A stretch of 47,257 bases of DNA from a virus: positions 1 through 47,257 of IMG/VR virus record IMGVR_UViG_3300046535_000311; one strand, written 5' to 3'. This document shows positions 1 through 47,257 of the stretch, piece by piece. The notes under the pieces were generated by a model, which saw only the letters and a program-made list of their open reading frames with translations, did not search any database and had not been told where the DNA came from. Numbering within the stretch: the first letter of the stretch is position 1; the number at the start of each line of letters is the position of its first letter. The translations under genes and the position numbers were made by a program.

Positions 1-162
1 ACCTCATACCATTGCAATGTATGATTCATCCTCTCGGCTTGACCCTGAGCAAACAGAGTTGGCAACTCTTTTATGTCTGCATCAGTGAAGTGAGGAGTGA
101 ATGCAATGATCGGCTTGCTACCTTTTGGCATCACTGCTTGAGAGAACATGGTAAGCGATCCG
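1..162. repeat. Terminal overlap, left copy (matches 47096-47257)
   Basis: This stretch matches the last 162 bases of the window in the same orientation with three differences, at positions 15, 17 and 36. The giant minus-strand gene reads in frame through the junction. All three differences are silent in that frame (two in one Leu codon, TTG versus CTA, and one in an Ala codon). This is best read as the overlap of a circular or circularly permuted genome, with the mismatches reflecting co-existing variants. A genuine direct terminal repeat is less likely, because such repeats are normally identical. Confidence 0.9.
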
Positions 163-3100
163 CCAATCTCACCAGCACGAACCATGTCTCCGAACCGATC
201 AGCGATATGAGCCAAGGTAAGTTGAACGTCTGGATCAATAGCAGAAGCCTTCTGCAACTCATCCATAATCTGCTTGATTGGATGAGTGTCAGGAAGGATG
301 TCGCGTTCAACCTTGGTGATTAGTCCGCCAGTTGCTCCATGTCGCAACCCGAACTTTACCATAGACTTCATCACCATGTTTTGTTGTGTCTTGGTGATGA
401 CGCTACGGGCCATGTCGCCAAGTGCATCAACCGGATCCTTGATCTCCAGGTCGGCGCCGTGCAGGGTTTTCACTCCAGTCCCCCGCTCGGCGACGCCACG
501 TCCAGGTGCGCTACGCCTTGGCCTATCCATCATAACCCGGAAGAATGGGATGTAAGTCTGGTAGCTAGACTTGATGTCCTTTGCTTGTTCGAAACTGAAC
601 AGACCGCCTTCCGTTGCATAGTCGATCAGACGATCAGACCATTCACGAATACGTTTGGCTCCAAGTTCGAACTCTGGACTTTCCAGTTGCCTTACTATGG
701 CACGATAGTCTGAAGGATCAAGAAGAGTCTCAAGACCTTTGGCGTTGACTTCCAGGTTTCTCTTTGCATTGAGGTAGTTGAGAAAGTCTTCGTGTTTACC
801 ATCCCCAACGTCGTCAAAGATCTTCTTTAGACCTTCTCCGGTAACGTTGCCAGAAAGATCCTGGGTTCCATGCAGGATGAACCGCTCAACGATCTTGTTG
901 GCTGTCATCCTCAAAGCATCGAACAACCGAACCGGATTGTCCTGGATAGGAGTTTCTTCGATTGCTTTCTTGGCTGCTTCTTTACTGCCAGTAGCTATCT
1001 CCATGCGCTCTTGCATGGCTCGCTTCATTGAAGCGTTGTCGGCAATCATCTGCTGGTTTAGGATACGGAACACCTTGCGAACAAGGCCAGCGGCCTTTGC
1101 CGGTGGTGTATCCTTCATGATGCCTTGAGACTGTAACTCCTGGATTGACTTAGGATCATCATGCATGACCATCGATGCACGGCCACGTTCTTTTGCACCT
1201 TGATCGCGGTAGTTACGTAGCACTTGCTGGCTACGCTGCATCTGATTCCTGATGGCTGTTTGTGCAGGATCGGCAAGCCACTTCATCAACTTGTCATATG
1301 CAGGTTGGGTTTCATCCTTCAGTGTAGGATCGTCCAACATGAATCGAGCCCAAAACTCTGCCCATGCTTCAGCACGCTGATGATTAGGAGTAAGATCCTT
1401 GAATCCAGGATACCACTTTGCAGCAGCTTCAAGGAAAGAAGCCTTCTCCTTGCTATTCATGGAGCGGAATGGTTTGTTCGCTCCAATGCCACTATTGGCA
1501 ACTGCATCCATTGCATGTCCCCATTCATGCACGGCAGCAATGGTGTCACGTTCTCCCTTGAGTCTGATGATCTTTTCTACAGTGTTGTAGAAGCCAAGTG
1601 GTGGCTTGGTGAATGGACCACGGGTTCCTTCACGAATAGGAGTGCGCACCGGATCACCCTTGAATCCTTGTAGTTCAAGAATGACATCCGATGCACGGGT
1701 TCTTGGCGTCCCAGGAATACCTTCCTCTTCCAGAGTAGGAGACATTCTAAGACTTCCAGGTTCACCCGGCGTCTTTGCTGGCGGAGGTTGGGGCACCGCG
1801 AGTTCGGTCGGTGTCTCCTTCTCCGTTTGCACTTCATTCTTTGTCTCAAGAAGCCTACGCACCAACTTGGCTGCATCGTAGACTTCCTGTTCTTCACCAA
1901 GTTTCTGCTTGCCAATGTTCTCACCAGACTTGGCGATCACCTGACCGAACTTCTGAGAAGAAGTTCGGAGCAGTTGAGTAATCTTGGCGTTCTTCTCAGG
2001 GCCATTTGGCATCTGCCTGACTGCATCCAACTCCTCCTTGGATGGGAACTTGATGCCTTCTTCCTTTGGCGCTACATCCTTCTTAGGATTGTAGTAGTCC
2101 TGCACCATCTTGATACGGTCTGCAAGCTCCTCAGTCTTGGCCAGTTTGATTTGTAAGCCTTCAGGAAGACTTGAGAACTTGTCTGAATCAAGAGGATCTT
2201 CATGCTCACCAATCAACTCTTTGGTAGCTTCTACCTTTACGGTTTCTTCTGCTGGACCGATTTCCTTTAGCTTCTGCTCTGTGTCGAACTTGGCTTGCTC
2301 GGCTTCATGAAACGGCTTGTCGAGGCCGGTCTGCTGCTGGCGGATCTCGGATTCGGTCTCGCGCATCTGCTCGATGGCCACCGCTGCCTGTGGCGGGTTC
2401 CTCCCTGCGTTCGCCTGCGCCTCTGCCTCTGCGCCAGCGTTGCGATCGAGGGCACTCTTGGACGGGAGGCGCAGGTTGGCGAGTTCGCCCGGCGTGGGGG
2501 CGCCAGCGCCCTTCAGGGCGGACATGCCCAGCATGTTGATGAGAACGTGCTGAACCATTACCCCGCGGGTATCTGGATTGGGATCCTGGATGAAGTTCCA
2601 GATTGGATGCCAGTCCATACCAGCGAATGCAGTGCCTTCAGCAGCGCCAGATAGCGTTGCTGCTAGCCTTGCTGGCATGCTGGTAGTTCTCATCAACAGT
2701 CTCTCAGTCGAACGACCAAGTTGTCCGATGAGCATCATTGGCGCAGCCATGATTGCGCCATTGGCGAAGGCTGCACCATAGCCTTCAATGTGACCGTTCT
2801 GAACGGCTTCGTAGGCGCCGAGTCCGGCTGCTGAACCAACCAATCCAAGACTCGACACGATGGCTTTGGCACGGCCCAAGGAGGCCGCTGCACGGCCACC
2901 TGTAGCCAGCCAACCCAGGCCCTTGCCAACCAGTTGACCGCCTCGCATAGCCGGCCCACCAGTGGCAAGGAACGCAGTCGTCGAGCCTAGAAAGTGGGCT
3001 ATACCTGTAGCAAGACTCCTTACGCCTGTCTGGTTCATGGCTGCTACGGCAGCAGTGTTACCGTAATCAGCCATTTGCTGATCGATAAGTTGACCAGTAA

Positions 3101-4073
3101 GCATATGCCATACACCGGCATACAGTTCTGCTGCGCCAACCTTACCACCGTTGTGATACCAGCTTCCGTCTGCATCCTGAACCCATGCAGTTGGCTGGTT
3201 GTAGTGGGCTGCACCATTTCCACCAGTCATGGCGTCCAACGACACAAAGCCAAGTCGTTCAAGAGCACGGGCTGCGCCGTAGCCTGTCTGAGCGGCAGCG
3301 CCAACGAATGCTTCGAACCCTTGGCGAACTGGCATAAGCATCCGCTCATGCAACGGCATCTGAGCGATGATGTCCTGTGGCCCGCTTACCCCATATCCTG
3401 GAGTAGCTGGCTCAGTCTCCGTGTTGATGATCTTGGCTATGCGCGAAGTCCGTGGATCGGTGAACACTGAAGATCCAACCGTCTTCAGTTGTTGATCGAT
3501 CTTCACCAACCTTTGCCTGTAGTTTGCTACTTCGTTTGGATCCAGTTGAATGGGAGTCAGTTGTTGAGAGAGTTGAACTCTCTCATCCATTGTCATCCCA
3601 GGATGTTCCTTCAGTAGAGGAGTCTTGTTCCTATCCTTGAATCGATCAACGATTGACTGACCATAGGAACTGATCTCAGACCAGTTGTTATCCTGTAAGA
3701 TCTGGCCTGTCATCACAGCTTGGCGAGCAAACTGCAATGCATGAGCACGTAGAGCTACATGCTCATTAGAGTCGCGCATTGCATCGTTCCACAACACCGG
3801 ATCACCGGGCTGTTGAACGAACTCGTCAACGTTGAGACCACGCATGATCTCGCCAAGCTGAGAATCCATCAGCTTGCGAGCTTCTTGATGATCTCCGGCA
3901 GCTACAGCGTGATTGATTCCACGCGATAGCGAAGCAACGCGCGGATTACTTGAGACCGGGCCTTGGGGCTCCTGCTCGCTGCTTGTCGGATCGGTATCCG
4001 TGGTAGGATCCGTCTGGAGAGTCCTTGATTGATTGCCCGATTCCGGCAGCGGGCTTTCGCTGTCCGTTGGCAT
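1..4073 (-). CDS. Giant polyvalent virion protein, N-terminal 1,357 codons (continues at 47095)
   Basis: The reading frame stays open from an ATG at 4073 to the window edge and continues at 47095 down to 45535, for 1,877 residues in all. The ATG has an upstream GGAGAG about 10 bases away and lies inside the end of the preceding gene (128-base overlap). The next in-frame ATG is at 3869. Residues 1-45 form a Ser/Thr/Pro/Asp/Glu-rich linker. Residues about 360-480 are Gly/Ala-rich and hydrophobic. Residues about 580-700 are charged and coiled-coil-like. HEWGH at residues 849-853 is a zincin HExxH motif, and Glu902 or Glu906 is a plausible third zinc ligand. Giant multidomain proteins of this type ride in phage heads and are injected with the DNA. 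The protease may process virion proteins or attack host ones, which is inference. Its place after the internal virion genes fits an ejected protein. Confidence 0.85.
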   Translation of the reverse strand, partial: MPTDSESPLPESGNQSRTLQTDPTTDTDPTSSEQEPQGPVSSNPRVASLSRGINHAVAAGDHQEARKLMDSQLGEIMRGLNVDEFVQQPGDPVLWNDAMRDSNEHVALRAHALQFARQAVMTGQILQDNNWSEISSYGQSIVDRFKDRNKTPLLKEHPGMTMDERVQLSQQLTPIQLDPNEVANYRQRLVKIDQQLKTVGSSVFTDPRTSRIAKIINTETEPATPGYGVSGPQDIIAQMPLHERMLMPVRQGFEAFVGAAAQTGYGAARALERLGFVSLDAMTGGNGAAHYNQPTAWVQDADGSWYHNGGKVGAAELYAGVWHMLTGQLIDQQMADYGNTAAVAAMNQTGVRSLATGIAHFLGSTTAFLATGGPAMRGGQLVGKGLGWLATGGRAAASLGRAKAIVSSLGLVGSAAGLGAYEAVQNGHIEGYGAAFANGAIMAAPMMLIGQLGRSTERLLMRTTSMPARLAATLSGAAEGTAFAGMDWHPIWNFIQDPNPDTRGVMVQHVLINMLGMSALKGAGAPTPGELANLRLPSKSALDRNAGAEAEAQANAGRNPPQAAVAIEQMRETESEIRQQQTGLDKPFHEAEQAKFDTEQKLKEIGPAEETVKVEATKELIGEHEDPLDSDKFSSLPEGLQIKLAKTEELADRIKMVQDYYNPKKDVAPKEEGIKFPSKEELDAVRQMPNGPEKNAKITQLLRTSSQKFGQVIAKSGENIGKQKLGEEQEVYDAAKLVRRLLETKNEVQTEKETPTELAVPQPPPAKTPGEPGSLRMSPTLEEEGIPGTPRTRASDVILELQGFKGDPVRTPIREGTRGPFTKPPLGFYNTVEKIIRLKGERDTIAAVHEWGHAMDAVANSGIGANKPFRSMNSKEKASFLEAAAKWYPGFKDLTPNHQRAEAWAEFWARFMLDDPTLKDETQPAYDKLMKWLADPAQTAIRNQMQRSQQVLRNYRDQGAKERGRASMVMHDDPKSIQELQSQGIMKDTPPAKAAGLVRKVFRILNQQMIADNASMKRAMQERMEIATGSKEAAKKAIEETPIQDNPVRLFDALRMTANKIVERFILHGTQDLSGNVTGEGLKKIFDDVGDGKHEDFLNYLNAKRNLEVNAKGLETLLDPSDYRAIVRQLESPEFELGAKRIREWSDRLIDYATEGGLFSFEQAKDIKSSYQTYIPFFRVMMDRPRRSAPGRGVAERGTGVKTLHGADLEIKDPVDALGDMARSVITKTQQNMVMKSMVKFGLRHGATGGLITKVERDILPDTHPIKQIMDELQKASAIDPDVQLTLAHIADRFGDMVRAGEIGGSLTMFSQAVMPKGSKPIIAFTPHFTDADIKELPTLFAQGQAERMNHTLQWYE

Positions 4074-5166
4074 CGTAGATGGACTCTCCGAGCTTGGGCT
4101 TTGTTGGCTGAAGTCCGACATCTGCTGATCCTTGCTGCTGCGGCTGACCTGAAGACGGAGTTGGCATGGATCCTGGAGTTGTTGCACCAGGGTTTGCCAA
4201 CTGCTTCAACATTGCATCAGCCGACAACTGACGAACAACGTTGTTACGCTTCGCCAGCGAATCGATCTTGTAGACTTGCGACATTGCTCCACCAGTCATG
4301 GAGTCAATGTTCTTGAGGAATGACTGCATCTGGTTTGCAGTCTGAGTGAACTGGCCCATCATTGGCGATGCCATGTCAACCAGATGACCATCAGGCATGT
4401 CGCCAGTTGCAGCCATGAACTTCAGAGCATCGAAGTTGATTCGACGCTGAATGAAGTCGGATGTCCTTGGTCCAAACTGCTTCTTGTCGATTTCTGCCCT
4501 GAGTGCAGGATCAGGACTATCCGCTGCAAGTTGCTTCAAGTTGTCCCACTGACCATCCGTCATGTCACCCTTGCGGGCTGCATTGAACAACGATGCACCA
4601 GACTTGATTGGTTGCATCAAGCTTTCGCGTTCACGCTTGGCTGCATCCTTGTCGCCAACCATCTGAGCCTTGTTGAAAGACTCCGATGCACGAAGGAAGT
4701 TGGCTTGTGCATTCAGTCTGTTAGAGAATGACTTGTCTTCATCAATCTTGGACTGTTCAGGAGTCTTTGCGTAAGTCTTCTGATCCGGTCCAGATATCTC
4801 CAACGGCTTGTCCATCTGTGCTTGCTGCCGCCCGCGCTCCATCTCCTGGCGTAGCTGCTGGGCTCGCGTTGGCCCTTGAGGCTGCACACCTTGCGATGCA
4901 GCTTCAATGGAGTTGCGATCCTCTTGGTTGGCTGCTTCCTGTTCATGGAACTTGGCCTCATCTTTTCGGCGCTGTGACTCAATATCTATCTTCTGACCTT
5001 CTTGAGTCAATCCACCAAACACACTGGCAGACTTCAGAGCGTTCTCTTGTCCAGCCTGTTGGGCTTGGCTCAGTTGACCAGCAGCTTGGCCAGCAGCTTG
5101 TGCGCCAGATTCACCAGCTTGAAGCTCGTTCTTTGTGGTGTTTGGATCTCTTCCGATTCTTGCCAT
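3946..5166 (-). CDS. Probable internal virion / ejection protein (406 aa)
   Basis: This 406-residue protein has a Gln/Ala/Gly-rich N-terminus (residues about 15-60), a highly charged Arg/Glu/Gln middle (about 60-160) that looks helical or coiled coil, and a more ordinary second half. The C-terminus is Gly/Pro/Gln-rich. No catalytic motif is visible and no family was recognised. It starts at an ATG overlapping the TAA of the upstream gene, so translation is probably coupled, and its last 128 bases overlap the start of the giant gene. Composition and position between tail genes and the polyvalent giant suggest a helical internal or injection protein like those of short-tailed phages. That role is inferred from context only. 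Confidence 0.75.
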   Translation of the reverse strand: MARIGRDPNTTKNELQAGESGAQAAGQAAGQLSQAQQAGQENALKSASVFGGLTQEGQKIDIESQRRKDEAKFHEQEAANQEDRNSIEAASQGVQPQGPTRAQQLRQEMERGRQQAQMDKPLEISGPDQKTYAKTPEQSKIDEDKSFSNRLNAQANFLRASESFNKAQMVGDKDAAKRERESLMQPIKSGASLFNAARKGDMTDGQWDNLKQLAADSPDPALRAEIDKKQFGPRTSDFIQRRINFDALKFMAATGDMPDGHLVDMASPMMGQFTQTANQMQSFLKNIDSMTGGAMSQVYKIDSLAKRNNVVRQLSADAMLKQLANPGATTPGSMPTPSSGQPQQQGSADVGLQPTKPKLGESIYDANGQRKPAAGIGQSIKDSPDGSYHGYRSDKQRAGAPRPGLK

Positions 5167-5966
5167 TAGAACCAGCCTGTTCCGCCAGCGTTACCGGCCG
5201 CTGAACTGAAGCCTCCGATAGCCAAGCCTGGATTGCCCATAGCAATGCCAGCTACACCCATGCCAATGCCTGCAATCGTTCCGAACTGAGCGTTCTTCTT
5301 TTGCAAGCGTTGCATCTTGTTTATCATGTCCATTTGTATATCCAACTGCTCCTTCTGGATGAAGTAGGAGAAGTCGGCTGCTTCGTATTGGTTGTTCTGA
5401 TAGAGTTCAGACAAACCTTGGTAGAAGCCACTTTGCATTGCAGCCAGAGATCCACGGCCACCCTTCTGGATGTTGCCTAGTCCTGCCTGCAACGCTGCAA
5501 CAGACTTTGATTGTTGTCTTTCTTGCTGTTGTCTTTGGATTGCATCAGCAATCAGGTTCATCCTGGCTGCTGCTGAACCCATTGTCAACTTGCCACCAGA
5601 CTGCTGAGCAACCTGATCTGGAGTGTTCAGGAAGTTACCCTGTTCATCTACCAGTCCGTTTTGGCCAAGAGGGATACCATACTGGTTTGCCAGTTGGTTG
5701 GCCAGTTGCGTTAGCGATGTGCTTCCGCGCGTCGCCGGCTGGGCTGACGGAGAGGTTGAGCCCATCGTCGAGGCCAGGGCGCCGCCGGCTGCCGCTGGCT
5801 GCCCTTGTGGAGCGCCCGGCACCTGTCCCTGCTGCTGGCCCTGCTGGCCGGTGGAAGGACGGCCCTGCGGGTTGGCAGGGTTGGTCATGCCACCCTGGCC
5901 GACAGGGCGCACGCTGGCTGCCTGACGTTGCAGGCCGGTAGGCGGAAGTGGAGGGATGGCGCTCAT
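5166..5966 (-). CDS. Probable internal virion protein with glycine-zipper C-terminus (266 aa)
   Basis: The first 90 residues are Pro/Gln/Gly/Ala-rich and probably disordered. The middle (about 90-215) is Gln-rich and helical. The last 40 residues are a Gly/Ala/Ile/Met glycine-zipper hydrophobic stretch, typical of a membrane-inserting segment. The arrangement resembles small podovirus ejection proteins that form part of a DNA channel across the envelope, which is inferred from layout. The gene overlaps the stop of the preceding fibre gene by 4 bases and the next gene at its TAATG. Its first 220 bases are much richer in G+C than the rest and contain one copy of the GCTNACGGAG motif. Confidence 0.7.
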   Translation of the reverse strand: MSAIPPLPPTGLQRQAASVRPVGQGGMTNPANPQGRPSTGQQGQQQGQVPGAPQGQPAAAGGALASTMGSTSPSAQPATRGSTSLTQLANQLANQYGIPLGQNGLVDEQGNFLNTPDQVAQQSGGKLTMGSAAARMNLIADAIQRQQQERQQSKSVAALQAGLGNIQKGGRGSLAAMQSGFYQGLSELYQNNQYEAADFSYFIQKEQLDIQMDMINKMQRLQKKNAQFGTIAGIGMGVAGIAMGNPGLAIGGFSSAAGNAGGTGWF

Positions 5967-7300
5967 GAGTTAGCACCTACTTCGTAGGACGAGCATACAT
6001 GACAGATCGATGCAGCGGCAGAGCCAGTGCCAGTTCCGGCAATGAAACCAGCAAAAAGAGCAGTTGTTGCAGTAGGCAAGTTAGTTGTCACGAAACCAGA
6101 TGTCGAGTTTCCAGTTGAAAGATTCTTTATTGCCCAATCAATCCTTGAAGCAGATGGCAAACAAGTTATCTCGATCTGGTATAATGATGTTGCATCGATT
6201 GGGAAGTTAGCTCCGAGAGAAGCCTTGGTAGCCGTTCCAGAAGCATCGTTGTTGAAGAAGCTCCATACCGTGTCACCATCATCGTAGCCGAAGCCTGCAC
6301 AGTCCACCTTTGCTGATGGATCGATATTGATTGCAAACGATGCAGACACACCAACGAACGCACGCCAATGAGCGCCAGGAGTCTGATCCTGACCCATTCG
6401 CATGCGCATCCTAAAGCCACCTTCATTTGATCCGTTACCACGAACGAATACAGCAACAGATGATGCTATTCCAGCACCACGGTTAGTTGCAGCCACACTT
6501 GAATATCGTATATGATACGACCTAAGCAACAGATTACTACTAATCTGAATCTGGCCAGCGGTAGAGGAGTCAAGGACCTGCGCAGCAAACCCAAATAATC
6601 CAGATGCCGCTGCTATGGTCGGTCCCCACAACCCAATCAACCTTGGTTGCAAAACAAAGTCAAGGTCAGTAACAGTCTGAGTGCTAAACTCTAGTGCTGT
6701 TTCACCTGGATTTACTGCAAGTAGTTTACCTGCTGCACCGCTGTAGCTATTAGGAACGTCACCAAGCAGTATAAACTCTTGAGTGAAAAACTCAAGCGCA
6801 GTCTCTCCAGCATTTACGCGAACAGTTTGTAGTGCAGCACCAGCATAACTTCCTGGAGTATCTGACAAGCCAAGGAACGTTGTAACCAACGTTGCAGTCA
6901 GATCGAAGAACTCCAATGCAGTCTCGCCAGCATTCACCCTGACAAAGAAGAGTCCTGATCCTGCATACGTTCCAGGAGTATCAGACAATCCAAGGAATGT
7001 TGTTACTAGCGTCAACGTGAAGAACTCAAGTCCTGTCTCTCCTGCATTGACTCGGACAACCTTGCCACCTTCACCAACATAGCTGTGAGGAACATCACCA
7101 AGCTCAGTGAAGTCAAGAACTGGTGTTTCACCACAGCAAGTTGTCAAGTCATCACAGATTGTCTTCAACATCTCTCGCAGATAACCTTCCAGTTGTTGGT
7201 TGGTAATCTGCACCGCTGAAGCCAACGCAGCTATATCGTCCCTCACCGGGACGGCTTGGGCCAGGAACGGCCTCAGTTGGCATGTCTGTAGAGATGTCAC
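5963..7300 (-). CDS. Tail fibre / appendage protein with tandem repeats (445 aa)
   Basis: A short N-terminal helical part (residues 1-60) is followed by four tandem copies of a roughly 35-50 residue unit with a core L.D.P.SY.G....VRVN.GETALEF. This unit is widespread in phage tail fibres and other virion appendages. The C-terminal 230 residues have the alternating hydrophobic pattern of a beta-rich receptor-binding or lectin-like domain. The start ATG overlaps the TGA of the upstream gene by 4 bases. Position directly after the propeller-type tail protein fits a fibre or tail-tip role. The host receptor cannot be deduced from sequence. Confidence 0.8.
   Translation of the reverse strand: MTSLQTCQLRPFLAQAVPVRDDIAALASAVQITNQQLEGYLREMLKTICDDLTTCCGETPVLDFTELGDVPHSYVGEGGKVVRVNAGETGLEFFTLTLVTTFLGLSDTPGTYAGSGLFFVRVNAGETALEFFDLTATLVTTFLGLSDTPGSYAGAALQTVRVNAGETALEFFTQEFILLGDVPNSYSGAAGKLLAVNPGETALEFSTQTVTDLDFVLQPRLIGLWGPTIAAASGLFGFAAQVLDSSTAGQIQISSNLLLRSYHIRYSSVAATNRGAGIASSVAVFVRGNGSNEGGFRMRMRMGQDQTPGAHWRAFVGVSASFAINIDPSAKVDCAGFGYDDGDTVWSFFNNDASGTATKASLGANFPIDATSLYQIEITCLPSASRIDWAIKNLSTGNSTSGFVTTNLPTATTALFAGFIAGTGTGSAAASICHVCSSYEVGANS
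6685..7114 (-). repeat. Tandem repeats within the tail-fibre gene
   Basis: This segment encodes four degenerate copies of the GLSDTPGSYAG / VRVNAGETALEF-type unit. Copies 2 and 3 are the closest to each other. The similarity is clearer in protein than in DNA, so the copies are old or have diverged under selection, as is common in fibre stalks that change length by recombination. Confidence 0.85.
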
Positions 7301-10300
7301 TTGCTAGTGTGAGGTTCGACCATCACCACATGGTTTAGGATTCGCACCGGGGCTTCTGGAGCGAACTGAGAGATAACAACTTGCTCAAAGTTGTAGAGCT
7401 TACGACCAACCGGCAAGGTCTGTCGTCCCTTGGCAAAAGACAGATCGACCAGGAATCCATCCCCTTCAGTTCCATCGTCAACGTTTTCAGCGTCATCGAT
7501 GTTCTGGAAATCTGGAATGAGTCTAATGCGAACCACTGACTTCTTATCTTCTGGTTCATAAACAACTGCATGGCGCCAGTTGCGCTTCAGTGTGTCGTCA
7601 TCTCCGTAGTTGGTCGGCTTGAACTCAGCCAAGAACTCAATAGCTCCAATCAGGTAGTCGTCATCTACTGATGGTGCATCGTTTACGAATGACGGAGTGA
7701 CGTAGAGCCTGTGTTCCGTCGCCGCAAAGATAACACGCGAGTTCCACGGGTCATCCGGGTCGGCGGTCTTGGACCGATAAAAAACGCAAATCCCAGCAAG
7801 GCCAAGATCAGCGCCGTCAAAAGCGGCGGACAAACCAGCCAAACCAGAGAGACCAGCAAGACCAGGGAGACCACCAAGAATAAAGGATGCATTGCTATCC
7901 TCAATGAAAGCAACACCAAACAACGGATCGATACCAGAATCGGTCACGGACCCTTGAACCGTTCCCGTTGCTCCTGGGTAGCCAACGCCATCGCTGTCGC
8001 CAATATCCAGCAACCACACGAAACCATTGGTGTCTCCAAGGTAAACACGTTGGTTACCATCAGAGTCCTTGCCAACAGTCATCGACAAGAACTCTTGGCA
8101 GAACTTGTAGACAGTTATGTTCCTGAGTTGTGCATCCCAAACCATCATCAGGTTTGCACCGCGCACAGTCTGAACGGTTGGCAGGAGAAGGAGATACTGT
8201 TGACGGCGAGGGTAATAGACGCCAACGGCGCCGATGCACCTTCCGGTGGAGTCTCGGCGCACGTAGTTCGGATTGTCTGGATCGGTGAAGTAACTATCAA
8301 ACATCACCGATTCAGGTAACATCTGCACGGAGCGGCCATCATAAAGAGCCAGACCACGATCAGCCAACCAGATACTACCAGACTCAACTTGAGCGAAACT
8401 GCGAGGAGAGATACACCCGATATCACTGCTAATACGGGTAGGACATACGACTTCCGTAAGCGGATTTTCGTTGAATCGAAGAACATAGGTCTTCCTCCGC
8501 TTGCAGATGACTAGTGAGTCGAAGTTGGAAACCGCTCCGATAAGTCTATCTCCATCACCAATCTCAATGTCAATGAAGTTGATCGCTGGCCAAGACTCTG
8601 GTTCGAATGGCTCAGTGAAGTAAAGCCTATTGGCTCTGCCGCAGATCGTGTATAGCGATCCAGTCTTGCTGGCAGTCTCGTAAGGCTTGACCAGCTTCAG
8701 ACGGGCTAACGGAGGGGTCAAGCCGGCCGCGGGTGGCATTACGCATTGAATCTCGTAAGCCATGCAATCGCCTTCAAGCTGGATGAACTTCCCTACAAGA
8801 CAACGAGTCCATTCAACGTTCTCGTCACCTGTGATTATGTCGCTACCCTGAACTGCTGAAACCGTTCCTGCTGGTGACAGGTCCGGTATGTCTCCCATAC
8901 CAAACAATCGATTCCTGTAATCGACTACTATGGGAACGCATGGCATCGGAGCGTTCAGCGTTGACAGACCATCATTGATGAAGTCCAGATCTGCATCATC
9001 CAGATCGTCAACGAACGTTGATGTCGTGTCAGGATCGAAGCAACCAACCTTGGCCATCACCGGGAAGTCACCGCCAAGGACTGTCCGGTATAGACAGATC
9101 TCGCAGATCTGTGGATCGCCAGGAATCCGAACATTGGTGAAGTTCAGCGTTATCTGAGCAGCGGGAGAAGCTCCCGTAGTGTCAACAACAATGTCTGTGT
9201 CGTTTGGATCGCTTTCTTTACCTGTGCAGCAGTTACGGAACGTGTATCGATAGCGGTAGATACCGATCCCAAGCCCACCGTTAGGCGAAGCTGCTGTGCT
9301 GTCAACTTGGCTTGTAGGCGAAGCCTCATCGCAGAACGGCGCTGGGATTCCAGCATCCTCAATGTCGTTCGCCGTTGGATTGAACTTCTTCGGGATCGTG
9401 CTGCCATTGGTAAGTATTAGTAAGCTTGGATCATCGCCAAGGCCGGCAGCAGTGCTAGCGCAACCTTCCGGGTTGAACTCGCCAAGAGGAAAAACGTCTC
9501 CAATCTCTGGCGTTTCGCGTGCCGGAACAAGTAGCGCGTAAACGATGTGCGCAGTGCCAATGAAGTCATCAGTTCCCGTTCCTGTTCCGATAACGATACC
9601 GAAGATGAGCTTCCTTTGCCCAGCAAGCCCCATTGGATCAGGTGAGAAGTTGACATATTGGTTCTTTGTTCCCTGTGTTGCTGTTGGCGATGAACCTTGT
9701 TGTGGATTGATTCCTACTATCGTAGCTGATGTCCCACTCAGACCAGTAACATTAGATTCAAGGTTAGCATCCATGTGCAATCGAATAGTAGTATCGATTG
9801 TTGTAGACACATGGCTCAAAGCAATGTGAAGCTTCCTTGAAACGATTCGGTCTGAGGGGAACGATTGATACCAAGTTGGATCGAATATCGGTGTAGCAGG
9901 ACTACCATACAATGTTGGCGTAGTCTCGATTCGAAACTGGTTGCCACCAGAGTGGTGACATTCAGTAGCCTCAAATCCAGATTGAATGATCTCCAACCAA
10001 GAAACAGGATGAGTTACCGCTGAACCACCATTGTTCTTGTATAGTATTCCATGGTCTGCACCATCGACCAAGAACGCTTTTATGTCTGCTGATCTGAACA
10101 GTGTTACATCACCACCAGCACGACTAACGTTGTCAGTTACGCTATCAGAGAATAGTTGATTCTGAGTTGTTGGAGCGTAGGCAGTTAGATCCCATAACAC
10201 TATATCGAATGTTCTTGTATTAGAGCTTGCCCAAAAGTTCCACGTCAGCATATTGACCGACGTTATGTTATCCCAGTTAGATGCAATATAACGGAACAAT

Positions 10301-11022
10301 CCAGCTCTATATCCTAGAGTGAAAGCCGTTTGCATCTGCGAGTCAGTTATATGACCAGGATTCATCGGAACAATGGTGCATGACTTGTTGTTCTGAGAAG
10401 GGGCTTGAACAACAGTCACACCAAGATCTGCTAAAGTGGCAACACCACCAGTTGCAAAGTTAGATCCATCAGTCCTTTCCAAAACAACACGGAAACCAAG
10501 ATATTTGTCAACATCAGATTGACTATCCCAATATGCAAAGAAGTCTGCTGAGTCTGCTTGGAATCTATCGAACTCGATCGTCATGGCGTATGTAGCGCCA
10601 GCAATCTGGTTCGTGCTAATAGGCAGTGCTGCCGAGCTTGTTGCACCATGCTTTGTAAACAGATGAGCAGCAGCAAATGCTGGATTACTCCAAACAGTTC
10701 CGGTTCCTTCCAATCTAACCGAACTACCAGCAGCAAGTGTGAATGGATCAGGAATGATTGAAACGCCACTGGTTGACATTGCTGCTACTCTCAACCTTGC
10801 CTTGGTTGAGATGCTATTCATCCTTACAGAAACATGGAATACAACCTTACGAACTTCACTGTATCTAGCTGGAGCTACTGGAATGACTGTTGGTAAGTCT
10901 CCAGCAGCGTATGGCAATGCATTCTGTCCAGTAAGATTGAAGTCAGTAACCGATGGCGTATTAGTAGGCGCCATCGTTGACAGTTCAAACTGCTTAGGAT
11001 AACGGATGCCTAGCAGACTCAT
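7297..11022 (-). CDS. Large tail protein with P22 gp10 / T7 gp12-like beta-propeller (1,241 aa)
   Basis: The ATG at 11022 is chosen because it overlaps the stop of the upstream gene by 4 bases. The first about 550 residues are Thr/Ser/Gly-rich beta-sandwich-like sequence. A fibronectin-III-like piece follows (around residues 590-690). After it comes a stretch resembling packaged-DNA stabilisation or tail-tube hub propellers: a YFTEPFEPESWP-type segment, a VICKRRKTYVLRF strand, and a SIWLADRGLALYDG blade motif. A Gly/Leu/Ala hexapeptide-like run sits late in the protein. It probably forms the tail hub that plugs the portal and carries fibres. The family match rests on motif resemblance read by eye. 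Confidence 0.75.
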   Translation of the reverse strand: MSLLGIRYPKQFELSTMAPTNTPSVTDFNLTGQNALPYAAGDLPTVIPVAPARYSEVRKVVFHVSVRMNSISTKARLRVAAMSTSGVSIIPDPFTLAAGSSVRLEGTGTVWSNPAFAAAHLFTKHGATSSAALPISTNQIAGATYAMTIEFDRFQADSADFFAYWDSQSDVDKYLGFRVVLERTDGSNFATGGVATLADLGVTVVQAPSQNNKSCTIVPMNPGHITDSQMQTAFTLGYRAGLFRYIASNWDNITSVNMLTWNFWASSNTRTFDIVLWDLTAYAPTTQNQLFSDSVTDNVSRAGGDVTLFRSADIKAFLVDGADHGILYKNNGGSAVTHPVSWLEIIQSGFEATECHHSGGNQFRIETTPTLYGSPATPIFDPTWYQSFPSDRIVSRKLHIALSHVSTTIDTTIRLHMDANLESNVTGLSGTSATIVGINPQQGSSPTATQGTKNQYVNFSPDPMGLAGQRKLIFGIVIGTGTGTDDFIGTAHIVYALLVPARETPEIGDVFPLGEFNPEGCASTAAGLGDDPSLLILTNGSTIPKKFNPTANDIEDAGIPAPFCDEASPTSQVDSTAASPNGGLGIGIYRYRYTFRNCCTGKESDPNDTDIVVDTTGASPAAQITLNFTNVRIPGDPQICEICLYRTVLGGDFPVMAKVGCFDPDTTSTFVDDLDDADLDFINDGLSTLNAPMPCVPIVVDYRNRLFGMGDIPDLSPAGTVSAVQGSDIITGDENVEWTRCLVGKFIQLEGDCMAYEIQCVMPPAAGLTPPLARLKLVKPYETASKTGSLYTICGRANRLYFTEPFEPESWPAINFIDIEIGDGDRLIGAVSNFDSLVICKRRKTYVLRFNENPLTEVVCPTRISSDIGCISPRSFAQVESGSIWLADRGLALYDGRSVQMLPESVMFDSYFTDPDNPNYVRRDSTGRCIGAVGVYYPRRQQYLLLLPTVQTVRGANLMMVWDAQLRNITVYKFCQEFLSMTVGKDSDGNQRVYLGDTNGFVWLLDIGDSDGVGYPGATGTVQGSVTDSGIDPLFGVAFIEDSNASFILGGLPGLAGLSGLAGLSAAFDGADLGLAGICVFYRSKTADPDDPWNSRVIFAATEHRLYVTPSFVNDAPSVDDDYLIGAIEFLAEFKPTNYGDDDTLKRNWRHAVVYEPEDKKSVVRIRLIPDFQNIDDAENVDDGTEGDGFLVDLSFAKGRQTLPVGRKLYNFEQVVISQFAPEAPVRILNHVVMVEPHTSK

Positions 11023-11951
11023 AATGGACCACCATCTACAACCAGGATCGACGCATCTAGGCTGCACCCGATGGCAGAAACCTGCCCCAAGTCCCGGTCC
11101 TGAAGCTCACTCAAGGACGCCGCTTCGCTTACTTGCGGGCCTCCACCCGTGGGGACAACCTCCATAGCAGGAATGAACTGCATAACGTTGTTCACCAACG
11201 CTCTTACATACTTCAACGTAAAGAATCCTGATGGATTGGTTACGCTTCCAAGAACGTTGATCTGTCCAAGCAGTGAACGAACACGCGATGCAGAAATGCT
11301 ATACAGCTTAGCTTGGTAGAATCCTCCAGTCTTGTATGTAAGATCAGCCTGAAGATAAGCGCCTGAGTTCAGATCGCTGTTGCCTTTGATTGCAATGCTA
11401 ACAGTCTGGTTTTCACTTGCACTTTGTGCAAAAGCATACTCAATCTGAACTTGATAAGACGATGATGCAGCGTTCTTGAACCATCTCAGGTAATCACTGG
11501 AGGCAAATGGAAGGTTGCGCGCTCCACTTACCCTCAACAGTGAACCCCCCGTAGCTGTGTAAAGGCTCGTGTTCCTCCACAACACTTGACTCAATCCCGC
11601 TGCATCATCGAAACTATCTGAAGGATAAGAATCGTCCGTCTGGAAGACCGGAATAGTAAAGGGTTGTCTTATGGAGATTCCCGTATCATCTGCCACAAGA
11701 AGCCATTCGCGTCCACAGCTATCAGTGTAAGTGTGTAGTCCGCACACAACACTACCAAACCTCTCATCCAATCCTCTTACGAATCCCTTCCTCTTCGATA
11801 GTGTATCTGATTGATTGATGGTTACGTTTACCGAGTCTTCGGTAAGTAAACCTCTACCATCATCAAGTCTGCCTCCCTTTGTGTCAGTTCCAGGCCAAGG
11901 CTTCCCTGGCTGACGGAGAGGGTAGGCGACCCACTTTGTCACGGTAGCCAC
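11019..11951 (-). CDS. Tail hub protein, N-terminal propeller-type partner (310 aa)
   Basis: The N-terminus contains a lead-in (SVNVTINQSDTLSKRKGF, followed by blade strands with WLLVADDTG) typical of the first blades of gp10/gp12-like tail hub propellers. A Ser/Thr-rich beta domain follows. The next gene downstream carries the later blade motifs, so the two may be a hub split into two polypeptides or two hub subunits. The start at 11951 overlaps the end of the adaptor gene by 13 bases and the stop overlaps the next ATG. A copy of GCTNACGGAG falls in its first codons. Confidence 0.7.
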   Translation of the reverse strand: MATVTKWVAYPLRQPGKPWPGTDTKGGRLDDGRGLLTEDSVNVTINQSDTLSKRKGFVRGLDERFGSVVCGLHTYTDSCGREWLLVADDTGISIRQPFTIPVFQTDDSYPSDSFDDAAGLSQVLWRNTSLYTATGGSLLRVSGARNLPFASSDYLRWFKNAASSSYQVQIEYAFAQSASENQTVSIAIKGNSDLNSGAYLQADLTYKTGGFYQAKLYSISASRVRSLLGQINVLGSVTNPSGFFTLKYVRALVNNVMQFIPAMEVVPTGGGPQVSEAASLSELQDRDLGQVSAIGCSLDASILVVDGGPL

Positions 11952-13624
11952 CCCAAGCCGCTAAGCTGCTCGACACGGGTAAGTGGCACTGGTATCGGTA
12001 GCTGGTCCCCTGGCGTCCTCATGACTTCTGGCGCATTCACGCTCATGTCTCGATACTGAGCACGGATCAGATCATCGAGTTTGCTCTTGAAGATGCCTGC
12101 TGTTGCTTGTGTGTTGTCTGGATCAGTGTCCAGAATCATAGCGTGAGCGGCTGCACCCCAAATCAGCACGTCCATGTGCTCTTGTGGAATGTATGGTATC
12201 TGCACGTCAGGCTTGGTTGGTCTTACCTTTCGTGCATAGTATTCCACCGTGATGTATGGATCGCTTACCAGCGAGACTTCGATCTGCTTCTTTGTATTCG
12301 GTGCAGTCAATACCGTTGGCGTTGGGAAGACCAGGATTTCTTGGCGGTTGTTGACCGATTGACCCTTGAGCATGTAGAGCCGCGGTGGCCCACCAGAGCC
12401 AGCTACCGAACCGAAGCGACTGCGGAACTGCTGCATGGGCACTTGGCGCAACGGTGGCCCGCTGTAGTTGCCAGGACGCACCAGATCGATCAATCCGCAG
12501 TCTTCTGGCAACTCGTAGTTGGCAATACCATTGCGCAAGTAGATGGTCGAGTCACGCCACAGCCAACGCCATGCTCCAAGCTTCCTAATGATATGGGACT
12601 CTGCATCTTGCACAAAGCCAAGATACGTGTCAAGCTTGGTCAGTCCTGAAGTAGTGGCGTTGTATTTGGCATCGCCATTCTTCTCAACCAACAGGATAAC
12701 ACGGTTTACCACTTGGGTATACGTGTAGAAGTTGTCAGGAGTGACACTTACCGGCTGAGCGAAGTCCTTTACCGTTTGGACTTGGAACAGTCCGCAACGC
12801 ATCAACGGATCACCAACTAGGCTGTATGGGCTGGTGCCTGATGGTTGAATGTTTGTGATGGCCGACAGGAAGTCAAATCCAGGACGGCCAACCACTCCCC
12901 ACAGCGGATCCCTTGTATCAGTGAAACTGATTACCGGCTCGTTCAGATGGCGATCGTTGATGTAGCCATCAAGTATAACCTGAGAATCCTGGCGCCGGAT
13001 TCGCAACCGCATATCCTGCCAGAAGCCTTGATACGGAATGTCACCAGTTACAGGCTGGGTAATCGACTGTGCAGCCAACCAAACTGGATCAACATTCAGA
13101 TCAGGAGATTGCAGAGTAACAGTAGCAAGAACGGTTGCTCCATCCGGTTCGCTAGATGATGGACGCGAAAGACTTGGAGCACGCTTGATGGGTTGGAACT
13201 TGATAAGTTTGACGATTGGCGCAGATCCATCCAGCGGACAAGTAACCCTGAGTCCATAGCCTTGGTCCCAACAGAATGGACTCTCTTCTTCTCCAAGATC
13301 CACAATCAATGGATCCTTGGACATGCGAGCAAGCAACGTGAACGAAGGGTCAGAAACGTCGCTTAGCGGAGGTTGTCCAGTTGCAGGATTCAGATCACGC
13401 GCCCACACGCCACGAACGATGTAGTCTGACGAGTCCATGTCGTCAGACACCATGAGCACTTGTGTCTTTGCCTTGGTTGGCAAGTATTGCTCAGGGCTTG
13501 TTCCAGACAAGCCGACAGGGATTACGGCTTCATCCGAAATGGAGACTGCTCCACAAGGGATATCGTAGTCTGAACCGATGTCTCCATCGATCCTGTCGAA
13601 CTTGTCCTGGAATGTTGATGTCAT
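11939..13624 (-). CDS. Tail adaptor-like protein with N-terminal beta domain (561 aa)
   Basis: Residues 1 to about 310 look like a beta-rich extension. From about residue 320 the protein has the helical pattern of phage head-tail adaptors (T7 gp11 / P22 gp4 type). These include VNRVILLVEKNG, a helix ending ESHIIRKLGAWRWLWRD, and the characteristic YELPEDCGLIDLVRP turn into a beta extension. Such proteins form a ring under the portal and connect it to the tail hub. The added N-terminal half is unusual in length. The ATG overlaps the upstream stop by 4 bases. Family assignment is by motif recognition. Confidence 0.7.
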   Translation of the reverse strand: MTSTFQDKFDRIDGDIGSDYDIPCGAVSISDEAVIPVGLSGTSPEQYLPTKAKTQVLMVSDDMDSSDYIVRGVWARDLNPATGQPPLSDVSDPSFTLLARMSKDPLIVDLGEEESPFCWDQGYGLRVTCPLDGSAPIVKLIKFQPIKRAPSLSRPSSSEPDGATVLATVTLQSPDLNVDPVWLAAQSITQPVTGDIPYQGFWQDMRLRIRRQDSQVILDGYINDRHLNEPVISFTDTRDPLWGVVGRPGFDFLSAITNIQPSGTSPYSLVGDPLMRCGLFQVQTVKDFAQPVSVTPDNFYTYTQVVNRVILLVEKNGDAKYNATTSGLTKLDTYLGFVQDAESHIIRKLGAWRWLWRDSTIYLRNGIANYELPEDCGLIDLVRPGNYSGPPLRQVPMQQFRSRFGSVAGSGGPPRLYMLKGQSVNNRQEILVFPTPTVLTAPNTKKQIEVSLVSDPYITVEYYARKVRPTKPDVQIPYIPQEHMDVLIWGAAAHAMILDTDPDNTQATAGIFKSKLDDLIRAQYRDMSVNAPEVMRTPGDQLPIPVPLTRVEQLSGLGWLP

Positions 13625-14442
13625 GCTGCCGCCAAAGACATGTAGTCTACGAAGCAGGACCTAGCAGTTCCAGTGCCGTTGTTCTTCAACACACGAGCGC
13701 CGGTTGCTACCTGATGTCCAAATCCAGCAGGATCGGTTGGAACGTTCTGCGAAGTCTGATGGACTTGCACACCATCAATAAGGAATGTCACGACGCCAGC
13801 AGTTGTGCATTCAATCCTGAAGACATGCATGTCGTTCGGATCGAAGTCAACCGTTGTGACATGCTTTGTGGTGTTGGTTGGATTTGTCGGATCAGCATCG
13901 CTGTCCTTTGCAGTTATACATGCCCACTTCGTTCCATCTACTGCACGATGGTAGCGGAAGTATGCACAGTTTACAGCATTCAACGCTGACAACAGGAAGT
14001 TGCTTCCGAATCCGGCTATGATGGAATACTCCTGTGCGCCTGTGCTAGTTGATCCAGTTATCCTTGCCTCAAATGCAAATGCCCTGGTTCCTAGCGTCAA
14101 CGATGACACAGCAGTAGACAGGCCACTCATGCCAGCAGCATTTGTAGTTCCAGTGCCGATTGAAGCAACGCCAACAGCCTTGGTGATATGATCTACGAAC
14201 GCCGTAGAGTCAACCAATGAACCACCATTTGCCACCGTGTTTGAATACGGTGACATATTTCCAGCAAGAGTGTTGTGGAAATCCTGGAACATGAATCTGT
14301 TAGCATTACTGCCAACAGCAGCTTGAACAGCAGCGATCAAGCTAGAAGTTCCTCCTGCCGGGAATCCTTCTAGAAAGGCTGGGAATCTACGCTTACTTTG
14401 CGTATATCCAAAAGCCTTGATTCCAACTACTTGTCCTGGCAT
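13621..14442 (-). CDS. Concanavalin/LamG-like structural protein (273 aa)
   Basis: The protein is Thr/Ser/Gly/Ala-rich. Its pattern of alternating beta strands includes FAFEARI, an extended YFRYH strand, MHVFRIECTTAGVVTFLIDG, and a closing strand with SCFVDYMSL. This is the signature of concanavalin A-like lectin jelly rolls found in phage head fibres, decoration proteins and receptor-binding domains. It sits between the capsid/zinc-ribbon genes and the tail adaptor, so a head decoration or virion surface role is most likely. It starts at an ATG 7 bases downstream of the preceding stop. Confidence 0.7.
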   Translation of the reverse strand: MPGQVVGIKAFGYTQSKRRFPAFLEGFPAGGTSSLIAAVQAAVGSNANRFMFQDFHNTLAGNMSPYSNTVANGGSLVDSTAFVDHITKAVGVASIGTGTTNAAGMSGLSTAVSSLTLGTRAFAFEARITGSTSTGAQEYSIIAGFGSNFLLSALNAVNCAYFRYHRAVDGTKWACITAKDSDADPTNPTNTTKHVTTVDFDPNDMHVFRIECTTAGVVTFLIDGVQVHQTSQNVPTDPAGFGHQVATGARVLKNNGTGTARSCFVDYMSLAAA

Positions 14443-14449
14443 ATGTCAC

Positions 14450-14878
14450 CTACAGATCAAAGTCCTTGTGACGATTGAGATTCTTCTTGTCATTCCAGTA
14501 GTCTTTGTCACCAGACTCTTTTATCTTACCATGATACAAGTCTGCTGGAACAGACTTCTTCATCTTGATAAGACCTTTGTTTCCTCCACGAGCTACAGCT
14601 TCCTTCTTCAACGCAATATCCTTGCGGAAGAGTTCTTCCCTGCGCTCAGCTTGTGCAGGAGTAAACACCATGCCACCTGGAGCTACACGCTTTTCAGACT
14701 TTACTTTGTTGTGGTCTTTGCAACCATTGGTATTTACCTGAACTGTCATCAGGTCTGCAATGAAGTTGCGAATCATTTTCTTACCACACGTCTTGCAAAC
14801 AGGGTGAGAATCACACTCTTCAACCGGCAGGTTGAGTGTTTCTAGCACGCCACACTTGCATTCGAACGTGTATCTCAT
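14450..14878 (-). CDS. FmdB-like zinc-ribbon protein (142 aa)
   Basis: The N-terminus has the FmdB-type zinc-ribbon layout: MRYTFECKCG, about 15 residues, then CKTCGKKM. The remainder is basic, rich in Lys/Arg/Glu, and probably helical. Similar ribbons are common as small phage proteins beside capsid genes and may bind nucleic acid or assist assembly. The ATG overlaps the TGA of the adjacent second zinc-ribbon gene (ATGA). A virion or regulatory role cannot be decided from sequence. Confidence 0.8.
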   Translation of the reverse strand: MRYTFECKCGVLETLNLPVEECDSHPVCKTCGKKMIRNFIADLMTVQVNTNGCKDHNKVKSEKRVAPGGMVFTPAQAERREELFRKDIALKKEAVARGGNKGLIKMKKSVPADLYHGKIKESGDKDYWNDKKNLNRHKDFDL

Positions 14879-15066
14879 CGCTTCTTCACCAAGTTACCTT
14901 TGTATCTTCCACGCACACGGCGAGGATCAGCGCACTTCCGTCAACCACCTTTCGAAGTAAACACCTTCACTTGCATGTGTCCACAGGCGATACACTTGAT
15001 GGTCAACTTGACCTTCTCACGTATCGCCTGTGCTTCTGCCCCGCACTTTACACAGATGCGGGGCAT
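14875..15066 (-). pseudogene. Small zinc-ribbon gene interrupted by an in-frame TGA
   Basis: From the ATG at 15066 the frame encodes 41 residues with two CxxC pairs (CVKC and CIAC), ending in FTSKGG at a TGA (14943-14941). The same frame then continues without interruption for 21 basic residues (RKCADPRRVRGRYKGNLVKKR) to a second TGA at 14877-14875. That second TGA overlaps the next ATG in the usual ATGA fashion. A single G-to-A change turning a Trp TGG into TGA explains this. TGA is a normal stop elsewhere in the genome, so code reassignment is not supported. It may still make a 41-residue ribbon protein. Confidence 0.75.
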
Positions 15067-15070
15067 GCTG

Positions 15071-16126
15071 TTACGAGAACGTTCCCGGGATCGGTCCGCA
15101 ACCAGGGATGCCGGTGCAGAGGCCGTCGATGTAGCCGATGGCGTTTGGCGCCAGGACTTCCAACGTGCCTTCGAACTCGATCATGCCCTTGGTTGAACTA
15201 CCGATCTTGGCCAGTTCAACGGCCAGGACAGGACGCAGCACGGCAACGCGAAGCTTGTTGGCTTCCGCAGCCGAGATACGAGCCGTGTTCTGGTAGCGAT
15301 GCAGGTAGACCTTCTGCGTTCCGAAGTCGGACTGGTAGAAGTCCACCGTGTTGATGACAGTCCGTTCCGCAACATTGATGTTGTAGCGGACCTGACTGTT
15401 CGGATTGAGCACCAGATTGCTCAAACCACGCTTCTGTGCAGCATTGCACCAAAGAGTGTCCGTCATGGCGCCCTTCTGCCACATGGCTTCCAGGAATCCA
15501 TTCAGGATACACTCATCGATGCACGTTGTTGGCGACAGACCTTCCACCGTCAACACCGTTCCGGTTTCCTCTTCCGTGAGACCAAGAGTGGTCACGCAAG
15601 TAGGATCCTGAGAAGATGCGAAGGCATAGAAGCCATCCATCTTGCGCGGCAACACGCCGACTTGGTTGCCCTGAACCGTCTGGAACTGACGGATGGAGTG
15701 AACGAGCGCGAACTCGATGAAGCGGGCAAGCTCCATGGTTGCCTTGCGCATCTGGTAGACGTATTCGTCCCGGATGCCTGCCGTGTTCACGTCTCGTTGG
15801 GTATCCGAGACATCGAAAGTCCGACGCAAGATGTGCGTCAGATTGCAGAGTCGCTTGCGCGGAACAAGCGGATCAAAGGTGGCATCGGAGCCTTCCGCAA
15901 CCGCTTGCACGTCAGCATTGCCAACGTCAGGGTCGCCGAAATCGGCCAGGATGTCCACAAGCCACTCATGAGTGGTGTTGGAAGCTGGAACCTTTTCGAA
16001 GTTGGACAGCATGAGAGTGTCCATTGGGGAAATGTTGGTGATGATCTCCAGCAGATCTTCACGGTTCCCCCTTTCCACGTCGAACGTGGAAAGAATGTTG
16101 GTATCACCTACGAAGCTAGAAGACAC
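15071..16126 (-). CDS. Major capsid protein, SU10 / DUF5309 type (351 aa)
   Basis: The N-terminal region has the hallmark order of this capsid family: a ...ISPMDTLMLSNFEK stretch, then NTTHEWLVD around residues 50-60. It continues with the E-loop/P-domain pattern and ends in the typical beta-rich tail (about residues 230-340). The 351-residue length fits an unprocessed HK97-fold subunit. It starts at GTG (16126) with a good AAGGA ribosome site 8 bases upstream. A 9-bp hairpin lies immediately before that site. The gene follows the scaffold gene directly. It should be the most abundant virion protein. Confidence 0.9.
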   Translation of the reverse strand: MSSSFVGDTNILSTFDVERGNREDLLEIITNISPMDTLMLSNFEKVPASNTTHEWLVDILADFGDPDVGNADVQAVAEGSDATFDPLVPRKRLCNLTHILRRTFDVSDTQRDVNTAGIRDEYVYQMRKATMELARFIEFALVHSIRQFQTVQGNQVGVLPRKMDGFYAFASSQDPTCVTTLGLTEEETGTVLTVEGLSPTTCIDECILNGFLEAMWQKGAMTDTLWCNAAQKRGLSNLVLNPNSQVRYNINVAERTVINTVDFYQSDFGTQKVYLHRYQNTARISAAEANKLRVAVLRPVLAVELAKIGSSTKGMIEFEGTLEVLAPNAIGYIDGLCTGIPGCGPIPGTFS

Positions 16127-16136
16127 AGTTGAGTCC

Positions 16137-16158
16137 TTGCGGTAGTTGTCTACCGCAA
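16137..16158 (-). promoter_or_regulatory. Hairpin in the leader of the capsid gene
   Basis: A perfect 9-bp stem (TTGCGGTAG / CTACCGCAA) with a 4-base loop occupies the 43-base gap between scaffold and capsid genes. Its 3' arm runs into the AAGGA ribosome-binding site of the GTG-started capsid gene. It lacks a U-tract, so it is not a terminator. Likely roles are mRNA end stabilisation or processing, or tuning of capsid translation. Confidence 0.6.
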
Positions 16159-16169
16159 TACCTCAACCA

Positions 16170-17198
16170 CTATCCACGTCGCTGAGATGACTGACCCGGA
16201 AGCCTGTTGCCCAGCTTCTTACGAAGCAACTCATCCATTGCGCGACCAGCTATCTTTTTGTCTTCAGGCTTGTCGCTTCTAGCTAGTTGGAAGGCTCGTT
16301 GCCGATCCATTTCCAACTCTTGCTCAGGAGTTTGCTTCGGTTCCACTGGCACATAGCGCGGTGCAGCATTCCCATTCTGTGGGGTAGCGATTGGAGGTAT
16401 CGCGGCTGCACGATCTTGTCTTCCGCCTTGCAACTCTTCCGGCTCAGCTATGGCACGGAATGCCTGTTCTACACTACAGTGTGGATTCTTCTCTCTGAAC
16501 ATCTGGATCAGAGGAACGTGAACCTCATACGAGAATCCATCATACTTCTGAGAGATGCGGTGCAAGTCTTCTTGCGTTGACCTGTCCTGCATTGTCTGAA
16601 GCACTGGTGATACTCGCGCCATAAGCCTTGTTTCCATGGCTTGCAGCGCCTCTGTGAGCCTGACATCTGACAACACTTGTTGTCTACTTTCAGGGTCCAG
16701 AGACTCAAGGTTCTGCTGGATAAGAGTATTGTATCGTTGCTCCATCTCAGCAAGTTTCTGCTGAGTCTGTTTGCTCGATTCTTGCAGTTGTTGGGCTTGC
16801 GCCTTGATCTGCTGTAACTCTTGATCCTTTGACCGAAGAAGCGTTGAGAACTCACTGAAGCGACGCTGAGCGTTCGGACTGAGTTGATCGACTTCCGAAG
16901 GCTGTTCCGATTGAACTACGGTCGGTGCCTGTTGTGGCTGCACCTGCATTTCCGCATTAGCTTGCACTGGCTCTTGCAGGTTGGGGCGACTGGCCGCAGC
17001 CTCTCGCCGTTGCTGCTCGATTGCCATACGTGCATAGCTTCCTGCTGGCGGAAGTGGGCGCGCGGGCTGTCCGTCCGAATCCACCGGCACTGGCCTTGGC
17101 TGGATTTGGGCACCCGTGCGGGCGTCCTTCATCGCAGCCTTGAGGTTCAGTGCAGCCTGATCCGATCGTGCGTTGAACTGGTTGTTGTTGGGAGCCAT
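16170..17198 (-). CDS. Probable capsid scaffolding protein (342 aa)
   Basis: The protein is Gln/Glu/Arg/Pro-rich. It has a disordered N-terminus (1-110), a long coiled-coil segment (about 115-185, rich in heptad-spaced Leu/Gln), and a charged helical C-terminus ending in basic residues. This layout, its size and its position between portal and major capsid genes fit a scaffolding protein. No protease motif is visible. A G+C-rich patch covers its N-terminal codons. No specific family was recognised, so the assignment is contextual. Confidence 0.75.
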   Translation of the reverse strand: MAPNNNQFNARSDQAALNLKAAMKDARTGAQIQPRPVPVDSDGQPARPLPPAGSYARMAIEQQRREAAASRPNLQEPVQANAEMQVQPQQAPTVVQSEQPSEVDQLSPNAQRRFSEFSTLLRSKDQELQQIKAQAQQLQESSKQTQQKLAEMEQRYNTLIQQNLESLDPESRQQVLSDVRLTEALQAMETRLMARVSPVLQTMQDRSTQEDLHRISQKYDGFSYEVHVPLIQMFREKNPHCSVEQAFRAIAEPEELQGGRQDRAAAIPPIATPQNGNAAPRYVPVEPKQTPEQELEMDRQRAFQLARSDKPEDKKIAGRAMDELLRKKLGNRLPGQSSQRRG

Positions 17199-17317
17199 CG
17201 TTCTCTTCGCGGGGCACGACTTCCGCTAGTCTTCAGTGCCAGTTCCGGTTCACGACTCCGGTTGTTCAGTGACTTTGATACTGTAGATATTTCAGCCTCT
17301 ACAGTCGGGCTTGCTGT

Positions 17318-17575
17318 CTAGTAAGTTCCGGCAGGAGTATCGTCGGAACCGCCGTTGCCCTTGTCGTATCCGACGACATCCCCACCTGTGCCACCAGGAT
17401 TGTCCTGATACTTGTAGTTGGGGCCGCCAGCAGCGTTGTGCGGCGAACGGGTCTTGGAGGCCATGGCCGCTTCGGTTTCATCGAAGCCCATGCGCCGGTT
17501 GAGCGGGACGGCCATCTGCTCAGTCTTGGACTGTGCAGCGCCGACACCTTCATTCGTGGGATGGCCAAACGTCAT
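17318..17575 (-). CDS. Small hypothetical protein in head module (85 aa)
   Basis: This is a hydrophilic Gly/Asn/Asp/Thr-rich protein with a low-complexity C-terminus and no recognisable domain. The ATG overlaps the stop of the upstream 133-residue gene by 4 bases, so it belongs to the same unit between portal and scaffold. The 119 bases that follow, before the scaffold start, hold no gene that I can see. They contain an 8-bp inverted repeat (17280-17287 / 17298-17305). Confidence 0.6.
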   Translation of the reverse strand: MTFGHPTNEGVGAAQSKTEQMAVPLNRRMGFDETEAAMASKTRSPHNAAGGPNYKYQDNPGGTGGDVVGYDKGNGGSDDTPAGTY

Positions 17576-17973
17576 GCTTGCTCCTCGGTTGGTTTTGGTT
17601 CTGGCAGCCTGAGCGCGGAAAGTTCATCTTCCACATGCGCAAGCTGTTCTTCAAGCTGATTCTTGTTGAACTTCACGTTGGACACCATGTCCAACACGGC
17701 TTGGAGTTCCAGGCATCGGCCCTTCATGGTGACAAGTTCATGCTCGTTCTTGGCACCTAGAAGTTGCGCAATCCGATACCGCTTCATATCCTCCAAGGAT
17801 TCAGTGAATACCTTGTAGGATGATTGATTCATCAGTCCAAGCAGACCATCAGCAGTCCTTAGACCAGCTTCGATCATCTGCTTTTTACGAAGAAGTCTCT
17901 TTTCATCAGTAGAAATAGTTTCCTCTACCGATGGCCAACCAGCTTCTTTCCAAAGATCGTGTTGCTCCGTCAC
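17572..17973 (-). CDS. Helical head-module protein (133 aa)
   Basis: It is a charged, helix-rich protein. It has a Lys/Arg patch near residue 25 and a coiled-coil second half with heptad Leu (about residues 70-125), ending in an acidic tail. It overlaps the portal stop by 4 bases and the following small gene by 4 bases. It may be a head-assembly cofactor. No family was recognised. Confidence 0.6.
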   Translation of the reverse strand: MTEQHDLWKEAGWPSVEETISTDEKRLLRKKQMIEAGLRTADGLLGLMNQSSYKVFTESLEDMKRYRIAQLLGAKNEHELVTMKGRCLELQAVLDMVSNVKFNKNQLEEQLAHVEDELSALRLPEPKPTEEQA

Positions 17974-20411
17974 ATTGCACCCATGTTAGGAGCACCAGCC
18001 ATGGCATTAGACTTCATGTCGCTACCACCCATGTCGCTTTCACCGTTGCGAGAATCATCAGTATACTCGTTACGGCGAACCTTTGGGCTTCCTGGGTCTT
18101 GTGTATTGGTAGGACCACCAACAGACGACATAGAAGGATCGGCAGTAGAAGGATCTCCAGATGCGATTCCCTGCATGGCCGCTGCTTGAGCCATGTCCAT
18201 CATCATCTTCTCTTGCTGCTCTTGCAGCAAGGCAAGCTTGCGCATGTGGTCAGCAATATGAGCCCTTGCTAGAGCAGCAGTTGACGGATCGCCTTCCTCC
18301 AACATCTGGAATCGATCGCTCTTGATCTCTTCCAAGTGAGAAATGGCATGACGCATATCGTTGTCGTCAGGACGACGCGGAGGCACGTTGCCATGATACC
18401 AGAGTTCTTGTTCCTCGATTGCTGTTAGCAATCGCGTTTCCTCTGGCGGCAATCCAATGAACTCATCTACGTTACGTATGTCGAATCCCTGCTCCAAGAT
18501 GTAAGCATAAAGCTTTGGCATCTTGACTGCATTTGGACCATACATCTGATTGATCTGAGGAGCACGATCAAACAGATTGACAAGTTGCTGAATCTGAGTT
18601 TGCTTCGTAAGAAGCTTGAAGCCTGACAACGGCTGCACGATGAACCTTCCGATCAGGTCTTCAGGTCGGATTGTCCATCGATCACGGAACCGAACTCCCA
18701 TCGGTCCGATGTCGCGTATGACCTTCTCGTATGACTGGAACTGCATATTGTTCCAAGCCATCTGTTCCAACATAGGAACTGTTACGTCGTTGTCGAAGTT
18801 CTCCATTGCGCCACTAAGACGCATGTTAGCTTCGTTCAGTTCCGAGTTGTATTGAGTCGCAGTCTTTGACGCAGACGACAACGGATCTTGTGCGCCAATA
18901 ACTGGTGAAGTAACACCCGATACTTCACGCATCTCTGCTTCAAGGATATTCTCAGCCTTGAGTGGAGCATCGCTTACTTGCGGCAATGCGATCGGCATTA
19001 CCGCTTCATTTGGATTCCCTGGCACACGGATGATGAGTCCCGGCTGTGCGACCAGTTGTCCCGGTGGTATGTTAGCTTGGTCCGACACAACTAGCATGGG
19101 ATTACCCTCTAGTTGTGTCGCAGACATCAGCAAGGATCGCTTGGTATCCTTTTCCATCGAGAGACGAGCAATCATCTCGATAGCGCCGATTCCAAACAAC
19201 TCATCCTGAAGCTCGATAGGACGCCACACTTGGTATGGCTTCTTGCCATGCCAGAATGGGTTTACCGTAACGCGAGCAACGATCGCGTTCGATCTTGGTT
19301 GGATCATCACCACATTGCAAATCTTGGTGATGTATTCCCCGTTTTCCTTCTTGATTACTAGCGGTCCCCACCAATCGATTACTTCGTAGTGAGGAACGGT
19401 TGCAGTCTGCTTGCCACCACGCGGATCGAATAGTCCATAAGCATACGCTTTACGTTGCTTGTATGGATCTTCATACGCATAGTCGTTGTCGCCTGTGTTT
19501 CCTTCCAGGACTGCGGTGTTCTTCCAATGGCCGAGTTCGACCATTTGTTTCACACGGTAGTCAGGCCACAACTGACGATCTAGGCACCATTCTGCTTCTT
19601 CAATACTTGAAGCCGATGGCGGTGCATAGAAGTCGAAGATATCGATAGGAAGAACATCGTTCCCATCGAATATCATTTCCTCCCTTTTTACATCCGACAG
19701 ATCTACCCTCGATGCACCAGGGATCTTCGGATCAGGTGTTCGCTTAGCAACTCGATACGAACGGTCTTCAAGTTCTTGCTTCCAGTATGTCTTCTGGACA
19801 GCAGTTCCGTAAATCAGACCATTGCGAACAAACCTAGATGCCTTTGAGCGGTAGTTACAGACTCGCAACTGATCGCGGCAAAGAATCTCCTGAGCTATTG
19901 CCGCCTGATCGTGTTCTTCATTCTTTCCATAAAGCTGGAACCAACGTTGCGAACCAAACACGGTTCGCATGATTCGTGGATGAATCGTTTCCACGATCTT
20001 GAATGGAGTCGGTGAATGAAGCTTCTGCCGTCCGTATCCAAACGATGCCAGTGTTTCGCCTCTATATAGGCGATACATGATAAGGAACTTGTTACGCAAG
20101 TATTGAAACGTTGCGAACGTATCCTTGAGAGATGAGAGAACCGCTGCCTTTGCCTGCTCTACAACCTCTGGTTGATCGGCTAGGTTCTTGAACCCAACCA
20201 TCTCACTATACATCTTGGCCACTTGGTCAACATGTTGGCCATCAGTATACTTTTCAACCAGGGAGTGTTCTGCATAGACTGGCTTTGTGCCATCTCTAGC
20301 AGTTGCCTTCCCCATGCCACGCGAAGCTACCGACTGATCGTTCACCCGCGTCATCGGCGGGTTTGATGTGTTGCCTATCTGCAACCGATCAGATCCTACA
20401 CTCACGCTCAT
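17970..20411 (-). CDS. Portal protein (813 aa)
   Basis: This long protein follows the packaging genes and precedes the scaffold and capsid genes, the usual portal position. The N-terminal third has an aromatic-rich helical region (YLRNKFLIMYRLYRGE, then HPRIMRTVFGSQRWFQLYG) like podovirus portals. The middle has a clip/wing-like alternation, including ITKICNVVMIQPRSNAIVAR. A long stem helix is followed by a Gln/Met-rich C-terminal barrel-like extension and a disordered Gly/Ser/Asp tail. A dodecameric ring at one capsid vertex is expected from the family. Length is typical of P22- and N4-like portals. Confidence 0.85.
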   Translation of the reverse strand: MSVSVGSDRLQIGNTSNPPMTRVNDQSVASRGMGKATARDGTKPVYAEHSLVEKYTDGQHVDQVAKMYSEMVGFKNLADQPEVVEQAKAAVLSSLKDTFATFQYLRNKFLIMYRLYRGETLASFGYGRQKLHSPTPFKIVETIHPRIMRTVFGSQRWFQLYGKNEEHDQAAIAQEILCRDQLRVCNYRSKASRFVRNGLIYGTAVQKTYWKQELEDRSYRVAKRTPDPKIPGASRVDLSDVKREEMIFDGNDVLPIDIFDFYAPPSASSIEEAEWCLDRQLWPDYRVKQMVELGHWKNTAVLEGNTGDNDYAYEDPYKQRKAYAYGLFDPRGGKQTATVPHYEVIDWWGPLVIKKENGEYITKICNVVMIQPRSNAIVARVTVNPFWHGKKPYQVWRPIELQDELFGIGAIEMIARLSMEKDTKRSLLMSATQLEGNPMLVVSDQANIPPGQLVAQPGLIIRVPGNPNEAVMPIALPQVSDAPLKAENILEAEMREVSGVTSPVIGAQDPLSSASKTATQYNSELNEANMRLSGAMENFDNDVTVPMLEQMAWNNMQFQSYEKVIRDIGPMGVRFRDRWTIRPEDLIGRFIVQPLSGFKLLTKQTQIQQLVNLFDRAPQINQMYGPNAVKMPKLYAYILEQGFDIRNVDEFIGLPPEETRLLTAIEEQELWYHGNVPPRRPDDNDMRHAISHLEEIKSDRFQMLEEGDPSTAALARAHIADHMRKLALLQEQQEKMMMDMAQAAAMQGIASGDPSTADPSMSSVGGPTNTQDPGSPKVRRNEYTDDSRNGESDMGGSDMKSNAMAGAPNMGAM

Positions 20412-20725
20412 GGCTTGTGGCTAAACTCCTGAGCAACATCCTTGCTCGGGCACTTTCCTTGTGCCTTTTCTGGATCGTGAGCGCACATAGCCATGAACCT
20501 CTGTTGCTTATCGCTAACAGCAGGATTGCTAGCCATCTCCTCCGAGATGAATGGATTCATCCCCTTCATGCCATGGAGCCCTTCTTCGTAAGGCTCCTCT
20601 TGGCTTTCTGGTTCGTCTTCGATGTGATCGAAGTCACTACCCTTGACGAACAGGCTTGTCAGCCGAGTCTGGTTCGTGTCGGCTATCGTTGGGAGTCCCG
20701 TGTCCGGCGATGCTTTGGAGCGCAT
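20408..20725 (-). CDS. Small portal-adjacent protein with QQRFM motif (105 aa)
   Basis: The ATG at 20725 is chosen because GAGG lies 10 bases upstream and the upstream extension is Arg/Pro-rich and looks like a shadow frame. The protein has an acidic middle (EDEPESQEEPYEE). Its C-terminal motif SDKQQRFMAMC is followed by a Lys-rich helix, resembling small DUF3008-like phage proteins. It overlaps the portal start by 4 bases and the end of the upstream sugar-related gene by 89 bases. Function is unknown. Confidence 0.6.
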   Translation of the reverse strand: MRSKASPDTGLPTIADTNQTRLTSLFVKGSDFDHIEDEPESQEEPYEEGLHGMKGMNPFISEEMASNPAVSDKQQRFMAMCAHDPEKAQGKCPSKDVAQEFSHKP

Positions 20726-21473
20726 GAGTGCTGATCCTCGGCAGAACGTCCGCAACCGGCCCTGCGAAGGTCGGATCCAGGAACGCACGTCCTGGGTGGG
20801 CGGATCCATACCCAGCCAGCCAATCCAACGCAAGGCCCGTCTGGTAGAGGCTCTGGCGCCGGGTGACCGGGTTGGTGCGCCCGAAGAAGTAACTCGATCC
20901 AGATTGCAGCGTAAAGCCGCTGCAAACAATGGGGTTAGCGCCCATCACATGGGCAAGCTGGATGGCGAAACACAGGGAGTTACCACCTGGATGAAACTCA
21001 TCGTTTACAGACTTTGGCACATAGAATGGGAATGGTCTTAGTCCCAACTTGCCATGTTTGCGTTGAACTCCATTGAACTTTCTTATACGGATTTCAACTG
21101 GTTTCACAGCTTTTGTGCCAACCATCTTCAACTTATGCGAGTGTGCTGTCGAGTAGATTCCGCCTCCGAAGATTCCACGATTTACTATGGTGACCATGGA
21201 ATCAGTGCATCCAATGAGTCTCGGAGATTCGGACTTCCAAACATTCGCGTCAACGACAAGCCAGATTGAGGGTTCCAAGAGCCGCAATGTCCAGTTCGTT
21301 CCGATGACGATTTGCCCTTTGGAAGCTGCAAATCCTGGGGAGTCAACCAATCCTTCTGCTCCCCCAAAGATAAAAGCAGGCTTTCCGGCAATCGATCCAT
21401 CAAGCCAACTCGGATCATGACTTCTGCCGCCCGGTGCCTGAATGTGTGCCGCTTGAAAATCTCGAAACAACAT
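20637..21473 (-). CDS. DUF115/MptE-like Rossmann protein, probable sugar-transfer enzyme (278 aa)
   Basis: The core starts with GKPAFIFGGAEGL (residues about 30-42), the glycine loop of DUF115/sialyltransferase-like folds. It is followed by a GTNW turn, a WLVVDANVW strand ending in an acidic residue, and later GGNSLCFAIQLAHVMGANPI then CSGF. That later segment matches the conserved helix-strand of the same families. Such proteins transfer sugars or act on nucleotide-sugar-like substrates. The first 30 residues are poorly supported and the true start may be a later codon. Its 5' end overlaps the glycosyltransferase frame by 289 bases, which is abnormal. Assignment is by fold motifs. Confidence 0.6.
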   Translation of the reverse strand: MLFRDFQAAHIQAPGGRSHDPSWLDGSIAGKPAFIFGGAEGLVDSPGFAASKGQIVIGTNWTLRLLEPSIWLVVDANVWKSESPRLIGCTDSMVTIVNRGIFGGGIYSTAHSHKLKMVGTKAVKPVEIRIRKFNGVQRKHGKLGLRPFPFYVPKSVNDEFHPGGNSLCFAIQLAHVMGANPIVCSGFTLQSGSSYFFGRTNPVTRRQSLYQTGLALDWLAGYGSAHPGRAFLDPTFAGPVADVLPRISTHALQSIAGHGTPNDSRHEPDSADKPVRQG

Positions 21474-22513
21474 GCTTGTCCTATCGTCTCTGCTTCATCC
21501 AGATTGTTCAGATAGTGAGTCACCAATGCAACATACTCTTCTGGAGTATTTGCACGGGGTGCATATGGAAACATGCGCTCCAGTTCCAACCTGTGATTAT
21601 CACTTACTACAAGCGTTCCACATGCAGCCATTTCAAAGAAGCGCGGATTGACATGGCTTGCCGGTGCATCAAAGTCATTCCAGAAACCTGTCCCATCCTC
21701 TTTAGGCGGCGCAGTTGGAAGTGCTATATGTCTTCCTTTACTACGTAGAACACGGGTATTGAAGCATTCTTTCGTTATTCCAGGAGAGCGATGAATATTC
21801 AGACCTACTTTGCACGTTGAGTAATAGAGTGGATGTTCTTCTTGTTTTACCCACTGTTTGCTGAACTTCGTTATTGGAATACCCTTGTTAGGCCAGAAAC
21901 GAATATCTGCACCATCAACTACCTTCTCCACTGCTCGCAAGAACTTTTCTCTTGGAATCAGCATAGGATTACCAAGGAAGAATGCTGGGACTTCTCTATT
22001 CTGATAATCATTGTAACGAAACTTTGTTACATCAGCGCATGGAGGTAGATAGAATGTCCTTCCGCGATGAGGGGCTTGCCTTGCTTGTTCGTGGATCTCA
22101 ATAGTGCAGAAATCCATCGTAAAGACATAATCGAACAACTGTGAGAACTTGGACGATTCGCCACTCTCATAAGGCTCATCTGGTAAGTAAGTAGCCGTTC
22201 TAAGTCCTGCCGCTCTGATAGGCTGTATGAAAGATGAAGTTCCCGCTGCTCGTCCATGATAACACCAAACAAGATCCGGTCTTTGTTGTTTGATATTATC
22301 AACAAGGCCCTTCGTGAAGTTTCCTCCCCTTGTCGAGTAGATTCCTCCACCTTGAAGCTCCCTGAGTTTAGCGATGTCAACTACAACAACATCGCAACCA
22401 ATCTGCTTGAATCCAGTCAACCAGCCATTACGCCAGTTGTCGGAATAGACAAGCCGGCTGTCGTCAGCTACGACTACCTTGATTGGTCCGCTTTTTCCTA
22501 CCAATCTCGACAC
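21185..22513 (-). CDS. CgeB-type glycosyltransferase with aberrant C-terminal extension (442 aa)
   Basis: The N-terminal half has a Rossmann-like domain (IKVVVADDSR, WCYHGRAAG, TATYLPDEPYE). The C-terminal half carries the CgeB/GT-B signature VNPRFFEMAACGTLVVSDNH (about residues 290-310). It ends its recognisable part with HTFRHRAAEVM near residue 372. In relatives the protein stops near that point. Here about 70 further residues, Ser/Leu-rich and unlike any domain, run through the next gene in another frame. A lost stop codon is likely. It would transfer a sugar from a nucleotide donor to a virion or host acceptor. Confidence 0.75.
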   Translation of the reverse strand: MSRLVGKSGPIKVVVADDSRLVYSDNWRNGWLTGFKQIGCDVVVVDIAKLRELQGGGIYSTRGGNFTKGLVDNIKQQRPDLVWCYHGRAAGTSSFIQPIRAAGLRTATYLPDEPYESGESSKFSQLFDYVFTMDFCTIEIHEQARQAPHRGRTFYLPPCADVTKFRYNDYQNREVPAFFLGNPMLIPREKFLRAVEKVVDGADIRFWPNKGIPITKFSKQWVKQEEHPLYYSTCKVGLNIHRSPGITKECFNTRVLRSKGRHIALPTAPPKEDGTGFWNDFDAPASHVNPRFFEMAACGTLVVSDNHRLELERMFPYAPRANTPEEYVALVTHYLNNLDEAETIGQACCFEIFKRHTFRHRAAEVMIRVGLMDRLPESLLLSLGEQKDWLTPQDLQLPKGKSSSERTGHCGSWNPQSGLSLTRMFGSPNLRDSLDALIPWSP

Positions 22514-23102
22514 GGTAAGTTCCCATGGAAGGAATGTAGAATGCCATCATTCCAGAACGCATGATAGCATCGAAGTAGCAATGATCGTAGTCGTGTTCGT
22601 GCTTGTCGAAAATGACACCCTTCAAGACTGCTTGCAATGCTTTGCGAGTCGTCATGAATACCGATGATCCATCGGTATACAACTTGTTGCCAAGTTTGCA
22701 CGGTGGCATAATGCAACGAGACTGAGTTCCATTACAGAACGAAGTCGATGCAACCGATAGCAATGGTTGCTGCATCTTTCCAAACCATGAGTCATCCTGA
22801 ATCCTTACATCGTAAGGAACTACGATTTGATACTCAGATTTTGATTCCTCAAGACTTGCATGAATGGAACCATTATATCCTGAATCCTTATGATTCATCA
22901 AACTCCATGGTCCCTTGCAAATAGCGCGAAGCATCACATTGAGTGATGCCATAGCACTTTCCTTCAAGAATCCAAACGTTGCAACAGTAAGCCTAAAAGG
23001 ACGTTGCATGTTTGTAGATATGCTATCAACACATGGGGAAATATGGTTGATGTCAAGGCTTGATACAGGAAGGATTACTTCGATCGTTTCTGGATCGTTC
23101 AT
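22464..23102 (-). CDS. GT2-like glycosyltransferase (212 aa)
   Basis: The start at 23102 is chosen because its ATG shares a base with the upstream TGA. The fold opens with a beta strand (IEVILPVSSLD) and contains a YQIVVPYDVRI segment with an acidic pair position. A C-terminal KHEHDYDHCYFDAIMRSG motif resembles the metal/catalytic region of GT-A enzymes. It lacks a clean DXD, so donor specificity is unclear. It overlaps the next glycosyltransferase by 50 bases. Confidence 0.55.
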   Translation of the reverse strand: MNDPETIEVILPVSSLDINHISPCVDSISTNMQRPFRLTVATFGFLKESAMASLNVMLRAICKGPWSLMNHKDSGYNGSIHASLEESKSEYQIVVPYDVRIQDDSWFGKMQQPLLSVASTSFCNGTQSRCIMPPCKLGNKLYTDGSSVFMTTRKALQAVLKGVIFDKHEHDYDHCYFDAIMRSGMMAFYIPSMGTYRVEIGRKKRTNQGSRS

Positions 23103-23581
23103 CAAACTATCCAACCTTCTGCTGGCTTGGCTTTCGGAGGAAGGGGCTTCGGTGCCGGCGCCGGCTGCTCGGGCTCCAACTCGGCCGCTGGATCGGCTAG
23201 CCCTTCGCGCTTGGCTATCCGTTCAGCGGTATCCGTTAGTGAGAAGCCTTGCTTCGCCATTGTCGCTGCACCTTGTTCGGCTGCGATCGTTTGTTTGATC
23301 TCTTCTGCTGTCCTAGCTGGATGTCGATAATCTGCTCCATCAGTGATAGCGGAGCCGTTCTGTGGTCTTGGAGTCGAGAACTGAACCATGCAACGATGAA
23401 GAAAGACTTCTACACCATCTTGCATCTGTTGCAAATCTGCTTCACTTGCCTGAATGCGTTGATACAGGAACTCACGAACCAGTTTAGCCGCTTCTACTGC
23501 TGGCCCCATATGTCGCTGTTTGACTGGTTTTGTGATCCTCTGAACAGGTTGTCCGGGGATCCTTCTGTTTTGGTGTTCCAT
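23102..23581 (-). CDS. Hypothetical protein after large terminase (160 aa)
   Basis: The ATG at 23581 follows a clear AGGAAGAG ribosome site, so it is preferred although it overlaps the terminase end by 88 bases. Residues 25-75 are helical, with a VREFLYQRIQASEADLQQMQDG stretch. The C-terminal 50 residues are Ala/Pro/Glu/Lys-rich and disordered, encoded by a G+C-rich block (about 23140-23200). No family was recognised. Position between terminase and portal genes suggests a head-completion or packaging accessory role. Confidence 0.6.
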   Translation of the reverse strand: MEHQNRRIPGQPVQRITKPVKQRHMGPAVEAAKLVREFLYQRIQASEADLQQMQDGVEVFLHRCMVQFSTPRPQNGSAITDGADYRHPARTAEEIKQTIAAEQGAATMAKQGFSLTDTAERIAKREGLADPAAELEPEQPAPAPKPLPPKAKPAEGWIV

Positions 23582-25203
23582 ATCTCTTCCTTGTTCCTGG
23601 TCGATGCTTGTGCTGGCCATGGATGACGCGGATTCCACTTACCATCCAAAGTCACTGGTTGTGTGCGCACTGCACCATAGGCTTGCCACCCCACAGGCGG
23701 ACCAGGGAAGTGCAACCTGCCACCTTCATCCCGCTTGTCGATATCGGATATCGCATCAGGAATATCATCGTTTGCCGAGAATGGCCATTCGGTCATCTCA
23801 TCAATCAATGGCTTCCACTTGTCGTTGAATCGATCTTTTACTGATTGCGCAAAGTAGATGTCACCATTCCTGAATCTTGGCTCAACAGCCTCAATACGGA
23901 TGTCCTTGGTCTCTTGACTCCTTCCTTCGATTAGGACAAACCTTGGCCTTGTGAACGTCTGCCTACGAATCTCTTCGAACAGAGATGACAACAGTTCGCT
24001 ATGAGTAGACTTCTCGACTGCAACAGCCTTGCAGTTCCATTGCTGGTAGCGATCCCACAACTCGCAGATCATCCGGCAGCTTACGCTTGGCTTCCATCTG
24101 CCAACGTAGAAGTCAATGACGTATGCAACACGGTTAGGATCGATAAGGACAACCCAAAAAGAACAGCGGTCGGTCTTGGCTTTGCGCTTTTCCTCAGCGA
24201 TAAATGCGAAGTCAGTGAAGATGTATGCCCAGCAGTTGCGCGGAATGTCTTGGTCACGAATGATTCGGAAGTATTCCGGCTTGAAGATCTGATCTTCACC
24301 AGTGAATGGCTTGTTCTCGTAGAAGCATGCATATAGCCTTGGCGGCAAGATGCGCTTTTGACCAGCAACATACTTCTTCGTAAGGCGCCCAGGAAAGAAC
24401 AGGCTTGTTGGCGTCTTAGATTCAGGATCAACGATCGGCTCGCACCATGCATGAACCGATATTTCAAACATCTCTCGAATCTTTATGTCCTTCTGGATTC
24501 GGCAGTAGATGTCCGCAAAGTGATGCAGCGTTCCAATCACGAACAGTTTGCAACCAGGATCCAACTGTGCAAGTGTCTCGCCAAACCAGTTCCATAGCTT
24601 CTCAATGGATTCTGGAGTTTGCGTGTTCTTTTGGCTGCAAACGTCATCCATGAACACGTAGTCCCAATGGAACCCGGTTCGCACTGTGCCAACTGAACCA
24701 GCGTAGAGCGTTGGCTCTTTTGGATCGAAGCCCTTGGAACGTTGCGCAGAAGTAAACTCACCATTCTTCCAGTGTTTACCTCTATGGACACCAAATCTTT
24801 CTCTGAACCACTCAGAGTCAATGATGTCCATTATCTTCTTGACGATCTCGCTTGATAGCGCATCCGTCTCAGAAGATACGTTGATACGAACGTTTGGGTT
24901 ACAAGCTATGATCCATGCTACGTGACCGATGTTGAATGCTTGCGTCTTGAAGCTACCACGCGGCCACAGGACCAACTTGAACTTGTAGATCAACCGATCA
25001 GGATTCTCTGGATCTGCTTCACCATTCCAGTGGATTAGATCCTGAGCATACTTGCCATGTGGCTCATATTGTGCATCAGGTGCAGCGCCACAATCACGAA
25101 CGAAGTCAAGATAACCTTCTTCACTAAGGTAGAACTCACGTTCACGCCTTAGACGTTCACGACGAATATCGTCTGGACTTAGGTTTACTTGACCTTGTTC
25201 CAT
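23494..25203 (-). CDS. Terminase large subunit (569 aa)
   Basis: The ATG at 25203 has a nearby GAG ribosome site and avoids a long overlap. The ATPase domain has WPRGSFKT (residues 80-87) as a Walker A and DYVFMDD (181-187) as Walker B. A FVIGTLHH coupling segment lies near residue 221. The nuclease domain shows the expected acidic residues: Asp331 in IFTDFAF, Glu397 in VAVEKSTH, and Asp480/Asp483 in NDDIPDAISD. This motor pumps DNA into the prohead through the portal and cuts it. The Walker A is a variant, as in many phage terminases. It is flanked by sugar-transfer genes, which is unusual. Confidence 0.92.
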   Translation of the reverse strand: MEQGQVNLSPDDIRRERLRREREFYLSEEGYLDFVRDCGAAPDAQYEPHGKYAQDLIHWNGEADPENPDRLIYKFKLVLWPRGSFKTQAFNIGHVAWIIACNPNVRINVSSETDALSSEIVKKIMDIIDSEWFRERFGVHRGKHWKNGEFTSAQRSKGFDPKEPTLYAGSVGTVRTGFHWDYVFMDDVCSQKNTQTPESIEKLWNWFGETLAQLDPGCKLFVIGTLHHFADIYCRIQKDIKIREMFEISVHAWCEPIVDPESKTPTSLFFPGRLTKKYVAGQKRILPPRLYACFYENKPFTGEDQIFKPEYFRIIRDQDIPRNCWAYIFTDFAFIAEEKRKAKTDRCSFWVVLIDPNRVAYVIDFYVGRWKPSVSCRMICELWDRYQQWNCKAVAVEKSTHSELLSSLFEEIRRQTFTRPRFVLIEGRSQETKDIRIEAVEPRFRNGDIYFAQSVKDRFNDKWKPLIDEMTEWPFSANDDIPDAISDIDKRDEGGRLHFPGPPVGWQAYGAVRTQPVTLDGKWNPRHPWPAQASTRNKEEIWNTKTEGSPDNLFRGSQNQSNSDIWGQQ

Positions 25204-25904
25204 TCGAATCTCAACTTTTTGATCGACTTGGCATACGCATGCCAACCAGACCTGTTGCAGATGTCAAGATGCTTGTCATGAAGTTTGCGATTGTGCTTCA
25301 CGTCACGATCAAGAGTTCTAACCTGTGCATCAGGAATATTCCCATCATGATGCAAGATCATGTGAAGATGTTCACTATTTCGCGTAACCAACAACTTCTC
25401 CATTACACGAAGAAGCATTACGTCACTGTATCCCTTGTGACCAGCATAATCTTCGTTGTATCCACCTATAGAGAAGAAATCCTTCTTCCTAATAAGATGG
25501 ACGTTTGGACTGGTAGCGTCTTTCTTACCAGACATCGAATGAACAAGATGCGGACGAAGGACAAGCTTTGGACGATGTTGTGCAGCCTCCGATACAAACC
25601 TACGAAGCATTCCTGATGGAATGGTCATGTCTACGTCAACCAGCAACAACACGTTAGCCTTGGCTACGTGTGCAGCCAGATTGCGGGCTCCAGGCTGGTT
25701 CCACGGTAGGTTGTCCTTGACGCGGTAGAGCCTGATCTCGGGCAAGTCGGGAACCTCGGCCGGCGGCTCGCCGCAGTCGTCAACGCAGATGACTTCGCAT
25801 CTATCACGATACTCTTGTGGTTCGTTTAGGTAAGCATCGAACCAACGCTTGAGCATTACGGGTTGTCCGTATGTGCTGAAGCAGATACTCAGGTCAGGTG
25901 CCAT
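25185..25904 (-). CDS. GT2 family glycosyltransferase (239 aa)
   Basis: From the ATG at 25904 the protein begins APDLSICFSTYGQ, a GT-A first strand. It then shows CEVICVDDCGE, NQPGARNLAAHVAKANVLLLVDVDM with a DVD metal motif (about residue 95), and a FFSIGGYNEDYAGHKGYSD acceptor-site segment, all classic for GT2 enzymes. It should use a nucleotide-sugar with a divalent metal. It overlaps the upstream gene by 11 bases and the terminase by 19. A G+C-rich block covers the region around 25690-25790. Confidence 0.85.
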   Translation of the reverse strand: MAPDLSICFSTYGQPVMLKRWFDAYLNEPQEYRDRCEVICVDDCGEPPAEVPDLPEIRLYRVKDNLPWNQPGARNLAAHVAKANVLLLVDVDMTIPSGMLRRFVSEAAQHRPKLVLRPHLVHSMSGKKDATSPNVHLIRKKDFFSIGGYNEDYAGHKGYSDVMLLRVMEKLLVTRNSEHLHMILHHDGNIPDAQVRTLDRDVKHNRKLHDKHLDICNRSGWHAYAKSIKKLRFEWNKVK

Positions 25905-26505
25905 GAGATTTATACTTGAACCACTTGTTATCGTAGATGTTGATATCAAGAACATTCGTCTTGATATTCTTCTCACGAACCAATGTAGGAAGCCAGAACT
26001 GATCCCTCATGACAATGTTTGTAAGCAACCACCAATCAGATCGCAAATCAAACATCATGCCATTGAACACTACGAATCCACATGAATATAGACCGTAATG
26101 TTTGGGATGTTGGCGCCTAGTTAGTTCACGCCTAGCAGTCTCTCCTTCTTCTTCCGTTACCTTCTTCAGTTTCACACATTCATCAATCTCATCATATGCA
26201 CAATCACGCCATGGATGCTTTACTACTACGAGTTGATGTTCTTTGGTCCATTCATCGATCTTGGCACCAATAGGCTTGGTCAACCTCATTGACGAATCCA
26301 ACCATGCTGCCCAACCGTTTTGGTTTTGAGGAGGGTTGGCAATCTTGATTCGCCTGGAAACGTATCGCGATTCCCTACGCGATTCAGACACGCCAGTAGT
26401 ATACTGGAACAACACACCAGGATCATTCTGATTGTGAGGTTCATTCCAATCATACTTGGCAAGTTTACCTTGGCCAATGTTTGCGCTGTATATTATACCT
26501 CTCAT
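25894..26505 (-). CDS. DUF616-like glycosyltransferase-type protein (203 aa)
   Basis: The start at 26505 forms an ATGA overlap with the upstream gene. The sequence opens MRGIIYSANIG. It then contains SRRIKIANP and a WLDSSMRL segment, an acidic/aromatic metal-site analogue. A KHPWRDCAYDE motif follows, and near the end come LYSCGFVVFN and a DQFWLPTLV motif. This order (SRxxKxxxH, D-S, KHPxRxxxYEE, DQ) matches DUF616/TOD1-type glycosyltransferase domains. It probably acts with its neighbours in making or attaching a glycan. Confidence 0.7.
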   Translation of the reverse strand: MRGIIYSANIGQGKLAKYDWNEPHNQNDPGVLFQYTTGVSESRRESRYVSRRIKIANPPQNQNGWAAWLDSSMRLTKPIGAKIDEWTKEHQLVVVKHPWRDCAYDEIDECVKLKKVTEEEGETARRELTRRQHPKHYGLYSCGFVVFNGMMFDLRSDWWLLTNIVMRDQFWLPTLVREKNIKTNVLDINIYDNKWFKYKSHGT

Positions 26506-27227
26506 GTTAGGCCGTTGGCTCGCTTCCACTTCTTGAGACGAGTAAGCAGTTCCTTTGTGCCAGCCTTCTCATGCAGCGCATTCGCAGTTTGTGCTTTTAG
26601 ATGACGCACCCATGACCGTCTAACAAGACGAAATGGTGTTTGTCCAAAGCACTTGCGAATCATTGCAGCGGACCCATCATCACTGCCGTAGTTCGGAAAC
26701 TCGGTAGGGAACAATGGCACGTCGAACTTGGCATCCAGATGCCGACACATGCCAAACGGGACCAACCAGCAGTAGGCCGACACCTGTGGCAGACGGAGAG
26801 GGGGCTTGTCTTCCGGGCCAGCCTGAACCGCTTGCAGCGTAGCAGTGCAGGACGTAGCTGGTGCATACACGTAATGCTTGAACCCCGCACCGATGTCTTC
26901 GGCTCGCGCATCCAGCATGTTCGCAAGCCATGACTCCTGATCGAACAGGAGATCGTTGTTCAGAACAAGCACGTCCTTGAACTCATCGAAGAACTCGTAG
27001 TGGTCTATCGCTGCATTCACACCAGGACCAAAGCCCTTGTTGGTTGGCTGGAATAGTTCCTCAGCACCAAGCAGTTCTTCTTCGGTCAATCTGCGTTCTG
27101 GAGCGTTGGCTACTACAACAACCTTTGCAGTAATGTTGGTAAGCGTAGGCATGAGCGAAGCGATGCACTTCGCTGTCATGTCGGTGAGCCGCTTTGGACC
27201 AGCATACGGTATGATTATCAGGATCAT
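26502..27227 (-). CDS. GT2 family glycosyltransferase (241 aa)
   Basis: It opens with a GT-A strand MILIIIPYAG, followed by VVVVANAPE, NKGFGPGVNAAID (nucleotide-sugar pocket) and VLVLNNDLLF, where NND replaces the DXD metal motif as in rhamnosyltransferase-like GT2 enzymes. Near the C-terminus NYGSDDGSAAMIRK supplies the catalytic acidic pair. The ATG overlaps the stop of the probable small terminase by 4 bases. It belongs to the block of sugar-transfer genes around the large terminase. Confidence 0.85.
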   Translation of the reverse strand: MILIIIPYAGPKRLTDMTAKCIASLMPTLTNITAKVVVVANAPERRLTEEELLGAEELFQPTNKGFGPGVNAAIDHYEFFDEFKDVLVLNNDLLFDQESWLANMLDARAEDIGAGFKHYVYAPATSCTATLQAVQAGPEDKPPLRLPQVSAYCWLVPFGMCRHLDAKFDVPLFPTEFPNYGSDDGSAAMIRKCFGQTPFRLVRRSWVRHLKAQTANALHEKAGTKELLTRLKKWKRANGLT

Positions 27228-27925
27228 GATCCTGCACCGATCTGTGGCACTCGATCATCGCTGGTCACTGTGAACTCTGCACGCTTGATCTCTTCTAGAC
27301 GCACCTTCTTCTTACGTTCTAGTTCAAGAATCGATTCAATCTCTGCTTGCTTGGCCTGTTCGAAGTTATGCACTACTTCGATGCGCTGGACTGCACGCTC
27401 TACAATGCCAAGGTCTTGCAGTAGCTTGATGTATTCCTTCCTTGCCCGCCAGAAGCCACCCCAATCGCCATCCTTGCGCAAGCCTTCCTGGGCAAGCTCC
27501 AGATCATTCGTCATGATCCCAAGGATGGTGTTGATACGAATGAACGAGACTTGAGATCCTACGGTATCTGCATAGCGATTGTATAGTTCAGTTACCGTGT
27601 ATTGGCTGATCTTCAGGTCACGGGCAATGACATCGCTACGATAGCCTTCATGACGCAGTGCAACGATCAATGAGACCTGTTGTTCATCAGCAAGTTTCTG
27701 ATACCAGTCGCCACGGTTGGCTTTGTCGATAGCCTGGAGTTCGCGCCACAGAGTAAGACCAAGCTCTTTGCGTGTAATAGACTCAGTTCGTTTATCAACG
27801 AGCTTCGATCCGTAGGCATCAACGGCCAGTTGGGCCAGAGCCTTGGGATCCATGCCGACTGCCTCGGCTGCCTCCTTGAGCAGATCCTTGGCGTTGCCGG
27901 CCGCGATCGCAGGTTGACGGCTCAC
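27224..27925 (-). CDS. Probable terminase small subunit (233 aa)
   Basis: The middle contains a helix-turn-helix (GYRSDVIARDLKISQYTVTE, about residues 110-130). It follows an oligomerisation-like helical N-terminus and precedes a long charged coiled coil (about 175-225). This layout is common to small terminases, which recognise the packaging site. It lies upstream of the large subunit but separated from it by three sugar genes. It could alternatively be a transcription regulator. The start ATG follows the preceding gene by 12 bases. Confidence 0.6.
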   Translation of the reverse strand: MSRQPAIAAGNAKDLLKEAAEAVGMDPKALAQLAVDAYGSKLVDKRTESITRKELGLTLWRELQAIDKANRGDWYQKLADEQQVSLIVALRHEGYRSDVIARDLKISQYTVTELYNRYADTVGSQVSFIRINTILGIMTNDLELAQEGLRKDGDWGGFWRARKEYIKLLQDLGIVERAVQRIEVVHNFEQAKQAEIESILELERKKKVRLEEIKRAEFTVTSDDRVPQIGAGS

Positions 27926-27937
27926 GGATGACGGGTC

Positions 27938-28333
27938 CTACTCGGTCGCGGGGCCGGCGTCAACTGCCCGCTTCGGTTTGCGTGCCATGGTCACTTGCAC
28001 TGCTTGCGCCACTTCAAGCCTGATGACCTGTGAGTATCTGATGATTGCTATCACTGAACCGGATAGCATCTCAGACGATTGGCTGGCTCGCTTCTTGATA
28101 TGACGTTCGGCTTCCAGTGTGCTATGGAAACCAGGAAACTGAAGCAATGGGATAAGGGTGCCCTTGGGTAGTTCAGGTTGGCTTGGCAGGCTGAACGCCG
28201 GTCCACCAGGATGGATGAGCACGACGCGGAAGTCACCTTCGTTGTCGTCTAGAAGTAGCTTCTTCTTGGCACGACGCGGCTTGTGTTCATCAATCTCGTT
28301 GTCTTCAGGAAGGTTTGGGGATTCGTTTTCCAT
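27938..28333 (-). CDS. Hypothetical late-operon protein (131 aa)
   Basis: An acidic N-terminus is followed by a basic RRAKKK patch (about residue 20), then a FRVVLIHPGGPAFSLPSQPE stretch. A C-terminal helix and a basic tail (MARKPKRA) complete it. No family was recognised. The start overlaps the upstream gene by 29 bases. Confidence 0.55.
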   Translation of the reverse strand: MENESPNLPEDNEIDEHKPRRAKKKLLLDDNEGDFRVVLIHPGGPAFSLPSQPELPKGTLIPLLQFPGFHSTLEAERHIKKRASQSSEMLSGSVIAIIRYSQVIRLEVAQAVQVTMARKPKRAVDAGPATE

Positions 28334-28658
28334 ATATCTCTACTAGACGTTCTGATTTCTTGTTTGAACACCAGTTCCTATACCACTTGAGTATTTCAAG
28401 TGGGCATTGATTCATCGTTAGATCTCCTTCTTCTACTCCTCTTTCGAAGACTGAGATAATTTCGAGAAACGTCTTCTCAGTTTCTTCTTCTGAGTCCTTA
28501 CTTTCTTCTATCATTCCTGGAATAGATTCCAGAAACTCATTAGCAAGATTGGCAACTATTGCATCAGATTCCTTCTTTGAAGGCCATCTTCCAGTTTGCT
28601 CAAAGAAGTATAACTCGTTGACTCCTCTCAGCGTTGCCTTCTTTGATTCATTGTTCAT
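28305..28658 (-). CDS. Hypothetical late-operon protein (117 aa)
   Basis: The ATG at 28658 is chosen for its ATGA overlap with the upstream stop. An in-frame ATG at 28673 is possible. The protein is helical and acidic in the middle (ESKDSEEETEKT) and has an EILKWYRNWCSNKK segment. No domain was recognised. It is A+T-rich compared with genes downstream. Confidence 0.55.
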   Translation of the reverse strand: MNNESKKATLRGVNELYFFEQTGRWPSKKESDAIVANLANEFLESIPGMIEESKDSEEETEKTFLEIISVFERGVEEGDLTMNQCPLEILKWYRNWCSNKKSERLVEIYGKRIPKPS

Positions 28659-29212
28659 GACGTTGGTTTCCATTTCTCTCCTTTTGTAAGCCACTTGTTT
28701 TTCTTCTTATCCTCTTCTTCGTAGATCTTCTTAGTGACTTCATCCAGCTTCGCAACAGATGGATCAGTCCTGGCATCATTCATCTTCTCGGTCTTTTCCC
28801 GTTTAGCCCTGTAGTGTTGCTCCCTAACTTCCTTGAAACCTTCGGTATCCCATACCTCAAGTATTTGATCTGTCGATGGGCTATAGATGCCTTGAGCCCT
28901 GAAGTGGTTCATGATCTTGTCCATCTCAGGATTGGGTATAGCGTTCACCCTCTTGGTCTTTGAGTGAGGCTTCCCAGGCTTACCTACCCTGCTTTTCATC
29001 TCAAAGCGCATCATGATCGACTGAACATGCTCATCTTCCTGGTTATGATCCATCCAGTTCAGTAGCTCGACTGCATACTCAACCACTTTCTGTAGGCTTG
29101 CATACTTTCCTATGCACGACGTTGTATACTCGTTGATGCGTAGATACTCATCCCGCTTCTCACAGACGAGTTTGTAGACCGATTCTATTACCTGAATGTT
29201 CCGGTAAGCCAC
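28655..29212 (-). CDS. First gene of the leftward late unit, hypothetical (185 aa)
   Basis: The GTG at 29212 has an AGAAGG site 7 bases upstream. A TTG at 29248 would add 12 residues with weaker support. The protein is charged and mainly helical, with a MDHNQEDEHVQSIMMRFEMK centre, a basic linker, and a Lys/Glu-rich C-terminus ending in TKGEKWKP. No family was recognised. Upstream, TTGACA (29248-29243) and TAGAAG (29225-29220) are spaced by 17 bases and could be its promoter. A transcript from that pair would start almost at the GTG. Confidence 0.6.
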   Translation of the reverse strand: MAYRNIQVIESVYKLVCEKRDEYLRINEYTTSCIGKYASLQKVVEYAVELLNWMDHNQEDEHVQSIMMRFEMKSRVGKPGKPHSKTKRVNAIPNPEMDKIMNHFRAQGIYSPSTDQILEVWDTEGFKEVREQHYRAKREKTEKMNDARTDPSVAKLDEVTKKIYEEEDKKKNKWLTKGEKWKPTS

Positions 29213-29219
29213 GGCGGAC

Positions 29220-29248
29220 CTTCTATCCGGTCGTAACACCAGTGTCAA
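29220..29248 (-). promoter_or_regulatory. Candidate promoter for the leftward late unit
   Basis: On the minus strand TTGACA (29248-29243), a 17-base spacer and TAGAAG (29225-29220) form a sigma70-like pair with a perfect -35 and a weak -10. It faces into the late genes. A copy of GCTNACGGAG lies 20 bases upstream at 29269. Confidence 0.4.
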
Positions 29249-29500
29249 GTATGGCCTGTTGCCCCCAGGCTGACGGAGGATCCTCTGTGGCGTAACTCAA
29301 ACCTTATACTCCCTAAATCAACCCTCCGAAACACCGTCGAGGCCCTACCTATATGCAATGCACTTCGATCGATGCACAGATCAGATCATCATCATCAATC
29401 AAACATACCTTACTGTAGTAGGGTGTAGGTATTAGTTATAATGTTAGTATATGGTTTCTGCTGTCTTTAGGCTTCTGTTAGGTCTAGATCGTCTACTATT
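29249..29500. other. Non-coding divergent segment
   Basis: No gene is visible between the leftward late unit and the rightward small genes. The stretch holds a GCTNACGGAG copy (29269-29278), an ATC-rich run (29380-29400), and a TATAAT (29437-29442) on the plus strand. It is the main divergent transcription switch of the genome and a candidate replication-start or regulatory area, though no diagnostic origin repeats were found. Confidence 0.5.
29414..29442 (+). promoter_or_regulatory. Candidate rightward promoter (TATAAT)
   Basis: A perfect TATAAT lies at 29437-29442, about 58 bases before the ATG of the frameshifted small gene. The base run 17 upstream (TGTAGT, 29414-29419) is a poor -35, so the promoter may need an activator. 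Confidence 0.4.
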
Positions 29501-29672
29501 ATGAATAAAGTGACATTTGAATCTTTGCCAATATTTTTTCAACTTGGGATATGAAGAAGCATTGCAAGTTACCGATGGTGCGTATGCTTTGCGTCGCATC
29601 GTATCTCGCGTAACTGTAAGCAGTTATGAACGAGCATGCAACATAATGCCCATTCCAAAACAGCTAGGATAA
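29501..29672 (+). pseudogene. Small gene broken by a frameshift in a run of six T
   Basis: From the ATG at 29501 the frame reads MNKVTFESLPIFF, then stops at 29552-29554. Removing one T from the T6 run (29534-29539) gives a continuous 56-residue product that goes on NLGYEEALQVTDGAYALRR and ends PIPKQLG at a TAA (29670-29672). The joined protein resembles small phage proteins with an FxxLPxG-like N-terminus followed by a beta sheet. It is either a sequencing or assembly indel at a homopolymer or a true inactivation. Confidence 0.6.
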
Positions 29673-29675
29673 AAC

Positions 29676-29725
29676 GGTGTCACGGCGAAGATCTACGCAC
29701 GGCTGTGGAATCTCACCGTGACACC
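29676..29725. repeat. 10-bp perfect inverted repeat (GGTGTCACGG / CCGTGACACC)
   Basis: Arms at 29676-29685 and 29716-29725 are separated by 30 bases just after the broken small gene. No U-tract follows, so a simple terminator is unlikely. It may be a protein-binding site in the intergenic region or part of a folded leader for the next gene. The bases from here to 29845 show no gene that I can support. Confidence 0.5.
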
Positions 29726-29845
29726 CAAGCGCGCAAGTCAAACTGTTTGCCCGTGCAATCCAAGGTATCGGCAGGAAACTGAAAGACTGGTGGCGGTCAA
29801 GTCTCTGCCGCTGTATTTAGATCGGCCTGCAAACCAAGGATCAGC

Positions 29846-30178
29846 ATGCAATACACGCTACAGAACAAGGCAGGTCAGCCAATACGTATGTTCGTTCTAG
29901 CCAAGGTAGCCATTGAATGGCTTAGGCTAGACGCCACAAACAAGGTAAGGCTAGTGCGTATGGTGCGCGACGGTAAAGAAGTAGACATTACCGATGGGCC
30001 ATACATGACACTTTGCACAGCATGCTCCAAGCTAACCAAGCTTGAAGGATTGTGCTATGCCTGTAGACGTAGGGGACAAAACAAGAGAAGCCACACTTGT
30101 CCGAAGTGTGGCTTCTCCTTTCCTTGCGGCTCTAAGCCGCTACCGTCTTCGTCTACAAGCTCGCAAGCGCCAGCTTGA
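29846..30178 (+). CDS. Zinc-ribbon protein (110 aa)
   Basis: The ATG has an AAGGA site 6 bases upstream. The first 50 residues form a small beta/helix domain. Two or three zinc knuckles follow (CTACSK, CYACRR, CPKCGFSF). The C-terminal tail is Ser/Pro/Ala-rich and low complexity. DNA or RNA binding is likely from the ribbon. Its last 26 bases overlap the end of the convergent DUF932 gene. A 14-bp hairpin coding for part of its last zinc knuckle appears to serve as that gene's terminator. Confidence 0.65.
   Translation: MQYTLQNKAGQPIRMFVLAKVAIEWLRLDATNKVRLVRMVRDGKEVDITDGPYMTLCTACSKLTKLEGLCYACRRRGQNKRSHTCPKCGFSFPCGSKPLPSSSTSSQAPA
30085..30117 (-). terminator. Intrinsic terminator for the leftward DUF932 gene
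   Basis: A perfect 14-bp stem (arms 30085-30098 and 30104-30117) with a 5-base loop is followed on the minus strand by TTGTTTTG. It lies about 35 bases beyond the stop of the leftward gene and entirely inside the zinc-ribbon coding sequence of the opposing gene. On the plus strand it is followed by a weaker CTTTCCTT, so it may act in both directions. Confidence 0.75.
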
Positions 30179-31181
30179 ACACTTGCCCCTTCTGCTTATC
30201 TGCTGCTCCGAACAGGTTCGATTGAGTCCGCTCCGCACTGCCAAGGCTTGCCTTGCCCCTTCCGCTAGCGTGGTCGAGCCAGTCCGTGACAGCTTGCGTG
30301 CCTGTCCATGCATTGGCCCCGAACACTGCTGCACACTTCTCGCTATGGAACACCCGGAGCCATTGCGCCACGATGTCATTGCGCTTCTCTCTCCACCTTG
30401 CTTCGGTGTCTGCCGCTGCGCCTTCACCTAGCGGCCATAGCGCGCTGAACGTGACTTGGAAGAAGGAGTATGCGTCTGCCTCAGTCCATCCCCTGGCCAC
30501 TAGCGCCCTTGCCTCCTCTTCGAACTTGGCTACTGCCTTGTCCGCGAAACCGAGCACAAGCTGTGCAGTCGCCAGCTTGTCCTTCATCGCTTGTGCGTCC
30601 CCGCCAGCGCGGTGGATGAAGCGCACACCCTTGGACAAGTCGCGCTCACTCAGTCTCAACGTGTTGGCGCATACGATGCGCACCGTTGTCGGATAGCAAC
30701 TGAAGGCTGCCGTCCCGCCGTGGCCATTAGCTACGGCTACGTAGGTGGCAACGCGATCGCCCTTGGGCAACTCGATGTCCCGCGGCATTCTCATGAGAGA
30801 CCAGAAACGCTTGCCTCCGAACAAGGTCCCGGTTGACTCGCACACCATGGCGCGATCCGGGCCGGCGAGTCCATCGGCGAACCGCGCTACGTCCAGGTTC
30901 TCCACTGGCACGTAATCCTTCTGAACGATGCCGAGAAAGGCGCCGTTGTCCTTGCGGCAGTGGGCGAAGTGATCCTCAATCCTTGCCGTGTTGCCAGCGA
31001 ACGCCGAACCATCGTTTGGCACAGCGCGATACAACGGTTGCAGTTCCGTTGCCCAATCACACCCGATCAGCTTGGCGGCATCCTCAGCGCCGATGCCCGA
31101 GGGCAACTCTTGCCCGAGTCCATGCCATGCCAGCTTGCCAACGTCTGCCATCCTGTCGCTTTCTTCTAAGCCATGTCCCAT
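30153..31181 (-). CDS. DUF932 / TIGR03299 phage-plasmid protein (342 aa)
   Basis: The ATG at 31181 (MGHGLEE) is the family's usual type of start. The N-terminus continues with W.GLG, followed by LYRAV.NDGS. Later come LGIVQKDYVPVEN, GGKRFWSLMRMP, VANGHGGTAAF and TVRIVCANTL, which are the conserved blocks of DUF932. The C-terminal part has an ARWREKRNDIVAQWLRVFH helix and the family's closing TQSNLFG. The biochemical role of DUF932 proteins is unsettled. They are common on plasmids and phages. It has its own promoter (31270-31242) and a terminator within the convergent gene. Confidence 0.85.
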   Translation of the reverse strand: MGHGLEESDRMADVGKLAWHGLGQELPSGIGAEDAAKLIGCDWATELQPLYRAVPNDGSAFAGNTARIEDHFAHCRKDNGAFLGIVQKDYVPVENLDVARFADGLAGPDRAMVCESTGTLFGGKRFWSLMRMPRDIELPKGDRVATYVAVANGHGGTAAFSCYPTTVRIVCANTLRLSERDLSKGVRFIHRAGGDAQAMKDKLATAQLVLGFADKAVAKFEEEARALVARGWTEADAYSFFQVTFSALWPLGEGAAADTEARWREKRNDIVAQWLRVFHSEKCAAVFGANAWTGTQAVTDWLDHASGRGKASLGSAERTQSNLFGAADKQKGQVFKLALASL

Positions 31182-31237
31182 TGGTCTACCTACTCTTTCG
31201 GTGTAGCGGTTCCCAAGCAAAGCGCCCAGGAATCCGA

Positions 31238-31432
31238 CTAGAGTATACCATGTTCTCCTAGCGGTTTCAAGGAATCGCTAGATTCCGGTTTGCGTTCAAC
31301 GGTAACCTCTAGGCTTTGCGCCTTAGGGTTATACAAGCGTAACCTAGCCAGGATACGCTTGATCGGCCACGCCGTAAACAGCGTGCCCACTTGCACACCG
31401 TCAACGTAGAGGTAGACTAGACGTTGACTCAT
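31238..31432 (-). CDS. Small hypothetical protein (64 aa)
   Basis: The ATG at 31432 overlaps the stop of the wHTH-like gene by 4 bases. The protein starts MSQRLVYLYVDGVQVG, a beta-hairpin pattern, followed by a basic helix (KRILARLRLYN) and a Ser/Lys/Glu-rich tail. No family was recognised. Its end overlaps the extended promoter of the DUF932 gene, so transcription of the two leftward genes is nested. Confidence 0.55.
   Translation of the reverse strand: MSQRLVYLYVDGVQVGTLFTAWPIKRILARLRLYNPKAQSLEVTVERKPESSDSLKPLGEHGIL
31242..31270 (-). promoter_or_regulatory. Promoter of the DUF932 gene
   Basis: TTGAAA (31270-31265), a 17-base spacer and an extended -10 TGG-TATACT (31250-31242) face leftward. 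The spacer shares a CCG-TAG-GA pattern with the promoter at 31732-31705, indicating a repeated phage promoter type. Confidence 0.65.
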
Positions 31433-31698
31433 GCTAACATGCCCTGGCCCTTGGCCGTGAGCACATAGAGCTTGCGATACTCTAGCTTCCCCATGATGAC
31501 CGCTGCAATGCTGCCATCCTTGGGTGTCACAAGGCACCGCGTCAAGAGCGCAGCGACCGTCTCCGTAGGCCCACGGCCATGCACCAGGGCACCATCGGAC
31601 CCGGCGTCCCCGATCAGCGCAAGCAAGTCTAGTTGCTTGCCGTTGAGCGGAATGTCGCTAGCCTTGGCGGCTTTGAAGTCAACCTGTTTCGGTTTCAT
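31429..31698 (-). CDS. Probable winged-helix regulator (89 aa)
   Basis: The ATG at 31698 is 7 bases after a TATAAT, so the message is predicted to be leaderless. The TTG at 31716 overlaps the -10 element and is rejected as a start. The protein has the helix-helix-wing order of a small winged helix: LNGKQLDLLALIGDAG, TETVAALLTRCLV, then a wing ending YVLTAKGQGML. It probably binds DNA and may act on the operator-like boxes beside its promoter. This is inferred from pattern and position. Confidence 0.6.
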   Translation of the reverse strand: MKPKQVDFKAAKASDIPLNGKQLDLLALIGDAGSDGALVHGRGPTETVAALLTRCLVTPKDGSIAAVIMGKLEYRKLYVLTAKGQGMLA

Positions 31699-31704
31699 GA
31701 CTCT

Positions 31705-31732
31705 ATTATACCACATTCTCTAACGGTTTCAA
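31705..31732 (-). promoter_or_regulatory. Leftward promoter of the divergent switch
   Basis: TTGAAA (31732-31727), a 16-base spacer and extended -10 TGG-TATAAT (31713-31705) are seen. The predicted start of transcription falls at or next to the A of the ATG at 31698. Confidence 0.7.
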
Positions 31733-31750
31733 CCACTAACTTGTAACGAT

Positions 31751-31801
31751 GTTGTATCATGAACAGGATAAGGCTTACGTTTGATACAACCATGATACAA
31801 C
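31751..31801. promoter_or_regulatory. Operator-like GATACAAC boxes between divergent promoters
   Basis: GTTGTATCATG (31751-31761) and its exact reverse complement CATGATACAAC (31791-31801) form an 11-bp inverted repeat. A third box, TTTGATACAAC (31780-31790), lies directly adjacent as an 11-base direct repeat of the second. A one-turn period and symmetry suggest cooperative binding of a dimeric regulator. Confidence 0.7.
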
Positions 31802-31808
31802 TTAGCTA

Positions 31809-31836
31809 CTGCTAACCTTTAGCGTTGTGGTATAAT
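31809..31836 (+). promoter_or_regulatory. Rightward promoter of the divergent switch
   Basis: An extended -10 TGG-TATAAT (31828-31836) lies 6 bases before the ATG at 31843. The -35 (CTGCTA, 31809-31814, 16-base spacing) is weak, so the promoter may depend on the extended -10 or on an activator. Confidence 0.65.
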
Positions 31837-31842
31837 AGAGTC

Positions 31843-32088
31843 ATGACGTTGACAATCGAAACGACGTTTAGCCGATTCTGTGGCAAATCTACGAAGAAGT
31901 GGTATCATGCAACTAGCATGATGGTTACGCTTGTTGGCATCAAGGGTAGCCGTAGACTCTATGGATACTCTGTAGCGAATGCACCTACCTTGTTCATTCG
32001 CTACCAAAACAAGCTGTATTCTCTTGCTAGCTCTTTCGGACCTGTCCCTGGCGATACGTTCGTTGAGTGGATGCCGGAGATACCATGA
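31843..32088 (+). CDS. Small basic hypothetical protein, leaderless start (81 aa)
   Basis: The ATG at 31843 coincides with the predicted transcription start. An upstream TTG at 31825 lies inside the promoter and is rejected. The protein has a KSTKKWYHATSMM helix and beta strands with a hydrophobic C-terminal half. A SFGPVPGDTFVEW stretch is near the end. It is the first gene of a rightward set of seven small genes with short overlaps. No family was recognised. Confidence 0.65.
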   Translation: MTLTIETTFSRFCGKSTKKWYHATSMMVTLVGIKGSRRLYGYSVANAPTLFIRYQNKLYSLASSFGPVPGDTFVEWMPEIP

Positions 32089-32294
32089 GAGGTAAGTCAG
32101 AAGGCGAGCGTATAGCCGTCAACAAGACTGGCCAGACCTGTGGATGGTGTGGCCAAGTCAGGACTGGCTATCGTAGTGACAAGTCGCTACACTACTTATT
32201 CAAGTTCCATAGCGAAACCGGCTCTGAGATAGCCGGTCTGTTTTGTTCGCTCGATTGCATGCGTGCATACCATAGCGAGGATAGGCATTCATGA
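32085..32294 (+). CDS. Small zinc-binding protein (69 aa)
   Basis: A GGAGATACC ribosome site precedes the ATG, which overlaps the previous stop (ATGA). CGWC (about residue 19) and CSLDC (about residue 58) form a treble-clef or ribbon-like pair of zinc knuckles around a short beta/helix core. The FCSLDCMRAYHS end resembles TRASH/MYND-like zinc fingers. Function is unknown. Confidence 0.65.
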   Translation: MRGKSEGERIAVNKTGQTCGWCGQVRTGYRSDKSLHYLFKFHSETGSEIAGLFCSLDCMRAYHSEDRHS

Positions 32295-32515
32295 AACCTG
32301 TAACCATTCGTGTTTCTCTAGCTACTCTTCAAGTGTGTGTCCCAAAGACATACTCTGATGAACTCATTGAAGAGTTTGCTAATCGTGACCAACCAACAGG
32401 CATCGCTAACAGGTGGAAGGTCATAACGAACAAGAACCGGGATGGTTCACTAGCTGAACGCTATGTTCAGTGTGAACGCTTTGGCGATTGCGTTCATGTG
32501 GTGCTAGAATGCTAG
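32291..32515 (+). CDS. Small hypothetical protein (74 aa)
   Basis: AGGA lies 10 bases before the ATG, which overlaps the preceding TGA by 4 bases. The protein opens with a beta strand (VTIRVSLATLQVCV), has an acidic helix, and closes with a strand pair (RYVQCERFGDCVHVVLEC). No family was recognised. Confidence 0.6.
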   Translation: MKPVTIRVSLATLQVCVPKTYSDELIEEFANRDQPTGIANRWKVITNKNRDGSLAERYVQCERFGDCVHVVLEC

Positions 32516-32715
32516 ATCTAAACGATCTTACTTGTTCTGTAAAGGGTTGCACAGAACCAGCAACCGTAACCATTCGTAAGCAGACTGGCGTTATGATGCC
32601 AGACTATCGGCCAATGTATGGCTATCGAATGGTTTGCAAGCGCCATGCAGAACGCAAGAACATGAGAAACCTAAACCAAGATGGCTGGGAAATCGTAGAG
32701 GCTAACGATGAATGA
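32509..32715 (+). CDS. Small Cys/His-rich protein (68 aa)
   Basis: The ATG at 32509 overlaps the end of the previous gene. CSVKGC near the N-terminus and a later CKRHAER form a C-x4-C...C-x2-H arrangement that could bind zinc. The C-terminus NLNQDGWEIVE is acidic. No family was recognised. Confidence 0.6.
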   Translation: MLDLNDLTCSVKGCTEPATVTIRKQTGVMMPDYRPMYGYRMVCKRHAERKNMRNLNQDGWEIVEANDE

Positions 32716-32911
32716 TGATTACGAAAGTCCTAAGAAGCGAAGAGAGCGTGAGCGTTACGCTTTTGTTCGCAATGCAGACTACAAGCTCTACGAAAGCGTT
32801 TGTGCATTCGCTGGAACTCTAGACCTTGACATGGAACCACTTGCAATCCGCGCCAATGTTGAGAACTATTGCATGGAGCTTGCTAAAAGACTGATTGAAG
32901 CTAGGAGATAA
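32708..32911 (+). CDS. Small helical hypothetical protein (67 aa)
   Basis: GAGG lies 7 bases before the ATG, which overlaps the previous gene by 8 bases. The protein is a short basic N-terminus (KKRRERER) followed by two amphipathic helices and a basic end (KRLIEARR). It may be a small nucleic-acid-binding or antirepressor-type protein. This is pattern only. Confidence 0.55.
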   Translation: MNDDYESPKKRRERERYAFVRNADYKLYESVCAFAGTLDLDMEPLAIRANVENYCMELAKRLIEARR

Positions 32912-32912
32912 C

Positions 32913-33365
32913 ATGAATCGTGAAGAACAAGAACGGCTATACAATCAAAAGTATGGCTATCAACAGTTGCCTGATCCAAAGCCACCATTTACAATGTGGC
33001 GTTGTGAAGGCAAGCCAGGAGCGTGGGAAGTCATCTGTGGTATAGCCGTTGTCGAACGGTTCACGAATCGTGGCCATGCGCTGACTGCATTGCGCGGCTA
33101 CGTAAACGGACGAACCAACAGGCGCGCTCGCTACTCATGGCGCAAGGTCTACCTTTACCTACAGGCTAACGGATGGCGTATCGAACTCAACGAACCGCCA
33201 GCGGTCTGGTGGACCCATCCAGGTCTAGGAAGACGAGTCAAAGAGAACCGGCAGAGTTCTCCAAAAGCGTTGTTGGTCCTGTGCTACATCGAGATGAAGC
33301 CAGGATCGGAGAAAGAAATCCTACAAGCCTACTGGACATGGCACAAGACACATGCTACAACCTGA
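32913..33365 (+). CDS. Hypothetical protein (150 aa)
   Basis: The ATG at 32913 follows a strong AGGAG site by 7 bases. The protein has an N-terminal WRCEGKPGAWEVI strand pair and a basic middle (RTNRRARYSWRKVYLYLQ). A LVLCYIEMKPGSEKEILQAY helix lies near the end. It could bind nucleic acid through the Arg-rich middle. No family was recognised. Confidence 0.55.
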   Translation: MNREEQERLYNQKYGYQQLPDPKPPFTMWRCEGKPGAWEVICGIAVVERFTNRGHALTALRGYVNGRTNRRARYSWRKVYLYLQANGWRIELNEPPAVWWTHPGLGRRVKENRQSSPKALLVLCYIEMKPGSEKEILQAYWTWHKTHATT

Positions 33366-33369
33366 ACCC

Positions 33370-33732
33370 ATGGCACGAAAGACCAAGCCGGCCGCTTCAG
33401 AAGCGGATTCCCCCGATCTCAAGTCCGTCAAGTTCGCTCCCGTGGAGGCGGATGATGTCGAGCTTGCTGGGCGCCATCGCTCCAGCAAGTTCGGTGAACT
33501 CAAGAACGCTCTTGAGGAAGCCGACGTTGGCGACAGCTTCCTCACCGACTCCGAGGGTGACGACGACAAGGGCAGGGCGCAGTATCGCATCACGCTCTAC
33601 GCCTACATGGGCCGCTTTGGAATCCTGGTGTCGTGCCGGCCTACCAAGGACGGCAAGATCCTGGTGACCAAGCGCGATCCCAAGACGAAGCGCATCGTTA
33701 CGCGCAAGCCCAAGGTCAAGAAGGCAAGCTAA
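33370..33732 (+). CDS. Hypothetical basic protein (120 aa)
   Basis: ATGs at 33352 and 33370 are both possible, and neither has a good ribosome site. The N-terminus is charged and disordered. The centre has RSSKFGELKNALEEADVGDS, an acidic loop, and a strand pair QYRITLYAYMG / FGILVSCRP. The tail is strongly basic (KRDPKTKRIVTRKPKVKK). The coding sequence is notably richer in G+C than its neighbours. A folded RNA region starts 2 bases after its TAA. Confidence 0.55.
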   Translation: MARKTKPAASEADSPDLKSVKFAPVEADDVELAGRHRSSKFGELKNALEEADVGDSFLTDSEGDDDKGRAQYRITLYAYMGRFGILVSCRPTKDGKILVTKRDPKTKRIVTRKPKVKKAS

Positions 33733-33734
33733 GA

Positions 33735-33882
33735 GGAGCCCGGCCGCAAGGCTAAGCCGCTCCAGCACGCGATAGAGTTCGGCAAGCTGTTGTATACCAG
33801 CCAAGCAGAATGCTTGTTCTGAGTAATGGGCGAAAGCCTAAAGAACAAGAGGGTAGCCAGAGAAAACCTGGCATCGCGTGTG
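33735..33882 (+). ncRNA. Candidate structured RNA with GNRA-capped helices
   Basis: No gene fits here and the bases form nested helices. The first is a GGAGC/GCTCC stem (33735-33763) enclosing a GCAA-capped helix. An 8-bp long-range stem, CACGCGAT (33766-33773) with ATCGCGTG (33873-33880), encloses three hairpins: GCTG/CAGC (33786-33801), a two-part arm CTTGTTCT/AGAACAAG (33813-33849) topped by GGGC-GAAA-GCCT, and GCCAG/CTGGC (33856-33872). A closed multi-branch junction with two GNRA loops is unlikely by chance. It may be a small RNA, ribozyme-like element or control RNA. I do not recognise a known family. Confidence 0.65.
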
Positions 33883-33892
33883 TTGATCTAAT

Positions 33893-33954
33893 CACTAGGG
33901 AGTCAATCCCACTCCCTAGTGCAAGGATGTTCGCTTCCTCCTAGTGGCGAACAT
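33893..33954 (+). other. Two consecutive hairpins downstream of the structured RNA
   Basis: An 11-bp perfect stem (CACTAGGGAGT / ACTCCCTAGTG, 33893-33921, 7-base loop) is followed by an 8-bp stem (ATGTTCGC / GCGAACAT, 33927-33954, 12-base loop). Neither has a U-tract. They sit between the folded RNA and a true terminator and probably belong to the same transcript. Confidence 0.65.
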
Positions 33955-34002
33955 GATAGCCGCTAACGACTCGTAGTTGTTAGCGGCTATCTTTCTTTAT
34001 CT
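33955..34002 (+). terminator. Intrinsic terminator ending the small-gene transcript
   Basis: A 16-bp stem (33955-33970 with 33976-33991, one G-U pair) with a 5-base TCGTA loop is followed by TTTCTTTATCT. It closes transcription of the seven small genes and the folded RNA, just before the promoter of the helicase unit. Confidence 0.9.
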
Positions 34003-34013
34003 AGGGCCGTTGC

Positions 34014-34049
34014 TTGACAGGATCGGCTCACCTGGGTAGGGTCCCGATC
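34014..34049 (+). promoter_or_regulatory. Promoter of the replication unit
   Basis: A perfect TTGACA (34014-34019), 17-base spacer and TAGGGT (34037-34042) lie 51 bases before the helicase ATG. A GATCGG/CCGATC inverted repeat (34021-34026, 34044-34049) brackets the -10 and could be an operator. Confidence 0.65.
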
Positions 34050-34093
34050 AACAGCTAGTCATTCACGGCGCCCTGGACAGGGCACCGCTCGCT

Positions 34094-36043
34094 ATGCTCC
34101 AGACGGTTGAAGTAGACGTGACGCCTGACCTGCGCGCGTTCATCGTGCGCGGCGGTGCCCATAGAGGCGGGGACGATCTACACCGTCTGGTCTCCTCCTG
34201 GCCCGGTTGGCGGAGGCTCCCTGCTTCAGGGAGTCTCCCGGGCTTCGGTCCATGCTCGATCTACAAAGGACCAGCTTGGGCTAGCAGTGTTATCCCACTG
34301 CTGAACTCCACAATCCAAGGTAAATGGAGTGATAAGGCTAGAGAGTTTGCATTGTCCATTCGTAAGCGAATGCAGACTGTTCAAGCTCTACTAGCTAACA
34401 AGGATAAGCTGTTTTCTCAAAACGATCCTGATGCTTATCCTACGCCACGCAAGCCATTTGCTCATCAAGCCAGGGGTGCAGAAGCCATAGCCGTATTGGA
34501 TGGCAAGGCCCTGCTTGGCGATGACATGGGGATTGGTAAAACGTCTACCGCTCTATGGGCTTGGTGGTGTGGACCAGACGAATACAAACGCTTGCTAGTT
34601 CTTTGTCCTAAGTCTAGCAAGTATAACTGGCGACAAGAGATTGCACTCACGCTTGCAGAGCCAGAACAGTTGCCAGTGTTCGTGATCGATGGCACGCCTA
34701 AGCAGCGCGAGGCCATCATCCAGGCTATCAAAGCCGATCAGCATGCATGGCAAGTCGTAGTAATCAACTATGACTTGATGCAATACCTTAGCGAACCACA
34801 GTGGGAATGGCTAAGGGCTTGGCCTGACTCGATGATCTGTGATGAGTCACACTATCTCAAGTCCATCAAGTCAGAGCGGACAAAGCTAGTGATGGAGATC
34901 TGTCAATACGCAAACCCTGAGTTTCGCGTATTGATGTCAGGAACTCCAATCCGTAACATGGTTGATGATCTCTATGCACAATCAGAGATCATTCACCCTG
35001 GCACTTGGGCTAGCTATGCAGACTTCTGCAATCGGCATATGGTCATGGTGCCGATGAACTTCGCTAACATGCCGAAGTATAAGAAGGTTCAGATACCTCG
35101 CGGTAGCAAGAACCTTGACCAGTTGAATGCAGTCATGAACACCTTCCAGATTCGCAGGATGAAGGAAGAGGTTACTGACATGCCACCTAAGTCTTACTCG
35201 CAACCTCTGTTGGAGTTGGAAGGGCCATATCTCCAGGTATACAAGGAGATGAAGGAGTTTGCGCTAATCGAACTCAGAGCGTTGATGGCCAAGGCAAAGC
35301 CCAATCCTGACTGTGAGGAGTGCAAGGGCTCCGGCTTGGTCAGCCAATCGATTGACGAACCGTTGGCCGAGTGTGGCTGCACAGCGCCGACGATGGGGCC
35401 TGATGCGCTCGCCTTCTCTCCGATGGCCCGCTCGGCCGTGGAAGCAGCCATGCGCTGTGAGCAGCTTGCCCAGGGCTTCCTGACTGGCATCCCGGATCTC
35501 TACTACCAGAAGGTTGCGCCACTGCTGGCCAACCATGCAGAGAAAGTCGATGGATATCCTGGCGCATTCGCGTTCCCAGGTAGTCCTAAACTACAATGGC
35601 TACAGAATACCCTAGAGGAGTTGAGTGGAAAACCAGTCGTAGTGTTCTCCAGATTCAACGCTCCTTTGATATGGCTAGCCAAAAGGTATCCTACAGAATC
35701 AGGATTACTCATTGGTGCAACATCTGCGATACAGCGATCGGATTTGATAGAGAGTTTTCAAGCGGGAAAGATCAATCGGTTGTTTTGTCAGGTGAAGATT
35801 GCAGAAGGATTTTCACTGACATCTGCACGAGATGTTATCTTCTTGGGGCGGGATTGGTCAGCAGCGATGAACAGCCAAGCGGAAGACAGGTGCCATCGCA
35901 TCGGACAGAAGGGGACGGTAAACATCCAGATACCATTAGTGATAAACTCAGTGGAGAGGTTGATCGACCGCAAGTTGAAGATCAAAGCCTCGGATGCTGA
36001 ACAAGCCCTAGTAACAATCAGAGACTTGATGGAGGAGCTATGA
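34094..36043 (+). CDS. SNF2-family DNA helicase/translocase (649 aa)
   Basis: The two RecA-like lobes are clear. They show MGIGKT (residues 145-150, motif I), VLCPKSSKYNWRQE (Ia), DESH (250-253, motif II), SGTP (282-285, motif III) and DRCHRIGQ (598-605, motif VI, the SNF2 signature). Between the lobes an insertion starting CEEC (407-410) and ending ECGC looks like a zinc knuckle. The first about 110 residues resemble a small substrate-binding domain of HARP/SMARCAL1-like helicases. Such enzymes remodel forks or anneal strands. It is the first gene after the 34014 promoter. A G+C-rich patch covers the zinc insertion. Confidence 0.9.
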   Translation: MLQTVEVDVTPDLRAFIVRGGAHRGGDDLHRLVSSWPGWRRLPASGSLPGFGPCSIYKGPAWASSVIPLLNSTIQGKWSDKAREFALSIRKRMQTVQALLANKDKLFSQNDPDAYPTPRKPFAHQARGAEAIAVLDGKALLGDDMGIGKTSTALWAWWCGPDEYKRLLVLCPKSSKYNWRQEIALTLAEPEQLPVFVIDGTPKQREAIIQAIKADQHAWQVVVINYDLMQYLSEPQWEWLRAWPDSMICDESHYLKSIKSERTKLVMEICQYANPEFRVLMSGTPIRNMVDDLYAQSEIIHPGTWASYADFCNRHMVMVPMNFANMPKYKKVQIPRGSKNLDQLNAVMNTFQIRRMKEEVTDMPPKSYSQPLLELEGPYLQVYKEMKEFALIELRALMAKAKPNPDCEECKGSGLVSQSIDEPLAECGCTAPTMGPDALAFSPMARSAVEAAMRCEQLAQGFLTGIPDLYYQKVAPLLANHAEKVDGYPGAFAFPGSPKLQWLQNTLEELSGKPVVVFSRFNAPLIWLAKRYPTESGLLIGATSAIQRSDLIESFQAGKINRLFCQVKIAEGFSLTSARDVIFLGRDWSAAMNSQAEDRCHRIGQKGTVNIQIPLVINSVERLIDRKLKIKASDAEQALVTIRDLMEEL

Positions 36044-36264
36044 GTTTTAGTGATAACCAAGCTTTGTCTAACTGCATGGCAGAGCTACGCGATCTGGTTG
36101 TAGAAAAGCATAACATCTACCGTGTCCAAGAGCTTGCTGCCATTGGCCGTTCACTGGATAGGATAGATCCTATCTGGCGAACTATCGTTACTCAAGCTGA
36201 AGCCCAAGATTGGATTGGCTTGAAAGAAACTACTAGTTGCTTTCGTGGCAACAGACACAAATGA
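36040..36264 (+). CDS. Small helical protein (74 aa)
   Basis: GGAGG precedes the ATG, which overlaps the helicase stop by 4 bases. The protein is two or three helices with a conserved-looking IDPIWRTIVTQAEAQDW stretch and a basic end. No family was recognised. Tight coupling to the helicase suggests a replication accessory. Confidence 0.6.
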   Translation: MSFSDNQALSNCMAELRDLVVEKHNIYRVQELAAIGRSLDRIDPIWRTIVTQAEAQDWIGLKETTSCFRGNRHK

Positions 36265-36270
36265 AAGACG

Positions 36271-36576
36271 ATGAAATACTCCAAGTATCATAACAATGCT
36301 TGGAAAAGACTAGAAGGTCCGTGGAGGTTTATACAAAAGATGAAAGCCCGTGATCTAGAACTGGAGCAAGCAGTTGCACGCGAACGTGCGCGCTGTCTCT
36401 GGTGTCTAGATGAACTTATGAAGGAAGTGCGTAAGTCACTAGACAATAAGATACTTGAAGAATCCAAGATCCATCTCATCAAGGTCAAGGTTGCCATAGC
36501 TCAAGGTGTTTGTGACCGAGCTAGAAGGATGATCGTCAGTGGAGCAAAGCCAAAAGAATCCTCCAATGGAAGATGA
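36271..36576 (+). CDS. Helical Cys-containing protein (101 aa)
   Basis: This is a basic, helix-rich protein with CLWC near residue 43 and heptad-like Leu/Ile spacing through LDNKILEESKIHLIKVKVAI. One CxxC alone is not a full zinc site. No family was recognised. It lies 6 bases after the previous stop and overlaps the next small gene by 11 bases. Confidence 0.6.
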   Translation: MKYSKYHNNAWKRLEGPWRFIQKMKARDLELEQAVARERARCLWCLDELMKEVRKSLDNKILEESKIHLIKVKVAIAQGVCDRARRMIVSGAKPKESSNGR

Positions 36577-36688
36577 CGATGAAGAGTTGGATAAGTGTTC
36601 GTGTGGCCGCTACAAATACAAGGCGGATGCAGCATGTTGGATCTGTGAGAACGATGCAATGGATGCAGAAGAGGATAAGCATTTATGA
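36566..36688 (+). CDS. Very small zinc-knuckle protein (40 aa)
   Basis: This acidic 40-residue protein runs MEDDDEELDK then CSCG and CWIC, a complete four-cysteine knuckle with an 11-residue spacer. It has an acidic C-terminus. The ATG overlaps the previous gene and its TGA overlaps the next ATG, so it sits neatly in the chain of coupled genes. Function is unknown. Confidence 0.65.
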   Translation: MEDDDEELDKCSCGRYKYKADAACWICENDAMDAEEDKHL

Positions 36689-36906
36689 ACAATAATGATG
36701 GGTTATCACTTGTTGAGTTACGAAAGTGGATTGCAGAATATATGCCAATGTTCATGCGTGATTGCCCGGTGCCGCACCAATCAACAGACCATGCCGATGC
36801 CTATTTCCGAGTAGAACAGTTCCGCAAGGCTATCCTGGATCACATTGACACCTTATCAGTTGACTCTTGGTGGAGGCAGTCCGCTGCGCCAAAGGAGAAA
36901 GACTAG
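36685..36906 (+). CDS. Small hypothetical protein (73 aa)
   Basis: The ATG overlaps the previous TGA. The protein is helical with an aromatic VELRKWIAEYMPMFM stretch, a His/Asp-rich turn, and a charged end. No family was recognised. Confidence 0.6.
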   Translation: MNNNDGLSLVELRKWIAEYMPMFMRDCPVPHQSTDHADAYFRVEQFRKAILDHIDTLSVDSWWRQSAAPKEKD

Positions 36907-36907
36907 A

Positions 36908-37114
36908 ATGAGTCTCGCCGCGCAATGGCTCACGGAGGAAGTCAACGCATGCATCGTCCGGTATGCACCGCTCATAAAGGCCAAGGCAAAGGCAAAGAAT
37001 GACCCGGATCTGGTGCCTATTCTCCGTGAGCTTGCAAAGGATATTACCTCTCTTGCTGTTGAAGGTGTTCAGCGGACCGTCAGGGAGAATGCAGATGCAC
37101 AAGACAAGCGATGA
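36908..37114 (+). CDS. Small helical protein (68 aa)
   Basis: The ATG lies just after the previous TAG. The protein is an amphipathic helix bundle with a KAKAKAK basic run and an acidic PILRELAKDI helix. Copies of the GCTNACGGAG motif occur in both orientations within this gene (36928-36937 and 37022-37031). No family was recognised. Confidence 0.6.
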   Translation: MSLAAQWLTEEVNACIVRYAPLIKAKAKAKNDPDLVPILRELAKDITSLAVEGVQRTVRENADAQDKR

Positions 37115-37358
37115 TCTTACCTGTCCTTGGTGTGGACATGAAGCCACTGGTGCAACCTGTGGCGATGGTAGTGATGCTCCACCTACTCCTGGCAGTGTAA
37201 CCGTTTGCATCGAGTGCTATGGAGTTGGTGAGTTCTTTACCATGAAGGATGGCAGGCTCAATATCAAGCCAGTCAACCAGCAAGACATTGAACCAGGAAC
37301 CAGGGCAGAGATCCATGAAATCACCCAAAGACTCATCAGCATCAAGCGACGCAACTAG
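37095..37358 (+). CDS. Small zinc-ribbon protein (87 aa)
   Basis: The ATG at 37095 has GGGAG 7 bases upstream. A second ATG at 37089 is too close to it. CPWC (about residue 9) and CIEC (about residue 36) form a zinc ribbon, followed by a FFTMKDGRLNI strand pair and a basic helix. It overlaps both neighbours. DNA or RNA binding is plausible. Confidence 0.65.
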   Translation: MHKTSDDLTCPWCGHEATGATCGDGSDAPPTPGSVTVCIECYGVGEFFTMKDGRLNIKPVNQQDIEPGTRAEIHEITQRLISIKRRN

Positions 37359-37530
37359 CTTGACTCACTTCCATCAGTGGATGGAGCAGCAGCGCGTTTA
37401 CTTGAACGCTAAGGAGAAGTTCTCTCAACGCGATGCAGAGATCCTGTCCCATGCATACGTGAGGAACTTTCCAAACAGGCTTCATGTTATCCTTGCCGAG
37501 TTGACGATGGAGAAGCAACGTGGAGTGTGA
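37315..37530 (+). CDS. Small helical protein (71 aa)
   Basis: The start at 37315 (MKSPKDSS) is preferred because earlier codons give a low-complexity shadow of the upstream gene. A Ser/Asp-rich head is followed by two helices (FHQWMEQQRVYL; HAYVRNFPNRLHVILAEL). No family was recognised. Confidence 0.5.
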   Translation: MKSPKDSSASSDATSLTHFHQWMEQQRVYLNAKEKFSQRDAEILSHAYVRNFPNRLHVILAELTMEKQRGV

Positions 37531-37762
37531 ACGTCACAAGGAACTGAACCAATATCTTGCCTGCATGCCATGCTGGTATGATGCAGAGATCTATCCAAAG
37601 GTCATTGCATTGTTGACTGAGATAGTCCAGCTTGAGTCACAACGGGATAGGATTGGAAGGCAAACAAACGTGTCAGGTCACTTTGAGATGCTTATGAACA
37701 ATCATGCAAAGTTGTTCGAAGCGTTTGGCGTAAAGCCATTACAACCAAAGAACGCGCTATGA
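37520..37762 (+). CDS. Small Cys-containing helical protein (80 aa)
   Basis: It starts at GTG with GGAG 8 bases upstream. CERH followed by CMPC (residues 3-6 and 15-18) could form a C-x2-H / C-x2-C zinc site. Two helices follow, with IALLTEIVQLESQRDRIGR. It overlaps the methyltransferase ATG by 4 bases. No family was recognised. Confidence 0.6.
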   Translation: MECERHKELNQYLACMPCWYDAEIYPKVIALLTEIVQLESQRDRIGRQTNVSGHFEMLMNNHAKLFEAFGVKPLQPKNAL

Positions 37763-38304
37763 GCAAGTATAAAGAGCGTGGGCCATACCACTTCGTGGAG
37801 TATGCAGACAAGAACTCTATATACCATTCTCATGTGAACAATCTTGTTGATGAAATAGACATTCATCTTCCAGAGTTTGGTATCACACAACGATTGCATG
37901 AAGTTGGTTGTGGTGAAGGATTGATTCTTTGGCAAATATCAAAAAGAAAAGGAGACTGTGTTTATACTGGTAATGATGCAGATGAGTTGGCAGTAGAGAT
38001 GGCAGACTTTCTACTTCCTGAATGGATAACCGTATACCATTCAAACAACGTTACCAAGACTCCAGAAAGGGATATTGTATTGTTTGCCGATTCTCTTGAG
38101 CACATTGAAACATGGAGAGAACATCTACTTTGGGCAAGCAAGGCAAAGTATGTAATCATTGCTGTCCCTTCTATTAGGGACAAACATGCAGTCAATGTGT
38201 TCGGATTGAACTCATTCAATGGACAAGATTGGAATAAAGACATGAAGTGTGTATACTCAAAGACAAGACACTACCGACACGTAACCATATGGGTAAAGCA
38301 GTGA
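37759..38304 (+). CDS. SAM-dependent methyltransferase (181 aa)
   Basis: Motif I, LHEVGCGEG (residues 46-54), is followed by YTGNDADELAVEMA (motif II acidic residue), DIVLFADSLEHIE (motif IV region) and a VIIAVPS strand. This order is that of class I methyltransferases of the small-molecule/UbiE-like type. No DNA-methylase NPPY or DPPY is present, so DNA is an unlikely direct substrate. Candidate acceptors are sugars or a nucleotide. It is A+T-rich relative to neighbours and overlaps the next gene by 16 bases. Confidence 0.75.
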   Translation: MSKYKERGPYHFVEYADKNSIYHSHVNNLVDEIDIHLPEFGITQRLHEVGCGEGLILWQISKRKGDCVYTGNDADELAVEMADFLLPEWITVYHSNNVTKTPERDIVLFADSLEHIETWREHLLWASKAKYVIIAVPSIRDKHAVNVFGLNSFNGQDWNKDMKCVYSKTRHYRHVTIWVKQ

Positions 38305-38750
38305 CTCATCTAGACAAGTTCTCAGCCTACTGCGCCAAGCGCAAGGCTTACGACATCGTTCATGCAGCCAGTGCAAAAGCCTGGAAAGAGATGAACGATG
38401 CAGAGCGCGAACTCATTGACTCGATGAACGATGAAGGTGTTGCAGGCTTTGAGGTAAAGGCAGAAGAAAAGTTGAAGGTATCTCTTAGGCGCAACTTCTC
38501 TATCGCCGTGAATAAGGACAACGAATACCTCATCCGCGACTGGCTCACGGAGACTGAGGGTGATGTCCAACTTTTCACCAAGGAAGAACTCAACAAGTCT
38601 GCAATCAGCGAACTCATCCGCCAGAAGATCGATGCTGGCAAACTTGAAGAAGATGCAGTGCCACCGTTCTTCAAGCTCAAGACCACTCCATCACTCGTTG
38701 TGAGGGGATGGGACAAGGCAAACGACAACAAAGAAGATATCCCCTTCTAG
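38289..38750 (+). CDS. Candidate ssDNA-binding protein with DIPF tail (153 aa)
   Basis: The protein has a helical N-terminus with Lys/Arg, a central LKVSLRRNFSIAVNKDN strand region, and ends in ...KANDNKEDIPF. An acidic tail ending DIPF is the hallmark of bacterial single-strand binding proteins, through which they recruit replication enzymes. The body does not clearly show an OB fold to the eye. The start at 38289 lies within the methyltransferase end. A GCTNACGGAG copy occurs at 38543. Confidence 0.6.
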   Translation: MGKAVTHLDKFSAYCAKRKAYDIVHAASAKAWKEMNDAERELIDSMNDEGVAGFEVKAEEKLKVSLRRNFSIAVNKDNEYLIRDWLTETEGDVQLFTKEELNKSAISELIRQKIDAGKLEEDAVPPFFKLKTTPSLVVRGWDKANDNKEDIPF

Positions 38751-38763
38751 AAAGAAAGAAGTC

Positions 38764-39546
38764 ATGACAGAAGAAAAGCTCGTCAAGTGGCAGCCGAAAA
38801 AGTTCGATGGCAGCGATCTGTTGCCAGTCGAATACCTCTCTGCGCCAACCGAAACCGATCAACACGGACAAGCGTTGGTTGGCAGGCAGAACGTCGAGAA
38901 GGAAGACCTGATCCTGCCAACAATCAGGTTGCTCCAGGGCATGTCCCCTGCTGTGACCGAAGGGACAGAAGGCGCCAAGCCTGGGCTGTTCATCCACAGC
39001 GCAACACAACAGGTGTTCCAGCCACCGCTACGGCTTATCGTAGTTGCTCACTACAAGAGCAATGCGCTCTATCCCAGGGCCGACAACATTGCCCATCGTG
39101 GGATGGAACGGTGCATCAGCCGTGATGCTGTCCAAGGCGATCGCTACGGGCTCTGCGAGGAGTGTCGCAAGTGCCTGGATTGGGGCGAGAACGGCCAACC
39201 GCCGCTCGGCAGCCAGTCCCATTGCTTCACCGTGTTGACCGAACACGGTCCAGCAGTGATGAGGTTCAACAGAACCTCATTCAAGGCCGCAAGGCAGTTC
39301 ATCACAACCTGGAACATGAGCCGCAAAAACCTGTGGGCTCATCCAACCGTGGTTCGTGTAACCAAGAACGAGAAGCAACTTCCTGGTGGACAGAAGACGA
39401 CATACTTCACCATGTCGCCTCTGTGGCAAACCACGGAACTCGTTCCGCCGTCCTTGCAGACGGCTGCACTGGCATACCATGAGATGGTAATGGCTGCTCA
39501 TCAGTCAGGCCGCTTTGGCTCTGACGATGAAGACGTAGACGTGTAG
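38764..39546 (+). CDS. Candidate DNA-binding phage replication protein (260 aa)
   Basis: After an N-terminal linker the protein has LILPTIRLLQGMSP and a TEGTEGAKPGLFIHS stretch. A Cys cluster follows (CEECRKC plus an upstream and a downstream Cys, residues about 119-157) that probably binds zinc. The C-terminal end is acidic (GSDDEDVDV), as in ssDNA-binding or recombination proteins. Related phage proteins are usually of unknown function. It lies between the DIPF protein and the primase, so a replication or recombination role is likely. Confidence 0.6.
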   Translation: MTEEKLVKWQPKKFDGSDLLPVEYLSAPTETDQHGQALVGRQNVEKEDLILPTIRLLQGMSPAVTEGTEGAKPGLFIHSATQQVFQPPLRLIVVAHYKSNALYPRADNIAHRGMERCISRDAVQGDRYGLCEECRKCLDWGENGQPPLGSQSHCFTVLTEHGPAVMRFNRTSFKAARQFITTWNMSRKNLWAHPTVVRVTKNEKQLPGGQKTTYFTMSPLWQTTELVPPSLQTAALAYHEMVMAAHQSGRFGSDDEDVDV

Positions 39547-39559
39547 GAAAGGAGCGCGA

Positions 39560-39928
39560 ATGCTAGAAGCACTGCTCAGCATGTTTCTTGTCGTATTCGG
39601 TTTCACCATGCCGACACCGATATCAGTAGTTCCTACTGATGTGGGTTTCCTGGTGACTCACGAAGATGGCAAGCTCACGGAGTTGGCTCCGCTCGACAGC
39701 GAGGGAATCATCCTCGCCAGTTTCGGACGTGCGCCCAACGATCAGAGTCCGCAGCAACCAGTGCCAACGTTGCAAACATCGTGGACCGATGCAAACGGTG
39801 TAACTCACACCGTCACGACACCGATCCCGAGCACGACGCCGGCCGGGCTGCAAGCGGCGACGGCCCTGCACACCAACCTTGTGCAGATCATGCAGACCCG
39901 GTATCCCCCGCGCCTGCCACCGCCGTAG
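39560..39928 (+). CDS. Small exported or membrane-anchored protein (122 aa)
   Basis: AAGGAG lies 6 bases before the ATG. Residues 1-20 (MLEALLSMFLVVFGFTMPTP) form a hydrophobic N-terminal segment, a signal or membrane anchor lacking basic residues. The rest is Thr/Pro/Gln-rich. A GCTNACGGAG copy lies at 39673. The role is unknown. It is an odd member of a replication unit. Confidence 0.6.
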   Translation: MLEALLSMFLVVFGFTMPTPISVVPTDVGFLVTHEDGKLTELAPLDSEGIILASFGRAPNDQSPQQPVPTLQTSWTDANGVTHTVTTPIPSTTPAGLQAATALHTNLVQIMQTRYPPRLPPP

Positions 39929-39942
39929 CAAGCTTGACGTGG

Positions 39943-40030
39943 CCCCCTCGGGGGTGAAAGATGAGCGGCCCGGGTGCTGGTGTTTGGCACCCGGGCCGCT
40001 GCTCCCGACCCACCATCTGGTGATGGTGGG
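39943..40030 (+). other. Three tandem hairpins before the primase-helicase gene
   Basis: The 123-base gap holds CCCCC/GGGGG (39943-39954), a perfect 14-bp stem AGCGGCCCGGGTGC / GCACCCGGGCCGCT (39964-40000, 9-base loop), and a perfect 9-bp stem CCCACCATC / GATGGTGGG (40009-40030, TGGT loop). None has a U-tract. They could be an RNA control element for the primase-helicase or a protein-binding or origin structure. Confidence 0.7.
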
Positions 40031-40051
40031 AGGGTGCGCGCCTCTGCTGCC

Positions 40052-43000
40052 ATGGCTCAACAAGGCAACTTCGGCTTGGTGCGCGACGCTTTCGCGTCCC
40101 ACCCCTCAGATAGCTTGCAAAAGCTGGGCCTGGAAAGCAAGGGGAAACAGAACGGAGACTGGATCCCGGTCAAGTGCCCGCTCTGTGAGGATACTACCGG
40201 ATCCGCTAGCATATCATCCAAGAGCGGTTGGATAACGTGTCACCAATGCGGTCAGAAAGGTGACCTGTTTACATGGTGGGGGAAGAAGCATGGTTGCTCT
40301 GAGTCGAAGCCAATGGAGTCTTGCCAATCCTTGGCTAAGGCCCTTGGTGTTACCCTTCTTGATCGTAAGAAGGTGTCTAAGCCAAAGGCAAGAACAGTTG
40401 ACTTTGACTCAGAGCTTATCAACGAGTGTTGCCAAAGCCTGTTAGAAGATGAACAAGCCGCTCCACTTCGTGACTTCCTTACCCTCCGTAAGCTATGGAA
40501 CCCTCTCGCTATTGAACGCTACAAACTCGGGGCCTTCAATGGACAGATTGTTTTCCCTCAACATTACAGCGATGGCAGGCTCAAGCCTAGAGTCAGATTG
40601 TATAACCCTGGTGCGATTGATAAGTCTCCTTGGCTATTCTCAAAGAGCACAACAGCCGTTACGTCATCCTTGAACTTCTGGCCATACCATGGCAAAGAAA
40701 AACTCAAAGAAAAAGACATCATCTTGCTTTGTGAAGGAGAGTGGGATGCTCTTAGCGCCATTGTTAGGCTTGAACTCCCCAACGCTGGATACGTGGTGTC
40801 AACCTGGACTGGTGGTGCAGGTTCAGCCATCCCTGGAAACGCTATACCTGAACAATGGCATGGTCATGAAGTATGGATCGTATACGATAACGATACGTTC
40901 CAAGGACCGAAAGAAGAAGATCATCGCTCGCCTGACACTCGCAGACACACCGAGATGATGCGTAGGCGCAAAAATCTCATAGATGGGGTAGCGCGCCAGT
41001 TTCATTCCGTCAAGTGTGATGTGAAACTTCTATCGGTCCCGATAGATCCTCTGGTCAAATGGGGCGGCGATCTCAGGGATTGGGTAAACGAGCATGGTGA
41101 TGATGCAGACATCACCACCATACCGCGTTACTCGCTAAGCGAAGTTACCGCTGCCATCAAGTCTCGTATTTCTGTTCCATTCGACAAGGCAAACGAACAT
41201 CTATACGAAGAAGTATCGGTATCATGTCAGGTCTCAGCGATCAACATGAACGATCTTGTGTTCGCTCGCTACTCACGGGTGGATTGTGACCGAGGGACCA
41301 AGGCTTGCTGCCAGCAATGCAGGGTGCCTGACCTAGCACCCGAAGGGATCATGGACTGGCGCGGTCATGAAGAAGCCCTGGCGATCGCCTACACACAGCG
41401 TGACTCTGACAAATGGCTTATCGAAAACTTCTTTGGCAAGCCTAGAACCTGCACGCCATGTCAGCTTCACACCATCAAGGGTGACTCTGGCGCCATCTGG
41501 TCAGCCGGTGCGCCAGAAGGAGAAGAGTCACAGAAGGTGTTGGAGATAGTCAGTAGCCAACAGCCACCGTTGTCTGGTGAGATGTCAATCGATGGAGTGG
41601 TGTATCCAAACAACAAAGGTCTGGTAATCCTTGCCAACAAGATCATTGCCACTGATAAGAAGTATGTAGATCTGGACAAGCTCAAGAACAGGCTCTTAGA
41701 TCTGACGCCTCACAAGGCTTCACACTTGAAAGAGATAGACGACTATCTTATCCGTCGTGAACTAGATATCTCTAATCATGTAACCAAGATCTATGGGCGA
41801 CATGATATCCATCTTACCATGGAACTTGTAGCGCACAGTGCGCTATGGATGGACTACAATGGAAATAAAGTCAGAGCTTGGTTGGACGCTACTATTGTCG
41901 GTGCTACCAGAACAGGTAAATCGGTCACAGCTAGACGATACCTGCAATGCGTTGGGGTTGGGCAGCATTTTGTTGTTATGGACAACTTCAGCCGGGCAGG
42001 TCTCACTATGGGCGCTGTTCAAGTCAACGGACAACAACGAGTAAGGCCAGGACTGTTTCCTAGAAACCATGGTAGAATGGTTGTTCTTGATGAAGCTCAC
42101 CTTATGGTTAGCCACCAAGGAGAACCTGTCTTTCCCATACTCCAAGGCGCCCGAGACGTTGGCAGGGTCGATGGAGCCAAGGTCTACGGCTCGCAAACGC
42201 TGCCGGGAGCGGTCAGGTTGGTCACCATCGCCAACTGGCTCGACGGGTCCAAGCACAGCTTCGCCTTCCCCTGTGAGCACTTCCTGCGCCTCTATGGCTC
42301 ACCGGAGGCCATGAGCCGGTTGGACTTTGGCATCATTGTTGATGAGTCAGACGATGAACAAGGACCAAGTGAAGTTGCACACGAATGGAACAAAGAACTG
42401 CTCCAGGCTACACTACTTAGAGCATGGAACATGGACAGCAAGTCTATCCATGTTGACGATGATGCAATCAGACTTGCAGTTACTTACTGTCAAGAAGAAT
42501 GGGCTCATCGATTCAATGAAGGGTTTCCTCTGTTCACCAGGAAAGAGAAGCCGATCTCTGTCGTGCGCATCGCCATTGCAATAGCCAATCTTACAATGTC
42601 TCATGTAACAGGAGATCTGTCTACATGCCACGTTCGTAAGGTCCATGTAGAGTGGGCTGCACAATGGCTGGAACATACCTGGGAACAGACTGGTTACGAC
42701 AACTACAGTAGCACAACGTTCGCTTCCGAGAAGCTTGACAACCCGATCAAAGCAGAGGCACAGCTTATCGTTCCGCTAGAGATCAAGGATCCTAGGCATG
42801 CAGTAACTACGCTGTCAGCCATGATTGGTGTTCGCAATAGAGACGAGTTGCGCAACTACTGTGGCATGGAATACCAAGCCTTCGAACGTTGGCTTACCCA
42901 TTGCATCAGATCTGGCGTGTTTGAGATAGCCAGGACTGGAGAATACGGGAGCAAGGTCAGAATCAAGCCAACGAAGGGTGGGGACGAACTGATCCGTAAG

Positions 43001-43201
43001 CTTGTCCACCTGTCGTCAGGTTTCCCCGAAAGCTGGCACCCTAGATTCCGTCAGATGGAAATGTGGTTCAGGTCTGGATGTCAAGATAGCAACCGTCCAA
43101 AGGTTACCCCTCTGGACACACCATTGAACCTACTCACCAATGAGTGGATACGATGTGACAGCAGCCAGGATCTTGGTCAAGAACCGATCCCTATGGGATG
43201 A
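40052..43201 (+). CDS. Primase-MCM fusion: zinc-finger/TOPRIM primase with MCM-like AAA+ helicase (1,049 aa)
   Basis: The ATG at 40052 is the first downstream of the hairpin region and leads directly into a CPLC...CHQC zinc finger (residues 42-66). A TOPRIM core with EGEWDAL (228-234) and VYDNDT follows. A second zinc module lies mid-protein (CCQQC, then CTPC). The AAA+ part has GATRTGKS (617-624), then FSRAGLT and a RPGLF segment aligning with MCM's AAGLT and EAGAL elements. It also has DEAH (680-683), sensor-1 Asn728 in VTIAN, and MSRLD (754-758) in place of MCM's LSRFD arginine finger. A winged-helix-like C-terminus ends it. It would prime and unwind DNA. A G+C-rich block covers 42150-42320. 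Confidence 0.85.
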   Translation: MAQQGNFGLVRDAFASHPSDSLQKLGLESKGKQNGDWIPVKCPLCEDTTGSASISSKSGWITCHQCGQKGDLFTWWGKKHGCSESKPMESCQSLAKALGVTLLDRKKVSKPKARTVDFDSELINECCQSLLEDEQAAPLRDFLTLRKLWNPLAIERYKLGAFNGQIVFPQHYSDGRLKPRVRLYNPGAIDKSPWLFSKSTTAVTSSLNFWPYHGKEKLKEKDIILLCEGEWDALSAIVRLELPNAGYVVSTWTGGAGSAIPGNAIPEQWHGHEVWIVYDNDTFQGPKEEDHRSPDTRRHTEMMRRRKNLIDGVARQFHSVKCDVKLLSVPIDPLVKWGGDLRDWVNEHGDDADITTIPRYSLSEVTAAIKSRISVPFDKANEHLYEEVSVSCQVSAINMNDLVFARYSRVDCDRGTKACCQQCRVPDLAPEGIMDWRGHEEALAIAYTQRDSDKWLIENFFGKPRTCTPCQLHTIKGDSGAIWSAGAPEGEESQKVLEIVSSQQPPLSGEMSIDGVVYPNNKGLVILANKIIATDKKYVDLDKLKNRLLDLTPHKASHLKEIDDYLIRRELDISNHVTKIYGRHDIHLTMELVAHSALWMDYNGNKVRAWLDATIVGATRTGKSVTARRYLQCVGVGQHFVVMDNFSRAGLTMGAVQVNGQQRVRPGLFPRNHGRMVVLDEAHLMVSHQGEPVFPILQGARDVGRVDGAKVYGSQTLPGAVRLVTIANWLDGSKHSFAFPCEHFLRLYGSPEAMSRLDFGIIVDESDDEQGPSEVAHEWNKELLQATLLRAWNMDSKSIHVDDDAIRLAVTYCQEEWAHRFNEGFPLFTRKEKPISVVRIAIAIANLTMSHVTGDLSTCHVRKVHVEWAAQWLEHTWEQTGYDNYSSTTFASEKLDNPIKAEAQLIVPLEIKDPRHAVTTLSAMIGVRNRDELRNYCGMEYQAFERWLTHCIRSGVFEIARTGEYGSKVRIKPTKGGDELIRKLVHLSSGFPESWHPRFRQMEMWFRSGCQDSNRPKVTPLDTPLNLLTNEWIRCDSSQDLGQEPIPMG

Positions 43202-43391
43202 GTTCGACCGCCAATACAACCGGCTAAGATCGAAGAAGGATGCAGCCAGCGAAAGCTGTTGGCAATCTTGCCAACAGCTTGAGTCTTGGATTCGGGAGAA
43301 AACAGCTAAGCGTCCTATCACTCCGATTGAACTGGATAACATCTTCATCGCTGCAAGGAAGAAGATGCATTCTATCTTGCTGGCATGGTAA
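43140..43391 (+). CDS. Small helical protein (83 aa)
   Basis: It overlaps the end of the primase-helicase gene by 62 bases. It is a basic helical protein with CWQSC (about residue 40) and ITPIELDNIFIAARKKM. No family was recognised. It is directly coupled to the resolvase gene (ATGGTAA overlap). Confidence 0.5.
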   Translation: MSGYDVTAARILVKNRSLWDEFDRQYNRLRSKKDAASESCWQSCQQLESWIREKTAKRPITPIELDNIFIAARKKMHSILLAW

Positions 43392-43819
43392 ACAACCTGT
43401 CTCATAGAATGACCAACAAACTTGAAGCGGACTTCCGCGCTGTTGCTAGACAACTCTATGACATGCAGATTGCCTACATCTTCAAGGTTCCTGAAGAGAT
43501 GCAGCAGACGCCATGTGACTTCTTCGGTTTCACTACTAATGGGATTGCAATCCTCATAGAGTGCAAACAAGTCAACAGGAATGCATTACCGATTGGTGTA
43601 TCCAATGGGTTGGCGCCACACCAATGGATTCACCTACGTCAAGCCCATCGTTGTGGCACGCACGCCTTCCTGATCTGGCGGCGCGGCGAGGAAACGGCCG
43701 TGCTCCCCTTCTCCGTATGCCTGGAGCTAACGGAGGATAGGAAGTCGATTGCGTGGTCGGACGCCAAGCGTTACGTATGCAACAGCTTGCAGACTGCTTT
43801 TATAGAGCAGCTTTCTTGA
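43385..43819 (+). CDS. RecU-like Holliday junction resolvase (144 aa)
   Basis: The nuclease core reads PCDFFGF (Asp45) and AILIECK (Glu59, Lys61). An upstream Glu14 in NKLEADF completes the E-D-ExK pattern of RecU/PD-(D/E)xK resolvases. LAPHQWIHLRQAHRCGTHAF is the family's HQ...L....GG-like segment. It would cut branched DNA before packaging or in recombination. An in-frame ATG at 43409 is an alternative start. Its end overlaps the convergent sigma-like gene by 20 bases. Confidence 0.8.
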   Translation: MVNNLSHRMTNKLEADFRAVARQLYDMQIAYIFKVPEEMQQTPCDFFGFTTNGIAILIECKQVNRNALPIGVSNGLAPHQWIHLRQAHRCGTHAFLIWRRGEETAVLPFSVCLELTEDRKSIAWSDAKRYVCNSLQTAFIEQLS

Positions 43820-44348
43820 TGTGCAGCCTTAGCGTGTCGTAGGCCAAGTTGGTCGCGCGCGATGCAGCGCGAACCCCTCCACAAGCGGCCACCAAGCGTA
43901 GCACGGGGGCAGCGTGCTGATCCTCAGCGCGCTGCCGGCCACCTAGCCGCTTCTCCAGCTTGGCTATCAGTGAATCGAAGTCCATCTTGGCTTCGATTTC
44001 CTTCAGGTCACGACGCCATTTCTCATCAGGAATGATGTCGTTCTTTGGCATTGCATCTGCCTTCAGATAGTTTACCTGATGAACTATCTTTCCATTCCTT
44101 TTCCTTATGCGAGAAGGGCAAAGCTTGCTTCGAACGTAGTCTAATACGCCGTAGTAGACTTGCAGCTTTGCATACTTCGATCGCTTTGACTCATCAACAC
44201 GAGAGTCACCTAGCATCTTGATGCCAAACAACATACCTTGTTGTGCAGCATCTTCACGATCGTATTGGTGTAGCGTATACTTTCTAGCATAGATCCATGC
44301 TAGTCGGTATAGCTCTGCAATCTCAGGGGATCCAAAACTCCACTGCAC
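43800..44348 (-). CDS. Sigma-factor-like protein (182 aa)
   Basis: It starts at GTG (44348). Residues about 10-75 resemble sigma region 2: LAWIYARKYTLHQYDREDAAQQGMLFGIKM is the counterpart of the EDLxQEGxxGL core helix. YAKLQVYYGVLDYVRSKLCP follows as the -10-binding helix. The C-terminus has a helix-turn-helix (CGGVRAASRATNLAYDTLRL) like region 4. Small size is usual for phage sigma factors. It would redirect host RNA polymerase, probably to late promoters. It is the last gene of the leftward unit and overlaps the convergent resolvase. Confidence 0.65.
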   Translation of the reverse strand: MQWSFGSPEIAELYRLAWIYARKYTLHQYDREDAAQQGMLFGIKMLGDSRVDESKRSKYAKLQVYYGVLDYVRSKLCPSRIRKRNGKIVHQVNYLKADAMPKNDIIPDEKWRRDLKEIEAKMDFDSLIAKLEKRLGGRQRAEDQHAAPVLRLVAACGGVRAASRATNLAYDTLRLHIKKAAL

Positions 44349-44904
44349 TAGTCACCAACAATCCAACTTGGTTTTCGCCAGGAGCAAGGATGCCACCTTG
44401 GATGTAGAATCTATGTCCAGACATTGGTTGAGTAACAAGCATGTTCATGTCAACCGATCCACCGACTGACCTGAATGCTCCCACTGTCTGACCAGGGACT
44501 ACAAAGAACGTGTTACCGATTGGCACCTGAAGTTGACATCCTGGAGCGCCGGCAGAGGTTAGCTCTACAGGAGTTGCCAACAATCGATCACTCATGTTGA
44601 ATACCCATGTGTATGATCGACGCGGTGGACAATACGCAGTGAAGAAGGTTGCCTTCAGCGAGCCGCCTACAGCCGGATGCTGGTCCGGGACGTAGACGAT
44701 CGGGTTGGCTCCGTGCTTGGGCTTGCAGGCCGTGCTCGGGTAGACGTTCACGGCGCGCGGCTGGAGCGATGCAGGAGCCGGAGTAACCGTTGCCTTCAGA
44801 GCAACTGCCGGGCTTGGAGTTGCAGTTTGACAACCTACCAATAGGTAGATGATGATTGCCCAGCAAGCTGCACTGAACAACAATCCAAACCAAATGCCTC
44901 TCAT
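44323..44904 (-). CDS. Membrane/lipoprotein-like protein (193 aa)
   Basis: The ATG at 44904 forms an ATGA overlap with the upstream gene. Residues 1-24 are a hydrophobic signal or anchor ending in LLVGC, a good lipobox with Cys25. A Thr/Pro/Ala linker follows, then a beta-rich domain ending in VEFWIP. It could be an outer-membrane or spanin-like lysis protein, or a surface lipoprotein such as a superinfection blocker. Neither can be shown. A G+C-rich block lies at about 44670-44760. Confidence 0.55.
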   Translation of the reverse strand: MRGIWFGLLFSAACWAIIIYLLVGCQTATPSPAVALKATVTPAPASLQPRAVNVYPSTACKPKHGANPIVYVPDQHPAVGGSLKATFFTAYCPPRRSYTWVFNMSDRLLATPVELTSAGAPGCQLQVPIGNTFFVVPGQTVGAFRSVGGSVDMNMLVTQPMSGHRFYIQGGILAPGENQVGLLVTSAVEFWIP

Positions 44905-45173
44905 CGGATTGTCGGAACCGATAGAGTCGGATTCTTCGCTTGCAGCAGTTCTACCCATTGCTGCATATCCCTTGATGTCCAACGGTCACGTAGTTCTTTG
45001 ATAGTGTTCTTCACTTCTTCAAGACCGTTAGCTAGTTCCCTGTTAGCAAACTTCACTTCTTGGAAGTTGCTATTGATCCAAACCGCGCCAGCAGCAAACA
45101 TGAGTATAGCTGATACAGCTACACTGATTGGAACCCATGTTTGTGGGGAAAGCTTCACGGCAGGTTCCGCCAT
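44901..45173 (-). CDS. Holin-like small membrane protein (90 aa)
   Basis: A short cytoplasmic-type head is followed by one transmembrane segment (VPISVAVSAILMFAAGAVWI, residues 13-32) and a charged coiled-coil tail. This is like XhlA-type holins or phage membrane adaptors. It is clustered with two lipoprotein-like genes, so a lysis cassette is possible. No endolysin gene was recognised nearby. Confidence 0.55.
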   Translation of the reverse strand: MAEPAVKLSPQTWVPISVAVSAILMFAAGAVWINSNFQEVKFANRELANGLEEVKNTIKELRDRWTSRDMQQWVELLQAKNPTLSVPTIR

Positions 45174-45175
45174 GG

Positions 45176-45538
45176 TTACGCTGGATTCACAGGAGAAGGA
45201 GCAACCAATGCAGCGACCTTCTTCAGAGCAGTTTGGTCAAGTCCCATCTGAGCAAGCTGATCGATGCTCCTTGTGCGATTCAAGAAGGAAACGCCAACGA
45301 TGCCACCAAGCAGCGTTCCTACTCCACCAAGAATGCCGCTCCAGTTGATGCCACCACCACCGATGCCAGCCAGGACTTCATGGATGACAACCTTGAGTTG
45401 CGCTGCCTGTTCTGGCGTAATGGTGTGGTTGGTCACCATTGCGTCAACTCCTTCATCAAGAGCAGGTTCAGCAGTGAGCGCCGCTGTCGTGCATGCAGCG
45501 AAGATGAAAAGGATTGAGAACAGGATGATCTTCTTCAT
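45176..45538 (-). CDS. Lipoprotein-like small membrane protein (120 aa)
   Basis: The N-terminus (MKKIILFSILFIFAACTTAAL) is a signal peptide with a near-lipobox Cys at residue 16. A second hydrophobic Gly-rich segment lies at about residues 68-86 (ILGGVGTLLGGIVGVSFL). The ATG overlaps the giant gene's stop by 4 bases. It may be a holin or spanin-like partner in lysis. Function is inferred from layout only. Confidence 0.55.
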   Translation of the reverse strand: MKKIILFSILFIFAACTTAALTAEPALDEGVDAMVTNHTITPEQAAQLKVVIHEVLAGIGGGGINWSGILGGVGTLLGGIVGVSFLNRTRSIDQLAQMGLDQTALKKVAALVAPSPVNPA

Positions 45539-47257
45539 TGGTTGACTCGACTGAGGAAGTTGCGGGCAAGGTCCGCGGCCCGCTCGTTTGCTTCGGACCT
45601 TGGCATTGTCCCCTCACGGGCACGTTGCATCAAGTCGCTGATGGTCTGCTTGGCCCGCTGAAGCTGTTGGTGTAGCTGGTGGTCCTGTGCAGCCGGGTGC
45701 TGCCCTGCGGCCTTGGCCGAACCGATCCGCTGCTCCACGTCGGCCGACAGCTTGAACAGTTGGTCCACGCTCCGCGACTGACGGAAGGGTTCAGTGAGGA
45801 AGCTGCCGGCGATCGGTATGCGCGACGGCGAAACCTCTCCGTGAGCCACGCCGGCAAGCTGTGCCATCGTGGTGGCCAAGTCTTCTGTGCGTCCAACGAT
45901 GCCACCAGTGAACCGATCGATCTGATGCTCAGCCATCATCGGAGAGATGTCGTATCCGACAAATCCCAAGGCTTGAGCTACCATCTTGCCATACCATCTG
46001 GTGTATGCAGTCTGTTGATCGATAGGCTTTCGGTTCTCTCTCATCCATGCAGGAACGATATCCTTGCCAGTGAAGAAGTCATGGTTGGATATGCCTTCAA
46101 CAAGTGGACGCATGATCGATGGCATCCATTGTGATGGCAAAAAGGACTGGACAACATCCATCATGGTGTTGGCTACACCAATAGGATCTTGTCTATTAGC
46201 TTGTTCAAGGATCAGTTCTGGAATCTTGGCGAATACCTTGCCGATTTCGAATGGTAGTGGGATCCGCAAAGGAGTTCCCAATCCAAGGTCAAGGTGCAAG
46301 AAGTTGAACCGTTCGTAGTCTGGTAGTTCACGGAACCATTTCTTATCCTGGTTGAGCCACCATAGTGCCATGGCTGGCATGCCAATACCAACCATGCCTC
46401 GGATAAGTGCCCGAGATCGGGCACTTGCTCCATATGCTCCTCCAAGAGTCTTGGCAAAGCGTGCCGATCCTGCAATGGATGCAGTGAAGTATGGCACCAT
46501 TCGATTCAGGACGCGAGCAAGAACGCCTGCACGGGTGAAGTTAGCGGTAATCTCCTTGGCTGCTTCCAAGCCAAGCATGTTGGCTTCGAACTCACTTGCG
46601 TTGGTGTTCTTCAGTGCATTGTCTCTTGCTGTCTTGAATGCACGGAAGCGCAACACTTCTTCACCAGTGCCAAGCATGTCGGCCAACTTGCCGTATGCAT
46701 GCTTGATGATATTCTTGACGGAACGCTCACGGCCAAGCAGTTCCGCTGCCGTGCGCCCGGCTGCAATCTCTCCAGCAAAGTAAGTGGTTCCCTTGCCGCC
46801 AATGTTCTCGAACAAGTCAAGTTCAGGACTACCCTTCATCACTTCAAGCGATGTAGCGATAGCCTTACCAGCAGCCGAGAAGATGCCAAGTGGCATACTC
46901 TCTTCTGAGTAGAGGTAGAAGGTAGCCGTGTCGCGGACGATGTTCCTGGCCACGAAGCCGGGAGCCAGCACGGTAGCGCCAGCACGAAGCGCCTTGCTCG
47001 GGATGTCGATAGCTGCTTGGATGAACGATGGCAGCTTGTCGATTATCATCTGTGGTTGATCTACACCCATGAGCATATCATAGGTGTCAACATCAACCTC
47101 ATACCATTGTAGTGTATGATTCATCCTCTCAGCTTGACCCTGAGCAAACAGAGTTGGCAACTCTTTTATGTCTGCATCAGTGAAGTGAGGAGTGAATGCA
47201 ATGATCGGCTTGCTACCTTTTGGCATCACTGCTTGAGAGAACATGGTAAGCGATCCG
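45535..47257 (-). CDS. Giant polyvalent virion protein, C-terminal part (from codon 1,358 of 1,877)
   Basis: This is the continuation of the gene starting at 4073. Bases 47096-47257 duplicate 1-162. Within it, from about residue 1400, an LPD38-like region is recognisable: VARNIVRDTATFYLY, a long helical stretch, a FTRAGVLARVLNRMVPYFTAS segment, and hydrophobic helices around MPAMALWWLNQ. Further motifs are LRIPLPFEIGKVF and a FLPSQWMPSIMRPLVE stretch. LPD38 is a family of polyvalent-protein-associated domains typical of giant phage proteins. The tail is a charged coiled coil. It ends with a TGA overlapping the next ATG. Confidence 0.85.
   Translation of the reverse strand, partial: GSLTMFSQAVMPKGSKPIIAFTPHFTDADIKELPTLFAQGQAERMNHTLQWYEVDVDTYDMLMGVDQPQMIIDKLPSFIQAAIDIPSKALRAGATVLAPGFVARNIVRDTATFYLYSEESMPLGIFSAAGKAIATSLEVMKGSPELDLFENIGGKGTTYFAGEIAAGRTAAELLGRERSVKNIIKHAYGKLADMLGTGEEVLRFRAFKTARDNALKNTNASEFEANMLGLEAAKEITANFTRAGVLARVLNRMVPYFTASIAGSARFAKTLGGAYGASARSRALIRGMVGIGMPAMALWWLNQDKKWFRELPDYERFNFLHLDLGLGTPLRIPLPFEIGKVFAKIPELILEQANRQDPIGVANTMMDVVQSFLPSQWMPSIMRPLVEGISNHDFFTGKDIVPAWMRENRKPIDQQTAYTRWYGKMVAQALGFVGYDISPMMAEHQIDRFTGGIVGRTEDLATTMAQLAGVAHGEVSPSRIPIAGSFLTEPFRQSRSVDQLFKLSADVEQRIGSAKAAGQHPAAQDHQLHQQLQRAKQTISDLMQRAREGTMPRSEANERAADLARNFLSRVNQ
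47096..47257. repeat. Terminal overlap, right copy (matches 1-162)
   Basis: This is the second copy of the end overlap. Differences from the left copy lie at the positions equivalent to 15, 17 and 36, all silent in the giant gene. Removing one copy gives a circle of about 47,095 bp. Confidence 0.9.

Follow-up and report, generated by a model that had tools for sequence, protein, structure and literature searches.

A TOPRIM primase–MCM fusion, a putative replicative primase-helicase, in a phage clade with no detectable DNA polymerase

The window, meaning the whole stretch of DNA analyzed here, is the 47,257 nucleotide IMG/VR virus record IMGVR_UViG_3300046535_000311. On its plus strand lie, in order, a SNF2-family helicase/translocase (34094–36043; Pfam SNF2-rel_dom, 3.2e-30), a Pam3 gp34-like putative single-stranded-DNA-binding protein (SSB; 38764–39546; Pfam Pam3_Gp34, 6.7e-19), a TOPRIM–MCM fusion that constitutes a putative replicative primase-helicase (40052–43201; ORF, profiles and structural model), and a RecU-like Holliday-junction resolvase (43385–43819; phrog_843, 8.1e-17; Pfam RecU, 2.2e-4, under the cut-off). 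This gene order is conserved within the window's clade, with the RecU-like gene present in 7/7 fully compared clade genomes. The SNF2 gene accompanies the fusion in 45 of 49 TOPRIM–MCM records. The SNF2 helicase and RecU-like nuclease had been named as neighbors in an earlier sequence-only reading of this DNA, and both are in place.

The gp34-like proteins possess acidic C-terminal tails, several relatives ending in PF or PY (DDNPF, NVPF, DMPF, DVPY, DIPF); the window protein ends in DDEDVDV, without the final PF. An acidic, PF-type tip resembles the tail of bacterial SSBs. The structural model of the gp34-like protein (pLDDT 77.8) has a plausible OB-like strand order. A match to known SSBs was not confirmed by fold, the best hit being a nucleotide-excision-repair complex (E = 2.4e-3) with bacterial SSBs at ~0.1–0.3, nor was there a sequence match; as no fold match was significant, we treat the protein as a putative SSB.

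The fusion gene runs from an ATG at 40052 to a stop at 43201 and encodes 1049 residues, in which a CHC2-type zinc domain, a TOPRIM primase core, an OB fold with a four-cysteine insert, an AAA+ ATPase and a winged helix follow one another. Relatives align to the entire frame at 32–50% identity, and an alignment-based IMG/VR scan of the first 600 candidates returned at least 203 viral stretches with relatives; this full-length and distant conservation argues that the frame has not arisen by chance. An alternative GTG start at 39974 would add 26 residues. Two observations favor the ATG: i) the starts of the relatives are equivalent to 40052, and ii) the extension would cross a strong, terminator-like hairpin. 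Profiles assign a DnaG-like front and an MCM-like back to this single ORF, as expected from the sequence-only reading of one polypeptide with a CHC2-like zinc finger and TOPRIM followed by an AAA+ domain, and the short motifs on which that reading drew (GATRTGKS, FSRAGLT, RPGLF, DEAH, VTIAN and MSRLD) all occur in the translated ORF.

Terminator-like hairpins lie immediately upstream of the primase–MCM start, at window positions 39964–40000 and 40009–40030. In the seven relatives examined (L088, L090, L091, L092, L094, L008 and L126), the same gap contains a hairpin each time, with differing sequences; the one in L126 has a T-run. Possibly, these hairpins reduce the output of the primase-helicase relative to that of the SSB-like gene.

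The N-terminal part of the protein corresponds to a DnaG-type primase. Residues 36–102 (40157–40357) form a CHC2-type zinc domain, as judged from Zn_ribbon_DnaG, TIGR01391 and cysteines that are invariant in the window's clade; in this clade the domain is of C4 rather than CHC2 type (C42, C45, C63 and C66). On its own, the window protein matches Pfam Zn_ribbon_DnaG at E = 1e-3 (19.3 bits, under the 24.9 cut-off), TIGR01391 dnaG at 1.9e-8 and a PHROG primase family at 4e-15, and Pfam CHC2 matches in 28 of 36 family members. The DnaG catalytic core with TOPRIM follows at residues 120–375 (40409–41176), delimited by a wider-family profile (A3) and by conservation. Searched against the PDB, this profile matched the DnaG structures 2au3, 5guj and 1dd9 (best 5.6e-30) across both the zinc domain and the TOPRIM core. 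Among 64 sequences, the TOPRIM acids D279, D281, D340 and E228 are kept in 64, 63, 63 and 50, respectively; D343 completes the set. Both hallmarks of a DnaG-type primase, the CHC2-type zinc domain and the TOPRIM E/DxD acids, are hence present in this region, and the PriS-type primase domain that defines the archaeo-eukaryotic primase (AEP)–MCM fusions is absent from the window protein and its family, which carry TOPRIM/CHC2 instead; a DNA_primase_S match occurred only in phage vB_BboS-125.

The AAA+ domain with its lid spans residues 559–880 (41726–42691) and is assigned to the MCM type from profiles, the model and conservation. The window protein alone has no significant match to Pfam MCM. 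Single-sequence searches (Pfam, PDB and the viral scan) being too weak, we used family profiles instead. Pfam MCM is matched by 32 of 36 family members, with values reaching 1.9e-12. A profile of the window's clade (A5, 7 sequences) queried against 177,635 PDB sequences recovered, among the matches listed, nothing besides MCMs (best 3.7e-9) except for two chains of DnaG and some weakly matching winged-helix proteins, while only DnaG (5.6e-30) and MCM (1.5e-13) chains were among the best 60 matches listed for the wider-family profile. There was no SF3, D5 or DnaB chain among the matches listed in either PDB search or among the top 50 fold matches. A comparison of MCM with DnaB, D5 and SF3 had been set in advance as the test that could overturn an MCM assignment, and the ATPase half matched only MCM chains. 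The individual elements are Walker A (617–624), the helix-2-insert hairpin (653–666), Walker B (680–681), the pre-sensor-1 hairpin (705–718, with K710), sensor 1 (N728), the Arg finger (R756) and sensor 2 (R839). The Walker A lysine K623, N728 and R756 are invariant (64/64), E681 is kept in 63/64 and K710 in 57/64 sequences, so that the Walker A, Walker B, sensor 1 Asn, Arg finger and sensor 2 Arg of an MCM are all accounted for by conservation.

Toward the N-terminus of the ATPase, the correspondence to MCM is partial at the level of sequence: neither Pfam MCM_OB nor the helical domain A (Pfam MCM_N) matched the window protein or its family. The TOPRIM domain shortly precedes the OB fold, and the primase occupies the position of MCM domain A. 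As domain A is undetected, we class the protein as an MCM-type core within a fusion rather than as a canonical MCM.

A full-length AlphaFold2 model built from 64 sequences (mean pLDDT 90.0, pTM 0.69) bears on the same question. Its 50 best PDB fold matches in Foldseek are all MCM chains, with E down to 1.1e-18 over ~550–770 aligned columns at 12–16% identity; since the AAA+ part alone comprises ~320 residues, these matches must include the N-terminal tier. The two inserts specific to MCMs, which the sequence-only reading had proposed to look for in a predicted structure, are both found. The helix-2-insert hairpin is formed by strands 653–658 and 661–666, flanked by short helices 648–651 and 668–671; in the wider-family profile search, this segment of the family is aligned to its SsoMCM counterpart. 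The pre-sensor-1 hairpin is formed by strands 705–710 and 713–718 and carries K710. Both hairpins are assigned from model secondary structure and sequence alignment rather than from a residue-level fold superposition. Residues 387–533 (41210–41650) form an OB fold with an inserted four-cysteine element, like the N-terminal tier of MCMs, according to model secondary structure and the fold matches. The cysteines C412, C420, C423 and C467, kept in 63–64 of 64 sequences, sit between strands of the OB-like barrel; the model strands, the cysteines and the length of the fold matches together identify an N-terminal OB fold with a zinc element, as in MCMs. A C-terminal winged helix at residues 898–975 (42743–42976) is visible in the model secondary structure, and weak MarR/ArsR profile matches of the clade profile at positions 908–1002 agree with the winged-helix pattern noticed earlier in the sequence. 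Taken together, profiles and predicted fold, on which the assignment rests, support an AAA+ part of MCM type, to which no other ATPase clade comes as close as MCM; the earlier alignment of its motifs with MCM rather than DnaB or D5 is borne out.

Given a primase and a helicase in one chain, we asked whether a DNA polymerase is encoded as well. The window ends (1–162 and 47096–47257) overlap by 162 bp at 98.1% identity with 3 mismatches, and no end repeat is recorded for the entry. This overlap indicates that the record covers the whole of a circularly permuted genome of ~47.1 kb; the clade records G002, G005 and G008 are likewise end-overlapping, by 97, 233 and 123 bp, respectively. A gene of ~1,900 residues with an LPD38 polyvalent domain runs across the join of the genome. 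With Pfam profiles, no DNA polymerase of families A, C or B was detectable in any of nine clade records, and a comparison of 42 ORFs of the window with Pfam and PHROGs returned no polymerase-like match. The overlapping ends extend this absence to the whole genome, in keeping with the earlier remark that no polymerase was in sight. The same profiles detected a polymerase in 31 of 40 wider relatives of at least 40 kb (PolA in 18/40, DnaE in 13 of the 22 without PolA), which demonstrates that they work on such phages; many of these wider records are possibly incomplete, in which case the true proportion with a polymerase could only be higher. The chance that the seven distinct genomes of the clade should all fall among the 16/47 polymerase-free records is C(16,7)/C(47,7), or ~2e-4, a figure that shared ancestry makes too generous. 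The window's branch thus appears, from sequence, to consist of phages without a DNA polymerase of their own.

Within this branch, the GC content of the window (50.8%) differs from the 62–67% of the compared clade genomes, which suggests a different host. The phrog_1221 gene at 30153–31220 of the window has a counterpart only in G002 among the compared clade genomes and is probably the ORF behind the window's DUF932 match.

Beyond the clade, the same fusion is present in cultured phages of Microbacterium, Arthrobacter, Bacillus, Weizmannia and Paenibacillus. Sequenced phages with this layout include Krampusvirus, Wollypog, Youna2, BSP7 and Paenibacillus API480, as well as the Manatee Spring siphovirus, and a genome scan with the clade found one full-length relative in ‘Bacterium BMS3Bbin02’. 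The sequenced-phage proteins share the domain order and MCM core of the window protein and are ~20% identical to it. Unlike the window's clade, those whose neighborhood was examined have PolA, DnaE or an annotated DNA polymerase nearby; for the BSP7 gene, no polymerase was found within the span examined, 4 kb on either side. Their database labels read ‘DNA primase’, ‘DNA primase/helicase’ or ‘DNA primase small subunit’, with MCM unmentioned except in a note on vB_BboS-125. TOPRIM–MCM is a widespread family in public genomes. The sequence-only reading had anticipated an unusual replication module; for the fusion itself this does not hold, the family being widespread in phages, cultured isolates included, and the description stands for the polymerase-free clade.

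With archaeal and eukaryotic MCMs, the window protein shares the AAA+ core with helix-2-insert and pre-sensor-1 hairpins, the OB/zinc domain and the winged helix; it differs from them in the undetected domain A, the primase in front and the low identity of 12–16% in the fold matches. T7 gp4 likewise joins a CHC2 and TOPRIM primase to a ring helicase, and the primase half of the wider-family profile also matches 1nui and 1q57. The helicase of T7 gp4 is a RecA-fold, DnaB-type motor moving 5′–3′, whereas the motor of the window protein is an AAA+ MCM. A primase–MCM fusion is already known in AEP form, in Bacillus phages and mobile elements, for example the Bacillus cereus MCM (PMC5862659; McGeoch & Bell 2005 and Samuels 2009 as cited therein). 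In these proteins, represented by vB_BboS-125 gp45 and the B. cereus MCM, the primase also precedes an MCM core alignable with that of the window protein, but it is of the archaeo-eukaryotic PriS type rather than TOPRIM. In a rough tree, taken as a hint at most, the vB_BboS-125 AEP–MCM (L007, 4204–7287) nests among TOPRIM–MCM proteins, a placement that hints at exchange of primase modules on a related MCM core. With one halovirus MCM as the outgroup, the window's clade is separate (support 0.97), the rooting being weak. No literature description of a TOPRIM–MCM was found, within a scope that excluded the survey likeliest to mention one (Kazlauskas 2016, NAR).

The ATPase might instead belong to another mobile-element helicase class (D5/SF3, DUF927, DUF3987 or VirE type) and resemble MCM in short motifs only; mobile elements often pair primases with DUF927, DUF3987 or VirE ATPases (PMC5862659), and the window protein alone lacks a Pfam MCM match. 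The family members that do match Pfam MCM, the PDB matches listed, free of SF3, D5 and DnaB chains, and fold matches that are MCM throughout and reach into the N-terminal tier make this highly improbable, and we regard a non-MCM ATPase as close to refuted. A polymerase too divergent for our profiles could also be hidden among the many window ORFs without a family match; given clear PolA and DnaE hits in most wider relatives and nothing polymerase-like in the ORFs scanned, we deem this unlikely.

What an MCM-type primase-helicase does for the phage is a further matter. It could serve recombination or repair, such as the restart of broken forks, with phage replication left to host DnaB and DnaG. 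A RecU-like resolvase adjoins the fusion gene, the SNF2 helicase is near, and host replication proteins are needed anyway where no phage polymerase is found. Yet phage PolA or DnaE genes are found close to the fusion in relatives, the position expected for a central part of the replisome, and most of the wider records possess such a gene; moreover, replicative phage proteins like T7 gp4 also combine primase and helicase in a single chain, so a repair role seems a minor prospect. We favor, with a probability of roughly 0.85, the reading that the gene product is the replicative primase-helicase of the phage, a DnaG-type primase fused ahead of an MCM-type core that likely works with a host polymerase.

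From the computed domain make-up, MCM and DnaG homology, catalytic residues, gene neighborhood and lack of a detectable polymerase, we infer how such a protein may operate. It would most likely assemble an MCM-like hexamer, and the ring would travel 3′–5′ on the leading-strand template, opening the fork, presumably with its N-terminal tier leading as in CMG, which moves N-tier forward. The primase would be tethered at this tier, the expected exit point of the displaced lagging strand, and primers would be made there. As no phage polymerase is detectable in the window's clade, the primed fork would probably be copied by the host replicase, and the neighboring putative SSB would coat the single strand.

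At bacterial forks, DnaB moves 5′–3′ on the lagging-strand template, where the DnaG primase meets it; at archaeal and eukaryotic forks, MCM moves 3′–5′ on the leading-strand template. With slightly less than even confidence, we propose that a polymerase-less phage lineage replaces host DnaB and DnaG with the TOPRIM–MCM, coupling an archaeal/eukaryotic-type leading-strand helicase to the host replicase, possibly via the SSB-like protein, relatives of which bear an SSB tail of the host type. If true, the result would be a naturally occurring hybrid fork whose helicase sits on the strand opposite to that in normal bacteria. The polymerase-free clade raises the question of whether a bacterial replicase is able to work behind an MCM. 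Because a bacterial primase and an archaeal/eukaryotic motor are joined in one chain, the protein can reveal directly whether a primase of DnaG type is able to cooperate with a leading-strand helicase, a question that is experimentally accessible now, since the family occurs in phages of the easily grown hosts Bacillus subtilis and Microbacterium.
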